Positions 1-64,000 of a stretch of 64,000 nucleotides of DNA are shown here, piece after piece. This stretch comes from Leptospiraceae bacterium (GTDB taxonomy: Bacteria > Spirochaetota > Leptospiria > Leptospirales > Leptospiraceae), in the NCBI GenBank assembly GCA_015075105.1, contig JABTUZ010000001.1, forward strand, positions 1,313,001-1,377,000. Reading direction: 5' to 3'. The notes below the pieces were generated by a model. That model had not been told where the DNA came from. It did not search any database and was given only the letters and a program-made list of their open reading frames with translations. A program made the translations under genes and the position numbers. Position 1 is the stretch's first letter. Every line of letters starts with the position of its first letter.

Positions 1-780
1 GTTTGCTTTATACTTTAAAAAAGAGTGAGACTTTTCTCCTCTACTTAGATAGGCAATTCTTCCTGCAATTGTAGCCAACTTAAAAGCATGGCTCATTTTT
101 TCCGGATCCTTCGCTATGGCAATTGCAGTATTTACGAGAACTGCGTCTGCGCCCATTTCCATGGCTTCGGCTGCGTGTGATGGCTTCCCGAGCCCCGCAT
201 CTACTACTACCGGAACTTTAGACTCTGAAATAATAATTTCTAAGTTTACCTTTGTTTTAATACCTGAGTTAGAACCAATCGGGGAACCAAGAGGCATTAC
301 AGAAACACACCCTACATCTTCGAGATGCTTGCAAAGAATTGGATCTGCGTTAATATAGGGCATTACAAAAAACCCTTCTTTTGCTAAAATCTCTGCTGCC
401 TTCAAAGTCTCAATAGGGTCCGGAAGCAAATACACAGGGTCTGGTGTTACTTCTAATTTTACCCAATCCCCTGCGCCAAGGGATCTAGCCAATCTTGCGA
501 TCCTTACTGCTTCTTCAGAATTTCTTGCACCACTTGTGTTTGGCAATAACAAGACCTTCCCTCTATCAATGTGGGTTAATATATCGTCTCTTGGGTTACT
601 TAAGTCAACCCTTCTAAGGGCTACAGTAACTATTTCAGTTTCAGAAGAACAGATCGACTTTTCCATTTCTTTGGATGAAGAAAATTTTCCTGTTCCAAGA
701 AAGAGTCTAGATCGAAATATTCTATTCCCGATTTTTAATACATCTTCGTCAAATACATTTTCGTTAAAAGAATATTCCAT
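1..780 (-). CDS. thiG: Thiazole synthase ThiG (C-terminus cut by window edge)
   Basis: ThiG forms the thiazole phosphate ring of thiamine from deoxyxylulose phosphate, dehydroglycine and ThiS thiocarboxylate in the cytoplasm. The frame is open for 260 codons from the ATG at 778-780 to the window edge. Family features seen are the GTGKF stretch near residue 29, the Schiff-base lysine in WVKLEV (Lys108), PLGSPIGS near 163 and [20 protein letters not shown] near 193. Usual ThiG length is about 255-265 residues, so only a few residues should be missing. The start lies 8 bases after the smc stop, so the two are probably cotranscribed. Confidence 0.93.
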
Positions 781-788
781 ACTATTAA

Positions 789-3560
789 TTAGACTGCCAA
801 TTTAGATTTTCCTGAAAAGGAGTGGGCTTCGTCTAACTTCAAGGATACAAGTTTAGACACTCCTGGCTCTTCATTTGTCACACCAAATACTGTATTTGCT
901 CTGGAAATAGTAGGAGGAGCGTGGGTGACTACAATAAACTGGCTGGTATTTTTAAATTTATCCAATATTTGACAAAAACGAATCTTATTTATCTCGTCTA
1001 AGGCTGCATCTATTTCATCCAGAAAACAAAATGGAGATGGCTTTAACATATATATACCGAATAGCAAGGCAATCACAGTCAGAGATTTTTCTCCACCGGA
1101 CAGCAATCTCAAGTTTTGTACATGCTTTCCCGGAGGCTCTGCGATAATCTCAATTCCGGAATTCAATGGATCGTTTGGCTCTGTAAGCTCTAAAATTGCC
1201 CTTCCCCCATTAAAAAGCGTAGAAAATGTTTCTTGAAAGTTTGCCTTAATGATTTCAAAATTCTCTAAAAATACTTTTTCAGATTCTTTATCCAAATTTT
1301 TTAATATGGACTCAATCTTTTTCTTACTTTCTTCTACATCTTCTTTTTGTGATTTATTATGGTCGTAAATTTCTTTTAAATTTCTGTATTCATCAATCGC
1401 AAGCGGATTGATCGAGCCGAGTAAACCAATCTCAGATTTTAGGGTTCTTAAACGATTTTCTTCAGAAGATTGAACTAATTTTAGTGGAGATTTTTCTTCT
1501 TCTAATTCCATTTCAGAAATAGAATAATCATTGTATAATTCTTCACACAAAGATTCGATCTGCACTCTCACCCCTGTAGTTTTTCTTTCTTGATCTGTAA
1601 GTATAGGCAGCAAATTTTTGAAATCTTCCTGATCCTTCTGAGAAGACAATTTCAAACTTTGAATACTGTTAAATAAACCTTGCAAGTCTTGCTTTTCTTT
1701 TTCCAGATTTTTACTAATACCGATAAGCTCTGTTGTGGATTCTTCTACCTTTTCTTCTAATTCTTTTAATTCTTTAGAATAGTGACTTTTTTTTATTTTT
1801 AGCTGGTCTTTGCTACCCTCTAATTCCAAAATCTTGGAGGCCACTTCTAATTGTTTTTTATCAATACTATTTTGTATGATTAGCTTTTCTGATATTTTTG
1901 CCTTGGTTTCTAAAATAAGTTTTTCTACGCTCACAATAGAATCTTTTTCTTTTTCTAAGTGAATCCTGTACTTTTCAATTTCTTGAAAAACTTCATTCTT
2001 AGTTCTAGAAAAATTTTCATTTTCAAGCATAATGTCTTCTATTCTTTGATCTATTTTTTCCTTATCTGAAAAAATTCCTTCGTTTTCGAATAGTACAGAA
2101 AAAAATGAGTCTTCTATACGAATAAACTCAGTAAGTTTTGAATTGTATTCTACGAGTTTCAGATTTGCAAGACTTACTTCTAAACCTTGAATATTCCCGC
2201 TATGCAGTATATTTAAACTATCTTGGATTTCTTGTATAATTTGATCCATTGACTGAATTAAAAAATTTTTCAATTCATTTCTTTCAGAAGAAATCCGGGT
2301 TGCGATTCTTTTTTTTTCTTCAATCTGTCCAATCATAGAAATTGTAACTTCTTTTAAATTTTCCCTAAGAAGTGAAAGCTCTTTTTCATTGTGCCGAATC
2401 TTTTCTTCACATTTTTTGTGCTCTTCTAAATTATTTTCTATTGCTTTTTCTAATTCTATTTTTTTAGTTTTGAATTCTTTTAACTTGTTTTCATAATCAG
2501 AAACTTCGAGATGAAGCTCTTTGAGTTTTTCTTCTAATTCAAGAAGCTCTCTTTGGTTTGAATCAGATTGTATCTTGGATTTTTGAATTTCAGAATCTAA
2601 TTCCTTTTCTCTTTCCTCAAATTCTTTTATGATACTCAAATTTTTTTCAATTTTTTCTTTGTGAATTTCTTTTCGTGATAAATATTCAGATAATTTTTTA
2701 TCGATGTCTATGATTTTTTTTTCTAAAGAGAATCGTTGTTCTTCAAAAAGCTCCAATTGATTGGACTCTCTTGAAATTTTTTCTAAAATTTCACTATTTT
2801 TCTTTTTTGTAAGAGTTAACTCCTCCTCTGCCTTTCTCAATTTCTCCTTCATAGTCCGCAATTTTAAATATCTCAAATTCTTATCAGTGTTCGTAAGATC
2901 TGTTTTAAGAGAAAAATACTCCTTTGCTTTTTCGGATTGCTTTTCCTTTAATTCCAAATCCGATTCCATAGATTTCAAAACATCGGAGATTCTTAGTAAA
3001 TTCTGATTTGTGTCGCTGAGTTTTTTAATAGTTTCAGTTCTTTCCAATTTGAATCTAGAAATACCTGCAGCCTCGTCAAAAATGAGTCGTCTGTCTTCTG
3101 GCTTTGCATTTAAAATTGAATCAACCCTTCCCTGCTCCATTACAGAATAGGAAGATTTACCGACCCCTGTATCCATTAAAATTTTTTCTACATCTTTTCG
3201 TATTGCTCTTGAGTCATTGATATAGTATTCGTTATTTCCATCGGGGTAGAGTCTTCTCGTGATTTTTAAAACCGGAAATTCGATTGCAAATGTCTTTTTT
3301 GAATTGTCAAAACTTACAGTTACCTCAGAAAAACCCGCAGGATTTCGTGTTTCTGTACCATGAAAAATCACATCATCCATTTTTTCACCACGCAATCCTT
3401 TTGCGTTCTTTTCGCCCAAAACCCATTTGATCGCATCCACAATATTCGACTTTCCACAACCATTTGGTCCAACTACAGCAGTAAACCCGGGGTCAAATAA
3501 GATTTCTGTCTCATCTGCAAAGGTTTTAAATCCAACAATATTCAAACTCTTTAAATACAT
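789..3560 (-). CDS. smc: Chromosome segregation ATPase SMC (short form)
   Basis: SMC dimers, with ScpAB, compact and segregate chromosomes. The N-terminal head has the Walker A motif GPNGCGKS (residues 31-38). The C-terminal head has the ABC signature LSGGEKS (820-826) and Walker [14 protein letters not shown] (near 845), followed by a D-loop region and VVTH. Residues about 165-800 are mostly charged heptad-like coiled coil. At 923 residues it is well below the roughly 1180 of Bacillus SMC, and I cannot recognise the usual Gly-rich hinge in the middle. It is the first gene of a leftward unit with thiG and is divergent from the DUF115 gene. Confidence 0.93.
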
Positions 3561-3616
3561 TTTTCTTGATCCTATTAACCAAGATAGAAAAGAGTGATAT
3601 TTGAATCAAGAGAATT

Positions 3617-5431
3617 ATGTCCCTAAACCAATTTGAAGAAATTTTCCGAAAGAAGCCCTATCTAAAATTTTATTTTAGTGAAAAGCCTTCTGAAACTCAT
3701 AATGCTTTTTCTATTCAAGAAGCGAGTAAAAAAGGGGAATACTTCGTTTCCTATAAAAATCAAATTTTAGCAAGCAGTGTTTCTCCTCTCACTCAAGCAA
3801 AAAGATTAATCAACGAAAAAAAAATCTCAGACAATTCTGTAGTTGTGATTTTGGGGAGTGGAAATCCCCATACAATGGATGAAATAAATAATGGATTAAG
3901 AGAGGGGCAAATTGTTCTAATCATCGAGGAAAGTGAAGAGTTATTTTCTTTACTTTGGGATAAATTTCTAATTCGGGTAGCCGAGGTTCCCGGAAGGCAT
4001 ATTTTCTTTGGAGAAAAAATGGTGAGTTTACTCTGGAATTATTTGGATTCATTACCAATCGAAAAACTATCCGGTGTAGTTGTTTTAAAAAATCAGTCCA
4101 GCATACAACTCAATAAAAATTTTTATGATACTGTAGAAGAAAAAATCAAAAATATATTTTCTTCTAAGATGAGTGACCTTCTTACTAAGTTTGAATTTGA
4201 GAGAATCTGGGTGAAAAATAGCATCGTAAATATATGCAATTTTTATGACTCTAAAATTCCTAGATACAAATTTCAAGAATTAGAAAAATCATTTTCCAAT
4301 ATTCCGGCACTCCTTGTTTCTGCCGGACCCAGTTTAAGAAAAAATATAGACTTTATAAAAAGTGTAAGAGAAAAAGTTTTTCTATTCTCCTGCGACACCT
4401 CGCTTAAAGTATTAAACAAATTCGATATAATTCCAGACGGAGTTATGACATTAGACGCGCAAACCCACTCATTTTTTCACTTTTTAGGAGAAGACTTAAA
4501 AACTATCCCGATCTTTGCTGACCTTGTAGCCTCTCCTCCCTTGTTAAGAAATTTGAATTCTATTTCTATTGTCCATAGTGTGACTTCCAAATTCCAAGTT
4601 GATGCTTCAGGAAAACCGATTCGTGAAACAACTGCAGGTGGAGACACATCAGAAAAATTGCTTGGGAAATTTGGAGACGTGCAAAGTGGTGGAAGTGTAG
4701 CCACTACCGCATTCGATGCACTTCGAATCATGGGGTTCTCTCCAATTTTTTTAATCGGTCAAGACCTCGCATACACCGGTAGAGAAATCCACTCTACAGG
4801 TACTCACCACAATGAAAAATGGCTTACCTTAGTTTCTAGAAAAAAAAGTTTAGAATATATAAACGAGTCTATTATTAGAAAAAGAACTACTTACAAGACA
4901 CAATCCTGTGTAGGTGGAGAGGTTTTGACAGACTATGTTTTAGACTTGTACAAGCACTGGTTTGAAGAATCGTCTAAAACAGTTGACTTTCCAGTTTACA
5001 ATATAAACGAGAATGGCTCCAATATCGAAAATACAGTTTCTGTTAGCACGAAAGAAGCCGAGAAATTATTATACAATTACGGCATTCATAATTTCCCCTG
5101 GAAAAATTTACCACCCTGGAAAGAATCAAAATCTGTGCAAAAAGACAAAATTCATATTTCCAAAAATACATTTATAAATGAGCTAAATGAATTTAAAAAC
5201 TTAATCGAAAATTTAGAAAATTTGCAGCTCGACGATAGTGAATTTTTGAATGAATTAAAATTAAAACTTAACGATCTCCCCTACTTAAAAGAAATGATTA
5301 GAAAAACTGAAATCTATTTACTTAGACACGAAAAAGAGTTAGACCCTGAAAAAAAGAAAAAGCTATTGTCCGATTCTTTGAGAAAAGAAATTTTATTTTT
5401 AAAAAGGGGACTACTCAGTAACGCAACTTAG
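3617..5431 (+). CDS. DUF115 / MptE-like protein
   Basis: A 604-residue protein with a DUF115 (6-hydroxymethylpterin diphosphokinase MptE-like) core. The family hallmark is ALLVSAGPSLRKNID at about residues 232-246, followed by the VFLFSCDTSLKVL and PDGVMTLDAQ strands and the GGSVATTAFDALR stretch near 358. In other bacteria such proteins include flagellin-glycosylation (Maf-type) factors, but the substrate here cannot be read. The N-terminal third and a coiled-coil C-terminus are not recognised. It is divergent from smc with a 56-bp gap. Its TAG stop overlaps the TAA of the convergent 70-residue gene. Confidence 0.75.
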   Translation: MSLNQFEEIFRKKPYLKFYFSEKPSETHNAFSIQEASKKGEYFVSYKNQILASSVSPLTQAKRLINEKKISDNSVVVILGSGNPHTMDEINNGLREGQIVLIIEESEELFSLLWDKFLIRVAEVPGRHIFFGEKMVSLLWNYLDSLPIEKLSGVVVLKNQSSIQLNKNFYDTVEEKIKNIFSSKMSDLLTKFEFERIWVKNSIVNICNFYDSKIPRYKFQELEKSFSNIPALLVSAGPSLRKNIDFIKSVREKVFLFSCDTSLKVLNKFDIIPDGVMTLDAQTHSFFHFLGEDLKTIPIFADLVASPPLLRNLNSISIVHSVTSKFQVDASGKPIRETTAGGDTSEKLLGKFGDVQSGGSVATTAFDALRIMGFSPIFLIGQDLAYTGREIHSTGTHHNEKWLTLVSRKKSLEYINESIIRKRTTYKTQSCVGGEVLTDYVLDLYKHWFEESSKTVDFPVYNINENGSNIENTVSVSTKEAEKLLYNYGIHNFPWKNLPPWKESKSVQKDKIHISKNTFINELNEFKNLIENLENLQLDDSEFLNELKLKLNDLPYLKEMIRKTEIYLLRHEKELDPEKKKKLLSDSLRKEILFLKRGLLSNAT

Positions 5432-5640
5432 GCATTCATGTCTATGAGGTAACCTCTTCTAAGCACCTCTCCGTCCGTGTTCACTCCAACTTCTGCCAAA
5501 GATTTTGGGGCTGTGACTTCATTTTGCATATTGGAAAGAGGATGAAGTCTGTCGGGCATTTTGGAAATTGTAAATTGAGACTGAGAAAACTGGTGGCTCG
5601 CAACATTGTTTTTCAGTGAAGCATTTATTTCATTTAGCAT
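5428..5640 (-). CDS. Small hypothetical protein (70 aa)
   Basis: A 70-residue soluble protein with no recognised domain, signal peptide or membrane segment. The ATG is preceded by a plausible ribosome binding site (AGAGG, about 6 bases upstream), which supports translation. It reads in the same direction as the plsY-downstream hypothetical gene, 45 bases after that gene's stop, so it may be the last gene of the smpB-der-plsY operon. The residues are rich in Asn and Ser with a basic patch LRRGYLIDMNA at the end. No function is assigned. Confidence 0.5.
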   Translation of the reverse strand: MLNEINASLKNNVASHQFSQSQFTISKMPDRLHPLSNMQNEVTAPKSLAEVGVNTDGEVLRRGYLIDMNA

Positions 5641-5685
5641 CTCTAACCTCTTTTAGTATTCAATAATAACCGGATAATTTGTAAA

Positions 5686-6324
5686 CTACATTTCACCCAA
5701 TAAGGATTTGGATTTGGATACTTTCAAATCGTGTTTATCGTCAAACTCAGGGAAATACCCTAAAAATAACTTTCTCGGAACAACTCTGTATTTAGTAGGA
5801 TAGTTCGATAAATACACATCCGAAAAATTTATTTCCGGCAATTGATAAAATCCTATCTTATCTTCAAAGTTATAAAAGTCTTGCTTATCGAATTTTTTCA
5901 CGGTCTTAGTCAAATAGTCTTTTAAAAAACTCCAATCTAATTTGAATTGCATCCGACTCCCTTGAAACGCAGGCGCTCTTTCAATTAAGTTGACTAATCT
6001 TTTCAGGGGGCACTCTCTATTGTAGTATTCTGTAACATAGACTGTTACAAACCTCATGGAAAAGCCAACCGGATCCCAAACTCTTTTGATCAAATCTTCC
6101 GATATTGCTTCCGATTTAATATCATCAAGGATTTTTTGTAATTGCGGTATATTAGACTCTCCCTTTAAAATTCCACTCAAATCAATTTGTCCAAACTCCC
6201 CCGAATACAACCATCTATACAAATCCTGAATTCCCGATTGAGGGTGCTCTTTTATAAACTCATCCAATACATAAATTTTTTCATCTATAGTTAGGGCTGA
6301 CTCTGTATCAAAGGATTCCAGCAT
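5686..6324 (-). CDS. Conserved hypothetical protein (212 aa)
   Basis: A 212-residue, apparently cytoplasmic protein without signal peptide or membrane helix. The sequence is mixed charged and aromatic and I recognise no domain. Its ATG is 3 bases downstream of the plsY stop, so it is very likely translated from the same transcript as smpB-der-plsY. Base composition matches its neighbours and nothing suggests decay. Function unknown. Confidence 0.7.
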   Translation of the reverse strand: MLESFDTESALTIDEKIYVLDEFIKEHPQSGIQDLYRWLYSGEFGQIDLSGILKGESNIPQLQKILDDIKSEAISEDLIKRVWDPVGFSMRFVTVYVTEYYNRECPLKRLVNLIERAPAFQGSRMQFKLDWSFLKDYLTKTVKKFDKQDFYNFEDKIGFYQLPEINFSDVYLSNYPTKYRVVPRKLFLGYFPEFDDKHDLKVSKSKSLLGEM

Positions 6325-6327
6325 ATT

Positions 6328-6945
6328 TTATTCTATAGCTTTTAATTCCTGTCCAGTCAATAATCTTTTGAGATTTGGAATATGACGAATCAAAATAAAA
6401 ATAGAGGCAAAGACCATCGTTGAAAGAATAGAGATTTCGTCCAACTTCATTTCAAGAATATGAATTCGATTCAATAAGAAGTATGTTATAGGTAAAGTGA
6501 TCGAACCTATCACAGAGCCTACAGAAACAAACCCGGATAATTTATATCCCAAAACAAAAATAAGAGTCGTAATAAGACACGGGATTGTAGCCATAAATAA
6601 AAAAAAACCAAATGCAGTGGCAACCCCCTTGCCGCCCCTAAACAAAAGAAAAGGGCTGAATATATGACCTAAAATAGAAAGAGTCCCACACAGCAATTGA
6701 ATTTGGATTAGGTTTTCGCTTTGGTAAAATTGCGCTACAAGAAAAGGTGGAAGAGCACCTTTCATCGCATCTAAAACTAAAATCAAAACACCGAATTTCC
6801 TCCCCAAAACTCTTCCTTCATTTGTAGCTCCTGGGTTTTTGCTGCCCAATTCCCGAATGTCTTGTCCTGTATTCCATTTTACGATCCAGTACCCAAATGG
6901 AAGTGAGCCTAAAAGGAAAGAAAAAATCAAAATCAGGACGATCAT
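6328..6945 (-). CDS. plsY: Glycerol-3-phosphate acyltransferase PlsY
   Basis: PlsY transfers the acyl group from acyl-phosphate to glycerol-3-phosphate, the first step of membrane phospholipid synthesis in the inner membrane. The 205 residues form several hydrophobic helices. All three family motifs are visible: LGSLPFGYW near the N-terminus, the SKNPGATNEGRVLG loop (residues about 37-50), and LFRGGKGVATAFG (near 102). Length is typical. The start overlaps the der stop by 4 bases (ATGA). Confidence 0.95.
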   Translation of the reverse strand: MIVLILIFSFLLGSLPFGYWIVKWNTGQDIRELGSKNPGATNEGRVLGRKFGVLILVLDAMKGALPPFLVAQFYQSENLIQIQLLCGTLSILGHIFSPFLLFRGGKGVATAFGFFLFMATIPCLITTLIFVLGYKLSGFVSVGSVIGSITLPITYFLLNRIHILEMKLDEISILSTMVFASIFILIRHIPNLKRLLTGQELKAIE

Positions 6946-8300
6946 TTTTTTTCTTTTCTCCTTTTATCCTTATCTACTCTTAGTTCAATTTCCACAAAAA
7001 TTCCAGACAATCCAAATTCTTTTGAAATTTGATTTCTTAAATAAGAAATTAAATTCTCCTGAAACAGGGATTCGTCGTTTACAAAAAACAGTAGCTTAAA
7101 AGGAGACGAAGAAACTTGAGTAGAGTAATACAATCTCGGTTTCTTTTTGGACATAGCTTCAATTTTTCCGCTATGAAAAATTTTCTGAATCGTTTCGTTT
7201 AGTTTTGATGTTGAGATTTTCAAAGTTGTTTTAGAATGGAGTCTAACGCATTCAATTAGAAGTTTGTGGATTCTTTGCTTGGTTTTTGCGCTTATACTTA
7301 GAATTGGTGTATCTTTTAATGCAGGAAATCTGGAAAGCATCTTGTCCTTGTAGTCTTTTAAAGTATTGTTGGACTTCTCGGGAATCAAATCCCACTTATT
7401 GATTGCCAAAACCATCGCCTTTCCTGCTCTTCGTATATAGGAAAAAATCTTTTTATCAAATTCTCCGACTCCCTTTTCTGCGTCGATTAGATGCACTACA
7501 ATATCGGATGACTCCATTGTTTTCAATGTTCTTTGATATGAGTAAAATTCTAACTTTTCTGCACTCTTACTGGATTTGCGGATTCCGGCAGTGTCGAGGA
7601 TTTCTATTGCTTGACCGTTGAATTGAATTATAGTGTTTACCGGATCTCGAGTAGTTCCGGGAATATCGCTCACAACAGAAACGCTTTCTCCTACAATTGC
7701 ATTCAAGAGGCTCGACTTTCCAGAGTTCGGTTTTCCGACAAAGCTAATTCTGAAATCAATTTTCTCATCTTCGGAATATTTTATGTCCTTTAAGTAAAAA
7801 GAAAGCTTTTCTAAAAGAAGTTTAATATTTCTCCTGCCGAGTGCAGATATTGGGATTACCTCACTAAGCCCATACCTGTAAAATTCATCTAAATCATAAT
7901 CTTCTTCAGGGGAGTCCGATTTATTTATACAATAAATGATATTTTTGTTATGAAGTCTTTTGTCCCTTTTTAAGAGGCTAATCAGTTTGTGGTCATAGCT
8001 TGTAATTTCATTTTTGTCCATTACAAAAATAATAAGATCCGATTCTACTAATTGCTTAAAGCTGATTTCTATGATCGAAGAGGTTAGATCATTTGTGTTT
8101 TCAATGTCAAGCCCCGGTGTATCGCATAAAATAAATTCTAACTTAGGGTCTTCTTTTTTTACATGAAATCTTAAAACATCTCGAGTCACACCCGGAAAAT
8201 TGTATGTGATCGCTATGTTTTTTTTTAAGATAGAATTGAATAGTGTAGATTTACCAACGTTTTGACGGCCTACAATAGATACAAGTGGGAGTCTTTTCAA
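6942..8300 (-). CDS. der: Ribosome-assembly GTPase Der (EngA)
   Basis: Der is the double-domain GTPase needed for maturation of the 50S subunit. Two G domains are visible. The first has GRQNVGKST (near residue 11), a DTPG G3 motif and NKSD G4. The second has GKPNSGKSS (near 188), DTAG and NKWD. A KH-like C-terminal domain follows, ending in a Lys/Arg-rich tail. At 452 residues it is of typical length. It overlaps smpB upstream and plsY downstream by 4 bases each, indicating translational coupling. Confidence 0.96.
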
Positions 8301-8785
8301 TTTCGATTTCTCGCCTTTAGTGCTCTTTCTACTTCCAACTTGGCATCCTTTTTCATAAGAGTTTCTCTTTTATCGTAGTTCTTTTTAGGCTTTGCAATTG
8401 CTAACTCTATTTTAGCAAATTTATTATTTTTAAAATAGCATTTCGTAGCGACAAGAGTAAGCCCTTTTTCTTTAATTTGTTTTTCTAATTTTAATATTTC
8501 ATTTCTTTTTAAGAGTAATTTTCTTGGACGAACTTCTGGCTGTTCAGAATACCCTCTATTAAAATAGGGTGTGATATGAAAATTTTGTAGGAACACTTCA
8601 CCATTTTTAATTGTTGCAAAAGCATCGGTAAGATTAGCTTTTTTTTCGCGGAGAGATTTGACCTCAGAACCATTCAGCACGATTCCTGTCTCCACAAAGC
8701 TCAAAAGCTCAAAATTGAACCTTGCCTTTTTGTTTATGGCTGCCTCAAAGTTTTTAGTTTTCTCTTCAGTTTTCTTAGGTTTCAT
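8297..8785 (-). CDS. smpB: SsrA-binding protein SmpB
   Basis: SmpB binds tmRNA and delivers it to stalled ribosomes (trans-translation). The 162 residues contain the family features [34 protein letters not shown], a [19 protein letters not shown] stretch and the basic C-terminal tail with YDKRE and [14 protein letters not shown]. Length is normal. The start overlaps the upstream AAA/VWA gene stop by one base (TAATG) and the stop overlaps der by 4. The ssrA gene is not in the window. Confidence 0.96.
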
Positions 8786-11700
8786 TAGTTCCGTATAGAG
8801 TGGTAGGTCAGTATCAACTTTGATAGCTCTGTTCCAATTAAATTCGGCATACTTTGAAAATTTTCTGAGGTGACTTGAATAGAATGAGGAAAAATATTTT
8901 CTGCTATATAGCGGTTTCCAATCCCTACTCCCAGAAAAATATAAGACTTATTCGTATTTTTTAAAACTTCTTCTATTAATTTTTTGGACTCTCTGCTGTT
9001 TATTTCGTCTTCGAGATACATTTTCCCTCTCTGCCCTCTGAAATCAGAAATAAACACAATGATTTTAGTCTGTGCATCAGTTGAAAAAAATCTATCACAA
9101 TTTTCGATGATCCTATACTCTTCTACAGAGTCTCCCTGCCAGTCAACACAAAGTGAATTAAAAATTTCTTCTTCCTTTTTTTCGTCATAGACATCTTCAA
9201 AACTTTTCAAACGAATGAGGTCGATTGTTTCTTTTCTATTCAACCGATCCGAATAAGCGTAAATAGAAAAATCAACCTCGTGCTCGTTTAAAATATACGA
9301 GCTTGTAAGCATGGCAGAAAGTGTGGCTATGGAATACTCAAAATTAAAAATTCTTCTTGCCTTACTCACGAAGAATACTACTTCTACTCCTTTTAGTCTT
9401 TCATCACTTTTATCAATAATTGTTTTATCAAAAACCTTAGAGTCTCCTCTTCCATTTTTAAATGAAATATATTTCCTTGCGTCTATTCTTCTGCCTTGAG
9501 TTTGATAAGAACGAGAAATATCAATTTCAGGATCAAATAATTTTTCAAGATTCAATTCTGTTTCTTCCAAAGCCTTCCCGAAAACGCTTTTGAATTCAGA
9601 AAGCGAAACTAAAATAGTGTAAGACCAAAGGATTTTTCTTTTCGCTAAGAAATTTTTATACAACTCTTCAGTTCTATATCCCCATGCTCCACCTCCACCC
9701 GCTGGCTCCCCTTGACCCATGTTTCCGCGAGTGTCTTTTCCATACCATGCGTCAGGTCCCTCTTTTGTGTTTCCACCTGTTTCAGGAGTGTTGATTTCTA
9801 TTCCCTTTTTTAGAGGGCTACCTGAATTTTTCAGTTCAGCTTTTCCGGTATTTGCATCTCTTTTGTGAAGGCTTGGATCCCACCACTTTGTTTTTTCTAT
9901 TTCAGACTGAATCGTAAAAGTTTTTTTTTTATCCTCAAGTTTTTCTTTGAGGTCATCGGGTAAATTGCCGCTTGAAAGAATAGACTCCAAAATTCTTTCC
10001 GTATCGTTTCTTTCTTTAGGGTCTGAAATTTGATTTATATAAGAAATTTTTCCCCCTCTAAGGATTACTTCTTTTAAATCGTCTGATTCCCCACTAAATA
10101 GGATTAAATCCTTCCATCGAAAAAGATTGTTCAACCCAAAAATATAGGCTTGAATATTTGCAGATCCGATCACTCTTTTTGAGGATAGGTCTTTTATTTT
10201 TAGATGAAAATTTACCAAGACAGACACTAGAGAAGAATCTGGTAAATAAAACCCTAGTATCTCTGTCAAAGTATCCCGATCTTCTAAATCAGGAAATAAA
10301 ACACTCGTAAACCGATTTCTAAAAGCTCTGGAAATTGTAGGGGTAGATTTTGTTTTTCTAAAAAGTTTTAATGCGATAATTCTAGAATTTTCTTTTAAAG
10401 AAAGAGGTTTAGACTCACCACTCTCAGGTGGGAGGGTTATAGATCTTGCATCATCTGTAAGCATATTCAATTTTTCTACTAACTCGGCTCCCGCAGCTTC
10501 CAGACCTGTAATCAAAATAGTAGAGTCATTTCTGATTCCCTTAGATAGAGGACCATCTATCCAATCCACTTTTCCTGTATCTATCGGCTTCAAGGCTCCG
10601 AGTATGTCGCTTGTATGGATTCCCTTGCACAAATTTACAGTTTCATTTGAATCCCCGCAAATATTGGAAAGAAAATTCAAAAGAAAACTCGGGTCTTTTT
10701 CTTCGCTAAACTCGATTAGAAGATTTTCTTTCATGGCAAGTGCTGTAATTGCCTTTTCCAAAAAGATACCAACTTTTTCTGTCATCGGAATCTTTGATAA
10801 TAGATTTTTGACTTTTATTTCATCGTTGACCTTTAGCTTTTTATCATTGCAGTAAAGTGTAGAATTTTTGTAATCAAACTTTACGGCAGGGCAAGAAACA
10901 CTTTCTTGTAAGTCTAATTCTTTTTTGATTAGAGACTCCACATCTTCCCTATCTTCGCTTTTTCTGAATGGCTCAGAGAATATATTTGTCAACTCCCTGT
11001 ACATTACAAATTTTTCTTTGTAATCAAAGAATGTTAACCTGTTGCAGATTTTTTTTAAAGACCGTATATTAAAATGGTATTTTTCTAAGTCTCCCTTACC
11101 GAGATTTCCCAACTGGATTTTTTTCTCTGTTTCCAAAGTGATTCGAATACAAGCTTTTATAACCGATTCGTGTAAAGCAGGGTACAATTTTTTTAAAATA
11201 TAAAGAATCTCATCAGGGGAGTAAGGGTCGATATACACAACTGCAAAATTTTTTATTATATCAAAAGGTAAAGATTTTCTTCCCTCGAAACCTTCTGCCG
11301 GATTTTGAGTGCCTATAAAGTTAAACCCTTCTTTTGCAAGTTTACGAGAGTTGTCTCCTTCGATTAGGTCGAGATAAGAATTTTCATACACAGTAGAAAA
11401 TCTTTTGATTACGTCGGGTGATGCTAAATTCATCTCGTCCGCCACAAAAGAAGCGCCCGTTACAATCGAGGTAGTTAGGGGGCCGCTAATCCACTCAAAA
11501 CCGCTACCGTCCATAAGTAAACGGTAAGAGCCGATTAGGTCTTCTGGTAAGGTGTCCTCGTTAAAACTAAACCTGTAGGTTGGGTGGTTTCTTTTATAGT
11601 TTATATGATAAATAAGAGCATTCTTACCTACACCTGCATCCCCTACAAGTAGAATCGGGTAACCCTCCGACATAGGGTATAGTATATTTTTTAGATTTTT

Positions 11701-11802
11701 TATTGTAGAGTCTGTCTCTACAAGACTTGATGGAAAAACAGAAGCTGAGCTTGGAAAATCAAAGGTATTCACCTTGATTCCAGCTATGAAAACATTACCC
11801 AT
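8785..11802 (-). CDS. Midasin/CobS-CobT-like AAA-AAA-VWA protein
   Basis: A 1005-residue protein with three recognisable parts. AAA module 1 has Walker A GDAGVGKN (54-61), Walker B FVADEMN (119-125) and sensor-1 GTQNP (164-168), of the AAA_5/midasin type. AAA module 2 (about 345-560) has no Walker A where one is expected (EFSEEKDPS, near 364) but keeps the family arginine-finger block SRAFRNRF (491-498). A Gly-rich linker near 690-708 precedes a CobT/midasin-like GRRIDARKY stretch (770-778) and a VWA fold (about 806-1000). In the VWA fold the metal-site DxSxS is replaced by FVSKARR (811-817). Such ATPases remodel protein complexes; the client here is unknown. It heads the smpB-der-plsY operon. 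Confidence 0.75.
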
Positions 11803-11900
11803 GCTTGTAATGATTTTAAATTCACTCCCTGAATCAACAAATAAAAACCTATCTTTATTGAATGAAAAACTCTAAAACTCCCCTAATCTTGAATACAAAA

Positions 11901-11926
11901 AAACCCATACTTTTTAGAATGGGTTT
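11901..11926 (-). terminator. Rho-independent-type terminator after the PPC lipoprotein
   Basis: A perfect 8-bp stem (AAACCCAT / ATGGGTTT) with a 10-base loop, followed on the minus strand by a T-rich run. It sits about 50 bases beyond the stop of the leftward lipoprotein gene (11979) and upstream of the AAA/VWA operon, so it should insulate the two. Confidence 0.7.
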
Positions 11927-11937
11927 AAAAAATTTTG

Positions 11938-11964
11938 AGTTAAACAGTATTTTGCTGTTTAACT
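11938..11964. terminator. Second hairpin after the PPC lipoprotein
   Basis: A perfect 10-bp inverted repeat AGTTAAACAG / CTGTTTAACT with a 7-base loop, 15 bases downstream of the lipoprotein stop on the minus strand. It stands in tandem with the next hairpin and may add to termination or stabilise the mRNA 3' end. Confidence 0.5.
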
Positions 11965-11978
11965 AGGAAATTTTTCAA

Positions 11979-12443
11979 TTATCTGGAGATACTTATTGAA
12001 TATGATGAGGAACTAAATCCATATACACCAATATTTACTGTTTCGCCAGAATATAAATAAACTGATCTATTCTCGGAGCCAGCATTACTTGATGAATAAG
12101 TATAATTGGTTTTTGTAGGGCAAGTTGTGGAGTCAACATTCATATACAGGTCTGGATCGCCGGTAGATGCAGTCAATGTAACATAGTAAGTCCCACTTGT
12201 ACTTGCAGTGTATTTATAGTATTGATAGCTACTACTTGAAACTGAACCTGAGCTAGAAGTAGCGTAAGATAGGGAGCTTGCTGAACTGCAAGAATTAGTA
12301 GAACTCGTAGAAGTACTACTTCTTGAATTTGCAAGTAGCAATAATAGAAGAGCAGAATTGTCTTCTTCCTTTTTGGTAGAGCAGTTATTCAGTAAAATAC
12401 CGAAAACCGTTAAAATGATTAGTGATGTAATTTTTTTTTGCAT
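11979..12443 (-). CDS. Ser/Thr-rich lipoprotein with PPC domain
   Basis: A 154-residue exported lipoprotein. The signal peptide ends in a spirochaete-style lipobox (LLNNC, Cys about residue 21). A low-complexity Ser/Ala/Leu linker follows, then a bacterial pre-peptidase C-terminal (PPC) beta-sandwich. PPC features seen are YYKYTASTSGTYYVTLTAS, the GDPDLYM calcium-site-like motif, and the closing VYGFSSSSYSISI strand. Attached protease domains are absent, so it is a stand-alone PPC lipoprotein, probably surface exposed. A (CA)9 tract lies 31-48 bases upstream of the ATG. The gene is monocistronic and followed by two hairpins. Confidence 0.78.
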   Translation of the reverse strand: MQKKITSLIILTVFGILLNNCSTKKEEDNSALLLLLLANSRSSTSTSSTNSCSSASSLSYATSSSGSVSSSSYQYYKYTASTSGTYYVTLTASTGDPDLYMNVDSTTCPTKTNYTYSSSNAGSENRSVYLYSGETVNIGVYGFSSSSYSISISR

Positions 12444-12473
12444 TTTTAATATCCTTTATTTATTTTTTTCCAC

Positions 12474-12491
12474 TGTGTGTGTGTGTGTGTG
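12474..12491. repeat. (TG)9/(CA)9 microsatellite upstream of the PPC lipoprotein
   Basis: An uninterrupted 18-base dinucleotide repeat. On the minus strand it lies just downstream of a consensus -35-like TTGACA (12494-12499) and upstream of an AT-rich stretch and the AAAGGA ribosome binding site of the lipoprotein. It also lies just beyond the histidine-kinase stop. Repeat-number change would alter promoter spacing. Confidence 0.85.
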
Positions 12492-12532
12492 GTTGTCAAT
12501 TATTTTTTTCATATTATTTACTTACAAAAAAC

Positions 12533-15157
12533 TCAAGACTTATTCCCAAATATCCATTTTTGCAAGGTATTTATAAGAATTACAGGCTCGAATGGTTTTG
12601 CAATATGATCGTTCATCCCTGCAGAAATACTCTTTTCCCTGTCTTCAGCCATGGCTGCCGCCGATACTGCAATGATTGGCAAGTTTTGGTTTTTTTTGTC
12701 AAGACGAATCCTTTTTGTAGCTTCTATTCCATCCATAATAGGCATCTGCACATCCATAAGTACTGCATCGTAATTATTTTTAGAAATAAGCTCTACAGCC
12801 TTTAAACCATTTTCTGCAATTTCTAAATTCAAGCCCAGTTTCTGAAATACTTTTTTTGCGATTAGCTGGTTAAGGTCGTTGTCCTCTGCGAGTAGAATCC
12901 TTGTCTTTTTCAATAATTCAATTTCATTTGAACTTTCTGAAAGCTCAGTTGCATTATCAGAATTTGAAATTTTATTTTCAGGCGAAATACTTTTTATTTT
13001 TTTTAGTCGAACAGTAAATCGGAAAGTAGTTCCTTCACCTACTACGCTTTGTACTTCAATTTCTCCTCCCATTAAATGAACGAGTTTTTTGCAAATCGCA
13101 AGACCAAGACCCGTTCCACCGTATTTCCTCGCATTGGACTCATCGGCTTGTGCAAAAGAGTTAAACAAAGTAGGCAAGAATGATTCCGGTATTCCAATTC
13201 CGGTATCTCGGACAATCACGGACAATACAAAATCATTCTCCATAAATTCTTTTACGGAAAATTGAACCTGTATTTCTCCCTTCTCCGTGAATTTTAAAGA
13301 GTTGCTGACTAAATTTTGAAGTATTTGGTTTATGTGAAGTTTATCTCCATACAAAAAATTGGGAACACCGTTTTCTACAGAAATAAAAAAATGGATTCCT
13401 TTACTTTTTGCTTTTGGAGAAAATATTCCATTCATATAAGAAATAACTTCTTCAAGCTTAAACTCTCCTTCCTCAAGAGTTTGGTACCCAGCCTCGATCT
13501 TGGAAAAGTCTAATATATTGTTTAAAATTTCAATAAGTAGAGATGACGCATTTGTGATTCGAGATAGATAGTCTTTTTGTTCTTTTGACATTTGAGTATC
13601 TTGAAGTAAATACACAAGACCCAAAATCCCATTGAGTGGTGTTCGTATTTCGTGGCTCATATTTGCCAAAAATTCGCTTTTTAACCGATTGGATTTCTCC
13701 GCTATTTTTTTTGCTTCCCTAAGCTCATTCTCGATTTGCTTTCGCTTTTCAATATTGCGAGTAATTCCGAGAACTTCAACTTCCTTATTTTCGTTAAATT
13801 GATAACGGGTTGCGGTTTCGATCCAGATCAACTCTCCATTTTTTTTGTATTGTTGCAACTCGTCATAACTGATTATTGGGTCATTGGGATATGCCAAAAA
13901 TATTGGGAGTCTTTTAGATACACTATCCTTCACTTTCTTAACGGATTCAGGTGAAAGTGAGTCTTCAAGTGATTCATTCATAGCTTCTTCTGGAGTTAGA
14001 CCTCTAAGAGAAAAAATAGACGGACTGATATACGTAAACCTATTCTCTGTTAAATTTAAAACCCAGATTACATCAGTAGAATTTTCTGCTAATAAACGAT
14101 ATTTCTTTTCGCTTTCAGATAAAGTTTTTGCTATTTTGTGTTTATCGGTTACATTTCTGACAATTACAATCACCTCGTCTAAAGCCACAGGAATAATTCT
14201 TGCCTCATACTGTTGAACTCCTAATTTTGGTATGTCCAATTCATACTCAAAAGTTTCAAGAGACTGAGTAGAAAAAACTTTTTTCATCACCTTATCTACT
14301 AAAGTGACTATATTTTGAGGCATAGTGTCTTGAAAAGATTTTCCGATAATAGAATTGGCTTGATGAAACAACTCTTTTTCGTCTGCCTTATAATCTAAAA
14401 ATACCCCTTGAGAATTGAGCCGAAACACAAGATCCGGAATAGCTTCAAGCATAGCCTGAGACCTTTTCTCTAAAATTGTATTTTCTGAAATAGAAATAAC
14501 TTCTTTAGATATATCTTCTAAAATTACTAAAGACACTTCTTCAAAATCAACGTGTCGAAAATTCGTAGTGCGACTTTTTGTCCAAAAAAGGCTTCCATCC
14601 TTTTTCAAACTCAATTCTATCTTAGAGTTCAAACCAAACTGCTTTTGCAATTCTTCTTTTTTGGCTTCTAATTCTTGACTGATTTCTTTGGGCTTGAGTA
14701 AACTCTCGTATTTTCCTATTACTTCCTTTTTTTTATAACCAAAAATACGATCCAATACGGAGTTTGTATAAACTATTTTCCCCGTATCTTTTTTTATAAG
14801 ATAAACCGCATCTGTCATGCTTTCTATAATTTGTAAGTAAAACTTCAGCCTTCTTTCCCATTTATAAAAAATATAAGTAGAGGTAAGACTAAAAATGATA
14901 AATATAAAAATAGAAAAGTAAGAACTTGGCTTTACGGAAAATGAAAACTCCGGAGGGATGAAAAAATATATCGCACCAAACGCACACACAAAAGTATTTA
15001 TAATTCCAACCCGGTATCCACCCAAGTAAGTACTTGTAAGAACAGCAGGAAAAAGTACGACCCAAGTGTAAGGAGCAATTTGCTGCCCCAAAATCCACCG
15101 TAAATACATCGCTACCCAAGGGAGTAATAAACTTATTGCAATTTGTAAATGCTTCAT
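12533..15157 (-). CDS. Hybrid sensor histidine kinase with DUF4118-type membrane domain
   Basis: An 874-residue membrane sensor. An N-terminal KdpD-like (DUF4118) block of about four helices spans residues 5-100. Three PAS domains follow (about 104-220, 235-340, 350-470), then HisKA with the phospho-acceptor His502 in NMSHEIRTPLNG. The HATPase has N-box QNLVSNSLKF, G1 DTGIGIP (651-657) and G2 GGTGLGLAI (680-688). A C-terminal receiver has LLAEDN and the acceptor Asp802 in LMDVQMPIMDG. No Hpt domain or partner response regulator is adjacent, so phosphate must leave via a distant partner. The stimulus is unknown. Confidence 0.92.
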   Translation of the reverse strand: MKHLQIAISLLLPWVAMYLRWILGQQIAPYTWVVLFPAVLTSTYLGGYRVGIINTFVCAFGAIYFFIPPEFSFSVKPSSYFSIFIFIIFSLTSTYIFYKWERRLKFYLQIIESMTDAVYLIKKDTGKIVYTNSVLDRIFGYKKKEVIGKYESLLKPKEISQELEAKKEELQKQFGLNSKIELSLKKDGSLFWTKSRTTNFRHVDFEEVSLVILEDISKEVISISENTILEKRSQAMLEAIPDLVFRLNSQGVFLDYKADEKELFHQANSIIGKSFQDTMPQNIVTLVDKVMKKVFSTQSLETFEYELDIPKLGVQQYEARIIPVALDEVIVIVRNVTDKHKIAKTLSESEKKYRLLAENSTDVIWVLNLTENRFTYISPSIFSLRGLTPEEAMNESLEDSLSPESVKKVKDSVSKRLPIFLAYPNDPIISYDELQQYKKNGELIWIETATRYQFNENKEVEVLGITRNIEKRKQIENELREAKKIAEKSNRLKSEFLANMSHEIRTPLNGILGLVYLLQDTQMSKEQKDYLSRITNASSLLIEILNNILDFSKIEAGYQTLEEGEFKLEEVISYMNGIFSPKAKSKGIHFFISVENGVPNFLYGDKLHINQILQNLVSNSLKFTEKGEIQVQFSVKEFMENDFVLSVIVRDTGIGIPESFLPTLFNSFAQADESNARKYGGTGLGLAICKKLVHLMGGEIEVQSVVGEGTTFRFTVRLKKIKSISPENKISNSDNATELSESSNEIELLKKTRILLAEDNDLNQLIAKKVFQKLGLNLEIAENGLKAVELISKNNYDAVLMDVQMPIMDGIEATKRIRLDKKNQNLPIIAVSAAAMAEDREKSISAGMNDHIAKPFEPVILINTLQKWIFGNKS

Positions 15158-15416
15158 ATTAAAAAAAATATTTTGAGTTATGATTAAAGTTTTAGCTTAC
15201 GATATTCTTCTAAAAACACAATTCTTCATTTCCAAAGAAATAAAACTTAGGAAAAGTGCAAAGGATTTTTTCTTGTTGCATAATGACTTCTCCCTATTTT
15301 CGATTTCATACAAATCTATCCATTAAAATTTCTATACACTGAATTTACAAAAAAAACTTTACATAAATAAAATTAAAAACGTCTAACAAATAAAACAAAA
15401 TTCAATAGGAGTTAGT
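15158..15416. other. Divergent intergenic region
   Basis: A 259-bp very AT-rich stretch between the leftward histidine kinase and the rightward His-rich lipoprotein. It must contain both promoters. I see no convincing -35/-10 pair at standard spacing, no RNA gene and no strong hairpin. Confidence 0.6.
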
Positions 15417-15854
15417 ATGTTAAAATCTTTTTTGTTAGTAATTTCCATAATTTTCTATTTTGGAAATTGTGAGCACCACCACGAATCAAGCGAGCACCAC
15501 CACGCAAAAGCAGGGTATCCCGAATTGGATAACGGGAAAAAATGGCAGTCAGACTCACCCACAAAATCTGGTTTTGCTAAATTGACAGAAGACTTAAAAA
15601 AGTTTGAGGACAAGAAGAAAGGAAAACTTACAGTTCAAGATTATAATGAGTTTGCAAAAATTTCTACTGCAAGTATAGACTCTATTTTTGCCTCTTGCAC
15701 AATGAAGGGCAAAAGCCACGAAGAGCTGCATAAATACATTGCCTTATTATTAGAAGACATCAAATCTCTAAAAGGAAATGAATTAAACTCTTCCAAAGAA
15801 TCTTTCGAAAAACTAAAAACCAATCTCGGAAAATTTAACGATTTTTTTGAATAG
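15417..15854 (+). CDS. Small lipoprotein with His-rich mature N-terminus
   Basis: A 145-residue predicted lipoprotein. Its hydrophobic signal ends at FGNC (Cys19). The mature chain begins EHHHESSEHHHAKAG, two HHH clusters encoded by a 13-base direct repeat (15471-15483 and 15492-15504), which suggests divalent metal binding. The rest is a Lys/Glu-rich helical domain with one further Cys (SCTMKGKSHEELHKY). Fold and function are not recognised. It is preceded by AGGAG at suitable spacing and is divergent from the histidine kinase across 259 bp. Confidence 0.7.
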   Translation: MLKSFLLVISIIFYFGNCEHHHESSEHHHAKAGYPELDNGKKWQSDSPTKSGFAKLTEDLKKFEDKKKGKLTVQDYNEFAKISTASIDSIFASCTMKGKSHEELHKYIALLLEDIKSLKGNELNSSKESFEKLKTNLGKFNDFFE

Positions 15855-15878
15855 GTGTAGGCTAAATTTAGCTGGGGT

Positions 15879-16895
15879 TTACCAGCTAAATTTTCCTGAT
15901 TTATCGTACTTAAAACTCATCACGCCTTCGTTTGGTAGAGCTGGAATTTTTATTCCGGAGGATCCAGTGAGCCTGAAATCTGTGCTTCTTAGTTTTACTG
16001 CATTGGCAACAGATTGAGAAAGACTTTTCAACGGAAATGTAGTCTTTACTGTAATTACTGATTCCTTCCCCGAATTTTTAATCGCCTCAGAATCTCCAGA
16101 TAAAAATTTTTCTTTTCCAAGAAAGAGTTCATACTTCATATTTTCAAATTGGAGGACTGCGTTTGATTCATTTTTCAAAACTATATCAAACTCTGTGTTT
16201 ACATTTACCTCGATTTCTTCCAGACCGGCTTTTACCGCAGAGGTAATATTCCCCTTTTTGGAATCTAATAGATTATTTAGGAAACCTGCTGCTTTTTTTA
16301 CTACAGCATCCGGAGTTGTAGCGTTTGAAACCTTTATATCGTTCAAGGAAGGTTTTATAATTTTAAAATTGACGATTGAAATAGAAGGCAGTACGCTTGG
16401 AATTTCTCTTTCTGCTTCAAAAGGAAATGAAACTTTCGGAGGAATCGGCACAAAAGGAAAATATTTTTTCACCTGTGCCGGAATGGGTATGTCTAAATTC
16501 CCTTTCAGTTTTACGAGAATAATTTCTTTAGACTTTCCTTTAATGGCTTTGTATATACTAAGTAAATCATCGTATTTTACCTTGACACTAAAAGGTAGAG
16601 GCTGGGTAGAATTTGCAGTTAAAGAGCCGGGGTTACCTTTTAAAGTAGTGAAATTCTTTCCTTCTATTTGCATACCAATCGTTATATCTGTATTCGGGAT
16701 GCTTATAGGATAGGGATTGGTCACTGTAGTGTGGAGTTTTAAAATAACCTCAGACAAAGTAATGTCTTGGATTTCCACTCTTTCAAAAGAGAAAGAAGGT
16801 TTTTTAAATATTCCCTGACCCAAAAGAATAGAAGGGAAAATCAGGCTGATTACAAAAATATATATTGGTAGTTTTTTTAATCGAATTGTTTGCAT
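15879..16895 (-). CDS. Exported protein with two LEA2/WHy domains
   Basis: A 338-residue exported protein. An N-terminal hydrophobic signal ends near ILLGQG. The first LEA type 2 (water stress/hypersensitive response) domain covers about 30-145, with the family pattern VILKLHTTVTNPYPISIPN. A second, more divergent copy covers about 215-320, with NTEFDIVLKNESNAVLQFEN. LEA2 domains are beta-sandwiches that bind or protect partners under desiccation or serve in outer-membrane proteins. The specific role here is unknown. It is convergent with the His-rich lipoprotein gene (24-bp gap). Confidence 0.75.
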   Translation of the reverse strand: MQTIRLKKLPIYIFVISLIFPSILLGQGIFKKPSFSFERVEIQDITLSEVILKLHTTVTNPYPISIPNTDITIGMQIEGKNFTTLKGNPGSLTANSTQPLPFSVKVKYDDLLSIYKAIKGKSKEIILVKLKGNLDIPIPAQVKKYFPFVPIPPKVSFPFEAEREIPSVLPSISIVNFKIIKPSLNDIKVSNATTPDAVVKKAAGFLNNLLDSKKGNITSAVKAGLEEIEVNVNTEFDIVLKNESNAVLQFENMKYELFLGKEKFLSGDSEAIKNSGKESVITVKTTFPLKSLSQSVANAVKLRSTDFRLTGSSGIKIPALPNEGVMSFKYDKSGKFSW

Positions 16896-16940
16896 GCTAC
16901 TTATTTTTATTTTACGAAATAATTGTAAATAAATATAATT

Positions 16941-18758
16941 CTAACTTTTACCGGAAAAAGAAAAATTTGAAATAAACTTATCCACTAATTCACCAAAATA
17001 ATTTACTGCGTTATTCACCGGTTCCGGTTGTGTCATGTCCACCCCTGCAATTTTTAACCCATCTACCGGATAAACAGACCCTCCCAAACTAAGGAACTTC
17101 AAGTAATCAGATTTAGAATTTTTGTCGCCACTCAATACTTTTTTAGCGAGTGATATTGCCGCAGAAATTCCGGTAGCGTATTGGTAAACATAGAACGCAG
17201 AATAGAAATGAGGTATCCTAAGCGCTTCTAATTCCAAGAGGTCGTCTATCACGATTCCATTCTTAAAGTACTTGCTTAAAAGTGTTCTGTATTCAGACCG
17301 AATAAGCTCTAAGGAAATTGGCTCATCTCTATCTGCAAATTTATGCATAACGTCTTCAAATTCCGCAAACATAGTTTGACGGATCATAGTTCCCCGTATA
17401 TCGTCGATTTGCCTGTTTAAAATATACGAGGTCATGGAATTATCATTTTTGAATTTTTGTAATAAATAATTACTAAGTAAAACTTCGTTGAATGTAGAGG
17501 CAACCTCTGCTACAAATATAGAATACGAGCTGTACATATACGGTTGGGTTTTGGAATAGTGGGTGTGCATAGAATGCCCCGCCTCGTGGATCAGAGTAAA
17601 AAGAGAGTTGATATTATTTTCGTCGTAGTTTAAAAGTATATAAGGGTAAGAGTCATAACAACCAGAAGAATACGCCCCGCTTCTTTTCCCTCTATTTTCA
17701 TACCTGTCCACCCAGCCTTCGAGTAATCCTTTTCTTAAAGTGGAAACATACTCCTCTCCAAGAATCTCCAAAGCTTCACAACAAGTTTGTACTCCTTCTT
17801 CATAGCTCATTGTAAAATTTACAGAGCTGACTAAAGGCAGATATGTATCATAAAAATGAAGATCGTCTAAGCCTAAAACTTTTTTCCTAAAGTTTAGATA
17901 CTTCACAAGTGGGTCTATATTAGAAGTAACTGCAGAAATTAAACTATCATATACTTTTGGATTTACATTGTTTGCAAATAAACTCGCTTCTCTGCAAGAA
18001 TTAAAATTTCTCACGTTTGCATAAAACTTGTCTTTTTTTACAGAAGACGAAAAAGAAGTAGCTATAGTGTGTTTGTGTGCGTCATACACCGAGTAGTATT
18101 TTTCAAAAGCTCTCTTCCTAAAGCTTCTGTCTCTGCTTTGTAAGCAAGAATTAAAATTTCCGTGGCTTAGCTCTATTTTTTCTCCTTTCTCATTTTCAAT
18201 AATCCCAAAATTCAAGTCTGCGTTGTCTAATTGACTAAAAATATCTGAGGCAGCGCCTATCGCATCTCCTCCCATGGCTAAAATTTCTTCTACTTCAATA
18301 GACCTCGTATGGGGCTTGTAACGAAATAGCTCTTCAAAGTAAAACTTATATTTCTCGTACTTAGAATTTTTCATTAGCTCGAACTTTCTGTCTTCCGGTA
18401 GAGATTGGATTTCCGGATTCAAAAAACTTGATTCAGAGGACGCTTTCGTATGGAGTATCATAGATTTTTCCACTAAAGAAAAATACTTGCTATTCGTCTT
18501 GTCTTCATCACTTTTCAAGTGAGCGTAAGTATATAATTTTTCAAAACGCCTCGAAAACGATAGATCAAACTCTATTGCAGAAATTAAAAAATCAATTGAT
18601 TTAGATAAATTCCCCCTAAATTTAGAATACTCATCAATCTCTTTTTTTAATAGTTCATAATCTTTTTCCCATTCCGATTCTGATTTGTACAATGTGGAAA
18701 GATCCCACTTATCCTTTTCTTTTACTTCATTTCTTAATGGTATTTTTTTTTCTTTCAT
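16941..18758 (-). CDS. pepF: Oligoendopeptidase F family M3 metallopeptidase
   Basis: A cytoplasmic zinc oligopeptidase that degrades short peptides. At 605 residues it has the usual PepF length. The catalytic HEAGH motif is at about residues 389-393 (LIHEAGHSMHTHYS), and the third zinc ligand should lie in the FNEVLLS helix about 25 residues later. The N-terminus shows the family start WDLSTLYKSESEWEKDYE. It is separated by 17 bp from the downstream stop of the flavin oxidoreductase gene, so the two are probably cotranscribed. Confidence 0.94.
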   Translation of the reverse strand: MKEKKIPLRNEVKEKDKWDLSTLYKSESEWEKDYELLKKEIDEYSKFRGNLSKSIDFLISAIEFDLSFSRRFEKLYTYAHLKSDEDKTNSKYFSLVEKSMILHTKASSESSFLNPEIQSLPEDRKFELMKNSKYEKYKFYFEELFRYKPHTRSIEVEEILAMGGDAIGAASDIFSQLDNADLNFGIIENEKGEKIELSHGNFNSCLQSRDRSFRKRAFEKYYSVYDAHKHTIATSFSSSVKKDKFYANVRNFNSCREASLFANNVNPKVYDSLISAVTSNIDPLVKYLNFRKKVLGLDDLHFYDTYLPLVSSVNFTMSYEEGVQTCCEALEILGEEYVSTLRKGLLEGWVDRYENRGKRSGAYSSGCYDSYPYILLNYDENNINSLFTLIHEAGHSMHTHYSKTQPYMYSSYSIFVAEVASTFNEVLLSNYLLQKFKNDNSMTSYILNRQIDDIRGTMIRQTMFAEFEDVMHKFADRDEPISLELIRSEYRTLLSKYFKNGIVIDDLLELEALRIPHFYSAFYVYQYATGISAAISLAKKVLSGDKNSKSDYLKFLSLGGSVYPVDGLKIAGVDMTQPEPVNNAVNYFGELVDKFISNFSFSGKS

Positions 18759-18775
18759 GTAGACCCTTATATTAT

Positions 18776-20011
18776 TTATACTCTTACTCTTTTCAATCCT
18801 TCCAGCCCAAAATCTAAAACTGTATGAATGGCAGAAGCGAGTGCGTTTCTGTCAGGAATTGGGTTTAGTCCCTTGCCTATTCTATGAATTTGCTCTGTGT
18901 ACCAAGTTATTTCTAAAGGAATAATAGAATCTAAAATTTTAATCCCGGTGGACAAGGGCTTAACCATACTTTTTATATTTTTTCCAGAGAGTAAGTCATT
19001 AGGAAATTCAGGTTGAATCACAATAGAACGCCCAAGACCTATTAAATCACAAACACCACTTTGAATCGCCTTATTCATTGTTTCAAGACTCCTAAACCCT
19101 CCTGTCAACATTAGAGGAGTTTTTACTTTTTTTCTTACTTCTTCACAATAATCCAAAAAATAGGCTTCTCTTTCTTTCGTGCTTTCCTTTTTGGTTTCTC
19201 CCATCATTACAGGTGACTCATAAGTCCCTCCAGAAATTTCGATCAGGTCCATTCCCTCTGACGATAAATACTCTACCACTTCCATAGATTCATGTTTAGT
19301 AAATCCGCCTCTTTGAAAATCAGCAGAATTCAATTTAATTCCGACAGGAAAATTTTTTCCTACTTCTTTTCTAATAGACTCGTATAATTTTGAAACAAAC
19401 CTCATCCTCTTTTTAGGAGTTCCTCCCCAATCGTCTTCTCTTATGTTATGCTTTGGGGATAGAAATTGGCTAACTAAATACCCATGTGCTCCATGAATCT
19501 GAACTCCGCTAAACCCGCTATCTTTTGATAGTTTTGCCGCAAAGGTAAACCTTTCTATGATTTCATAAATTTCTTTTTCAGTCAATTCTCTCGGTGTAGA
19601 AAATGCCTTATTTAAAGGAGAGCGAAATGGGATGGCAGAGGGAGCTACAGGTGACTTGCTTAAAAACTTAGGGGCTTGCTTCCCTGGATGATTCAACTGT
19701 GTCCAGAAATGGGTGTTGTTTTCTTTTCCAGAATTTGCCCAATCTTTCAATAATGGGTCTATATTTTCCTTTTCAAAAACCACATTTCTTGGCTCACCTA
19801 AAGCCTTACTGTCTATCATAATGTTTCCAGTCAAAAGTAAACCCGCACCACCATAAGCCCATCTTTTATAAAGGTGTATAAATTTTTGATTTATCTTATG
19901 GTCTTTGTTTGCCATGTTTTCACTCATGGCAGATTTTCCGATCCTGTTTTTTAAAACTGCCCCACAAGGAAGTTTTAATTCTTGGTTTAGGTAATTCAAA
20001 TTTGTTTGCAT
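18776..20011 (-). CDS. NADH:flavin oxidoreductase, old yellow enzyme family
   Basis: A 411-residue FMN-dependent TIM-barrel oxidoreductase. Family features are the N-terminal LKNRIGKSAMSENMA, the HFWTQLNHPGKQAP strand, GFSGVQIHGAHGYLVSQFLSP (active-site His pair region), the R-EDDWGG segment, and LTGGFRS with GLGRSIVIQPEFP for FMN phosphate binding. It lacks the C-terminal FAD/NADH domains of 2,4-dienoyl-CoA reductase, so it is the short form. Substrate is unknown, probably an alpha,beta-unsaturated carbonyl. It lies in line with pepF. Confidence 0.9.
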   Translation of the reverse strand: MQTNLNYLNQELKLPCGAVLKNRIGKSAMSENMANKDHKINQKFIHLYKRWAYGGAGLLLTGNIMIDSKALGEPRNVVFEKENIDPLLKDWANSGKENNTHFWTQLNHPGKQAPKFLSKSPVAPSAIPFRSPLNKAFSTPRELTEKEIYEIIERFTFAAKLSKDSGFSGVQIHGAHGYLVSQFLSPKHNIREDDWGGTPKKRMRFVSKLYESIRKEVGKNFPVGIKLNSADFQRGGFTKHESMEVVEYLSSEGMDLIEISGGTYESPVMMGETKKESTKEREAYFLDYCEEVRKKVKTPLMLTGGFRSLETMNKAIQSGVCDLIGLGRSIVIQPEFPNDLLSGKNIKSMVKPLSTGIKILDSIIPLEITWYTEQIHRIGKGLNPIPDRNALASAIHTVLDFGLEGLKRVRV

Positions 20012-20087
20012 TAAAAACTCCGATAGGAAACTTAAAAAAACTACTCTACAAATAATTTTGATATATTCAATAAAAAAGAAACTCGAT

Positions 20088-21428
20088 TTATTTCAAAAAC
20101 TTTTTCTGATTTCGATAGTACGACACCCACGCAAGAAATGTCAAACCAAGAACAGGTAGAGCAAAATAAATATGCACCTGAATAAAACCTGCAATAAGTC
20201 CGAGCACTCCACCAAGAAACTGGATCATAACTAAATTTCCACCCGTATTGTCTAAGATCATTTTTTCTAACTCGTCAGTATCCAGCTTCATTACTTGCTC
20301 TTGAACAAGATGGGTAATATTAATTTGATGAACAATATTTCCGATTTGAATTTTTAAGTATCTACTTCCTTCGGGTGATCGCATGTATTCAATCAGTTTT
20401 TCTTTCGCATAATCTAAAATTTTAAATGAATAATCTCCTATCTTTTCCCAATTTTTCTTATCTTCTAAAAATTTTTGTAATCGATCGATTGCCGCTGGCA
20501 AAATAGTATCTTTAGAATACTTGCTCATCGTATCAACCCAATCTTTCATCTTTAGCAAAATATATTCTTGGGTCTCCAAAGAAGAAATTTTTTTTTGAAT
20601 ATCTACAACCAATATATCTAGTACTCCCAAAAATTTGTCTGTAGTTTCATCATTCTCAATAAAATCTTGTAATAGTTCTTGGAGTGCGTTATTGTCAAAA
20701 GAAATAATTTTCTTAATCCCAAAACCAATTGTGCCTATGGTATTTTTTTGTTTTAAATATTCATCAATGGCGTTATTCAAAATAATAGACAATTCAGGGA
20801 TTTGCTCTGAAACCAACTTTTTGATTAGCTCAACGATGGTTTCTCTATTTTCTTTTGACTGAATGTATTCTATAATTCTTTTACGGATTTCTACCCAAAG
20901 TTTTTCTATTTCTTTCGGACTTCCGGCAATATCTTTTAATGTGTCTTCCACTAAGTTAAACGTCTGAGACAAAATCTCCGGCCCTTTTTCTTGAAGAGAG
21001 CCTATAATCTTAGAAGTTACTTTTTTTCGGACATCTTCATTTTGTAAAATCTCATCCAACCATTTCTCTAAACGCTTAGTGCCTTTTTGAATTAGTTTTT
21101 TTTCGTAAACATATTCTAATAAAATGTCGGGAGCCAATAAATTTTTTTGAATACTTTCTCCCAAACTTTTTGCGATGTTCGCCTTATTTTTTGGGACAAG
21201 TCCTTCCCAGCCCAATACCTTACCCTGTTTTGGCTGAAAAAGCATTCTAATCGCAAGATAGTTTGTGTAATAGCCTACAACCCCCGCCATACAAATTACA
21301 AAAATTCCGTCTATCCAAATATTTTTTTCTAAAATAAGTAATTGAGCGACACCAAAAATAATCGTAACAAAACTAATCCCCCTCCGAAAAAAGAGGTCGA
21401 TCCTTCCAACATCCATACTTTTCTCCAA
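20088..21428 (-). CDS. DUF445 family membrane protein
   Basis: A 446-residue protein with two N-terminal hydrophobic segments (about 13-60) and one at the C-terminus (about 405-435), separated by a long alpha-helical region. The DUF445 signature is GYYTNYLAIRMLFQPK followed by VPKNKANIAKSLGESIQ (about 52-95). Family function is not established; members are inner-membrane proteins. It is divergent from the DNA methyltransferase gene and marks the left border of the accessory region. Confidence 0.88.
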   Translation of the reverse strand: MEKSMDVGRIDLFFRRGISFVTIIFGVAQLLILEKNIWIDGIFVICMAGVVGYYTNYLAIRMLFQPKQGKVLGWEGLVPKNKANIAKSLGESIQKNLLAPDILLEYVYEKKLIQKGTKRLEKWLDEILQNEDVRKKVTSKIIGSLQEKGPEILSQTFNLVEDTLKDIAGSPKEIEKLWVEIRKRIIEYIQSKENRETIVELIKKLVSEQIPELSIILNNAIDEYLKQKNTIGTIGFGIKKIISFDNNALQELLQDFIENDETTDKFLGVLDILVVDIQKKISSLETQEYILLKMKDWVDTMSKYSKDTILPAAIDRLQKFLEDKKNWEKIGDYSFKILDYAKEKLIEYMRSPEGSRYLKIQIGNIVHQINITHLVQEQVMKLDTDELEKMILDNTGGNLVMIQFLGGVLGLIAGFIQVHIYFALPVLGLTFLAWVSYYRNQKKFLK

Positions 21429-21581
21429 AGTTTTACATTCTTGAAATTTTCACTAAAAATCCAATCAAAAAAAAGCATCTAAAAACACTTTTTTATAATC
21501 ATTCTTCAATTTTATTTTACTTATGTCGTATAGCATTCCGCATAACGTATTTTTTATAGCTAAAAATATTCCTTCATTGCT

Positions 21582-22781
21582 ATGAGTCTCTGTACCGATA
21601 TTTATTCCATAGTCGAGGGCAAGACAGGAAGAATGAATAGAAATAATTTATCTCTAAAAGACAATAAAACCGAAGTAGGAGAATTCTGGACATCCATGCA
21701 AAGGCAATCCCACCCTATTCACTATGTAGTGAGTTACAGGGCTTCTTTTAAGCCTGAGCTTCCTTCTTTTTTTATGAATAAGTATTTGAATAAAAAAAAA
21801 TCTATAGTACTCGATCCGTTTGGTGGGAGAGGTACGACTTGCATTCAAGCCAATTTAGAAGGTCATTTTGGAATACACAACGATATCAACCCTGTATCAA
21901 ACTTTCTCGCAGAATCCAGAAAAAACATTCCTTCTATTTCTGATTTAGAAAAAACCCTAAATAAACTGAATCTAAAAACAAAAACAACAGAAGAAAGCAA
22001 TGATGAAGATATGCTCCACTTCTTCCATAAAGACACTTTGAATGAAATAAAAAATTTAAAAAAAATTTTTATAAAAGACAATTCACCTGAAATCAAATAC
22101 ATTATTTTGACAGCTCTCTCCAGACTCCACGGTCATAGCCCGGGTTTTTTTTCAGTATATACCTTCCCTCAAATTTCTATCGAACCAAAATCTCAAGAAA
22201 AAAATAACATCAAACGAAATCAAAAGCCGGAGTATAGAGAAGTAAAACCCAGAATCTATTCTAAAATGAAAAGAGATCTTTCTAAACCACTCCCCCCGTT
22301 CTATCATGAATTTTCCGCGAACAATTTATACTTAAATCAAAGTGCGACCAATATTTCTCTATTGAAAGATTCATCAGTTGATTTAATTATTACCTCACCT
22401 CCATTTTTAGACAAGGTAGATTACGCAAAAGACAACTGGATGAGAAAATGGTTTCTTGGTTTACAAGAAGAGCCAAGAATCAGCATATTCAAAAATCTTT
22501 CTGAATGGAATAAATTCATTTCCGATGTTTTTAAAGAATCATCTAGAGTGTTGAAAAAAAATTCATATATTGTAATGGAAGTTGGCGAAGTTCAAAAAGG
22601 AAATAACCAAATCTCCCTAGAAAAAGAGATTATCCAGAACGCAAAAGACACCTCACTCTATTGGAAAAAGACTTATATAAATTCACAAAAATTTACCAAA
22701 CTTTCCAATTGCTGGAAAGTGGACAATAACCTAAAAGGCACAAATTCCAATAGGTGCGTAGTTTTTCAAAATATAAAATGA
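21582..22781 (+). CDS. Orphan site-specific DNA methyltransferase (N4/N6 amino type)
   Basis: A 399-residue SAM-dependent amino-methyltransferase. The SAM site is motif [10 protein letters not shown] (78-86) and the catalytic motif IV is TSPPF (271-275). SPP followed by an aromatic residue is more typical of N4-cytosine enzymes, though N6-adenine cannot be excluded. Between them lies a family-specific block with [19 protein letters not shown]. No restriction endonuclease gene is adjacent, so it may be an orphan regulator or a defence remnant. The ATG at 21582 lacks a clear ribosome binding site and Met18 is an alternative. The TGA stop overlaps a downstream ATG (ATGA at 22778). Confidence 0.83.
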
Positions 22782-23352
22782 AAAAAAATAACTTATTTAT
22801 ATCTGAGCCAAAAAAAAACCAATTTTTTTTCGCATACTTATCTATTTTGCAGAAAAGATCACTAAAAAAAAATTACTACCCGCAAGGCTTTTGTGTCACT
22901 ATCCAAAAGGTGCGTTAGGCGCATTTCTACTCGAATCGCTTATCGTAAATAAGCACAAAGGGTTAGACAAAAGAATTTTGAAACTAATCAGAATCCAAGC
23001 GTCCCTATCCGTAAATTGTCCGTTTTGTATAGATATGAATTCGGAAAACTATTCCAAGTTCTATATAACAAGTAAAGAGTTACTTAGTCTTCAAGACGAA
23101 AAATTATTTAATAACATAAAAAGCTTTTCCAAAAAAGAAAAAGTATGTATCCAATATTCAAAACTCTTATCCAAAAGTCCTGTTTTAGTTACTGATAAAA
23201 TCTACAGTGATTTAAAAATATATTTCAGCGAAAGCGAAATTGTCGCAATAGATTACACAATAGCCCAAGTAAATTTCTGGGCAAGACTAATCCAAGGGCT
23301 AAAGATTAGCCCGGAAGGATTTTCTAAAGATTGTGTGTATGACCCTAATTAG
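22778..23352 (+). CDS. AhpD-like carboxymuconolactone decarboxylase family protein, apparent frameshift
   Basis: The conserved part has the CMD/AhpD core with the redox CxxC motif [13 protein letters not shown]. Reading from the TTG at 22891 gives 153 residues, but homologous sequence clearly begins upstream in that frame ([12 protein letters not shown] then [13 protein letters not shown]), and that frame is closed by a TGA at 22804. The only sensible start is the ATG at 22778, coupled to the methyltransferase stop. It lies in another frame, so one base must be gained, or a -1 slip must occur, in the A9 (22810-22818) or T8 (22823-22830) run. This may be a sequencing indel, a real mutation or slippage. 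Family members are peroxidase or disulfide reductants. Confidence 0.72.
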
Positions 23353-23354
23353 AC

Positions 23355-23416
23355 TGCAATTGCATTTAAACTATACTTGCAAATATACTTGACATCTTCA
23401 TACTATTAACTATCTT
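23355..23416 (+). promoter_or_regulatory. Putative vapBC promoter and operator
   Basis: A perfect 10-bp palindrome TGCAATTGCA (23355-23364) is followed by TTGCAA (23377-23382) 18 bases before TACTAT (23401-23406). An alternative pair is TTGACA (23389-23394) with TATCTT (23411-23416) at 16 bases. VapB-type antitoxins usually bind palindromes in such positions. Assignment is by inspection only. Confidence 0.45.
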
Positions 23417-23434
23417 TAACATAGGAGGTTTCCT

Positions 23435-23662
23435 GTGCCACAAATATCACTATACATCGACAAAGATACTTTAACCAAAATAGAGAAAGCTGCGAATAAA
23501 GAAAAAATTTCGATTTCTAAATGGGTAGGTAAAAATATTAAAAAAGTAATAAAAGAAGATTATCCACAAGGATTTTTTGACTTATTTGGTTCTATCGCTG
23601 ATGAATCATTTAAAATTAAGCAATTATCCTTTAACCATGATTCTAAAAGAGAAAGTTTATGA
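23435..23662 (+). CDS. vapB: VapB-like ribbon-helix-helix antitoxin
   Basis: A 75-residue protein with a ribbon-helix-helix N-terminus (QISLYIDKDTLTKIEKAA, then KISISKWVGKNIKK), the DNA-binding fold of many VapB antitoxins. The C-terminal half should wrap the toxin. It starts with GTG 6 bases after a perfect AGGAGG. The stop overlaps the vapC ATG by 4 bases, the usual antitoxin-first arrangement. It should neutralise VapC and repress its own promoter. Confidence 0.85.
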   Translation: MPQISLYIDKDTLTKIEKAANKEKISISKWVGKNIKKVIKEDYPQGFFDLFGSIADESFKIKQLSFNHDSKRESL

Positions 23663-24063
23663 TTTATTTTTTAGATACAAATATATGCGTATATTTCCTT
23701 AAAGGATTATATCAACCGATAGTAGATAATATTCAAAATACTAATCCGAATAATATAAAAATTCCATCTATTGTTAAAGCTGAGCTTCTTTATGGCGCTG
23801 AAAAAAGTCAGAATAAAACTAGAAATTTAGCTAATATAAATAGGTTTCTTGAACCATTCGAAGTTATTTCGTTTGATGATACTTGCTCAATTGCATACTC
23901 GAAAATTAGATCATTATTGGAATTGAAAGGAGCTATTATAGGTCCGAATGATTATATAATTGCTGCGACAGTATTAGCAAAGAATGCAATTCTTGTAACA
24001 AATAATACAAAAGAATTCAAAAAAGTTCACAATTTAAAAATTGAAAACTGGACTGTGAAATAA
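23659..24063 (+). CDS. vapC: VapC-like PIN-domain ribonuclease toxin
   Basis: A 134-residue PIN-domain endoribonuclease. Acidic active-site residues are seen in YFLDTNICVYFLKG (Asp6), the VKAELLYGAEKS glutamate (about 42), the GPNDYIIAATVLAKN aspartate (about 99), and the closing LVTNNTKEF segment. Length and motif spacing are normal, so it looks intact. VapC toxins cleave tRNA or rRNA when not bound by antitoxin. The TAA stop directly touches the 8-bp target duplication of the following insertion element, so the insertion spared the gene. Confidence 0.92.
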   Translation: MIYFLDTNICVYFLKGLYQPIVDNIQNTNPNNIKIPSIVKAELLYGAEKSQNKTRNLANINRFLEPFEVISFDDTCSIAYSKIRSLLELKGAIIGPNDYIIAATVLAKNAILVTNNTKEFKKVHNLKIENWTVK

Positions 24064-24069
24064 ATGCAA

Positions 24070-24087
24070 GAGGGTGTAGGAAATTTT
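24070..24087 (+). repeat. Left terminal inverted repeat of the IS256-family element
   Basis: An 18-base end pairing with the right end at 14 of 18 positions. Shared blocks are GA-GGTGTA and AATTTT at identical spacing. The AAATGCAA duplication abuts it at 24062-24069. Confidence 0.8.
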
Positions 24088-24106
24088 GTGTAAAATCCTT
24101 TTCCGT

Positions 24107-25317
24107 TTAAATTTCCATTCTCCCTTCAAAATTTATTGCAAACTGATTAATCGCAGCACCCCAATCCCGGATAGGCATGGTCCATTTTTTTGATGCATTC
24201 TGCAGAGCCAGATACAACAGTTTTTTTGCCGCATCATCATTCTGGAAATGAAGCCCGGTTTGATCACTTTTCCGAAAACGTCATATTCAAAGACTCGATT
24301 GCATTGGTTGTGTAAATTACTTTTCTGATTTCTGCCGGATAGGCAAGAAAGTTGAATTATCTCATTCCATCTGTTTTCCAAAGTTTTGAAATCATCGGAT
24401 ATTTGAATCCATTTTAGAAAATTCCTGAAGTTTTAATTTTGCTTCCTCAACGTTAGTACTGCACGATAGATTTTTCAATCAGATGAAAGCTCTCTTTCGA
24501 TTTTTAAAGGAAACATGCTTCAGAAATTTCTGACCATATGAACGATACAAAGCTGAACTTGGCATTTGGATAAATAGTTTTAATCGCTTCCGGAAAACTT
24601 GGTAAGTCCATCAACACAGGCAATCAATATATCCTGCAACCCACGGTTTTTAGTTCAGTCAGGATTTGGAGCCAGAACGGATCCTAATTTTCTGGGATCC
24701 AGACTCAAAACCTCTTTTAAACCGTTCATGCATGACGCCGATAGCCATATGAACAGCCTTGTTTTTGACCTGACCATCGTCTCTATTTGACAGAACTCAA
24801 TGCATCAAGATAAATAATCGGATAGATTGAATCAATAGGTCTGGTCTGCCATTTTACTACTTCTTCGATTACACCATCTGTTACTGTGGAGATCAGATCA
24901 GGAGAAACTTCCAACCTGATAGATTTCCTGAAGATGAGCCTGGATGTTCGTGTCGTCATTCCTCGCTAATACATAGAAATTATTTTATCATCAAATCCAT
25001 TCCAATGGGTCTGGTTTTCTTGATTATCTAAGTTCAAATTCGGAATTTCGGTTAATTGGAACGTCGATTTCAGGTTTCAAAATCGCATCTTGATAGTCTT
25101 TTTCGAAAACCATTGCGGGGAATTGCCGGCACCATTTTGACGAGAATGTTTTCATAACCCAATTCATGGGTTGACTCGACCTGCCATCCAGCCTTCTCGA
25201 CTATAGCTTTGGTTAATTCTTTTTAAAGACCATTTTCACCGATCAATTATTTCAGGATTTTGTATTCCTTGATCAACTCTTCAAGGAGCTCGTCTTTTCT
25301 GGATTTTGTTTTGCCAT
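24107..25317 (-). pseudogene. IS256-family (mutator) transposase, multiply frameshifted
   Basis: Pieces of an IS256-type transposase appear in successive frames over about 1.2 kb, close to the full family length. After the ATG at 25317 come KDELLEELIKEYK, LIGENGLLKELTKAIVEKA, VSPDLISTVTDGVIEEVVKW, VKNKAVHMAIGV and, near the end, [18 protein letters not shown]-like text. Several single-base indels and an in-frame stop interrupt it, so no active transposase can be made. No large internal deletion is apparent. Its decay contrasts with the perfect target duplication. Confidence 0.88.
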
Positions 25318-25357
25318 ATTCTTTACCTCTTTTTATTTTCGGGTAAAAGATATTTCT

Positions 25358-25375
25358 AAAATTAATTACACCTTC
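25358..25375 (-). repeat. Right terminal inverted repeat of the IS256-family element
   Basis: The reverse complement begins GAAGGTGTA and matches the left end at 14 of 18 positions. It lies about 40 bases upstream of the transposase start and abuts the second AAATGCAA copy at 25376-25383. Confidence 0.8.
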
Positions 25376-25389
25376 AAATGCAACAACTG

Positions 25390-25490
25390 ATAACGTAGCT
25401 TACTCGCTTCCTCAGCTCTTGCATCGCTTGCTTGCAAGGGCTGGGTTGGACTTCGCCACATCGTGCAAAAGGCTTGTGCTACGTAGGGCC
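25390..25490. repeat. Palindromic attC-like element next to rpmE
   Basis: An imperfect palindrome of about 100 bp. The outer stem is ACGTAGC (25393-25399) with GCTACGT (25478-25484). An inner stem pairs CTCTTGCA (25415-25422 region) with TGCAAAAG (25464-25471). An asymmetric centre contains GTTGGACTTCGCCACAT. The right edge GTAGGGC differs at one position from the integron core GTTRRRY. The left edge does not match RYYYAAC well, so identification as an attC site is tentative. Before the IS insertion it would have started a few bases after the vapC stop, the usual place for an attC. It ends at the rpmE stop codon. GC content is clearly higher than in neighbouring DNA. Confidence 0.5.
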
Positions 25491-25690
25491 TATTTCATTT
25501 TGTATTTTTTCTTAAATTTATCCACTCTACCCGTTGTATCTACCAATTTAGACTTTCCGGTATAAAACGGATGGCAACTTGAACAAATTTCAACTTGTAT
25601 ATCACCCGCACTGGATCGGGTTTCAATAACAGCACCACAAGAACATTTAATCTTTGCGTCAATATATTTTGGATGGATTCCTTCTTTCAT
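25490..25690 (-). CDS. rpmE: 50S ribosomal protein L31 (zinc-binding type)
   Basis: A 66-residue protein with the L31 pattern: N-terminal MKEGIHP, cysteines 16, 18, 36 and 39 for zinc (CSCG and [10 protein letters not shown]), then [19 protein letters not shown]. It is the C+ zinc form. It follows rho by 16 bases and is probably cotranscribed with it. Its TAG stop abuts the attC-like palindrome, so any native terminator has probably been displaced. Confidence 0.97.
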
Positions 25691-25706
25691 AACTTTCTCA
25701 CCTTTT

Positions 25707-27128
25707 TTAAGAATTCATGCTTGCTAAAAATGCGTCATTTGTCTTAGTTCCCCGCATTTTATCTAAGAGCAATTCCATACTTTCTGTAATGCTCATAGGG
25801 GAAAGTACCTTTCGCAAAATAAATACTTTTTGGAGAACGTCTGGTTTTTGCAAAAGCTCTTCTTTTCTGGTTCCGGATCTGTTGATATCAATAGCCGGAA
25901 AGATTCTCTTGTCGGACAATTTTCGATCTAAGTGGGCTTCCATGTTTCCTGTTCCTTTAAACTCTTCAAAAATTACTTCATCCATTTTAGAGCCTGTGTC
26001 TATTAGTGCAGTAGCAATAATAGTGAGAGAGCCTCCACCTTCAATATTTCTTGCTGCACCAAAAAATCTTTTTGGTTTATGAAGGGCGTTTGAATCCACA
26101 CCACCGGATAAGATTTTACCGGATGTTGGGATAACTTGGTTGTAGGCTCTGGCAAGCCTTGTAATCGAGTCTAATAAAATTACAACATCTCTACCGTGCT
26201 CTACGAGTCTTTTTGCTTTTTCTATTACCATTTCTGCGACTTGTACGTGTCTTTGGGCTGGCTCATCAAATGTAGAGCTGACCACTTCACCTTTTACGTT
26301 ACGCGCCATGTCTGTAACTTCTTCCGGTCTTTCGTCTATCAAAAGTACGATCAAATACACTTCGGGGTGATTTCTTGTAATTGCATTTGCAATATTTTGC
26401 ATAATTACAGTTTTACCAGTTCTGGGAGGTGCAACGATTAATCCTCTCTGCCCTTTTCCGATTGGAACCATAAGATCTAAAATCCTTGTATCTAAATGAG
26501 AAGGATCAAATTCCAACACGAGTCTTTCATTTGGGTAGAGTGGAGTCAGGTTATCAAATAAAACTCTTCTACTTGCAATCTCAGGTGAAACCCCGTTGAT
26601 TAACTCAACTCTAAGCAATGCAAAAAACCTTTCCGATTCTTTGGGAGGACGGATTTGACCTTCTACTGTGTCTCCGGTTCTTAAACCAAAAAGTTTAATT
26701 TGAGAAGGAGATACATAAATATCATCCGGTCCAGGCACATAGTTGTAATCGGGGGATCGTAAAAAGCCATACCCGTCTGGGAGTTTCTCCATTACACCGA
26801 CTGCATGGACTTGTCCATCTCTTTCGGTTTGTGCTTGCAAAATTGCAAATATTAGATTTTGTTTTTTTAAACCGTTGGTATTTTCTACCCCCATGGACTT
26901 TGCCATTTCGGTAAGCTCGCCTATTGCTTTTTGCTTTAGAGCGACTAAATCAATCGGATCCGGTGTCGGTCCCTCGTAGTGCTTTTTTTTCTTTTTGTGA
27001 TTTCTGTGGTCGGAGTTGGAACCATTGTTTGAGATTTCCTGAGATGGAGAATCTACAACTGTAAGATTTTCAGTATCGACCTCTGCTTGAATAATAGGTT
27101 GTTCAGAATTTTTTTTTGTAATTGTCAT
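25707..27128 (-). CDS. rho: Transcription termination factor Rho
   Basis: The hexameric RNA helicase that terminates transcription. At 473 residues it has a Lys-rich N-terminal extension (KKKKK near residue 43), then the SAP-like Rho_N helix bundle and the cold-shock RNA-binding domain ([22 protein letters not shown]). The RecA-like ATPase has Walker A APPRTGKT (about 234-241), Walker [17 protein letters not shown] and the Q-loop [16 protein letters not shown]. All catalytic elements are present. It lies upstream of rpmE in the same direction. Confidence 0.97.
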
Positions 27129-27213
27129 GTCCTTTTTTAGGGTGCTTGCCTTTTAATTTAATTTGATTGAATTAAGATGTGATCTAATAGAGAACTTCTG
27201 AGCGTTCCAAAAT

Positions 27214-28365
27214 CTATTTATTTTTCTTAGATTTAACTGTCAAGGATTTCTTTATTTTTTCTTTGTTTTTTCCAATAGTTTTTATATTTTTTTTCAAACT
27301 ATTTTTAACAGAAACAGGCTTTTTTTTCTTTGATACAATTTTTTTCGATCGCAGTTTTGGAAGTACTTTCTTGACGGGTTTGGTTTTTCTTTCAATCGGG
27401 GTATCTTCTATAGTAGTTTTCATTTTTTTTGTAAGGTTTAACTGACGAATTCGATTTTGTAAAGTAGATCTTGGAATTCCTAGAGCCTTTGCAGTATGGG
27501 AAATGTTATTTCCGTTAGATTTCAAATAGTAGTAAATGTACCTGCTTTCAGTTTCATTCAAAACAACCTCAAGAGGTAGCTTATTGTGAAACGCCTCTTC
27601 TATAGAAGGAAAACTCATTCCATCTTCTCCCATTACAGAGAGCCTATTGCCGGGCAAGATAAACTGATACAAGAATCCGAGAGTTTTGTCTTTTTTCTCC
27701 AAAGGAATCACTCTCAAAATTCGATCTACCTGTTTTATATAAGTCTGCAAGAATTGGTTCGGAGAGCCTTTTAAATTTTCAATACTATTGGTTTTCAAAA
27801 AATTCGCAAACAGATCTTTATTCAAATCTCTTAAAAACCTTTCTGCAAATACAATTGAGTTACGAAAACTTGGTTTCACTAAAATTTCTTTTTCAAATTT
27901 TTCATTGTAAAAAACCGAATTCCCTTCTATATCCGTTGCAATTAGAGGATCCGGAAAATTCTCTAAGATTAAAGAAGTAAACCATTGAATCTTTTCATCA
28001 GGAGAGACCAATTGTTTTTTTTCTACTATTGGTTTTTCTTTCTCTTCTTCTTTTTTTACAGACTTAGAAAACTCTGCGAGAAATCTGGGCTTATCCCATT
28101 CTCCTACTTTTTCACCTGTCTCCGACAAAACCGGAATAAGTCGATTGGATTGAAAAAATACGATTAGATTTTCATGGAATGTTTTTTCCAATAAGTGCTT
28201 GGGGATTTTTTCATAAACTTTTCCAGACAAGGAAAGATCACTCATTTCCAATAAAATTTTATTTTTGGATAAAAAACCGACAAGCTCATCTGTTTCAGTA
28301 CTAATTACTGGGATCTCTTGCACCGGAGTCACTAGGAAATGTCTGTAAATAGATTCAATTTTCAT
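27214..28365 (-). CDS. CBS-pair/PAS/Fis-type HTH regulator with Lys-rich tail
   Basis: A 383-residue protein. Residues 1-105 resemble a CBS-domain pair (TPVQEIPVISTETDELVGFL and a second half ending ETGEKVGEW). A PAS domain follows at about 128-235 (NFPDPLIATDIEGNSVFYNE). A Fis-type HTH follows at about 268-312 (NISHTAKALGIPRSTLQNRI). The last 70 residues are extremely Lys-rich. The Fis HTH is that of NtrC-type activators, but the sigma54-contacting AAA+ domain is absent, so it probably acts as a DNA-binding sensor rather than an enhancer ATPase. It lies 85 bp upstream of rho in the same direction. Ligands and targets are unknown. Confidence 0.72.
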   Translation of the reverse strand: MKIESIYRHFLVTPVQEIPVISTETDELVGFLSKNKILLEMSDLSLSGKVYEKIPKHLLEKTFHENLIVFFQSNRLIPVLSETGEKVGEWDKPRFLAEFSKSVKKEEEKEKPIVEKKQLVSPDEKIQWFTSLILENFPDPLIATDIEGNSVFYNEKFEKEILVKPSFRNSIVFAERFLRDLNKDLFANFLKTNSIENLKGSPNQFLQTYIKQVDRILRVIPLEKKDKTLGFLYQFILPGNRLSVMGEDGMSFPSIEEAFHNKLPLEVVLNETESRYIYYYLKSNGNNISHTAKALGIPRSTLQNRIRQLNLTKKMKTTIEDTPIERKTKPVKKVLPKLRSKKIVSKKKKPVSVKNSLKKNIKTIGKNKEKIKKSLTVKSKKNK

Positions 28366-28441
28366 AAGCGTTTTCGCTTAAAGATTAAAAAAATGAATTC
28401 TAAAAAAAAAGAAAGAAATTTTTATTTTAAAAACTTAAATT

Positions 28442-29521
28442 TTACTCTATTTTTTCAATTTTAGAATATTTCATGCCTTTCTCTGCCAAAGTCAGTTTTG
28501 TGTTTTCTTGTTTAGCTACAAGCTCTGTTATAAAACGATCCACAGAATCTTTTTTGCCGTCTTCCAATTTTTTGTCTGACTCTTTTTCTGCCTCTATAGA
28601 ATAGGATGAGTCTTTTTTGATTTCTTTTTTTTCTAATAAAGGCAAACGAAATTCTGAAGTTGAGCTATTTTGTTGAAACAGGCTCACCTTATGGCTTCTT
28701 TCTTTTTCTTCTAATCTATATTTTTCTATAGACTGTTTTACTTCCTTATATCCAAAAATACAAAAAATGAAAAATGAAAATAGAATAGCAATTTTCAAGA
28801 GTAAAAATATATAAAAAGATAGGGGTGTTTTTCCTGGGATATAGTAAAGAGTCAAATCTTCATAAATATATACTTCAGAATTTGGGTGAGATTTTTTTAT
28901 ATCAGAAAAATTTTCTCTAAACTTTTCATGTCGGATGGAATAATCAACAGAATCAGATTTCGCATAACGTAAACTGCCATCCCCCTGAAAAAGAAAAAAT
29001 TCACCCTCAAATCCGATATAGGAAAAATCAACAGGGAAATATCCACTACGATTTCTGATAAAAAATGTGACCTCGTTTTCTTCGTCTGTTTGAATTTTCT
29101 GGATTAGTAAAGATTTTTTTAGCTTGGTTTTTGAATACCCGTCTGAATACAGATCTGTCCAATCTCCAAAAGAAAATATGACCTCCCCTTTTTTGCCGAT
29201 TCTAAGCCCTCCAAGATTTTGGATGGATTCTAATTCCTGGGTCCACTGTCTTGAGGCTTCCTTGTTTCCACTTAGAATGGCTTGTAAAACCCCTTCAAAG
29301 ATTAACCTTCCCCGTAAATACTCTTGTAAAGAATAGTTTTCTTTCTTAATCCGATCGACCAAGCCCAAAATGATACTTTTTTTTTCAATATACCCCGGGT
29401 GACCGGCGGTATTTTGCAGCCAATCTAAAATTGGCGTTTTTACACCCAAAAAACCGGATTCCTTACCGTCTTTGCAGGAAAATACGAATAATATTATAAA
29501 AGCAATAAAAAACTTTGACAT
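28442..29521 (-). CDS. Putative lipoprotein with membrane segment, unknown function
   Basis: A 359-residue protein. Its N-terminal hydrophobic signal ends in FVFSC (Cys16), a plausible lipobox. A soluble region of about 220 residues follows, with no recognised domain, then a strong transmembrane helix (about 238-260) and a charged C-terminal region with coiled-coil character. A lipoprotein with a second membrane anchor would place the last 100 residues in the cytoplasm. No homologous family is recognised. It is divergent from the 156-residue hypothetical gene. Confidence 0.65.
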   Translation of the reverse strand: MSKFFIAFIILFVFSCKDGKESGFLGVKTPILDWLQNTAGHPGYIEKKSIILGLVDRIKKENYSLQEYLRGRLIFEGVLQAILSGNKEASRQWTQELESIQNLGGLRIGKKGEVIFSFGDWTDLYSDGYSKTKLKKSLLIQKIQTDEENEVTFFIRNRSGYFPVDFSYIGFEGEFFLFQGDGSLRYAKSDSVDYSIRHEKFRENFSDIKKSHPNSEVYIYEDLTLYYIPGKTPLSFYIFLLLKIAILFSFFIFCIFGYKEVKQSIEKYRLEEKERSHKVSLFQQNSSTSEFRLPLLEKKEIKKDSSYSIEAEKESDKKLEDGKKDSVDRFITELVAKQENTKLTLAEKGMKYSKIEKIE

Positions 29522-29624
29522 AAAAAATCCATTCTAATACATTAATAATCGGACTAATTTTTCGGGTTAAGAAAAGATTAATAGGAGAAAAAACTAAAAT
29601 TAACTGTTTTTTGTTATAAAGAAT

Positions 29625-30095
29625 ATGAACATCAATGACCTGAATACTATCAAAACTACCGAACAGTCATGGAGAGATTTTGTAACTTATAGCATTACAT
29701 CGAATTTTTACCAAGACGTAAAAAAACTATCTCTTTCAGTTCAGGATGCGGTAGAGCTGACTCTATTCAATAATTATATAAACACATTTTCAAAAGACGA
29801 ACAGGCAAAACTGTTGCACGACAAAGAAGTATTTTTAGTTTATGCAAAAGGCTTTGTAGATATTCTTTCAGAGTATAGATTCAATAGATCGGGTTATGAC
29901 ACTTCAATTCGATCCGGATTTATTGGAATGATTCGCAACCTACTCAAAGAACAAAAAGATAAAAATGGGAAAGTTTTAGATATCGAAAAATACCGCTTCT
30001 TTCACTCTATTGTTAAGTTTTGCTCTTCTCTCGATTATATCACTGAGGTTTACGACAGATACAAAGCATTTATACAACACTCAGAAGGTATTTAA
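29625..30095 (+). CDS. Conserved hypothetical protein (156 aa)
   Basis: A 156-residue cytoplasmic, helix-rich protein. I recognise no domain and no catalytic motif. The start ATG is not preceded by a strong ribosome binding site. It lies 5 bases before the HIT-protein gene, so the three rightward genes up to 31818 probably form one transcript. Confidence 0.65.
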   Translation: MNINDLNTIKTTEQSWRDFVTYSITSNFYQDVKKLSLSVQDAVELTLFNNYINTFSKDEQAKLLHDKEVFLVYAKGFVDILSEYRFNRSGYDTSIRSGFIGMIRNLLKEQKDKNGKVLDIEKYRFFHSIVKFCSSLDYITEVYDRYKAFIQHSEGI

Positions 30096-30100
30096 TTTGA

Positions 30101-30523
30101 ATGGACTGTACAATTTGTGCAATTCATAAAAATAAAATTCCAGATATATTAGAAATTACAAATTACTGGATACTTCGCCACTCCGAAATAGAAAAAAATT
30201 GTCCTGGGTATTTGTATCTCGAACCAAAAGCCCACATAGAAAATCTTTCTGAGCTTTCTGTAGAATCCGCAAATGAAATAGGATCCCTATTCAAAAAGTC
30301 CGGAGATTGGGTAGAGAAAAATTTTTCCCCAAAAAAAATCTATACAGTTAGTATTTCTGAAAAAGTCCCACACTTGCATTTTCATATCGTACCAAGGTAC
30401 ACAGACTCAAACATAGGTCTTGATTATATTCAGTTGGCGTTGACATCTAAAATCCCTAAAACTCAATTTTCAGACTTACAATTTCAAAACCTTTCTTCTA
30501 TAATTTCAAACTATCTCTTATGA
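30101..30523 (+). CDS. HIT family nucleotide-binding hydrolase
   Basis: A 140-residue histidine-triad protein. The active-site motif is HLHFHIVPR near residue 91, and an upstream CTICAIHKN resembles the zinc-binding start of galT/HIT proteins. The middle carries the usual GYLYLEPKAHIENLSEL strand. Family members hydrolyse or transfer nucleoside monophosphates (AMP-lysine, Ap4A or similar); the exact substrate is open. The stop overlaps the following lipase-like gene by 4 bases. Confidence 0.88.
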   Translation: MDCTICAIHKNKIPDILEITNYWILRHSEIEKNCPGYLYLEPKAHIENLSELSVESANEIGSLFKKSGDWVEKNFSPKKIYTVSISEKVPHLHFHIVPRYTDSNIGLDYIQLALTSKIPKTQFSDLQFQNLSSIISNYLL

Positions 30524-31818
30524 TTTCTAATTCTAAATATTTTATTTTTCTTTTTAAGGTAGCCACCCTATCTATTTTAGTTTCCTACTGCAATGCAATA
30601 CCGGATAATAAACAAAAAAGTAAGGACAAGGAAAATCTCTCCAATCTTATAGGTTGCTATTTCGGCTGTGCTTTTATACCCGGCCCTCTTGTTGATTATA
30701 CCAATTTAGACTCTCAAAAAAGAGGAAGATTGATTTCTTCTCAAGACTTGATCCGAGTTGATTCGTTTCAATTAAGACTTGGAGTAAATTCTTTTTTAGG
30801 TGCAGGCTCCCAATACAATTTGAATATACAGAACGGGGCGACAATGCACGAAATTGTATATGAAACGATTGATACATCAGGGAGTCTAATTCGAGCCTCC
30901 GGTGCAGTCTGGATTCCATGGAAAAATACCGCACTTCCAATAATCAGTTATAACCACGGAACAGAAATAGGATTCAATACAATTTGGAGACTGAGTGGAG
31001 CTGTGTTTTCTGCCAATGGCTTCATTACTTTAGTTCCGGACTACATCGGATACGGGAAAACAAATTTTCTCCAACACCCCTACCTACATGCAGCAACTCT
31101 TGCCTCCAGTACAATAGACATGATTCGAGCTATTAAAAAATTTTGTGAATACAATAAAATTCCACTGAATGAAAAAATCTTTTTAACAGGATATTCAGAA
31201 GGCGGGATGGCCTCTCTTTCTACATTAAAAGAATTGACAAACAATCCGATATACAATTTAAAGATTACAGCATCCTCTCCCGGTTCTGGTCCTTACGATC
31301 TTTCTACAACTGCAACAAACATTATAAAGCCATCCAATCCTCTTTTGTCCAACGTGAATGTATATATCAGTTTTGTTTTAGGTGCTTATAACTCAATTTA
31401 CAAAATCAATAGACCCCTCTCTGATTATTTTTCGGAGAGTGTTGCACAAATCTTCTCAACCGGTATTTTCCAAAGAGAGGACGGATACGAAATCACAAAA
31501 AATCTTCCCAAAAATACAGACTCACTTTTAAATCCAAAGTTTGTATCGGATTATTCAGGAGCTGGTGAAACAGGATTGAAAAATTATATTTCAGAAAATA
31601 ACACTTACAACTTTACCCCAAATGTTCCGGTAAAGCTATTTGCCTGTGAAGGAGATAAGGATGTCCCCCCACTCAATTCTGAAACAGCCTACAATTATTT
31701 TATAGGTCAAGGTGCAAAAAACATAGAAAAAGAAATCGGCCCTTTGAGCTGGGGTGGCCACGGTAATTGCTCAATTCCAATTACTTTAAAAACAATTGAG
31801 TATTTCCAGAAATTTTAA
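30520..31818 (+). CDS. Secreted alpha/beta-hydrolase lipoprotein (secretory lipase-like)
   Basis: A 432-residue exported lipoprotein (signal ending LVSYC). The alpha/beta-hydrolase triad is visible: nucleophile serine in GYSEGGMAS (about 223-231), the acid in ACEGDKDVPP (near 371), and the histidine in GGHGNC (near 412). An early oxyanion region is YNHGTEIGF. Overall layout resembles secretory lipases and prolyl-oligopeptidase-like esterases. It is likely surface or periplasmic and acts on esters or lipids. It is translationally coupled to the HIT gene. Confidence 0.82.
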   Translation: MISNSKYFIFLFKVATLSILVSYCNAIPDNKQKSKDKENLSNLIGCYFGCAFIPGPLVDYTNLDSQKRGRLISSQDLIRVDSFQLRLGVNSFLGAGSQYNLNIQNGATMHEIVYETIDTSGSLIRASGAVWIPWKNTALPIISYNHGTEIGFNTIWRLSGAVFSANGFITLVPDYIGYGKTNFLQHPYLHAATLASSTIDMIRAIKKFCEYNKIPLNEKIFLTGYSEGGMASLSTLKELTNNPIYNLKITASSPGSGPYDLSTTATNIIKPSNPLLSNVNVYISFVLGAYNSIYKINRPLSDYFSESVAQIFSTGIFQREDGYEITKNLPKNTDSLLNPKFVSDYSGAGETGLKNYISENNTYNFTPNVPVKLFACEGDKDVPPLNSETAYNYFIGQGAKNIEKEIGPLSWGGHGNCSIPITLKTIEYFQKF

Positions 31819-31855
31819 AAAATTAGATGCAGACTTATCTCTATAAATCTGCATC
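31817..31855 (-). terminator. Terminator of the hsp20 operon
   Basis: A perfect 8-bp stem GATGCAGA / TCTGCATC (31826-31833 and 31848-31855) with a 14-base loop. It is followed on the minus strand by TAATTTTTT. It lies just beyond the stop of the downstream Hsp20 gene and within the convergent gap to the lipase gene. Confidence 0.72.
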
Positions 31856-31877
31856 CATCGAATCTTAAAGATTTTTC

Positions 31878-32264
31878 TTATTCAGACTTTACCGCAATTT
31901 TTCTGGCTTCCGGTTTCAACTTTTTTAAAGTCAACTTCAGTTGGCCGTTTTTCATTACTGCCTCTGCATTCTCTAAATCCACAGGCTTAGAAACTTTAAA
32001 GTCTCTCTTAAAATCTCCAATCCTATACTCAGAATAGATCCTTTTGTATTCTTTTGGGATCTCCAGAGAAGTCTTTCCCTGAATAGACAAAATATCTTCG
32101 TTTAGAGTAATATCAACAGACTTTTCATCTACCCCGGGCATATCTACAAACAAAATTAATGTGTTCTCAGATTCATAGATATTCACATCTGGAACAAACT
32201 CTAATCTTTTCGTTTCTTCTTTTACTGAGTTTTCAGTGTTTTCTCTAACAAGTTCTTGTACCAT
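31878..32264 (-). CDS. Small heat-shock protein Hsp20 (second copy)
   Basis: A 128-residue alpha-crystallin-domain chaperone. It shows the family core PDVNIYESENTLILFVDMPG, then LNEDILSIQGK, the YRIGDFKRDFKVSKPVD segment and the GQLKLTLKK motif (a GxLxLxLxK form). The C-terminal I-x-I motif is approximate (KIAV). Such proteins hold unfolding proteins without ATP. It lies 24 bases downstream of the first Hsp20 gene and shares its CIRCE-controlled transcript. Confidence 0.93.
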   Translation of the reverse strand: MVQELVRENTENSVKEETKRLEFVPDVNIYESENTLILFVDMPGVDEKSVDITLNEDILSIQGKTSLEIPKEYKRIYSEYRIGDFKRDFKVSKPVDLENAEAVMKNGQLKLTLKKLKPEARKIAVKSE

Positions 32265-32288
32265 ATTTTTCTCCTTATATAAAAAATT

Positions 32289-32723
32289 TTAGTTTTCTAC
32301 TTTAATTTGTACTTTTTTAGGTTTCAATTTTTCAGATTTTGGAAGCTGAATAGTCAACACACCATTCACATATTTTGCCTCCACTTTTTCTGATTCCACT
32401 TCAAAAGGAAGTTCCAATTTTCGGGTGAAATTCTTATCCGATATTTCTGATCTCAAAACCTCAAACCCTTCAAATTCTTGTTTGCCTGATTTCACTCCGA
32501 CTGATAGAACTTTCTCTTCTATACCGATATCAATATTCTCAAGCAAAACACCCGGTGCGAAAATAGACACGATCACTTCTTCATCGTTGGAATATACATT
32601 CACGGGTGATTTAGCGTACTTTGAAGTCACCCCACCTAAAATATCCATATTCTTCCAGATTCCCGGATAGGATTCACTACCCCAAGGGTCCGAAAAACGA
32701 TTATTCAATAAATTGAAAAACAT
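32289..32723 (-). CDS. Small heat-shock protein Hsp20 (first copy)
   Basis: A 144-residue alpha-crystallin-domain chaperone. Core features are SPVNVYSNDEEVIVSIFAPG, LLENIDIGIEEKVLSVGVK, the FTRKLELPFEVESEKVEAKY strand, NGVLTIQLPK (canonical GVLTI-L-K) and a C-terminal VQIKV with the I-x-I/V motif. It is the promoter-proximal gene of a two-gene heat-shock operon, with AAAGGAG just upstream of the ATG and a CIRCE operator 44-70 bases upstream. Confidence 0.94.
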   Translation of the reverse strand: MFFNLLNNRFSDPWGSESYPGIWKNMDILGGVTSKYAKSPVNVYSNDEEVIVSIFAPGVLLENIDIGIEEKVLSVGVKSGKQEFEGFEVLRSEISDKNFTRKLELPFEVESEKVEAKYVNGVLTIQLPKSEKLKPKKVQIKVEN

Positions 32724-32766
32724 AGACTCTCCTTTATCACTAAAGCTATTTAAGTGACAGATTTTA

Positions 32767-32793
32767 TTGTCACTCTTTTGTTTAGAGTGCTAA
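32767..32793 (-). promoter_or_regulatory. CIRCE operator (HrcA binding site) of the hsp20 operon
   Basis: On the minus strand the sequence is TTAGCACTC, nine bases, then GAGTGACAA. The first half matches the CIRCE consensus perfectly, the second half at 7 of 9 positions, and the N9 spacing is exact. It lies 44-70 bases upstream of the first Hsp20 start. HrcA repression of sHSP genes is the direct prediction. A partly overlapping inverted repeat (AGTGACA at 32753, TGTCACT at 32768) could form an alternative mRNA hairpin. Confidence 0.9.
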
Positions 32794-32858
32794 TTTATAA
32801 AAATGTTCACTTTTTATAAAAATTTTTGCATTTTTTTAAAAAAATCTTTGATAAGAAG

Positions 32859-33587
32859 CTATTTTGTTTCTGAGTTTTTAATAATTGCTTCTGATTTTGG
32901 CAGTCTTGAAGTTTCTTCGTCTCTGGTTAATTTTCTTGTTTCTAACCTCTCTTGAAACTTGTACTTCGAAAGGTCGTCCAATTTAAAAATAAGCCACTTT
33001 CTGTTTTTGAATCCAGACACTGTATTGAATTGAAAAAATGAGTCTTCCTCGATTTCATTCTCGTCAGCGACTACGTTCATACTAATCGGACGAATATTGG
33101 TCCAGTCAAAAAAACTTTTATAATCTCTCGGAAGAGCAGATTTGATTTCTCCAAATAGTAAATTTAACCCGTTAGAATCGACCCAGATTAATCCAGTTGT
33201 TCTTTTGTAGGTAGATAGAACTGATTTTATATCGTCAAACTTAGATATAAATACAGCTCCTTCTTTTTCTTTTAAATTTCCGAATAATTGGGACAGATCT
33301 CGAGATATTAGCTTTAATTCACCTAAAGAAAAAATATAAATCGAGGTCTCTCCAAATGAATTCTTCTTTTTCACTTTTAAATTCCCCAAAATGTCCATTA
33401 TCTTAGATTCATCCATAGTGAAAGGGTGCAAAAACGCACCTGAAACTAATTTTTTATTCGGAAACTGATCTTTCTCTAAAAGATAGTATGCAGAATCTGA
33501 AGTATTATAAACTAATTTTCTACTGTCAAAACCAGTAGAGCAACGAAAAAGAGATAAACAAATTATTAAATTAACTAAAAATTTCAT
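32859..33587 (-). CDS. Hypothetical lipoprotein (242 aa)
   Basis: A 242-residue predicted lipoprotein with signal peptide ending LSLFRC (Cys16). The mature part is mixed alpha/beta and I recognise no domain. The gene begins 6 bases after the STAS-protein stop, so the two are surely cotranscribed, which suggests a shared envelope-stress or signalling context. Function is unknown. Confidence 0.65.
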   Translation of the reverse strand: MKFLVNLIICLSLFRCSTGFDSRKLVYNTSDSAYYLLEKDQFPNKKLVSGAFLHPFTMDESKIMDILGNLKVKKKNSFGETSIYIFSLGELKLISRDLSQLFGNLKEKEGAVFISKFDDIKSVLSTYKRTTGLIWVDSNGLNLLFGEIKSALPRDYKSFFDWTNIRPISMNVVADENEIEEDSFFQFNTVSGFKNRKWLIFKLDDLSKYKFQERLETRKLTRDEETSRLPKSEAIIKNSETK

Positions 33588-33593
33588 CGGAAT

Positions 33594-33950
33594 CTAACCT
33601 AAAATATCCTTAAATTCAGGGTATTTCTCAATAAATTCTTCCTTAGTATGGATTACAAGTATGTTTTGTAGCCCTGATAATTTAAATACAGAATTGAGAG
33701 ATTTACTTAAACTAAAAACAGACACCATCCTACCCGAAGGTTTCTGCTCACTTGCGGTTCGGATTACAGTCCCGATCCCGGATGAGTCCATATATCTTAC
33801 TTCACCCAAATTCAAGCTGATTTTTTCGATAGAAGTGTCATCGAGAAGGTTTTGCAACTCCACGTAAAAATCTCTAGAATTATCCATTAGAATATCCTTC
33901 AGTACAGAGACCATCAGATGATTGTGTATTCTATGATGAGATATAAGCAT
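33594..33950 (-). CDS. STAS-domain anti-anti-sigma factor-like protein
   Basis: A 118-residue single STAS domain. The phosphorylatable serine lies in RYMDSSGIGTVIR (about 53-65), matching the SpoIIAA/RsbV pattern, with a closing FKLSGLQNILVIHTKEE helix-strand. It would bind and be phosphorylated by a serine-kinase anti-sigma factor encoded elsewhere. An alternative start is Met13. It heads a two-gene unit with the 242-residue lipoprotein. Confidence 0.87.
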   Translation of the reverse strand: MLISHHRIHNHLMVSVLKDILMDNSRDFYVELQNLLDDTSIEKISLNLGEVRYMDSSGIGTVIRTASEQKPSGRMVSVFSLSKSLNSVFKLSGLQNILVIHTKEEFIEKYPEFKDILG

Positions 33951-34009
33951 GGCTTTTCTTAAGGATTATATTGTTCTATTTGCAGGGTCTCTGTCAAGGA
34001 ATATTTCAG

Positions 34010-34046
34010 TTATGACACTTCTGCAAGAACCCTAAAACCGGTTTTT
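34010..34046. repeat. Dispersed repeat copy (partial), with AAAACCGGTTTT palindrome
   Basis: The 22 bases from 34011 match the left arm of the repeat at 61661 at 19 positions (shared core CTGCAA then AACCC). Here it is followed by a perfect 12-bp palindrome at 34034-34045. It lies just beyond the tetR stop in a 133-bp gap that otherwise shows nothing. Confidence 0.5.
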
Positions 34047-34083
34047 TCATGGTGATTTTATCAAATTTTTGAATCTATGTATT

Positions 34084-34707
34084 TTAAGATTCAATGTTTA
34101 GCTGTTTTTTAAGAAAACTGATTATATATTTTTCCATTTTTTCGGAATAATTTTCAGGAAATAGCTTTGGGTAAAGACTGGAATCTTTGTAAGTTACTCC
34201 ACTGATATAATAAAACACTACGTGAGCCACAATAGAAAACGTAAGAAAATAAGGGTTCTCCGAAGTGGAAAATTCTCCGGTAGAGATTCCTTTCTGAATC
34301 AGGTTCTGAATTCTCTCAAAAAAAGGGATCCAATATTTCTCTCTCATAATCTGAAAAATTTGACCACGACTCACCATTTCTCTACAGATAAGCATAGACT
34401 TTTCAATATTGTCTTTTTGAATATTTTTTTCAAAAGAATGGATCGTCTTTAATAGAATTTCCCAACAGCTTTTGCCTTCTACATGGTTCAATTCTTCGTT
34501 GGAAAGAAAATCAAAATCAAAAAAAGAGTGAATTACCGCAAGATACAAATCTTCTTTATTCTTGAAATGGTAGTAGATCATTGCTTTATTTACTTTTGCG
34601 ATCTTTGCAATCTCGTCAATTCTAGCAGCACCAAAACCAAATTCTGCAAAAACTTTCCGCGCAGCCAATAGTATCTTTTTCTCGGTGTCTAAATCTTTTT
34701 GCTGCAT
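34084..34707 (-). CDS. TetR family transcriptional regulator
   Basis: A 207-residue repressor. The N-terminal HTH reads ILLAARKVFAEFGFGAARIDEIAKIAKVNKAMIYYHF-like over about residues 11-48, the standard TetR pattern ending in YYHFKNKEDLY. The C-terminal ligand-binding helices are divergent. The ATG overlaps the tolC stop by one base (TAATG), so repressor and efflux channel are made from one transcript. It probably controls the promoter upstream of tolC. Confidence 0.92.
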   Translation of the reverse strand: MQQKDLDTEKKILLAARKVFAEFGFGAARIDEIAKIAKVNKAMIYYHFKNKEDLYLAVIHSFFDFDFLSNEELNHVEGKSCWEILLKTIHSFEKNIQKDNIEKSMLICREMVSRGQIFQIMREKYWIPFFERIQNLIQKGISTGEFSTSENPYFLTFSIVAHVVFYYISGVTYKDSSLYPKLFPENYSEKMEKYIISFLKKQLNIES

Positions 34708-36353
34708 TACCTAATCTCTGAAATAATTTTTACTATATCTACACCATACTTTTCAAAAATATAATTCTTAGACAAATCGTACCTTAGTATATTGATATTG
34801 TAGTTTACTTTTGACTGGATCGTACCTAATTGGGACTGAACATAAGCATCAAGTGCATTTTTGACTGCGATTGCAGGGTACTTGCCTTGTCGAAACTGCC
34901 CCATCACTCCTTTGTAAAACCTCTCTAATTCATTTTCCATGTTTTGCGATTTGTGTAAAATTTCAAAGCTCGCTTCAATAGCTTCTCTTCTGGTTTTCAC
35001 TTCGTCTAAAATTTCATCTCTTAATTTTTTCTCTTTTAGTTTCACTTGCTCTCTTGTAGCCAATGCATCCCGTATATTTGATTTAATTCCTTTGTCCCAT
35101 AGCGGGTAACTGAGTTTCACATCTCCTCTGTACTCAGGGTATTTCATAGACAGAATAGCGTGCTCTGTATTCAAATAATTTTCCTGTGGAGAAATGAGGT
35201 TTTGCCCTCTCGATGAATACGTGGCAGACACTTTTAGCGAAGGAATATCCTCTTTTTCAGCATTGGTTAAACTAAGCTCTGAAATCTCTTTTTCTCGTAT
35301 TACATTTCTTAAATCAATTCGATTTTGGTAAGCGTAGTCTATATCCTCTGAAATTGTTTTTTTCAATGCAACGGCGTTCTCAGTCAAATCTGTAAGCCCT
35401 GTGACCTCCGAAGTCGGATCCACATTCAATATTCTAAGCAGCTTGATTTTTGTTTCTTCTCTATCTTGTTTTGTTTTTTCTAATTGGCTTTTTACACCGG
35501 CGAGGGCAGAATTCCACTGATTGATTTCAAATTTTTCAGCAAGCCCAAGATTTTGTTTTCGTCTCGTTAAGTCCCGAATTTCAATCGTATTTTTTAGCAA
35601 TTTTTCATAAGTTTGAACAGCAGAATCATAAATTGTAAGGCTCCAATAATCCACCAAAACTTGCACAATGAGTCCAGACAATTGATAGATCAATTCTTCT
35701 CTTTTCATGGCAGTTTGATTTTCTAAAATCTTCACCTGATTTTTTTCAGTTTTACCAAAGCTACTTTTCAAAAGCTCCTGACTTAAAGTAAAAGAAACCG
35801 CACCCGTGTACATAGGAGGAACTGCCATAAATTTAAAATCTGCAGGAGTAGAAGAAGATTCAAATGCGTTGGAGTCAAATCGGACAGCACTTGCTTCTAA
35901 CTTAAAATAAGTTCCTGTTGCAAATTGTTTTTCAATACCTGCACTAAACTTGTCATTGGAAATCTTAGTTCCTGTAAATACATTCAATCTATTATTCGGG
36001 AGAGTGGATCGAAAAGACTCTACCGTTCCCAAGACCTTCCATAAAAACTTAGAATCATTCTTAATTAAATCTGAATCTGCTTTAATAATTTCGTATTTTG
36101 CGTTTTTTACGGTTATATTGTTTTCAATAACGTATTTGACCGCATCTTGGATTGTCAAACGAATCACTTTTTGCCCATTCGATGGAGTTTTTTTTTGGCT
36201 TTGGCTGATTTCGTCGTTTTGACTAAGTTTCCAGATTTTTTCTGCAATACTTAAATCCTCCGAGGCTATACCAAAAGAGCAAATTAGTAAAAAAACCACG
36301 AATAATGAGAATTTTAGGGTGTGCGATCCAGCTTTTCTTGAAGAAAAATACAA
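34707..36353 (-). CDS. TolC family outer-membrane efflux protein
   Basis: A 548-residue outer-membrane channel subunit. A signal peptide (about 1-31) is followed by the long helical and beta segments of the TolC family, including duplicated OEP repeats. Recognisable text includes TIQDAVKYVIENNITVKNAKYEI, RRKQNLGLAEKFEINQWNSAL, and YRGDVKLSYPLWDKGIKSNI. It would serve an RND or ABC pump, but no pump genes adjoin it here. It is the first gene of an operon with tetR. Confidence 0.88.
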   Translation of the reverse strand: MYFSSRKAGSHTLKFSLFVVFLLICSFGIASEDLSIAEKIWKLSQNDEISQSQKKTPSNGQKVIRLTIQDAVKYVIENNITVKNAKYEIIKADSDLIKNDSKFLWKVLGTVESFRSTLPNNRLNVFTGTKISNDKFSAGIEKQFATGTYFKLEASAVRFDSNAFESSSTPADFKFMAVPPMYTGAVSFTLSQELLKSSFGKTEKNQVKILENQTAMKREELIYQLSGLIVQVLVDYWSLTIYDSAVQTYEKLLKNTIEIRDLTRRKQNLGLAEKFEINQWNSALAGVKSQLEKTKQDREETKIKLLRILNVDPTSEVTGLTDLTENAVALKKTISEDIDYAYQNRIDLRNVIREKEISELSLTNAEKEDIPSLKVSATYSSRGQNLISPQENYLNTEHAILSMKYPEYRGDVKLSYPLWDKGIKSNIRDALATREQVKLKEKKLRDEILDEVKTRREAIEASFEILHKSQNMENELERFYKGVMGQFRQGKYPAIAVKNALDAYVQSQLGTIQSKVNYNINILRYDLSKNYIFEKYGVDIVKIISEIR

Positions 36354-36373
36354 ATTAATACCTATTAAATAAC

Positions 36374-36430
36374 TATTTAGTTAATAAGGGGTTTTTTGAC
36401 AATTATCTAACTACAAAAAATCATTTAGTT
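36374..36430 (-). promoter_or_regulatory. tolC-tetR promoter with repeated AACTAAAT sites
   Basis: On the minus strand TTGTCA (36397-36402) lies 17 bases before TAAATA (36374-36379), a good sigma70-type pair. The octamer AACTAAAT occurs twice on that strand (36423-36430, and 36375-36382 overlapping the -10). The proximal copy forms a near palindrome AACTA-TT-TAGTT on the plus strand. These are candidate operators for the TetR protein. Confidence 0.55.
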
Positions 36431-36534
36431 GTAAAATTTTTTATAATTAGAAAATTACAATTTCTATTTGCAGAAATGGGAGTAGTTAATTTCACTGTTT
36501 TACAAAAGAGAACTAAAAAAATGGTTCTAAATTC

Positions 36535-37659
36535 TTGAAAGATAAAACTATAGACCCCGAAAAATTCCAATACCATTCCAGTGTAGCAGAAGGTTTACAC
36601 GATTTTTTGGAAAGAGAAATCACAAGCCATTCTTTAAAAATTATTTCCAAAAATAGGGGAGGAGTTTTTTTTACAGGGAAAAAAGAAAACTTAAAAAATT
36701 TTTTCCTCTCTACGCGATTTTCATCTAAAATAAGTTTTGAAATCGCAAAGTTTCAGTTGACTCACCCGGATGAGCTTTATGACAAAACGATTTTAATTCC
36801 TTGGGAAAATTTTTTATCCAACCGAACAACTTTCAAAATCGAATCAAATACAAAAGACAATTTAAGCCATTCTAGATTTGCGATGTACAGACTCAAAGAT
36901 TCTATCTTAGATAGGTTTAGAAAAAAAATCGGAGAAGAGCCACAAATAGAAAAATTCAAACCGGATATTCTGATAATACTTCGCTCACATCAAAACTATG
37001 CAAGTATTTCACTTAGCATCACACCTACTTCGATTACAAATAGGGGATACAGGACTTCGGGTGGAGTTGCACCTTTGCGTGAAAATATTGCACAAGCAGT
37101 GTTGGAATTTTCTGGCTGGGAAAATGAAGAAGTCATCATTGACCCGATGTGTGGATCTGGAACAATCTTAATTGAAGCAGCACTTCTTTTAAAGAACTCC
37201 CATATCAATATAAAAAGCATGAACTCTTCAACTTTATTCAATCGATTATTCGGTAAAGCAGAAATGCGAAATTCTCCAAAACCAAATTCAGTTTTACTTT
37301 TTGGTTACGATAAAAATATACACGCAATCAATTCTGCAATAGAGAATGCAAAAAACGCAGGAGTGGAAGATTGGATTCGATTTGAGAATAAAGACTTTTC
37401 AGAAGTCCAAAATAATTTTGACCAAGGATATATAATCACAAACCCTCCTTATGGAGAAAGGTTAGAAGACAAAGATTCTGCAAAAATTTTGTATGGAAAT
37501 CTTTCCAAGTTTATAAAACAGAATTTCAAAAATTTTATTTTTACGATAATCACTGGAGATAAATCTCTACTCGGTTATTTAAAACTGAAACAAAAGAGCT
37601 CACTCAACCTCACAATCGCAAACTGGAAAGCAAAAATTGTAAATTATGAAATCAATTGA
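36535..37659 (+). CDS. THUMP-domain RNA methyltransferase (RlmL/TrmN-like)
   Basis: A 374-residue SAM-dependent nucleic-acid methyltransferase. A THUMP-like N-terminus (about 1-150) precedes SAM motif I IDPMCGSGTILIEAA (about 203-217) and catalytic TNPPYGERL (about 302-310), the set typical of 23S rRNA m2G methyltransferases. The start is a TTG, since the upstream ATG at 36521 region runs into a stop. The exact target base is not readable. The stop overlaps the following gene by 14 bases. Confidence 0.87.
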   Translation: MKDKTIDPEKFQYHSSVAEGLHDFLEREITSHSLKIISKNRGGVFFTGKKENLKNFFLSTRFSSKISFEIAKFQLTHPDELYDKTILIPWENFLSNRTTFKIESNTKDNLSHSRFAMYRLKDSILDRFRKKIGEEPQIEKFKPDILIILRSHQNYASISLSITPTSITNRGYRTSGGVAPLRENIAQAVLEFSGWENEEVIIDPMCGSGTILIEAALLLKNSHINIKSMNSSTLFNRLFGKAEMRNSPKPNSVLLFGYDKNIHAINSAIENAKNAGVEDWIRFENKDFSEVQNNFDQGYIITNPPYGERLEDKDSAKILYGNLSKFIKQNFKNFIFTIITGDKSLLGYLKLKQKSSLNLTIANWKAKIVNYEIN

Positions 37660-38809
37660 AATGAAAGGCAAGGACACTCTATTAAAATTTTTAGAGATCA
37701 CTGCAAACACAAGAGACTCAGAGGTTTTCTTAAAAAACTTTCGTTCCCAAAGCCCTGAAAAATTTGCGATCATTTATATAGACGAGGGGGCTTTAACTGA
37801 ATCCTTTTTAACTTTCTATTATGATTTGAATTTTTTGTACAACTTAAACCTATACCCGACTGTGGTAATCGAAAAGACTTCAGAAGACTATTTAAAAATA
37901 TTTTTTAAGAATATCTATGAAAAATTCAAATCTTCAGAAAATTTTTTTTTGTTTCCGATTGATATTTTTTACTCGGAAAATAACACTCTTGATGAAATCG
38001 TGAAATGCATTTCCTCCAAAAGAATTCCTGTTTTAGTTTTTGATGAAAATAAAATTTCTACCCTTGAATACTTGAAGACAATTGCAAACAATCTATTCGT
38101 AAACAAATTAATATTTTTAAGAGAGAGAGCCGGTCTAAAAAAAAAGAATAGCAACAAAATAATTTCTTTAATCAATTTAGAAACAGACTATGACCCAATC
38201 ATAGAACAAAATTCTTTAGATGAATTTGACAAAAAATTATTAGACAACTCTAAATTTCTATTAGAAAAGTCCAAAAATTCCAGATTAGCCATTGCCATTA
38301 CCTCCCCTGCCCTGTTACTAAAAGAATTATTCACAATCAAGGGAAACGGTACCTTTATTAAAAAGGGGAGTAAAATTCAGTTCTTTGAAGACTATAAAAA
38401 AATTAATGAAATGAAACTAAAATCATTGATCGAAAATGCTTTTCAAAAAAAAATTCAGGATAAATTTTTTAAAAAAGAAATTCTTGGAATACTCATTGAA
38501 TCTGATTACAGAGGTGCTGCCATTTTTCAAAACACTGAATTCGGAATCCTCCTCTCAAAATTTGCAGTAGATGAAATTGCAAGAGGCGAAGGAATTGGTA
38601 GGGAAATCTGGGATAAAATGAAAATAAAATTTCAAACAATTTTTTGGAGAGCTAATCCAAATAACCCGATCAATTCTTGGTATCAAAAAGAATGCGACGG
38701 ATTTCAAAAATTTCAAAATTGGAATATTTATTGGATCGGGTTACAAGTTACACAAATTCCAGAAATTTGTAAGTTTATGTTAGCCTTGGAGGCAGATTTT
38801 TCTGAATAG
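37646..38809 (+). CDS. N-acetylglutamate synthase-like protein (degenerate kinase fold plus NAT domain)
   Basis: A 387-residue protein. The C-terminal NAT (DUF619) domain has SKFAVDEIARGEGIGREIWDKM and FWRANPNNPINSWY followed by WNIYWIGL, closely following bacterial and animal N-acetylglutamate synthases. The junction LLLKELFTIKGNGTFI also fits. The N-terminal amino-acid-kinase fold (about 25-235) has lost its catalytic residues: the usual Gly-Gly loop reads DEGAL and the HGGG position reads IEKT. It should acetylate glutamate, the first step of arginine synthesis. Met6 is an alternative start that avoids most of the overlap. Confidence 0.78.
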   Translation: MKSIEMKGKDTLLKFLEITANTRDSEVFLKNFRSQSPEKFAIIYIDEGALTESFLTFYYDLNFLYNLNLYPTVVIEKTSEDYLKIFFKNIYEKFKSSENFFLFPIDIFYSENNTLDEIVKCISSKRIPVLVFDENKISTLEYLKTIANNLFVNKLIFLRERAGLKKKNSNKIISLINLETDYDPIIEQNSLDEFDKKLLDNSKFLLEKSKNSRLAIAITSPALLLKELFTIKGNGTFIKKGSKIQFFEDYKKINEMKLKSLIENAFQKKIQDKFFKKEILGILIESDYRGAAIFQNTEFGILLSKFAVDEIARGEGIGREIWDKMKIKFQTIFWRANPNNPINSWYQKECDGFQKFQNWNIYWIGLQVTQIPEICKFMLALEADFSE

Positions 38810-38811
38810 AG

Positions 38812-39150
38812 ATGGATGTATTTTTTTATGACGGGAAATGCCCATTTTGCACAAAGACAGCAAATTACTTACAAGAAAGATGCCTGAATAAAAATATCCA
38901 TTTTTTGTCCTTTAGAAACTTGAGTGACAAAGAAATCCAAAATATTCACAAGGACTTATCCTTGGAGCTATTGACAGGAAACACTCAGTTTATTTTTCGC
39001 AATACTCGATACCCTCACTTTTTTGGGATTAGAAAACTTTTCCCGTATTTGAGAGGGTACAGATATTTTACCCTATTTTTGTATCTGCCCTTAGTCCCAC
39101 TTTTTGGAATCTTATTTTTACAAATTCTAAAAAAAATAACTCGTCACTGA
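38812..39150 (+). CDS. DCC family thiol-disulfide oxidoreductase-like protein
   Basis: A 112-residue protein with the DUF393 signature: VFFYDGKCPFCTKTANYL at the start, in which DGKCPFC is the DCC motif with a CxxC pair. A hydrophobic C-terminal segment (FTLFLYLPLVPLFGILFL) follows. The family is thioredoxin-like with unproven redox function. It starts 2 bases after the acetyltransferase-like gene and is convergent with the DUF45 gene (7-base overlap). Confidence 0.87.
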   Translation: MDVFFYDGKCPFCTKTANYLQERCLNKNIHFLSFRNLSDKEIQNIHKDLSLELLTGNTQFIFRNTRYPHFFGIRKLFPYLRGYRYFTLFLYLPLVPLFGILFLQILKKITRH

Positions 39151-39860
39151 TTTCTATATTCATCCATAGGCTCGATGTCAATATCGTTCCCATTTTTTTT
39201 CAACCAGAGCTCGGCATCTTTTCTATCTGGATATACTTTTTCTAAAAATGTATAAAATTCCTTAGAATGGTTTGGATGTATCAGATGCGTCATCTCATGG
39301 AGTATAATATAATTCTGGATATTTTCCGGAAGTAACAATATTTTCCAATGAAAATTCAAATTCCCTAAACTCGATGCACTCCCCCATTTTGTCTTGCAGT
39401 CTTTGATCCGAATATTATTTGGTTCTTTTCCGATTAGGTTTTTATAGTTTTGAATTTTTTCTGCAACCAACACCTTCATCATCCTCTTGCAAAATACAAT
39501 CATCAGTTGCTTTATCATCTGAGACCTTTCGTTTTCTTTTAATTTATTTTTAACCTTCACGAAGAGACATGAATTCTCGTACTCAATTGAATTTACATTG
39601 GAATTACAAATTTTCAATTCGTACAATTGATTTGCAAATAAAAATTTTTGTCCATCTTTGAACTGGGGGCTTTTTTTTTCCGGTGGAAGACTGTTTATTC
39701 GACTCTTGACCCAAGAAGTCTTTTCTTCTATAAATTCTCTTAGCTGTGAATTAGTAATATTTCTATCTACAGTTACAATCACCCTTCTATCTCTATATAC
39801 ACTTATAGATATGTTTTTATGCCCTCTTCTTCTGATGAGTTTATATTCAAAAGGAATCAT
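39144..39860 (-). CDS. YgjP-like DUF45 metallopeptidase-fold protein
   Basis: A 238-residue M48-type protein. The zinc motif HEMTHLIHPNHSKEFYTFLE (about 188-207) gives HExxH plus a downstream His. IKDCKTKWGSASSLGNLNFHW before it is the DUF45 hallmark. The N-terminal region supplies the YKLIRRRGHKNISISV strand. A peptidase or nucleoside-related role is proposed for the family but not proven. It lies 3 bases after the ATP-grasp gene and completes a kamA/ATP-grasp/DUF45 operon. Confidence 0.88.
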   Translation of the reverse strand: MIPFEYKLIRRRGHKNISISVYRDRRVIVTVDRNITNSQLREFIEEKTSWVKSRINSLPPEKKSPQFKDGQKFLFANQLYELKICNSNVNSIEYENSCLFVKVKNKLKENERSQMIKQLMIVFCKRMMKVLVAEKIQNYKNLIGKEPNNIRIKDCKTKWGSASSLGNLNFHWKILLLPENIQNYIILHEMTHLIHPNHSKEFYTFLEKVYPDRKDAELWLKKNGNDIDIEPMDEYRNQ

Positions 39861-39863
39861 AAT

Positions 39864-40904
39864 CTACTCTAATCGCATCTTTCCGTACAAGAATCTTTTT
39901 TCTTTAAACTCTTCAACCGCTAAATTTAGAATTTCTTCTACCATATCGGAATACTTCTTCTGAAACGAATGAGTATAACAAATCGGAAAAGTACTGTATT
40001 GAATACTCAAACCACAAGTCAAATTCCCTTCTAAAAAATAAGGGTTCCCTTTTTCATCGCATTTAAAATCATATCTTGCATAACCACTCACTCCAATCTC
40101 TTCCGAAAGCCTGATAGAGTAGCCTTGCAGTTTCTTTTCTTGATCTTTGTCAAATCCGAACTCTAATCTTTCCGGCATTTTTGACTTTGACTTAACTGCA
40201 TATCCATAGACTCTCCCCGGGTAAGTAACTTTTGCAAGTTGTGTAGCCTTATATTTTCCTCGATTCCCCATAACGCCTATAGTCAACTCGTCTCCCGGAA
40301 GATACTCTTCGATTAGTAACTCCGAGTATTTATTAATTTCTTTCTCCAAGTGAGTCAAATCATTTTGACTACTCAAAATATTTTTGATATCAATAGCAAT
40401 CCCGGATCCTTCTAGATTGGGCTTCCAAAAATATTTTTTACTTTTCAGTTTGATTTTTTTTAATTCTTCATTATTTCTAATTAGAAAATGATTTTTTACA
40501 GGAATTTTTAATTTCTTAGCAAATAGCTTGCATAAATTTTTATTCAGAGTGATGGATTGAGCGTAAGAATCCGACCCGGTATGAGGAAATCCAAAAAACT
40601 CTGCAATAGAAGGGATATAGCCTTCTCTATTTCTGGAAAAAAAACCTTCTACTAAATTAAAAAATATAACTTCTTCTCTATGTATTTTACCAAGATGAAC
40701 CTCTTTTATGATTTTTTTACAAATTGTTAAAAGTTTATCATAATCTTTTTTCGGCTCGATTAAAATTGCACTGTACCCAAGTTTTTGTATTGTATGTTTT
40801 AATTTTTCTATACTATCTTTAGATTCCCATTCTTGCTTAAATGTATTTTTCAAATTAGAAAAACTATCGCTTATATCTGCGTTGAGTAAAACTATTTTTT
40901 TCAT
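39864..40904 (-). CDS. ATP-grasp ligase, D-Ala-D-Ala ligase-like
   Basis: A 346-residue ATP-grasp enzyme. The ATP-binding lysine and loop are in [17 protein letters not shown] (about 156-172), the [18 protein letters not shown] strand gives the hinge and a metal-site acidic residue, and [20 protein letters not shown] supplies the Mg-binding Asp and Glu/Asn set. The N-terminal 90 residues resemble the ligase substrate domain (FFNLVEGF). Overall it is like D-Ala-D-Ala ligase but divergent, so the substrate is uncertain. Its ATG overlaps the kamA TGA, pointing to coupled function. Confidence 0.8.
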
Positions 40905-42112
40905 TTAGATTCCATTTCGTTTTGTATTTTTTGATATAACTCATCGTCGATTTCTTTGTATAAGCTATCATAGCTTGAATCGATTGGCTCAAAGCTAAAG
41001 TGGTAGGTTTTTTTGGCAGCCGATTGAAAAACGTGGTTTCTAGATTTTTTGTGAAAGCCAATATACCAGTTTGGTGATAGAGTCACCTTTCCACCACCTC
41101 CGGGAAGATCAGTTACAAAACTCGGAATCCCCATTCCAGCAATTTTTCCTCTCATGTATTCTATAATTTCTATTCCTTTTTGCAAAGGAGTTCTAAATCC
41201 CCTTGAACCGGGTATCAGCTCCGGGTCATACATATAGTATGCTCTAACCCTCAGCTCCAAAAGTTTTTTATGCAAGGACAACATAACCTCGCCTGAATCA
41301 TTGATTCCTTTTAAAATAACACACTGGTTTCCTACACTCACCCCTGCTTTCAACAATTTTAATATGGCACCCTTGGCTTCTTCTGTACATTCTTTCTCGT
41401 GATTGAACTGGGTGTTGCAAAATATAGAAAGAAAGTCATTATTGTATTTCTCGATAATTTTTAATAGGTTGTGCGTTAGTCGCATTGGCAAAGTGACCGG
41501 GTTACGCGTACCGATTCTTGCAATTTTTACATTCTGGATGCTATGCAATTTTTTCAAAATCCAATCTATTTTTGAATCAGATAAATTAAAAGGATCTCCA
41601 CCAGATATAACTACATCGGTTATATCTTCATTTTTTTCGATATACTGAAAACAAGACTCTAACTTTTCTTTGTCCATCCTGTTTTTATTATCCGAAACTT
41701 TTCTTCCTCTCATACAGTGCCTGCAATATACAGAACACTCATGGTTGGCAAATAAGAGTACTCTATCCTTATACATTCGGGTTAAACCTGTAACAGGGGA
41801 AAGCCTTTCTTCGTGCAAAGGATCCAAAGACTCTTCATGTGAAAAAATACTTTCTTCAATTCTTGGAACGATCATTTTTCGAATAGGACAATTGTAGTCA
41901 AAGGGATCAGAAAGAGACAAATAGTAAGGAGTTACTCCTACATTCAACCGAATAGACTTTAAGATTCCTTCCTTCTCACTTTCGGTGAGTAAAAAATATT
42001 TTTTTAAATCCGCAGAATGAACTCGATTTCTCAACTGGCTCGTGTAATTATTCCACTCCACTTTTTGAAAAAGAGCTTTTCTATTTTCCTTAATTTCCTC
42101 TTGAATAGACAT
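40901..42112 (-). CDS. kamA: Lysine 2,3-aminomutase family radical SAM enzyme
   Basis: A 403-residue PLP- and radical-SAM-dependent aminomutase converting L-lysine to L-beta-lysine. The cluster cysteines 126, 130 and 133 lie in [12 protein letters not shown]. The PLP lysine is Lys342 in [10 protein letters not shown]. Asp296 and Asp335 occupy the positions of the two aspartates that bind the substrate epsilon-amino group in clostridial lysine 2,3-aminomutase, supporting lysine rather than glutamate. Length suits KamA better than the shorter EF-P-modifying EpmB. It is the first gene of an operon with an ATP-grasp ligase. Confidence 0.88.
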
Positions 42113-42182
42113 ACAGTTTATACAAAATCAATATAGCCAAAAAACACCATAGAAAAAAAATAGATTTTCGGTAAACAAATTC

Positions 42183-42860
42183 ATGTTAAATTTAGAGCCT
42201 TCAAAAATAAAAATGATCGCCTTTGATATAGACGGAACTGTATTTTCATCAGAAGGTATTATTTCAGACGTTTACAAAGAATCTATTCAAAATTTTTCAG
42301 AAAAATTCGGAAAGCCGATTTCAATGCCATCCCACGAAAAAATCATGCTACAAATCGGCAAGCCTGTAAAAACTATTTTTCAAAATCTTCTCCCCGAGCT
42401 TCCTGAAAACGATAGGGATATTATTTCGGACAGTGTATTAGATTTTTTATGTAAAAGAATCGAAAACGGTGAAGGGTATATTTATCCGAATGCAAAAGAG
42501 ACAATCCATGAACTAAAAAAAAGAAATTTTTTGATCACTGCAGCCTCCAATGGAAGAAGAAAATATGTGGAAACGATTTTAAAAAGAATCGATGCAATTC
42601 AATTTTTTGATGATATAGCAATATTAAATTATAAAGACATACAGACTAAGGGAGATATATTAATCCACTACAAACAAAAATACCAATTGTCTGGGAACCA
42701 AATTCTAATGGTAGGAGACAGAGCCTCCGATAGAGACGCCAGTGTCAATGCAGACACCCCTTTTGCTTTTTGCACTTTTGGCCATGCAGTAGAAGGGGAA
42801 ATTTTAGACTATTCAGTTGAATTAAAGACGTTATACGACATCGTTTCAATTTTTTCTTGA
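42183..42860 (+). CDS. HAD superfamily hydrolase (phosphoglycolate phosphatase-like)
   Basis: A 225-residue phosphatase of the HAD class. Motif I is FDIDGTVFS (nucleophile Asp15 and Asp17). Motif II is TAASNG near 119. Motif III includes the Lys of YKDIQTKGD. Motif IV is MVGDRASDRDASVNA (about 176-190). A helical cap domain lies between motifs I and II, as in phosphoglycolate phosphatases. Substrate is not deducible. It is convergent with uvrC, overlapping by 15 bases at the 3' ends. Confidence 0.88.
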   Translation: MLNLEPSKIKMIAFDIDGTVFSSEGIISDVYKESIQNFSEKFGKPISMPSHEKIMLQIGKPVKTIFQNLLPELPENDRDIISDSVLDFLCKRIENGEGYIYPNAKETIHELKKRNFLITAASNGRRKYVETILKRIDAIQFFDDIAILNYKDIQTKGDILIHYKQKYQLSGNQILMVGDRASDRDASVNADTPFAFCTFGHAVEGEILDYSVELKTLYDIVSIFS

Positions 42861-44684
42861 TAGAGTTTGAATTTTTTCGTAAATAGAATTTGCTAACTTT
42901 TCTCCGATTCCGGGAATTTCCATTAATTCATTCTTACTCGCATCTTGTATTTTCTTTTTACCGGCAAAATAAGCCGATATACTTTTTCTTCTTTCAATTC
43001 CTATATCACTGATTTCACTAAGAATGGACTTTAAGGTTTCTTTGTTTCTTCTACTTCTGTGGAATTTCACCCCAAACCTATGTGTCTCGTCTCGGATATG
43101 CCTGAGAAGTCTCATCGCAGGAGAATTTTTATCGAATTGGTAGGGAGTTTTCTCTCCCGGAAAATATATTTCTTCTCTTTTTTTGGCAAGCCCTATGATA
43201 GGAAGATTTTTCAAGTCTAAGGCAAGCGCTGCCTCACAAGCTCTGGTCAACTGGGTTAGCCCCCCATCAATCACAATAAGATCAGGGATCGATTCCCCTT
43301 CATTTAAAAGTTTCTGTAGCCTTCTTGCAATCACTTCGTGGATCATGGCAGGGTCATTGATTCCTTTATGGCTTTTTATCCGGTAATTTCTATATCCGGT
43401 TTTGAATGGCTTACCTTCTAAGAACATCACCCCGCTTGCAACAGGCTCACTACCTTGAAAATGGCTAATATCATAACACTCAATGATGTTAGGTGTATCG
43501 CCTAACTTCAAAATTTCTTTCAGCTCTTTTAGTGCAGAAGACTGGTCTTTGTATTTTAGCGCTAAAATTCTTTCTGTTAAATTCAGCTCTGCATTTCTTT
43601 CCGCAAGCCGAATGAGGGAGGCTTTTTCACCTTTGGAAGGGAACTTTATCTTTACCGAAAAGCCGGTTATTTTAGCAATATGCTCTAACAAAACATTTGC
43701 TTCGTCTTTTATGTTCTCAGGAAGAAAAATTGTTCTCGGAATAAACTTCGCGTTTACATAATAATCTCTTAAAAATGAGCTAATCACCTCTCTTTGTGTT
43801 GAATATTCCAACCCTTGCAAGGCAAAAGTTTTTTTGGATTCTAACTTTCCCTCTCTAACTTCAAAAATTACTGCCTGCCCATCATCATCTCTTCTTGCAA
43901 AAGCAAAAATATCTTCATCGCCTCCATCGATACTCACAACCAATTGCTTTTTCTGATAGAGGCTTACATTTTGAATAATATCCCTGTATCGTTTCGCTGC
44001 TTCGTATTCTAAATTTTTAGAATGATTTCCCATTTTGAGTTTTAATTCTTTTATCAAATCCTCCTTTTTTCCTTCCAAAAATTTTAATACTTGGTTTACA
44101 ATTACCCAATACTCATCCTGAGTTACCTTTCCAGTGCAAGGAGCCAAGCATCTTCCCATTTGAAAATTTATACAGGGGCGTTTTGGTTTTGCCGGAAGTT
44201 TTTGATACGTTTTGCGAATAGGAAAAAATTTATGGATTACAGAAAGTAGGTCCCTCGCTCCTTTTACATCGGTAAAGGGTCCAAAATATTTCTTCTTGTC
44301 GTCTTTTACATTTCGAGTGAGATAAACCATAGGAAATTCTTCGTCTGTAGATACGCAGATGTAAGGATACTTTTTATCATCCTTCAACCTTACGTTAAAC
44401 CTTGGGTTGTATTTTTTAATCAGGTTGGCTTCTAAAATCAAAGCCTCTACTTCTGAATTTGTTAAAATCCAATCTAAATCATAAATTTCACTTTGAAGGT
44501 ATCTTGTCTTTAAGTCGCTCTGGTTAGGATTGAGATAGCTCCTGACTCTTGAAGAAATATCGGTAGCCTTCCCTACGTAAATAATTTCTGAATTTTTATT
44601 TTTCCAAAGATAGCAACCGGAAGAATTTTTTAAATTCTTGATTTTTTCTTTTAACACTATATTTTCTTCAAAAAGAAAACTCAT
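42846..44684 (-). CDS. uvrC: Excinuclease ABC subunit C
   Basis: UvrC makes the dual incisions in nucleotide-excision repair. At 612 residues it has the GIY-YIG domain (GCYLWKNKNSEIIYVGKAT, about 19-37) and the CINFQMGRCLAPC cysteine region. A UVR-type helix pair lies at about 205-235, the RNase-H-like endonuclease core contains IECYDISHFQG and LIVIDGGLTQL, and C-terminal helix-hairpin-helix motifs end in LMEIPGIGEKLANSI. All parts are present. It is probably transcribed alone. Confidence 0.97.
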   Translation of the reverse strand: MSFLFEENIVLKEKIKNLKNSSGCYLWKNKNSEIIYVGKATDISSRVRSYLNPNQSDLKTRYLQSEIYDLDWILTNSEVEALILEANLIKKYNPRFNVRLKDDKKYPYICVSTDEEFPMVYLTRNVKDDKKKYFGPFTDVKGARDLLSVIHKFFPIRKTYQKLPAKPKRPCINFQMGRCLAPCTGKVTQDEYWVIVNQVLKFLEGKKEDLIKELKLKMGNHSKNLEYEAAKRYRDIIQNVSLYQKKQLVVSIDGGDEDIFAFARRDDDGQAVIFEVREGKLESKKTFALQGLEYSTQREVISSFLRDYYVNAKFIPRTIFLPENIKDEANVLLEHIAKITGFSVKIKFPSKGEKASLIRLAERNAELNLTERILALKYKDQSSALKELKEILKLGDTPNIIECYDISHFQGSEPVASGVMFLEGKPFKTGYRNYRIKSHKGINDPAMIHEVIARRLQKLLNEGESIPDLIVIDGGLTQLTRACEAALALDLKNLPIIGLAKKREEIYFPGEKTPYQFDKNSPAMRLLRHIRDETHRFGVKFHRSRRNKETLKSILSEISDIGIERRKSISAYFAGKKKIQDASKNELMEIPGIGEKLANSIYEKIQTLSRKN

Positions 44685-44982
44685 AACAGGTCAGTGCTTT
44701 TCATTTCTTAGACCAAATTATTTATCTACAAAAAGCATTCAATTTAGATTTTCTCTCTAAATTGTCTGAAATATAGAATAGAACAAGGAAAATTCAAACA
44801 TCCAGAGTCTTATTATGGGATGTGTCACTAAAGATATTTATTGACAAAAATAGATTTTTATATTTATTCTAATCTTAGGTGATAAAATCATAAAAATCCT
44901 TATATTTACACTTACATTTTTTTTACGGTTAGACTAAATATAAAAAAATATCGTCCAATATTTATTGAGAAGGTTTTTGAAA
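44685..44982. other. Divergent intergenic region with promoter
   Basis: About 298 bp between uvrC and the PAS sensor gene. The only readable elements are the promoter-like pair at 44841-44870 and the ribosome binding site at 44968-44973. The rest is AT-rich and shows no RNA gene or strong hairpin. Confidence 0.6.
44841..44870 (+). promoter_or_regulatory. Sigma70-type promoter of the PAS sensor gene
   Basis: A consensus TTGACA at 44841-44846 is followed after 18 bases by TATTCT at 44865-44870. This would give a leader of roughly 105 bases before the PAS sensor gene. Confidence 0.55.
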
Positions 44983-46509
44983 TTGAATATAAAATTAGAC
45001 AAGTCAAAAGACAGTCTTCACAAAGAAGAAGTTGTATTGAGTGATGATTCAAGAATCATTTCAAAAACAAACCTAAAAGGAGTCATCACTTATGTAAATG
45101 ACGATTTCATCCAAATTAGCGGATTTTCAGAGAAAGAGCTGTTAGGAAAATCTCACAATATCATCCGCCACTCCGATATACCAAAAAGTATTTTTGAAAA
45201 TATGTGGAACCATCTTCATAAAAGAATTCCTTGGAGAGGGGTATTAAAAAACAAAACAAAATCGGGTGGCTTCTACTGGGTAGATGCGCTTATTAGTCCC
45301 ACGTTTGATGAGAAAGGAAATGTATTAGGGTATATTTCTGTCAGAAAAAAACCAACCGAAAGACAGATAAATAAAGCTCAACGTTTATACAATCGCCTAT
45401 CGAATGGGAAAAAATTTACAGACTTTAAGCTCAAATATTTGCATTGGATATATCGCTATTCAATTCAAACAAGACTAATTTTTCTAAATATCTTTTTTCT
45501 TACTATACTCACAATCATTTCTGCCTCTTCTCTTGTCCGATTTACACAAGAATACGACTTCTATCAAAAAAAAAGCTTTGGGTCTGACTATCTAATTTAT
45601 TTTTCAGACTTAACAGAAAAAATCTCAACACATAGAGCCTCGAGTGCTATTCTACTAAGTGGGGATTCTAATTTTAAAGAAAAGCTTATTCAAAGTGAAA
45701 AACAAATTGAAGAAACTCTAAATAAAATATCTATCTTACAAAATGAAACAAGAAACTATTTTTTTGATGAAACTGCCCATCAAGATATTTCTGTTGATTG
45801 GTTCTCCTTAAAAAATGATAAACAAAAATCCCTGGAGGCGAATTTAACCAAGCACACAAATTTAATCACAAAATATCTATACCTAAGTAAATATTTCGCA
45901 GACTCTACTAACTTAAATAAAGATTCATCTTCCGACACTCTTTATATCGAACTACTAACTACAAGAATTCTACCCCATCTTTTAGAAAGTCTCGGGCAAC
46001 TGAAATTAGAAAGTGCCATGGCTTTTTCTAAATCAACGCTCCCTATTTCTGAAAAATTAAAAATCAAAGGAATCGCATCTTCCATAGATATCTATTCAGA
46101 ACAAATCTCTACCGGAATGGAGTTTGCTAAAAAATATAGCCCCGACTTAGACAATAAAACTATTGCTCAATTCGATTCTCTTTTGTTGAATACAAAAAAG
46201 TTGTCTAAGTCCATTGATAAAAATCTATCCAACTCAGAAAGCTCTAACTTCATTCCGGCTTTTCGTGAAATGAGTAACCTAACAAGCAACTATATCGAAT
46301 TCAATAACTCACTCCATTTGTATCTAAACAAGAAATTGTATGAAAAGATGCTCACACTGAAAATAAAAGTTTATACTATTATATTTTCCTATCTTTTGTT
46401 TATTTTATTGATTTATCTAATTAATTTTACGATTATCAAAAGTATTCAAGATAGTATCGATAACAGCATGGCAGATTCTATTGACCATTTTAAAAAAGTT
46501 TTGTTTTAA
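44983..46509 (+). CDS. Aer-like PAS membrane receptor lacking a signalling domain
   Basis: The N-terminal PAS domain closely follows aerotaxis receptor Aer (LKGVITYVNDDFIQISGFSE, then NIIRHSDIPKSIFENMW and GGFYWVDALISP), implying redox or oxygen sensing. Transmembrane helix 1 lies about 50 residues after it (LIFLNIFFLTILTIISAS). A periplasmic helical domain of about 280 residues contains RASSAILLSGDSNF, like nitrate-sensor-type bundles. Helix 2 is followed by only about 20 residues, where HAMP and methyl-accepting domains would normally start. Start choice: TTG at 44983 has AGAAGG nine bases upstream; in-frame TTGs at 44965 and 44977 are alternatives. Confidence 0.75.
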   Translation: MNIKLDKSKDSLHKEEVVLSDDSRIISKTNLKGVITYVNDDFIQISGFSEKELLGKSHNIIRHSDIPKSIFENMWNHLHKRIPWRGVLKNKTKSGGFYWVDALISPTFDEKGNVLGYISVRKKPTERQINKAQRLYNRLSNGKKFTDFKLKYLHWIYRYSIQTRLIFLNIFFLTILTIISASSLVRFTQEYDFYQKKSFGSDYLIYFSDLTEKISTHRASSAILLSGDSNFKEKLIQSEKQIEETLNKISILQNETRNYFFDETAHQDISVDWFSLKNDKQKSLEANLTKHTNLITKYLYLSKYFADSTNLNKDSSSDTLYIELLTTRILPHLLESLGQLKLESAMAFSKSTLPISEKLKIKGIASSIDIYSEQISTGMEFAKKYSPDLDNKTIAQFDSLLLNTKKLSKSIDKNLSNSESSNFIPAFREMSNLTSNYIEFNNSLHLYLNKKLYEKMLTLKIKVYTIIFSYLLFILLIYLINFTIIKSIQDSIDNSMADSIDHFKKVLF

Positions 46510-46551
46510 TTTTTTTAATGTTTTTATCCATAATTCTGTCTTTTTCACATA

Positions 46552-48042
46552 TTAAAAAATATGATTAAAATCCAAAAATACTTGGCTGCCCTCTTTTGAT
46601 TTTGCATAATCCAAAAGAACTACAGTGGCTTGATTCCAGATTGCTCTAAGCCCAATACCGTGTGACCTTGCATAACCCTTCAAATGAATATGATTCGGAT
46701 CCTCCCAAACTCTACCTGTATCAAAAAAAGGAACAAGGCTAAACGTAAAAAGTTCATCACCTTTTTTAATAGTCGCAAACCTCCATCGAATCTCTAAATT
46801 GGCGACACCCATTACCGGAGCTACAAATCTTTCTTGACGATACCCTCGAATAGTTTGAAGTCCTCCAAGCCCGTCTATCGGCCCGTCAGCACTCCAAATA
46901 TATTTGTATTCAAAAAAAGGTGCACTCCCCTTTGTATAATTAATTAAAGCTCGACTGGAAATTACAAGCTCTTCAAAATATTGCGGCAAAGGCATTTTAA
47001 AATATTTGAATTGCAATAAAGTTTTAGAAAATTCAAAATCTGAGCCTGTGAGTTTTCCAACTTTTGCGTGGTTCAACTCCACAACAACTCCACTATCGGG
47101 GTCAGGCTCAAAATCTCTGGTATCATACATCAAACCAAATCTAATGTAATTTATATTACCTCCATGATAACCTAAAATTTTTTTACTTTCATAGTCTTCT
47201 GTTAATTGTGATTTACCGTTTGGTGTCAAGCTCTCCCAACCGGTAAGAGGGTCTTTTGCTTTCTTCAAATTTGAATTTTGTCTATTTGGATTGTCTGTTT
47301 TATAATCGTAGGTTCGGATCACATTTTGTGAAAATTCGGGAGAGAATAAAATCCGAAAGGCACCAAAAAAAGTTCTGTCAAGTAAGATACTTAATGTAGT
47401 TGACCCAAAATCGTAAACGTTCTTATCGACATCACTTACATACCTTGGAGCGTTAGGCGAATTAGATGGTCTTCTATAGGAATAGGCATCTTCCATTTCT
47501 GAAAATTGTGCATTTTCGTGCAAGTTCTCTGACGATAGGTTCTTTGTTCTATACGTTAGAGGTTTCATAGTTGATTCCCCTATTCCAAAATATTGCGTAT
47601 TTGGATTTCTATCATAGCTTAAACTCAACTTTAACCTATAAGGTGTATTGAATAGATAAGGTGAGTCAAAATCTATTCCATAAGATTCTGCTCTCCCCGA
47701 AGATTTGAATAGATATATACTTGTTTTATAAACGTAAGGTTGGTATTCAAACAAAGGAGAATTTTTTTTTCCGTTATCGAATAAGTTTCCTATTACGCCA
47801 AATCCATTTCCTATTACCGGGTCATAAGAAACAATAGGTAGGGCAGTAGGATACCATCCTTCTTTTTTATGCCTTAACTCATTCTCGTCTAATTTTTTAC
47901 TTTCACTCAAATAAAATGAGGAGTTATTTTTAGCTTCTTCAGAATGTACGGGTCGTGCAATAAAAAATACAATTACAAAAACTTTTGCAATACTATAGTA
48001 ACTAAAACTCTGGATAGATTTAATTTTTTTCTGAATACTCAA
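46552..48042 (-). CDS. Omp85/BamA-TamA-like outer-membrane beta-barrel protein
   Basis: A 496-residue outer-membrane protein. A signal peptide (about 15-35) precedes a barrel of the surface-antigen type. Family marks are YDPVIGNGFG, GLMYDTRDFEPDPDSG, the GLGGLQTIRGYRQERF block carrying the conserved VRGF-like motif, and FFDTGRVW near the end. N-terminal POTRA domains are missing, so it is a barrel-only Omp85 relative rather than BamA itself. Its start overlaps the symporter stop by 4 bases, making it the last gene of the lptD-led run. Confidence 0.85.
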   Translation of the reverse strand: MSIQKKIKSIQSFSYYSIAKVFVIVFFIARPVHSEEAKNNSSFYLSESKKLDENELRHKKEGWYPTALPIVSYDPVIGNGFGVIGNLFDNGKKNSPLFEYQPYVYKTSIYLFKSSGRAESYGIDFDSPYLFNTPYRLKLSLSYDRNPNTQYFGIGESTMKPLTYRTKNLSSENLHENAQFSEMEDAYSYRRPSNSPNAPRYVSDVDKNVYDFGSTTLSILLDRTFFGAFRILFSPEFSQNVIRTYDYKTDNPNRQNSNLKKAKDPLTGWESLTPNGKSQLTEDYESKKILGYHGGNINYIRFGLMYDTRDFEPDPDSGVVVELNHAKVGKLTGSDFEFSKTLLQFKYFKMPLPQYFEELVISSRALINYTKGSAPFFEYKYIWSADGPIDGLGGLQTIRGYRQERFVAPVMGVANLEIRWRFATIKKGDELFTFSLVPFFDTGRVWEDPNHIHLKGYARSHGIGLRAIWNQATVVLLDYAKSKEGSQVFLDFNHIF

Positions 48043-49760
48043 CAGGAAAATACCTTATTGTTATATAAAGTGAAATACAAAAAACAAAAATAGAATATAA
48101 AAAATATAGGTATTTGCCAAAATATAAAAATCCAATTCAAAAGTCCGCTAAAAATTAGTCCAAGGCCTGCAACAGATAAAAGTATCAACCTAAGAATAGA
48201 AACTCCTTCTCTATTCAAGAAAACTCCGTTCGACTTAGCCCATCTTTTCCAGAGCAGTCCCGATGGCTTCACGGTCTTATAAAAATTTTCCAATATTTTT
48301 TTATCGGTAGAAGGAGTAAAAAAAGAAATTAGGACGACACACGCTACAGTTGAAAAGGATGTGAATGCAACCGTAAAAGGAAACTGTAAGTGAAAGCCAT
48401 ACTTTCCTATTACATAAAAAATTATAGAAAACACAAAAGCCCCAATTTCGCTAAAAACGTTTATTCTCCACCAGTACCATCTTGCCATTAGTACGAAACC
48501 AATCCCTGAAGCACACTCTATCAAGAAAACCCAAACTCCGGATACGGTTTGTATCCAAAAAAAAGTGATGAATAATGATACTACAACAAATACAAATTGA
48601 ATAAACATGGAAAATCGGATATAATGTACATCTTCTCTATTTCGTCTAACGTATGGCTTATAAAAATCGTTCACGATATAAGATGCTCCCCAATTCAAGT
48701 GGGTAGCAATAGTAGAAAGATACGCTGCAATAAAACCAGCAATGAGTAATCCAAACATCCCCTCAGGTAGAGCCTTTTGCATCACAAGTACAAAGCCATT
48801 GCCACTTTCATTTTGAGAAAGCCCCGGATACAACACTACACCGACAAGAGCAACCAAAATCCAAGGCCATGGTCTTAGAAAATAATGGGCTATTGTAAAA
48901 TACAAAGCAGAATAAACCGAAGATCGAACATTTTTTGTAGCCATGATGCGTTGTGCGATATACCCACCTCCTCCCGGCTCTGCTCCCGGATACCAGCTCG
49001 ACCACCACACTACGCATAAAAGAATTACGAAAGTCCAAACTCCTTTGCTATTTGATTCTATCGAAAAATCTGGCATCATAAAAAGTTTCTCTTTGGGTAA
49101 TTTTTCTATTAGCCCACTGATTCCGCCAATCTCTGGAAGCCCTATTGCATATACACTTAATAGAACACAACCAAACATTGCAAAAAAAAACTGAAATGTA
49201 TCTAAGTACGATATACCTGTAAGACCCACTACAGCAGTATAAACAAAAGCGAATAAAAAAAATACAATAACCAAGACTTCAGGATAAAACTGTGGCATGA
49301 GAGTTTTTACTATTTTCAATAGAGCCAAATTTACCCAAGACATCACCAGTACATTTACGAATAAACCGAAGTATATCGACTTAATTATTCTTAAAACTTC
49401 AGAGGCTTTACCACTGTAGCGAATTTTTATCAACTCTATATCTGTAATAGCACCCGATCTTTTCCAAAGTGGAGCAAAAAAATATGCGGTAATAATGGAA
49501 CCAACCGACATTGACCACCAAACCCAATTTCCTGAAATTCCGTTTTCAAAAACAAGCTCTGTAACTGCCAGAGGAGTGTCAGCCGCAAAAGTTGTAGCCA
49601 CCATTCCAGTACCCGCCACAAACCAAGAAAGTTTCCCTTCGCTCTGAAAATACTCTCTAAGACTCTGATTTCTTTTTCTAAAAAATAGGGACAAACCAAA
49701 AGTGAAAAATAAAAATATTCCGATTACAATAAGATCAATAGAATTTGAGAAGCCATTCAT
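48039..49760 (-). CDS. Sodium:solute symporter family protein
   Basis: A 573-residue inner-membrane transporter with about 13 hydrophobic helices. The SSS family is indicated by the N-terminal [33 protein letters not shown]-type segment (about 27-60), [19 protein letters not shown] (about 178-196) and [22 protein letters not shown] (about 250-271). The transported solute cannot be inferred. It overlaps hisF and the Omp85-like gene by 4 bases each. Confidence 0.9.
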
Positions 49761-50524
49761 AATCTGACTGAAATTCCCATTTCCCTCATACTTTTTTTAA
49801 CTTCGAGAATCGATTCTTCCTGAAAATGAAAAATAGACGCTGCTAAAACTGCGTCTGCTCCTCCTCGTAAGATTGCCTCTACAAGATGCTCGGCACCACC
49901 TGCTCCTCCGCTAGCAATCACAGGAATTTTTACATTGGAAGTGACTAACTTCAATAAAGGAATATCGTAACCATCCTTTGTGCCATCCCTATCCATTGAA
50001 GTGAGTAAGATTTCGCCACACCCGTAACTTTCTGCCTCCAATGCCCAATCCAAGATTTCTCTTCCTGTTTCAGTGCGTCCGCCATTTAAGTAAACTTCTT
50101 GACGTTCTCTTTCTTTGTTAAATTTTGCATCTATAGCACAAACTATGCACTGAGAGCCATAAATTTCACTCGCTTCTTTAAAAAGTTTCGGATTTTGAAA
50201 CCCTGCGGTGTTTATGGATACTTTATCTGCCCCCCTCGTAAGTACATAACGAATGTCGGCTAACGTCCTGATTCCTCCACCGACTGTGAAAGGAATAAAT
50301 ATAGTATTGGCTACCTCTTCGACCAAGTGGATTAGAATATCTCTTTTATCTACAGAGGCTGTTATATCGAGAAAGCAAAGCTCATCGGCTAAATTCTTCT
50401 CGTAAGTTTTTGCACATTCAACAGGATCCCCTGCATCTTGCAAATTTACAAAATTAACACCCTTTACTACTCTTCCATTTTTTACGTCTAAACAAGGAAT
50501 TACTCTTTTAGTGAGAGCCGACAT
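49757..50524 (-). CDS. hisF: Imidazole glycerol phosphate synthase subunit HisF
   Basis: HisF cyclises PRFAR with ammonia from HisH to give imidazole glycerol phosphate and AICAR (histidine synthesis). The 255-residue TIM barrel shows [17 protein letters not shown] with catalytic Asp13, [18 protein letters not shown] with the second catalytic Asp (about 133), [14 protein letters not shown] and IASGGAGG for phosphate binding. Length is standard. HisH and other his genes are not in the window. The upstream gene is gatA (2-base gap). Confidence 0.97.
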
Positions 50525-50526
50525 AT

Positions 50527-51981
50527 TTATTGAATCGTCCTCGGTAGCTCAATCATAAACTCCCCCAAGCGATCCAATTCATTTACAAAACTAAGAAGCC
50601 TTCCTTCTTGAAAAGAATCTGCGGAAATTTGTAAACCGATTGGCAGACCCTTGGAATCTTTCCCGAGAGGAATACTTATAGCTCCAATTCCAGCAAGGTT
50701 GACGCTTGTAGTCATAATATCTGCTTTGTACATCTGAATTGGATCTTTTGTTTTCTCTCCAATTTTAAACGCAGTCGTAGGAGAAGTAGGCTGTAAAATA
50801 AAATCTACTTTTTCAAAAAAATCTTTATAGTTTTTCCGAATAACTCTTCTTGCAGCAAGTGCTTTACCGTAATACGCTTCGTAATACCCTGAAGAAAGCG
50901 CAAAAGTGCCAAGTATAATTCTTCTTTTTACTTCTTTCCCAAACCCTTCTGTCCTCGAATCTAAATACAGATCTTCTAATTTAGAAGATTCTTTTCTTAG
51001 CCCGAATCGAATTCCGTCGAAGCGAGATAAGTTGGACGAGCATTCTGCCGTGGCTATTAAATAATAAATTGGAATCGAATAAGAATGCAAAGAAAAGTCT
51101 AATTCATAAATTTTAGCACCACTTTTTTTTAAGATTTCAATGGCTCTCTGAAATTCTTTATATACGTCCGCGTCCCAGTCTTTTCCTTCATTTGCCATAA
51201 TTCCGATTTTTAAATCTTTTATCGCAACTTTATCAGAAGATGAAAAAGAAAACGACTTTCTTTTTGCAGAGGTACTATCATTTGAATCGAATCCAGAAAT
51301 TACTTCTAAAATATCGGAAATACCTGTCGGATCATTGGATATTGGACCAATCTGATCTAAACTCGATGCGTAAGCCACAAGTCCATAACGAGACACAGTA
51401 CCATAAGTCGGTTTTAAACCCCACACTCCACAAAGCGATGCCGGCTGACGTATAGAGCCTCCAGTATCAGAGCCTAATGCAATAGGAAGCATTGAAGCTG
51501 CCACCGATGCTGCCGAGCCACCACTGGATCCACCCGGAATTCTTGTAGTATCAAACGGATTTTTAGTAATCTGGAATGCAGAATTTTCTGTCGAAGACCC
51601 CATTGCAAATTCATCCATATTCAGTCTTGGAAAAAGTACAAGCCCCTTTTCTTTTAACTTGGTTATAGCAGTTGCATCGTACGGAGAAATAAAATTTTCT
51701 AAAATCTTAGAGGCACAAGTAGTTTTTACTCCTTGAATACATATATTGTCTTTTATTCCTATCGGAATCCCATCCAATTCAGAAAGTGGCTTTCCAGAAC
51801 TTCTCCTCTGGTCACTCAATTTCGCCTGACGCATAATTTCTTCAAAATTCATTTCTAAAAAAGCGTTTATCTTTGGTTCTACTTCTTCAATTCTTTTCAG
51901 GTAGATTTTGCAAACTTCTTCAGAGGAAATCTTTTTCTCATTTAGATTTTTTTTGATTTCGGAATATTTCATAAAATTCAT
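50527..51981 (-). CDS. gatA: Glutamyl-tRNA(Gln) amidotransferase subunit A
   Basis: GatA is the amidase subunit that releases ammonia for conversion of Glu-tRNA(Gln) to Gln-tRNA(Gln). At 484 residues it has the Ser-cisSer-Lys triad: Lys in [14 protein letters not shown] (about 78), cis-Ser in [13 protein letters not shown], and nucleophile Ser in [14 protein letters not shown]. The initial ATG overlaps the gatC TGA, and Met4 is an alternative start. GatB is not in the window. It lies in the lptD-led leftward run. Confidence 0.96.
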
Positions 51982-52262
51982 GTTTCAATCACCCTTGGAA
52001 CTACAATATATCCATTCTCAAACTTTGGTGCAAAAGAAGAAATGGAATCTCTTGTTAAAGTATTTTGCACCTCATCCAATCTCAAAGAATTTTCATGATT
52101 CAGATAAATTTCATCCATGTCCATATCAGTCACATTCAACTCTTTTACTGAATCCACATAACTTACGATACTATTGAAGTCTTCCAAAAACGAAGAAATT
52201 TCTCCTTCGCCAATTTTCAATTTTGCAAGATTTGCAATTTCTAATAATTCTTTTTTATTCAT
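51978..52262 (-). CDS. gatC: Glutamyl-tRNA(Gln) amidotransferase subunit C
   Basis: A 94-residue GatC belt subunit. The family pattern is [36 protein letters not shown] at the N-terminus, then NSLRLDEVQ and a [17 protein letters not shown] end. It stabilises the GatA-GatB complex. It overlaps gatA by 4 bases and follows the sugar-transferase gene by 9 bases. Confidence 0.95.
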
Positions 52263-52271
52263 CTTTATCCT

Positions 52272-53675
52272 CTAATACGCATTTTTACTTAACATTCCTT
52301 TCAATGGAGTGAGTAGTACAATTTTCAAATCGAATAAAAGCGACCAATTTTCAATATAGAAAATATCTGCCTCGATTCTTTCTTCAATTGAAGTATCTCC
52401 CCTAAGCCCATTTATCTGTGCCCAACCTGTTATTCCTGCTTTCACTGCGTGACGGCGCATGTATTGGGTGTGTTTTTTCTTGAACTCTTCTACATAAAAA
52501 GGTCTTTCAGGTCTTGGACCTACTACAGACATACTTCCCATGAACACATTGAAAAACTGAGGAGTTTCATCCAACGATAATTTTCTTAAAATTTGACCAA
52601 TCGGTGTGACTCTTGGATCATTTTTTGTAGTCCAAACTGTATCTGATTTTTGTTTATCTTGCACATACATAGATCGAAATTTCAACATAAAGAATTTCTT
52701 ATTATCAAGTCCCACTCTTTCTTGTCGTATAAAAATCTCTCCTTTAGATGAAAGTTTGACAAGTAGAGCAATCAAAACATAAAATGGAGAAAAGAAAAGT
52801 ATGAACATGGAAGAAAAAATAAAATCAAACGTTCTTTTGATAAATCGGTTATAACCGAGACGAATCGGAATATTTCTAATAGAGATTATAGGCAAGCCCT
52901 CAATGTCCTCTACTCTCCCCTTTGCGGTTATGAACTCCGTAAAGTCAGGAATAATTTTCAAATCCACATTTTCAAAGTCACATATTTCAATTATACTTTT
53001 TAGATACTCGCCTTCTTTTAGATTTAGCGCATAAACAAAAAGATCGGGCTTGTGCTCTTTGATAATTTTTTCGATATCCTTAACACTTCCGAGCACCTTC
53101 AGATCGACTCCCTTAGGTAGAGAAGACTTAGACCTAAGAAGTCCTTCTACCTTGTAACCATAGATATTGTGTTTTTTAATAATCTCTGCAAAACGAATGG
53201 CAGATTTCCCTGTTCCGATAATAATTACTTTTCTAAGATTGTACCCTCTTTTTCTTAAATTCTTCAGGATACCCCTCATTACTGAATGAATAAAACTCGT
53301 CACTACAATATTGATTACCGTATAATAAATGATTACAAGCCTTGAAAAACTTTCCTTTCGGAAAAAAAATAAAAGAGAAAGTATAATAAGCAGATTCAAC
53401 AAAACCCCGCTTACAATCGCTAAAAACTCATCTAAGATAGAAAGCCCTCTTCTAGGGTGATACAAATCAATAGAAATAAAAGCAGCCACTTGAGTAATCG
53501 CAAGGGTAACGCCGAGTAAAGCGTAATTAGAAATATCTATAATTCCGATATAGAAAAAAGATTCATCTTGAACAAAGTAACGTATAGCAAAAGCGATACC
53601 AAAACTAATAATAGAACTCAATAAATCAATTCCTACAAATAAAACTTTAAAAGATTGACTTCTCTCTTTTAGCAT
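52272..53675 (-). CDS. Polyprenyl glycosylphosphotransferase (WcaJ/WbaP-like)
   Basis: An inner-membrane enzyme that loads the first sugar phosphate onto undecaprenyl phosphate for exopolysaccharide or O-antigen synthesis. I place the start at the ATG 53673-53675 (467 residues), 2 bases after the lptD stop with GGAGG 8-9 bases upstream; a longer frame from 53792 would lie inside lptD. Four helices are followed by a CoA-binding-like domain (IIIGTGKSAIRFAEII) and a fifth helix. The catalytic domain has FIRQERVGLDNKKFFMLKFRSM, LDETPQFFNVFMGSMSVVGPRPE and GITGWAQINGLRG. Confidence 0.93.
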   Translation of the reverse strand: MLKERSQSFKVLFVGIDLLSSIISFGIAFAIRYFVQDESFFYIGIIDISNYALLGVTLAITQVAAFISIDLYHPRRGLSILDEFLAIVSGVLLNLLIILSLLFFFRKESFSRLVIIYYTVINIVVTSFIHSVMRGILKNLRKRGYNLRKVIIIGTGKSAIRFAEIIKKHNIYGYKVEGLLRSKSSLPKGVDLKVLGSVKDIEKIIKEHKPDLFVYALNLKEGEYLKSIIEICDFENVDLKIIPDFTEFITAKGRVEDIEGLPIISIRNIPIRLGYNRFIKRTFDFIFSSMFILFFSPFYVLIALLVKLSSKGEIFIRQERVGLDNKKFFMLKFRSMYVQDKQKSDTVWTTKNDPRVTPIGQILRKLSLDETPQFFNVFMGSMSVVGPRPERPFYVEEFKKKHTQYMRRHAVKAGITGWAQINGLRGDTSIEERIEADIFYIENWSLLFDLKIVLLTPLKGMLSKNAY

Positions 53676-53676
53676 A

Positions 53677-56600
53677 TTAATAAGCCTCCGATGTAATAGA
53701 TGATTTTTGTCCGACCTGCAAAGGTTTTTTTCTGAATCTGTAAAGCCTCGACCTTGTGGACTCTGTAGAATCTCCTTGCCCAAGGTTGACATTGATTAGA
53801 GATATTGTAAAAAATACAGATTGGTCGTAGAATATAACTTGGTTGTCAAAGGAAGAACCACCCGCAATAGATCGAAGATCCATACTGTAACCAAGTCTAT
53901 ACTCCCAATTATGCAAATTATGTTTTAACACTAACATAAATTTATTTACGTTGAACGCTGTAGTCTGCCTTCCTTGGAGTCCGTCAACTCCCATTCCGGT
54001 CAAAATATCTTTGTCAAGATTAGTTGGTTGATAAACCGTACTCATGGACTGACTATAAGTGCTTGTTCCATAAGCGTTTGTTGCAGTCATCTGATCTGTA
54101 AGTCGCCAAGGTTGGGTTACCCTCGAATCCAATTGGAGTTCAAAACCGGTATTTTTTGTAACCTGAATATCCGACTGAATATAAAATCTATACCCATCTA
54201 AGATCGGTGAGTTATACACGTGGTACCAAGTTCCTCCAATTTCCAAGTTACGAAAATTCTTTACAAACGGAAGAGAGAACCCCCCAAGCTGATAAGCGAT
54301 AGTCAAGTTATTGGAAAGCGGTCTTCCAAGTGCAGTGTGGTACACAAAATCATTGTTTACAAAAATTCCAGAATAAAAACTCCTCTGGCTTTCTAAATAG
54401 GATGCCTTTTTATTTCCGAACCCTTCAATAAAATCAAAAAACCCGGACGCTCTAAAAACAGAAAAATACCATCTCTCACGCTCCATAGGCTGAGGATTGT
54501 ATTCCGGAGAAGGAGTTCTCAAATCTCGGATTGTGCGAATCGAAAATTCAAAATCTTGAAACGCCATGCTCTCCAAAGAAATTTCTGCTTCGTGCACCCG
54601 ATTTTTACCTACTACTTTTTCCGGTAATTCCGATTTTCGAGCTTCAATTTTTCGGTAATTTACATTTAAAAATAGAACCGGTGCACCGAGTCTGAAATTA
54701 TGAGCCTGCTTTAAAAATTCATAACTTTCTCTTCTTAACACCCTGTCAAGAGCCACATCGTTTACGGAAGGATTGGGTCTTTCTGCACTTTCTTTTCTTG
54801 CACCATAATACACAGAGGGAGAAAGAGAAGCGTAACTTCCAAAATTCATTGTTGTCTTGAACCCGGTTTCTCCCAAAGTAAGAATTTGAGTACGAATGAG
54901 AGAGGCTTTGTATTGCCCGAAAGGATCATCCGTACTTCCTTCCAAGGTAGGAGTCTTGAGAGGTGTTTTCGTTACCGCACCATAATACCTTGTAAGAGAA
55001 TTATTCAAAGTAATGTCCCAATACACAGGACTATCAAAATAGGGAAGGCTCCCAATTTGAGATGAATTTTTGATTGTTGTAGTCGGAACTTGGTCTATGA
55101 TCGGAAAATAATTCGATCTTGACGATGGGGTAAGTATATTGAATATCAAATTCCTCTTTGCACTTACATTTACACTCAAGTCTCCCCTGTTTTCAGAATA
55201 GTCCATCGTCCAGCCTAAATTTTGTCTCATCATTCCAAATCTCTGATTTCTTCTATTGTATATGGCTCGAAGTGTATTCGTAGGCTCGTACCGATTTCCG
55301 TACTCGTACTCATATCTGGAGTTGTTATAATTTTCGTAGTTTATCTGAAAATTTCTAGTTCCGTCTTTTTCGTTATTATTTTTTTTTGCATTTAAAATAA
55401 ACCTCATCTTCCACCAAGGCTCGTATTGAACTCCAATATCTCTGTTAGCTATTCCTCTCGACGCAAGCTCTTGAGAATAGTATGCGTTTCCAAATCTTTC
55501 AAAAGGAGAATTTCCTTTGAAAGGGTGGTATTCACCTCTGTCCACCTGATTTGTGGTAGCTACATTCCCAAGCCCTCCTCTTCTAAACCTATCATCAAAA
55601 GCAGAGGTGATGGAATAGTTTTTATGGTTTGCATATCCAAGGTCTAAAATATAATTTAAAGACGGGCTAAGTTTCCAAGTGTCGAGAGCCGCTACCTGCC
55701 CGCTTTTTTCGTACCAATCTAACTTGGCTTTGTATCCCATAGGAATCCAACTACTCTGGGTGGCAGATGGCACAGACCATTGATAGGAGTTTTGAAAAAA
55801 CCAACCTTGGGTCATGTTATGACCGATTTGAGTCACCCAACCACTTCCAAGATTAGAAGTGTATAGCATTGGAAACCAAAAAAGTGTAGTTCCGCCTACT
55901 TGATAACGAAGATTAGTCGCAACCATAGTCTCGTCTTGATACAGGATAATTTTACCAGCTTTGAAGGTGTAGTGTGGAACTTCAGCTCCACAAGCCGTGA
56001 AGTATCCCATTTCTAATAGGTAACGCTTCTCGTCTAACTTCTTAATTTTCTTTCCTACAAAATAAGCAGGGTAATAGCTCGCCTTTGTGTCGTAAACAAC
56101 CCCTCTTTGCAATTTCACATCATAAATAAATTTATCACCCTTGATTGATATTCCGCCATCTTTAAATTCAATTCCCCCCTCTGCGTAAATTTCTTGTTTT
56201 TTAGAATCTACAAAAACCGAATTTGCAATTAGTTTTCCCTTCCCTACTTTTAATTTTACATTTCCACGTAAGATCAAAACTCCTGAGTTTGTCTTGTCAA
56301 CACTCATCAGCTCTCCCTCACTCGCATTCTCTATTACAATGGGCATTTTTTTCTCACTCGTCAATTCCGGCTCAGGCAGCTCCTTGGATTTACCTTCTTC
56401 GTCACCGCCGACTGCATCTCTCAATCTTCTTTTTTTAACATAAATAGACCCGGACACAGGAAGACCCATCTGTCTTAGGTATGTGTCGATCTCTCGGTCG
56501 CTTAACGTATCAAAAACTCGACGAATTAGCTTCTTTTGGATTTGAGTCACAGAGTAATTTTTTTCTTCATCTTTGGAATTTTTCACAAGCTCTCTCTCAT

Positions 56601-56730
56601 CCGGAAAAATCTGTCTTATAAATTCCTGATCCTGACTAAAAAGGAATTCCGGGACTAAAAAAAGTAGAAATATACAATGAAAACGAAATGTCCGCTTATA
56701 GTTTTTTCCTATTCCCAACTTTTCTAACAC
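53677..56730 (-). CDS. lptD: LPS-assembly protein LptD (OstA)
   Basis: LptD is the outer-membrane translocon that inserts lipopolysaccharide. At 1017 residues it has a signal peptide (about 15-33), a charged N-terminal extension, the OstA/LptA-like beta-jellyroll (about 120-250; LILRGNVKLKVGKGKLIAN), and a large C-terminal barrel. The family block YFTACGAEVPHYTF is followed by TTLFWFPMLYTSNLG. After the signal peptide I see only this one cysteine, so the disulfides that activate E. coli LptD cannot form. It heads a leftward run with the sugar transferase directly after it. Confidence 0.88.
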   Translation of the reverse strand: MLEKLGIGKNYKRTFRFHCIFLLFLVPEFLFSQDQEFIRQIFPDERELVKNSKDEEKNYSVTQIQKKLIRRVFDTLSDREIDTYLRQMGLPVSGSIYVKKRRLRDAVGGDEEGKSKELPEPELTSEKKMPIVIENASEGELMSVDKTNSGVLILRGNVKLKVGKGKLIANSVFVDSKKQEIYAEGGIEFKDGGISIKGDKFIYDVKLQRGVVYDTKASYYPAYFVGKKIKKLDEKRYLLEMGYFTACGAEVPHYTFKAGKIILYQDETMVATNLRYQVGGTTLFWFPMLYTSNLGSGWVTQIGHNMTQGWFFQNSYQWSVPSATQSSWIPMGYKAKLDWYEKSGQVAALDTWKLSPSLNYILDLGYANHKNYSITSAFDDRFRRGGLGNVATTNQVDRGEYHPFKGNSPFERFGNAYYSQELASRGIANRDIGVQYEPWWKMRFILNAKKNNNEKDGTRNFQINYENYNNSRYEYEYGNRYEPTNTLRAIYNRRNQRFGMMRQNLGWTMDYSENRGDLSVNVSAKRNLIFNILTPSSRSNYFPIIDQVPTTTIKNSSQIGSLPYFDSPVYWDITLNNSLTRYYGAVTKTPLKTPTLEGSTDDPFGQYKASLIRTQILTLGETGFKTTMNFGSYASLSPSVYYGARKESAERPNPSVNDVALDRVLRRESYEFLKQAHNFRLGAPVLFLNVNYRKIEARKSELPEKVVGKNRVHEAEISLESMAFQDFEFSIRTIRDLRTPSPEYNPQPMERERWYFSVFRASGFFDFIEGFGNKKASYLESQRSFYSGIFVNNDFVYHTALGRPLSNNLTIAYQLGGFSLPFVKNFRNLEIGGTWYHVYNSPILDGYRFYIQSDIQVTKNTGFELQLDSRVTQPWRLTDQMTATNAYGTSTYSQSMSTVYQPTNLDKDILTGMGVDGLQGRQTTAFNVNKFMLVLKHNLHNWEYRLGYSMDLRSIAGGSSFDNQVIFYDQSVFFTISLINVNLGQGDSTESTRSRLYRFRKKPLQVGQKSSITSEAY

Positions 56731-56910
56731 TATTCTTTTCCCTGAAATCGAAAGCCAAACATTCCCATTCCAAAATATTTGTACCTCTTTTCCAGACTAC
56801 AAAGAATACTCTCTAAAAGGTATAAAATTTTGATTCATTCTTATTTTTTTCTACGCTCAAATCCGGTATTTTTACAAAAAAAATTTGTCTTTTTTCCGAA
56901 ATAAATACTA
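56731..56910. other. Divergent intergenic region
   Basis: A 180-bp AT-rich region between lptD and the rightward secreted-protein gene. It must hold both promoters. I see no clear -35/-10 pair at standard spacing and no RNA gene. Confidence 0.55.
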
Positions 56911-57798
56911 ATGAGAAAATTTTTTGCACTGATCGCTATTTTTTTACTTTCTGATCTTTCTGTGTTCAGTTCGGAGCAACTGATCGAAATTAAGTCAGGG
57001 GGAACAAAAATTGATTGGTCGAACATGAAAATTATTACAAGGGTAGAAGAACCAGTACTACCCGTAATATTTGAAAGTACTGATCCGGATTTAGGAAAAC
57101 CGGATACCGCTCTAAACATAACAGAATCCATCGCAAAAACCAGAAAAAAATCCAAAGATAGACTAATCTCTGAAATTTCAGCGTCCATAGAAAATCTGAA
57201 ATTTGACACAGAAAATTCTATTCTCGATAAAATTCAAAATAGCGAAAAATTCAGAGAAAAATTCAATAAGCTATTTCAAAAAGAACTCGGGGACTATAAA
57301 GTAATTATCCGTGGGAACAAAGTCATTTCAGAAATTGCAATTCCTTTTACAGGAAAAGGCGGTCTAATGAATTTCTTAGACATTGGTTTCCAAACAGAAG
57401 ATTTTCCTGAATTTCCAAAAATTCCAAATCCTACAGAATACACTGGACTCATCGTGGACGTTAGACACTTAAAAAGTCAAACATCGTTACTCCCAAGAAT
57501 TACAACAGACAGAGGGTTAGAAATTTACTCTCCAGAACTCGTATCCAAAAATTATGCAATAGACCGAGGCTATGTACTATTTCAACAAGACCCCATTCGA
57601 GCGATGAAACATAAAAAAGTTGGGGAGAACCCATACTATGTGTATGCGTTAAGCGCAACCGGTGAATACAAAACAAATTTTTCTATTTCCACGGAAGACA
57701 CTTTAAAACTTTTTGGAAATCCAAAAACAATAGAAAATCTTAAAAGATGCAAAGTGATAATTGTAAAAGATTTTCTTGAGAAAAAAATCCCAAACTGA
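56911..57798 (+). CDS. Exported protein of unknown function (295 aa)
   Basis: A 295-residue protein with an N-terminal signal peptide (cleavage likely after FSSE region, about residue 20). The C-terminal half (TGLIVDVRHLKSQ, LLPRITTDRGLEIY) is weakly like the LPP20/FlgT-type domain of exported spirochaete proteins, which I hold as a guess only. The central part is helical. It is monocistronic as far as can be seen, between divergent lptD and a 222-bp gap. Confidence 0.6.
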   Translation: MRKFFALIAIFLLSDLSVFSSEQLIEIKSGGTKIDWSNMKIITRVEEPVLPVIFESTDPDLGKPDTALNITESIAKTRKKSKDRLISEISASIENLKFDTENSILDKIQNSEKFREKFNKLFQKELGDYKVIIRGNKVISEIAIPFTGKGGLMNFLDIGFQTEDFPEFPKIPNPTEYTGLIVDVRHLKSQTSLLPRITTDRGLEIYSPELVSKNYAIDRGYVLFQQDPIRAMKHKKVGENPYYVYALSATGEYKTNFSISTEDTLKLFGNPKTIENLKRCKVIIVKDFLEKKIPN

Positions 57799-57811
57799 TA
57801 ACAAGTCTATG

Positions 57812-57917
57812 AGTTTATAATTCCAGACTTTTCGTAAATTTCTTCTACATCAATTGCACAATCGACGGATTCTATTTTTACAAGCTCATTTGATTCCGAC
57901 AGATAAGCGATTTATTC
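57812..57917 (-). pseudogene. Possible gene remnant
   Basis: On the minus strand an open stretch of about 35 codons without a start reads like a natural protein C-terminus (SNELVKIESVDCAIDVEE, then IYEKSGIINS and a stop). No family is recognised. The surrounding 222-bp gap (57799-58020) otherwise shows nothing convincing. Confidence 0.25.
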
Positions 57918-58020
57918 CTTGACAATTGAAAAACGAATAAGACCATTATACTAGAAAAGAAAAATATTGAATCTATTTTTTATTCGGCAGAATACATCTT
58001 TATAAAATTAAATTTTTGAA

Positions 58021-58506
58021 ATGAATCTCAAAACTACAATACATTCCCTAACTAAAGAAAAATTAATCTTAGCCAGTTTCACGCTTGCAGGAATCTATCT
58101 ATTGATACAATCTATTACGACATCCGGCTCCAACTACCACAATCATTTTACGGTTTGCTTATTCAAAAATCTCACAGGGCTGGATTGTCCGGGTTGTGGT
58201 CTATCGAGGTCATTTATCTTTCTGTTGCAGGGGAATATATCTATATCCCTATCGTACCACAAACTCGGAATTCCTGTATTCTTTTCGTTTGCTTTTTTTT
58301 ATATTCATACAATGATCCGGCTTTTATTGAAAAAAGATTTTTTCCAGTTTCATTTCCTAAAAAACAATTTCTTTTATTTTCTTGTCTTGCTCGTTGTATT
58401 TACTGTATATATACACAAACTTTATACTATGGGCACAGTCCAAATTTTAGCCGACCTGAAAACTGGAATAGGTTGGACTATTCTAAAATATATTTTTCAA
58501 TTTTGA
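58021..58506 (+). CDS. DUF2752 membrane protein
   Basis: A 161-residue membrane protein with three to four helices. The DUF2752 signature is CLFKNLTGLDCPGCGLSRS (about 48-66), with the CPGCG motif exposed between helices. Family function is unknown. It lies 44 bp upstream of the HMG-CoA lyase gene in the same direction. Confidence 0.85.
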   Translation: MNLKTTIHSLTKEKLILASFTLAGIYLLIQSITTSGSNYHNHFTVCLFKNLTGLDCPGCGLSRSFIFLLQGNISISLSYHKLGIPVFFSFAFFYIHTMIRLLLKKDFFQFHFLKNNFFYFLVLLVVFTVYIHKLYTMGTVQILADLKTGIGWTILKYIFQF

Positions 58507-58550
58507 TAAAATGAAAACACGCTATTTGAAATAAAGAAAAAGGATTTACA

Positions 58551-59450
58551 GTGAAAGAAAAAATTAAAATTACCGAGGTTGCTCCAAGAGACGGTCTTCA
58601 AAATGAAAAAATTCCAATTGAGACCAAAGACAAGTTAGAATTTATTCGACTTCTAAAAAATTCAGGAATCCAAAATATTGAAGCTACATCTTTTGTAAAA
58701 CAAGGCGCTATCCCCCAACTTTCTGATGCTGTTGAATTATCAGAAAATTTGAATTTTCAGGAAATAGAATATTCTTGTCTTACTCCAAACTTGAAAGGCT
58801 ATGAATCTGCAATCCGATCCGGCTTTAAAGAAATAGCTGTTTTTACTGCTACCTCAGAAACATTTACTAAAAAAAATATTAACAAAACAATCGAAGAATC
58901 TCTGGAAGTTTTTTCAGAAATCGCAAAGCGAGCAGTTCAAGATAAAATCAAAGTCAGAGGGTATATCTCTACAATTATTGAATGCCCGTACGAAGGAAAA
59001 ATCTCACCCGAAAAAGTTTTAGAAATTACTAAAAAGTTACACGACCTCGGAGTCTATGAAATTTCACTTGGAGAGACTATAGGAAAAGGAGTACCGGCAG
59101 ATTTCCGAAAACTTTTTGATATTGTTTTAAAAAACTTTCCAGCAAAAATTTTTGCAGGCCACTACCACGATACTTACGGAATGGCAATAGCCAACGTAGA
59201 AACTTCTTTAGAATACGGGATTCGCTCTTTCGATTCTTCCTCAGGTGGACTTGGAGGGTGTCCTTATGCTAGGGGTGCATCTGGAAATCTGGCTACAGAA
59301 GACTTGGTGTATTTACTCCATAGAGAAAATTTTGAAACAAATATCAATTTAGAAAAACTGATTTTAGCATCAAAATTTATTGAGGGAAAATTAAAAAGAC
59401 AACTCTCTTCCAAAGCGCTCCTTGCGCTTTTGGCAAACTGTTCGAGCTAA
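58551..59450 (+). CDS. mvaB: Hydroxymethylglutaryl-CoA lyase
   Basis: Cleaves HMG-CoA to acetoacetate and acetyl-CoA at the end of leucine degradation. The 299-residue TIM barrel has the family start EVAPRDGLQNEK with catalytic Arg/Asp, EATSFVK, the metal ligands in FAGHYHDTYGMAIANV, and the loop SSSGGLGGCPYARGASGN carrying the catalytic Cys (about 240). The GTG start is preceded by AAAGGA. No other leucine-degradation genes are adjacent. Confidence 0.93.
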   Translation: MKEKIKITEVAPRDGLQNEKIPIETKDKLEFIRLLKNSGIQNIEATSFVKQGAIPQLSDAVELSENLNFQEIEYSCLTPNLKGYESAIRSGFKEIAVFTATSETFTKKNINKTIEESLEVFSEIAKRAVQDKIKVRGYISTIIECPYEGKISPEKVLEITKKLHDLGVYEISLGETIGKGVPADFRKLFDIVLKNFPAKIFAGHYHDTYGMAIANVETSLEYGIRSFDSSSGGLGGCPYARGASGNLATEDLVYLLHRENFETNINLEKLILASKFIEGKLKRQLSSKALLALLANCSS

Positions 59451-59521
59451 GATTTATTTCTTGCAAACAAGCAAAACAAAAAAAAATTAGTGGTAAATCC
59501 AATATTTTTAGTTATTTCTCA

Positions 59522-60475
59522 ATGCAAAAACCATTTCGCTTAAAGATTAAAGTGCCAGGAACTTCTGCAAACTTAGGCCCGGGGTTTGATCTTATGGGAC
59601 TTGCTTTAAAAACATACAACTCATTTTTCTTTGAATTTTCAAGTGATGCAAATTTTCAATCTATATTAAAAAACGGAAAAGCCACCCCTTTCTCAAGGAA
59701 AGACGATTTAGTGTATTTTTCCTACAATAAATATTTTGAAATTTTTCTACCAGACAAAAATAGAATCCCTTACAACATTGTCATGGATCTTTCTCTTCCG
59801 TTAAAAGGGGGTTTAGGTTCAAGTGCGAGTGCATGTGTGGCTGGTTTTATTGCAGCCAATACGATTCACAAAAAATTCTACAAAGAGATTACTCCACCAA
59901 AGGAAAACGAAATACTTTTTCAACTCGCAAAATTGGAAGGGCACCCCGATAACACTACTCCGGCATATCTTGGAGGATTTGTTTTTGCGTATTTCACAGA
60001 AAACGAAAAGCTGCACTATTTCAAAAAAAAGATTCCGTCGAATATTGACTTATTTGTATTTATTCCCTGTTACGAAACAGACACAAACCACTCAAGGAAG
60101 AAATTGCCTTTACACTATTCTACAAAAGACGTAATTTTCAATATGGCGAGAGTGGGTACATGGATGGAGTATATCCATAACAGTAAATTTGAAGACCTCT
60201 TACTTGCCTTAGACGACCAAGTTCATACTCCCTATAGAATTCAAAATGAAGCCCTTTTACAAGAAATCCAAATCTACTCTAAAAAAAACCAAATCGGTTT
60301 TGCACTTTCCGGTAGCGGACCTACAATTCTTTTTTTTATGGAAAAGATAAGAAAAAAACATTTAGTAAAAAATTTAGAAAAAGAAATTTGTTCCATTACA
60401 AAAAAAACAAACACCCGTTTCCGATTTTTCCAGATTGAACCTGATTACAAAGGGAGTACAATAAAAATCCTTTAA
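59522..60475 (+). CDS. thrB: Homoserine kinase
   Basis: A GHMP kinase phosphorylating homoserine in threonine synthesis. The 317-residue protein has KVPGTSANLGPGFDLMGLAL at the N-terminus, the ATP loop LPLKGGLGSSASACVAG (about 93-109), EGHPDNTTPAYLGG (about 139-152) and SGSGPTILFF near the end. These are the diagnostic ThrB motifs. Length is standard. It overlaps the convergent hypothetical gene by 4 bases. Confidence 0.95.
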   Translation: MQKPFRLKIKVPGTSANLGPGFDLMGLALKTYNSFFFEFSSDANFQSILKNGKATPFSRKDDLVYFSYNKYFEIFLPDKNRIPYNIVMDLSLPLKGGLGSSASACVAGFIAANTIHKKFYKEITPPKENEILFQLAKLEGHPDNTTPAYLGGFVFAYFTENEKLHYFKKKIPSNIDLFVFIPCYETDTNHSRKKLPLHYSTKDVIFNMARVGTWMEYIHNSKFEDLLLALDDQVHTPYRIQNEALLQEIQIYSKKNQIGFALSGSGPTILFFMEKIRKKHLVKNLEKEICSITKKTNTRFRFFQIEPDYKGSTIKIL

Positions 60476-61137
60476 TCTTCTGAATCCTCATCTTCTGATA
60501 TTTCTTCCGTATCGTCCCCTTTCCCCCAATTGTAAGTTTCGTCCTTAGACTGAACCCTTGTATTCAGCCCAGGATGAATCTTTGTGACATTTATTATAAA
60601 TCTCATCCTCTCTTTTCCGAGTTTTGTAAAGAAAAAAGAAGACCCCAAAGTCAACTCAATATAATTTATCATCCGGTCTTTTGCAATTTTATCAGAAATC
60701 CGAAATTCAGCGTTTTTTCCGATTAACTCATAGCTTTCTAATTTTTCAGTTGAGTCCATCTTAATAAAATTTTGTGTACGAGGAGCCTTAAAAAGTACAG
60801 GTGAGTTACGATTTATAAAAATATCGTATTCTTCTGATTCTCGATTTTTTTTAAATTGAAAGCTTAAATGGTCATCAGAAATGGCGATACACCGAGTCGG
60901 AAGATTGCCGGTCAGTTTACCTATAGAAAAGTTAAACACTCTGGATAATTCATCGACTACGATAATGTATTCATCTCCGACCCTAACAGGGTATTCATTA
61001 GAAGACCTATCTTTTTTTAATATTGGGTATAAAAATTGATGAAAAAATATTCCACTAAGCCCTAAAAGGGATAGAAAAAAAACAACCCACAGAAAATTAA
61101 TCGCACTATCTAAAATTACAATAGCACAAAAAGGCAA
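60472..61137 (-). CDS. Hypothetical single-pass membrane protein (221 aa)
   Basis: A 221-residue protein with one N-terminal transmembrane helix (about 14-33; NFLWVVFFLSLLGLSGIFFH), a soluble domain of unknown fold and a very acidic C-terminal tail (EEISEDEDSED). The TTG start has AGAGG five bases upstream. It begins 2 bases after the stop of the 107-residue gene, so the two form an operon. I recognise no domain. Confidence 0.62.
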   Translation of the reverse strand: MPFCAIVILDSAINFLWVVFFLSLLGLSGIFFHQFLYPILKKDRSSNEYPVRVGDEYIIVVDELSRVFNFSIGKLTGNLPTRCIAISDDHLSFQFKKNRESEEYDIFINRNSPVLFKAPRTQNFIKMDSTEKLESYELIGKNAEFRISDKIAKDRMINYIELTLGSSFFFTKLGKERMRFIINVTKIHPGLNTRVQSKDETYNWGKGDDTEEISEDEDSED

Positions 61138-61139
61138 TT

Positions 61140-61463
61140 TTACCTCTTTACATCAATTAAATGCGGCATTTTTCGATCTTCGGTTATCTTGGACGATTTT
61201 GTTACCATAGACAACAAACTTTTCATTTCTTCAAAACTGATCACCTGATCCATTCTTTCTTCAATACTTACCGGACTTGGTTTTAACACCAAAGAATCGA
61301 GTGCTGCTTCTAATTTTTTTACTGCTTCATCAGTGAGTTTTTTTTCATCTGATTCGAAATTTACCTTATCGGTTGACTCAATATTTTTTATATTTTCCAA
61401 ATCCGCTTTATTCGGATTAGGCCATGTCCCGACAGGGCTTGTATTAATATTTGAAATTGTCAT
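61140..61463 (-). CDS. Hypothetical protein (107 aa)
   Basis: A 107-residue cytoplasmic protein with a disordered, Pro/Asn-rich N-terminus (NTSPVGTWPNPNK) and a helical C-terminal half. No recognised domain. A GGAGG motif lies upstream of the ATG on the minus strand. It is the first gene of a two-gene unit with the 221-residue membrane protein. Confidence 0.65.
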   Translation of the reverse strand: MTISNINTSPVGTWPNPNKADLENIKNIESTDKVNFESDEKKLTDEAVKKLEAALDSLVLKPSPVSIEERMDQVISFEEMKSLLSMVTKSSKITEDRKMPHLIDVKR

Positions 61464-61827
61464 AAACCTAAACCTCCGTTTCCAGGTTCACTTCCCTAAA
61501 TTTGCCTTGCTATCCTTATTGTTTGTATCGGATGTAAATTTAAAAAATTAAGACGATTTTTCAATATTTTCCATTTGCCACCGTAAAAAATAATAAAAAT
61601 CTGGTCATAACTAGAAAAAAATACTAAATTTTTCGGTATTTCCTTATATGAAGTTTTATTTATGACGCTACTGCAAAAACCCCTTTCAGGGCTTTTCAAC
61701 GCTAAAAAATGGAGCTTTTATTGGCTTTTTGAATAATTGCTTTTTCAAAAAACGACTTTTTGCAGGTATGCCATTTATAGAGATATTGCCATTTTTTTCT
61801 AAAAATTAACTTATTACCGGGGTAGGA
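61464..61827. other. Non-coding region of 364 bp
   Basis: The gap between two divergent genes. It contains the MITE-like repeat at 61661-61777 and short promoter regions near each gene. No RNA gene or further open frame with a credible start was seen. Confidence 0.6.
61661..61777. repeat. MITE-like element with imperfect terminal inverted repeats
   Basis: The 117-bp segment starts TATGACGCTACTGCAAAAA. The reverse complement of its right end is AATGGCATACCTGCAAAAA, matching 13 of 19 positions including nine in a row (CTGCAAAAA). Its left arm also resembles 34011-34032 at 19 of 22 positions. It has no coding capacity. An internal CCCTTTCAGGG hairpin is followed by T-rich sequence. Confidence 0.5.
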
Positions 61828-62892
61828 ATGGAACAAGGAAAATCTCAGATTTTTAGCAAATTGACTGAAAATCTTAAAAAAAATCAAATTTTAATCGGGC
61901 TGGCTGTTTTTGTAATTTACCTAGGATTTAGCCTTCCCGCAGTAATTGATTACTATTTTCACGCAAATTCAGTTTATATCGGCTGGACAAGATACTCCGA
62001 AAAAGACGTAGCCAAAGAGCTTCCTGAGGTATTTAGAAAGCTAAAAACAGACCAAATCAACACATTAACTTACGCTTTTGAGGAGTTTGTAACCCGTAAA
62101 TTGATCGAAATGGAAGCAAAAGCCCAAAATAAGAAATCGGAAGAAGTCTTATCCGATGGGAAGTCCTACACCCCTACCGACTTGGAAATCGAAAAAGTAT
62201 ATAATCAATACAAAAGCCAATTGAATGGGAAATCCTTAGAATCAGTGAAAGGGGAAATTATAAACGCTCTTAAAATGAGACACGACAACGATGCAAAAAA
62301 TGGTGTTATCGCAGGGATCAAAGAAAAATACAAAGATAAGGTGAAGATCAACATTCAGCCACTACCAGAAGAAAGACTCACTGTAGAAGAAAAAAATAAC
62401 CCTTCTATAGGACCTAAAGATGCAAAGGTGACTATAGTAGAATTCTCAGACTTTGAATGCCCTTATTGTCAAAGAAGTCAACCTGTAAACAAACAGCTAA
62501 GGGAAATGTATAAGGATAAGATTCGCTGGGTTTTCAGAGACTACCCTCTCCCTTTCCATCAAAATGCAAAATTTGCTCATCTCGCAGTGAATTGTGCCAT
62601 TCCTCAAGGAAAATACTGGGAATATTTTAATATTCTATTTGAAAATACGGGGAATTTGACTAAGGAAAATGTAAAATTTTTAGCCAAAAAAGCCGGTTTA
62701 GACTCTGGACAATTTGAAGAATGCCTGAAAAACTCAGCTTCTTTAGAAAAAGAAATCGAACAAGACATTGCAGACGGCCAGAAACTAGGAGTAGATGGAA
62801 CTCCGGCATTTTTCATCAATGGAATCATGGTTGCCGGTGCTCAACCCTTACAAGCTTTTACAAAAATTATAGACAAAGAACTAAAAAATTGA
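61828..62892 (+). CDS. DsbA-family thioredoxin-fold protein, membrane anchored
   Basis: A 354-residue protein with a short cytoplasmic N-terminus, one transmembrane anchor (about 21-44) and an extracytoplasmic part. Residues about 60-175 are helical and resemble the SurA-like prolyl-isomerase N-domain. The DsbA-type thioredoxin domain follows, with EFSDFECPYCQRSQP (active site CPYC, about 211-214) and the cis-Pro loop GVDGTPAFFINGI. It probably forms or isomerises disulfides in the periplasm. It lies 12 bp upstream of mdh. Confidence 0.88.
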   Translation: MEQGKSQIFSKLTENLKKNQILIGLAVFVIYLGFSLPAVIDYYFHANSVYIGWTRYSEKDVAKELPEVFRKLKTDQINTLTYAFEEFVTRKLIEMEAKAQNKKSEEVLSDGKSYTPTDLEIEKVYNQYKSQLNGKSLESVKGEIINALKMRHDNDAKNGVIAGIKEKYKDKVKINIQPLPEERLTVEEKNNPSIGPKDAKVTIVEFSDFECPYCQRSQPVNKQLREMYKDKIRWVFRDYPLPFHQNAKFAHLAVNCAIPQGKYWEYFNILFENTGNLTKENVKFLAKKAGLDSGQFEECLKNSASLEKEIEQDIADGQKLGVDGTPAFFINGIMVAGAQPLQAFTKIIDKELKN

Positions 62893-62904
62893 GGTGAAAA
62901 ACAA

Positions 62905-63885
62905 ATGAGTAAAACAGTTAAAGTAGCAGTCACCGGTGCCGCAGGGCAAATCGGTTATTCCCTATTATTTCGTATAGCATCGGGACAGATGTTTGGTCCA
63001 GATACTGCGGTAGAATTGCAATTATTAGAATTGGAAGCAGCGCTCCCGGCGCTAAAAGGTGTAGTCATGGAATTGGATGATTGCGCATTTCCACTTCTTC
63101 AAAAAGTCACAATTTCTTCTGAATTGGATGTGGCGTTCAATAACGTAAATTGGGCTCTCCTTGTAGGCTCGGTTCCCAGAAAAGCAGGTATGGAGAGAGG
63201 GGATCTCTTAAAAATCAATGGTGGGATTTTCACAAAACAAGGGAAGTCTATAGAAGCCAAAGCTGCAAGCGATGTGAGAGTTCTTGTAGTGGGGAATCCT
63301 TGCAACACAAATTGTTTAATTGCTATGAATAACGCAAAAAATATTCCTACCGACAGGTGGTTTGCGCTCACTAAATTAGACGAAAATAGAGCCAAGACTC
63401 AATTGGCACAAAAAGCAGAAGTTCCGGTTTCCAGCGTAACCAATCTTGCGATATGGGGAAACCATTCTGCAACCCAATACCCTGACTTTTACAACGCTAA
63501 GATCAATGGAAAACCGGCCACAGACTTAATCAAGGACGACGCTTGGTTAAAAGGTGATTTTATATCCACTGTCCAAAAAAGAGGAGCTGCGATCATTGCA
63601 GCCCGCGGTGCATCCAGTGCTGCAAGCGCTGCCAATGCAGTTGTAGATACAGTTCGTCAATTGACCACACCTACTCCAAAAGGTGATTGGTTTAGTGTAG
63701 CTGTAACCTCTGACGGAAGCTATGGAGTAGAAAAAGGTCTAATCTTTGGGTATCCGGTTAGATCAGACGGAAATAAATACGAAATCGTTAAAGATGTACC
63801 TTTAAACGACTTTGCAAAAGAAAAATTCAACATTACACACGAAGAATTGATTTCTGAAAGAAAAGATGTCTCTGACATGATTTGA
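62905..63885 (+). CDS. mdh: Malate dehydrogenase
   Basis: NAD-dependent malate dehydrogenase of the TCA cycle. The 326-residue protein has the Rossmann loop [17 protein letters not shown] (about 8-24), the substrate arginine region [40 protein letters not shown] and the catalytic His in [13 protein letters not shown] (about 188). This is the cytosolic-type/actinobacterial form (about 326 residues). The ATG has GAGGTG upstream. A strong terminator follows. Confidence 0.96.
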
Positions 63886-63902
63886 TTTTAGAGATTTCAA
63901 AG

Positions 63903-63926
63903 GCTGTAGGACTCTACAGCTTTTTT
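63903..63926 (+). terminator. Rho-independent terminator after mdh
   Basis: A perfect 7-bp stem GCTGTAG / CTACAGC with a 4-base loop, followed directly by six T residues. It lies 18 bases after the mdh stop and ends the DsbA-mdh transcript. Confidence 0.88.
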
Positions 63927-64000
63927 CTTAATTTTTTTTTATTTTTCTTCGACCAATCCAATTGTATTTTTGTCCCCGCCATTAGTCTAATTCAAAATGC

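Follow-up and report, generated by a model that had tools for sequence, protein, structure and literature searches.

The window, that is, the whole stretch of 64,000 nucleotides that was analysed, carries an intact single reading frame on the minus strand (8785-11802) that starts with ATG and encodes a protein of 1005 aa. The protein is an ATPase that is conserved but uncharacterised in Leptospira-type spirochaetes, and it looks like a miniature of midasin, the giant eukaryotic ribosome-remodelling motor. The features of the gene and of its neighbours in the cluster are as follows.

8785..11802, minus strand: complete AAA-AAA-VWA protein (open frame and full-length orthologues)
10903..11739, minus strand: AAA1 with a midasin-type lid, residues 22-300 (AAA_5 E=2e-26, AAA_lid_7 E=2e-10)
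11620..11643, minus strand: AAA1 Walker A GDAGVGKN, residues 54-61, with Asn for Thr/Ser
11428..11448, minus strand: AAA1 Walker B FVADEMN, residues 119-125 (D122 and E123 invariant, 36/36)
11299..11310, minus strand: AAA1 sensor 1 TQNP, residues 165-168 (invariant, 36/36)
11245..11262, minus strand: AAA1 arginine-finger site DIIKNF, lost, residues 181-186 (Arg at the aligned position in 0/36)
11050..11076, minus strand: AAA1 sensor-2-like motif HFNxR, residues 243-251 (H243, F244, N245 and R247 invariant, 36/36)
9970..10821, minus strand: AAA2, a degenerate AAA domain, residues 328-611 (AAA_5 in 28/28 members, query E=1.7e-7)
10687..10713, minus strand: AAA2 Walker A remnant without GK[ST], residues 364-372 (by alignment; the GKT of Rea1 aligns with DPS)
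10501..10521, minus strand: AAA2 Walker B remnant, DE lost, residues 428-434 (by alignment)
10309..10335, minus strand: AAA2 arginine-finger block ISRAFRNRF, residues 490-498 (S491, A493, R495, N496, R497 and F498 invariant, 37/37)
9628..9885, minus strand: linker, residues 640-725 (among the most conserved segments; model pLDDT about 24-46 from residue 645)
9403..9522, minus strand: probable VWA finger G.R.D.R.Y...G.....FD.T, residues 761-800 (G770, R772, D774, R776, Y778, F791 and D792 invariant)
8803..9396, minus strand: VWA core, residues 803-1000 (Foldseek: NorD VWA E=3e-11, Rea1-MIDAS 4.5e-9, MDN1-MIDAS 5e-8)
9352..9366, minus strand: lost DxSxS site, SKARR, residues 813-817 (K814, R816 and R817 invariant, 33/33)
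9028..9048, minus strand: retained MIDAS element SDFRGxR, residues 919-925 (invariant, 33/33)
8297..8785, minus strand: smpB, overlapping the ATPase stop codon in TAATG (Pfam SmpB 3e-50)
6942..8300, minus strand: der (EngA), third gene of the cluster (Pfam MMR_HSR1 and EngA KH domain)

The ATPase gene is followed by smpB, der and plsY (6328-8785), with ends that overlap or abut. On its other side, a terminator-like hairpin (11964-11938) separates it from the gene of a small Ser/Thr/Tyr-rich probable lipoprotein (11979-12443), whose match to UPF0669 was sub-threshold only, and an ordinary hybrid histidine kinase with DUF4118, PAS domains, HisKA, HATPase and receiver is encoded at 12533-15157. 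Elsewhere in the window, two long same-strand ORFs (52272-53792 and 53677-56730) overlap by about 115 bases.

The domain order AAA-AAA-VWA given in a preliminary description of this DNA proved right, with AAA1 and AAA2 recognized by Pfam and the VWA domain by structure comparison. PF07728 (AAA_5) and PF17867 (AAA_lid_7) both scored above the cut-off, and the likeness to midasin was borne out by profile searches, in which Rea1/midasin reached 133 bits as compared with 62 for CbbQ, 52 for NorQ and 37 for CobS, and by the midasin-type lid itself. When AAA2 was scanned alone, AAA_5 was found in all 28 members, indicating a genuine AAA domain that has degenerated, and its sole PDB sequence match in isolation was midasin. 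The NCBIfam search returned a weak GvpN similarity only, far under the cut-off. Both Pfam and the model placed two AAA domains in each chain, not six. The full-length AlphaFold model was of moderate confidence (pLDDT 78.8, pTM 0.61), and in Foldseek its alignments with dynein and Rea1 ran to about 650 columns (TMq 0.40-0.45); as this span exceeds one AAA domain (about 290 residues), both AAA domains were matched as sequence neighbours.

Full-length orthologues (38-68% identity) were found in the class Leptospiria only, every one of them with AAA-AAA-VWA within one ORF. The gene, single-copy where present, occurred in 36 of the 48 Leptospiria genomes sampled, among which the genus Leptospira itself apparently does not figure: in 8/8 genomes of the window's own family and in most of those of the families f2 and f3. 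Two metagenome-assembled genomes (loci L069 and L073, genomes G020 and G037) had the orthologue in two pieces, in separate frames. A VWA profile matched 34/393 Spirochaetota genomes, all within Leptospiria, and the midasin lid profile matched 0/14 control genomes and, within Spirochaetota, rose above the cut-off only in this AAA-AAA-VWA protein. Scanning 84,980 species genomes with two conserved peptides as query, a search that remote relatives could escape, gave 32 loci, every one belonging to this family. The protein tree mirrored the host families, indicating that inheritance was vertical and that the gene is not mobile. Searching plasmids and phages by tblastn for a mobile or phage origin produced generic MoxR/CobS/GvpN/NorQ-like AAA matches only, and no record that spanned most of the protein. 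A conflict or defence module of the MoxR-vWA kind is very improbable: such pairs do drive several predicted conflict systems (PMC7159879), but this gene is single-copy, is inherited vertically along families and lacks variable effector neighbours. Defence-system searches gave no PADLOC match and no conflict-type neighbours. The literature on Leptospira genes yielded nothing relevant.

The order ATPase-smpB-der was also present in the five other Leptospiraceae loci whose downstream flank was covered and was missing in the sister families, where the neighbours were an aminotransferase, a hexapeptide protein, ribBA and guaA, or others; no class-wide operon partner was found, as neighbours differ between families. 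This order and the TAATG overlap would be accounted for if the protein were a bacterial analogue of midasin or VWA8 that acts with Der and SmpB in ribosome biogenesis or rescue, in line with the action of midasin on pre-60S particles (PMC6286127) and the co-migration of VWA8 with mtLSU intermediates (PMC10743472). Because the smpB-der linkage is confined to one family, and adjacency says little about a common function, we regard a ribosome-related role as a lead only and as improbable in this specific form; it concerns the client and is compatible with the mechanism favoured below.

Turning to the motifs, AAA1 had been described as keeping Walker A, Walker B and sensor 1. This holds for Walker B (FVADEMNL) and sensor 1 (TQNP), which are invariant, but not for Walker A, which reads GDAGxGKN in 34/34 orthologues, with Asn at the place of the Mg-coordinating Thr/Ser. 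The arginine-finger region of AAA1 is poor, as had been noted: it reads IIKNF, and the finger position is occupied by Y, H, N or L in the 36 sequences and never by Arg. As a control, we used 16 AAA proteins, of which three were unmatched by the regular expression; all 13 that remained, MoxR/CbbQ-type proteins nearly all from the same class, carried GK[ST] together with a downstream RF-type arginine. The motif pattern is therefore peculiar to this family, and it is ancient and subject to selection. AAA2 lacks Walker A, the Walker B acids, the sensor-1 Asn and the sensor-2 Arg. The loss of its Walker A and the retention of SRAFRNRF agreed with the preliminary description (DPS in place of GK[ST]; RNRF in 37/37), although the arginines, numbered there as Arg493, Arg496 and Arg498, are R492, R495 and R497.

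In the alignment of homologues, the losses in AAA1, AAA2 and the VWA domain were fixed class-wide, and the complementary losses held across Leptospiria at 38-47% identity; none of the orthologues aligned had the Walker A of AAA2 or the MIDAS intact, either of which had been named in advance as contrary evidence. The invariant residues comprised G59, K60, N61, D122, E123, N167 and R247 of AAA1 and R495 and R497 of AAA2. Since 200 of the 1005 positions (about 20%) were invariant or nearly so, a complementary set of this kind would rarely be all invariant by chance. With sensor 2 taken in cis, as in dynein, where one domain provides both it and the Walker motifs (PMC4047620), the elements that would serve the AAA1 pocket were kept and those that would serve the AAA2 pocket were lost. 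The AAA4 site of Rea1 takes its finger from AAA5, the next domain along (n+1; PMC6286127), which puts AAA2 on the correct side of AAA1. The correction of Walker A to GKN strengthens the case, since Torsin also carries GxxxxGKN without an arginine finger, and its finger is given by LAP1 or LULL1, AAA-like proteins without Walker motifs, in what has been proposed to be an alternating ring (PMC5628414, PMC4358337, PMC4999309). Taken together, the fixed losses, the retention of elements, the match to dynein and Rea1 domain pairs and the Torsin-LAP1 analogy support, while falling short of proving, the earlier suggestion that AAA1 and AAA2 build one working site; judged from sequence, model and analogy, a composite AAA1/AAA2 ATP site is likely.

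Against the composite site, the GKN P-loop could weaken Mg-ATP binding, as the S17N substitution does in Ras. A rival reading is that the protein is a pseudo-ATPase or a slow nucleotide-gated scaffold, a static adaptor whose AAA1 holds ADP or ATP without turnover; GKN in 34/34 and the degenerate AAA2 and MIDAS would agree with this, and ATPase activity was not detected in ChlD/BchD, likewise an AAA-VWA subunit (PMC10653834, PMC3789969). However, the catalytic Glu E123 is invariant, as are sensor 1 and the finger arginines, all of which would be needless in a non-hydrolysing domain, and Torsin, with its GKN, hydrolyses ATP once activated, the restoration of GKT having left TorsinA refolding unchanged (PMC5628414, PMC4358337). 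We therefore consider loss of turnover rather unlikely.

A further point against the composite site is the basic residue one position ahead of the lost finger of AAA1 (K in 28/36, R in 8/36), which might substitute for it. This residue, K184, might be the trans element that AAA1 would need if the AAA1 domains of six chains formed one ring and the AAA2 domains a second, inactive one, a two-tier arrangement seen as a double ring for BchI-BchD (PMC10653834) and also proposed for type II AAA proteins. Such an arrangement would leave unexplained why the AAA1 finger is Arg in 0/36 while AAA2, which has no nucleotide site of its own, keeps RNRF in 37/37; in addition, the model fits the side-by-side AAA pairs of dynein and Rea1, and no type II AAA protein was among the 50 matches listed. 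We judge it unlikely. Finally, if sensor 2 acted in trans, as the sensor-2 arginine does in BchI/ChlI (PMC10653834), the pattern of retention would fit the composite site less neatly.

The C-terminal region had no sequence-level match in Pfam or PDB profile searches, and its VWA fold is confirmed through structure comparison only, with a predicted model (AlphaFold pLDDT 74, pTM 0.66). The best Foldseek match of this model was NorD (9qh8, 270 columns), followed by Rea1-MIDAS and human MDN1-MIDAS. NorD and the MIDAS domains spanned 270-307 columns, as compared with about 205-220 for most plain integrin I/A or VWF domains; this ranking and the longer span mark the domain as a VWA of the AAA-partner type, and it probably carries a NorD-type finger. 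The loss of DxSxS reported earlier was found in 33/33 sequences, in which the site reads [N/S/A]-K-[G/A]-R-R with an invariant K-x-R-R; both remaining MIDAS elements, GD[ST] and SDFRGxR, have been retained. A metal-free VWA fits this invariant loss at the sequence level. Between AAA2 and the finger, the linker contains a segment (9679-9789, about residues 672-708) that is near-invariant class-wide, TPETGGxxKEGxDAWYGxxTxGNxGxG....GGGxWG, and predicted to be disordered. Being conserved and yet modelled with low confidence, it probably folds upon a partner, which may be the ring, the VWA face or the client, and it is thus a candidate partner-induced binding motif.

As a whole, these results are best explained, in our view with moderate confidence, by a single-chain remodelling ATPase of the MoxR/midasin type with composite sites, a ring and a VWA that docks without metal. 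AAA1, through a P-loop of the Torsin-like GKN form, would bind and hydrolyse ATP. Across the interface between the two domains, AAA2, itself unable to bind nucleotide, would contribute the arginine needed for catalysis (R497 and/or R495). We infer that a ring of six AAA domains would be closed by about three chains, with three composite ATP sites alternating with three dead ones, and that ATP cycling would move the C-terminal VWA, thereby pulling or twisting a bound client. The VWA finger probably reaches into the pore of the ring, as in midasin and in NorQD, where NorD inserts its finger into the pore of NorQ (PMC13036017). The client would be docked without a metal, the invariant Lys-x-Arg-Arg (K814/R816/R817) standing in place of DxSxS, and vWA domains without MIDAS aspartates are known in some MoxR-vWA systems (PMC7159879).

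Compared with known systems, the protein shares with midasin (Rea1/MDN1) the best sequence match of both AAA domains, the lid and a C-terminal MIDAS-type VWA with a finger, and differs in having two AAA domains instead of six, 1005 aa instead of about 4900, complementary losses, no DxSxS and a bacterial host. With TorsinA and LAP1/LULL1 it shares GKN and the absence of a finger in one unit, and a Walker-less AAA-like unit with a conserved finger arginine, whereas here both units lie in one chain, with a VWA attached. Its AAA domains are closest to midasin and CbbQ/NorQ and outside the HSP100/ClpB-related lineage, so the likeness to Torsin-LAP1 is one of convergence and not of membership. That the Torsin-LAP1 solution evolved independently in a bacterial midasin-type chain, with an obligate alternating three-site ring driving a metal-free VWA whose Lys-x-Arg-Arg takes over from the MIDAS ion, is a possible but more doubtful extension of the mechanism; on that reading, no simpler relative of midasin would be known.

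NorQ-NorD, RavA-ViaA, CbbQO and CobS-CobT likewise combine AAA and VWA in one working unit, and NorD is the best match of the VWA model, but these pairs are encoded by two genes, their rings are built of single-AAA subunits, and the MIDAS of NorD is intact. In Mg-chelatase, an active AAA (I) is accompanied by D, an AAA without detected ATPase activity followed by a linker and a VWA; unlike here, I and D are separate subunits, and the D MIDAS has been described as essential. VWA8 is mitochondrial and larger than the 1005-aa spirochaete protein. Its architecture, with a pair of dynein-related AAA domains ahead of a C-terminal VWA (PMC10743472), resembles the present order, a likeness drawn from that description and not from sequence. 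The preliminary description had called the architecture undescribed; this stands for bacteria as far as searched, but not in general, as mitochondrial VWA8 was reported as AAA-AAA-VWA in the same study, which places bacterial AAA and VWA domains in different proteins (PMC10743472).

The finding is real, conserved and mechanistically suggestive, and its known kind is that of the midasin and MoxR-VWA machines. With it, an architecture stated to be split over two proteins in prokaryotes (PMC10743472) gains a bacterial representative. If the proposed mechanism is true, a GKN P-loop combined with a finger from a dead AAA neighbour would have arisen twice, in Torsin-LAP1 and in the spirochaete protein, pointing to a functional link between an Asn P-loop and an externally supplied finger that is hard to settle on Torsin alone. 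As a compact three-domain soluble protein, it would also be a tractable model for midasin-type rings that drive a VWA arm and for metal-free client binding by a VWA domain.
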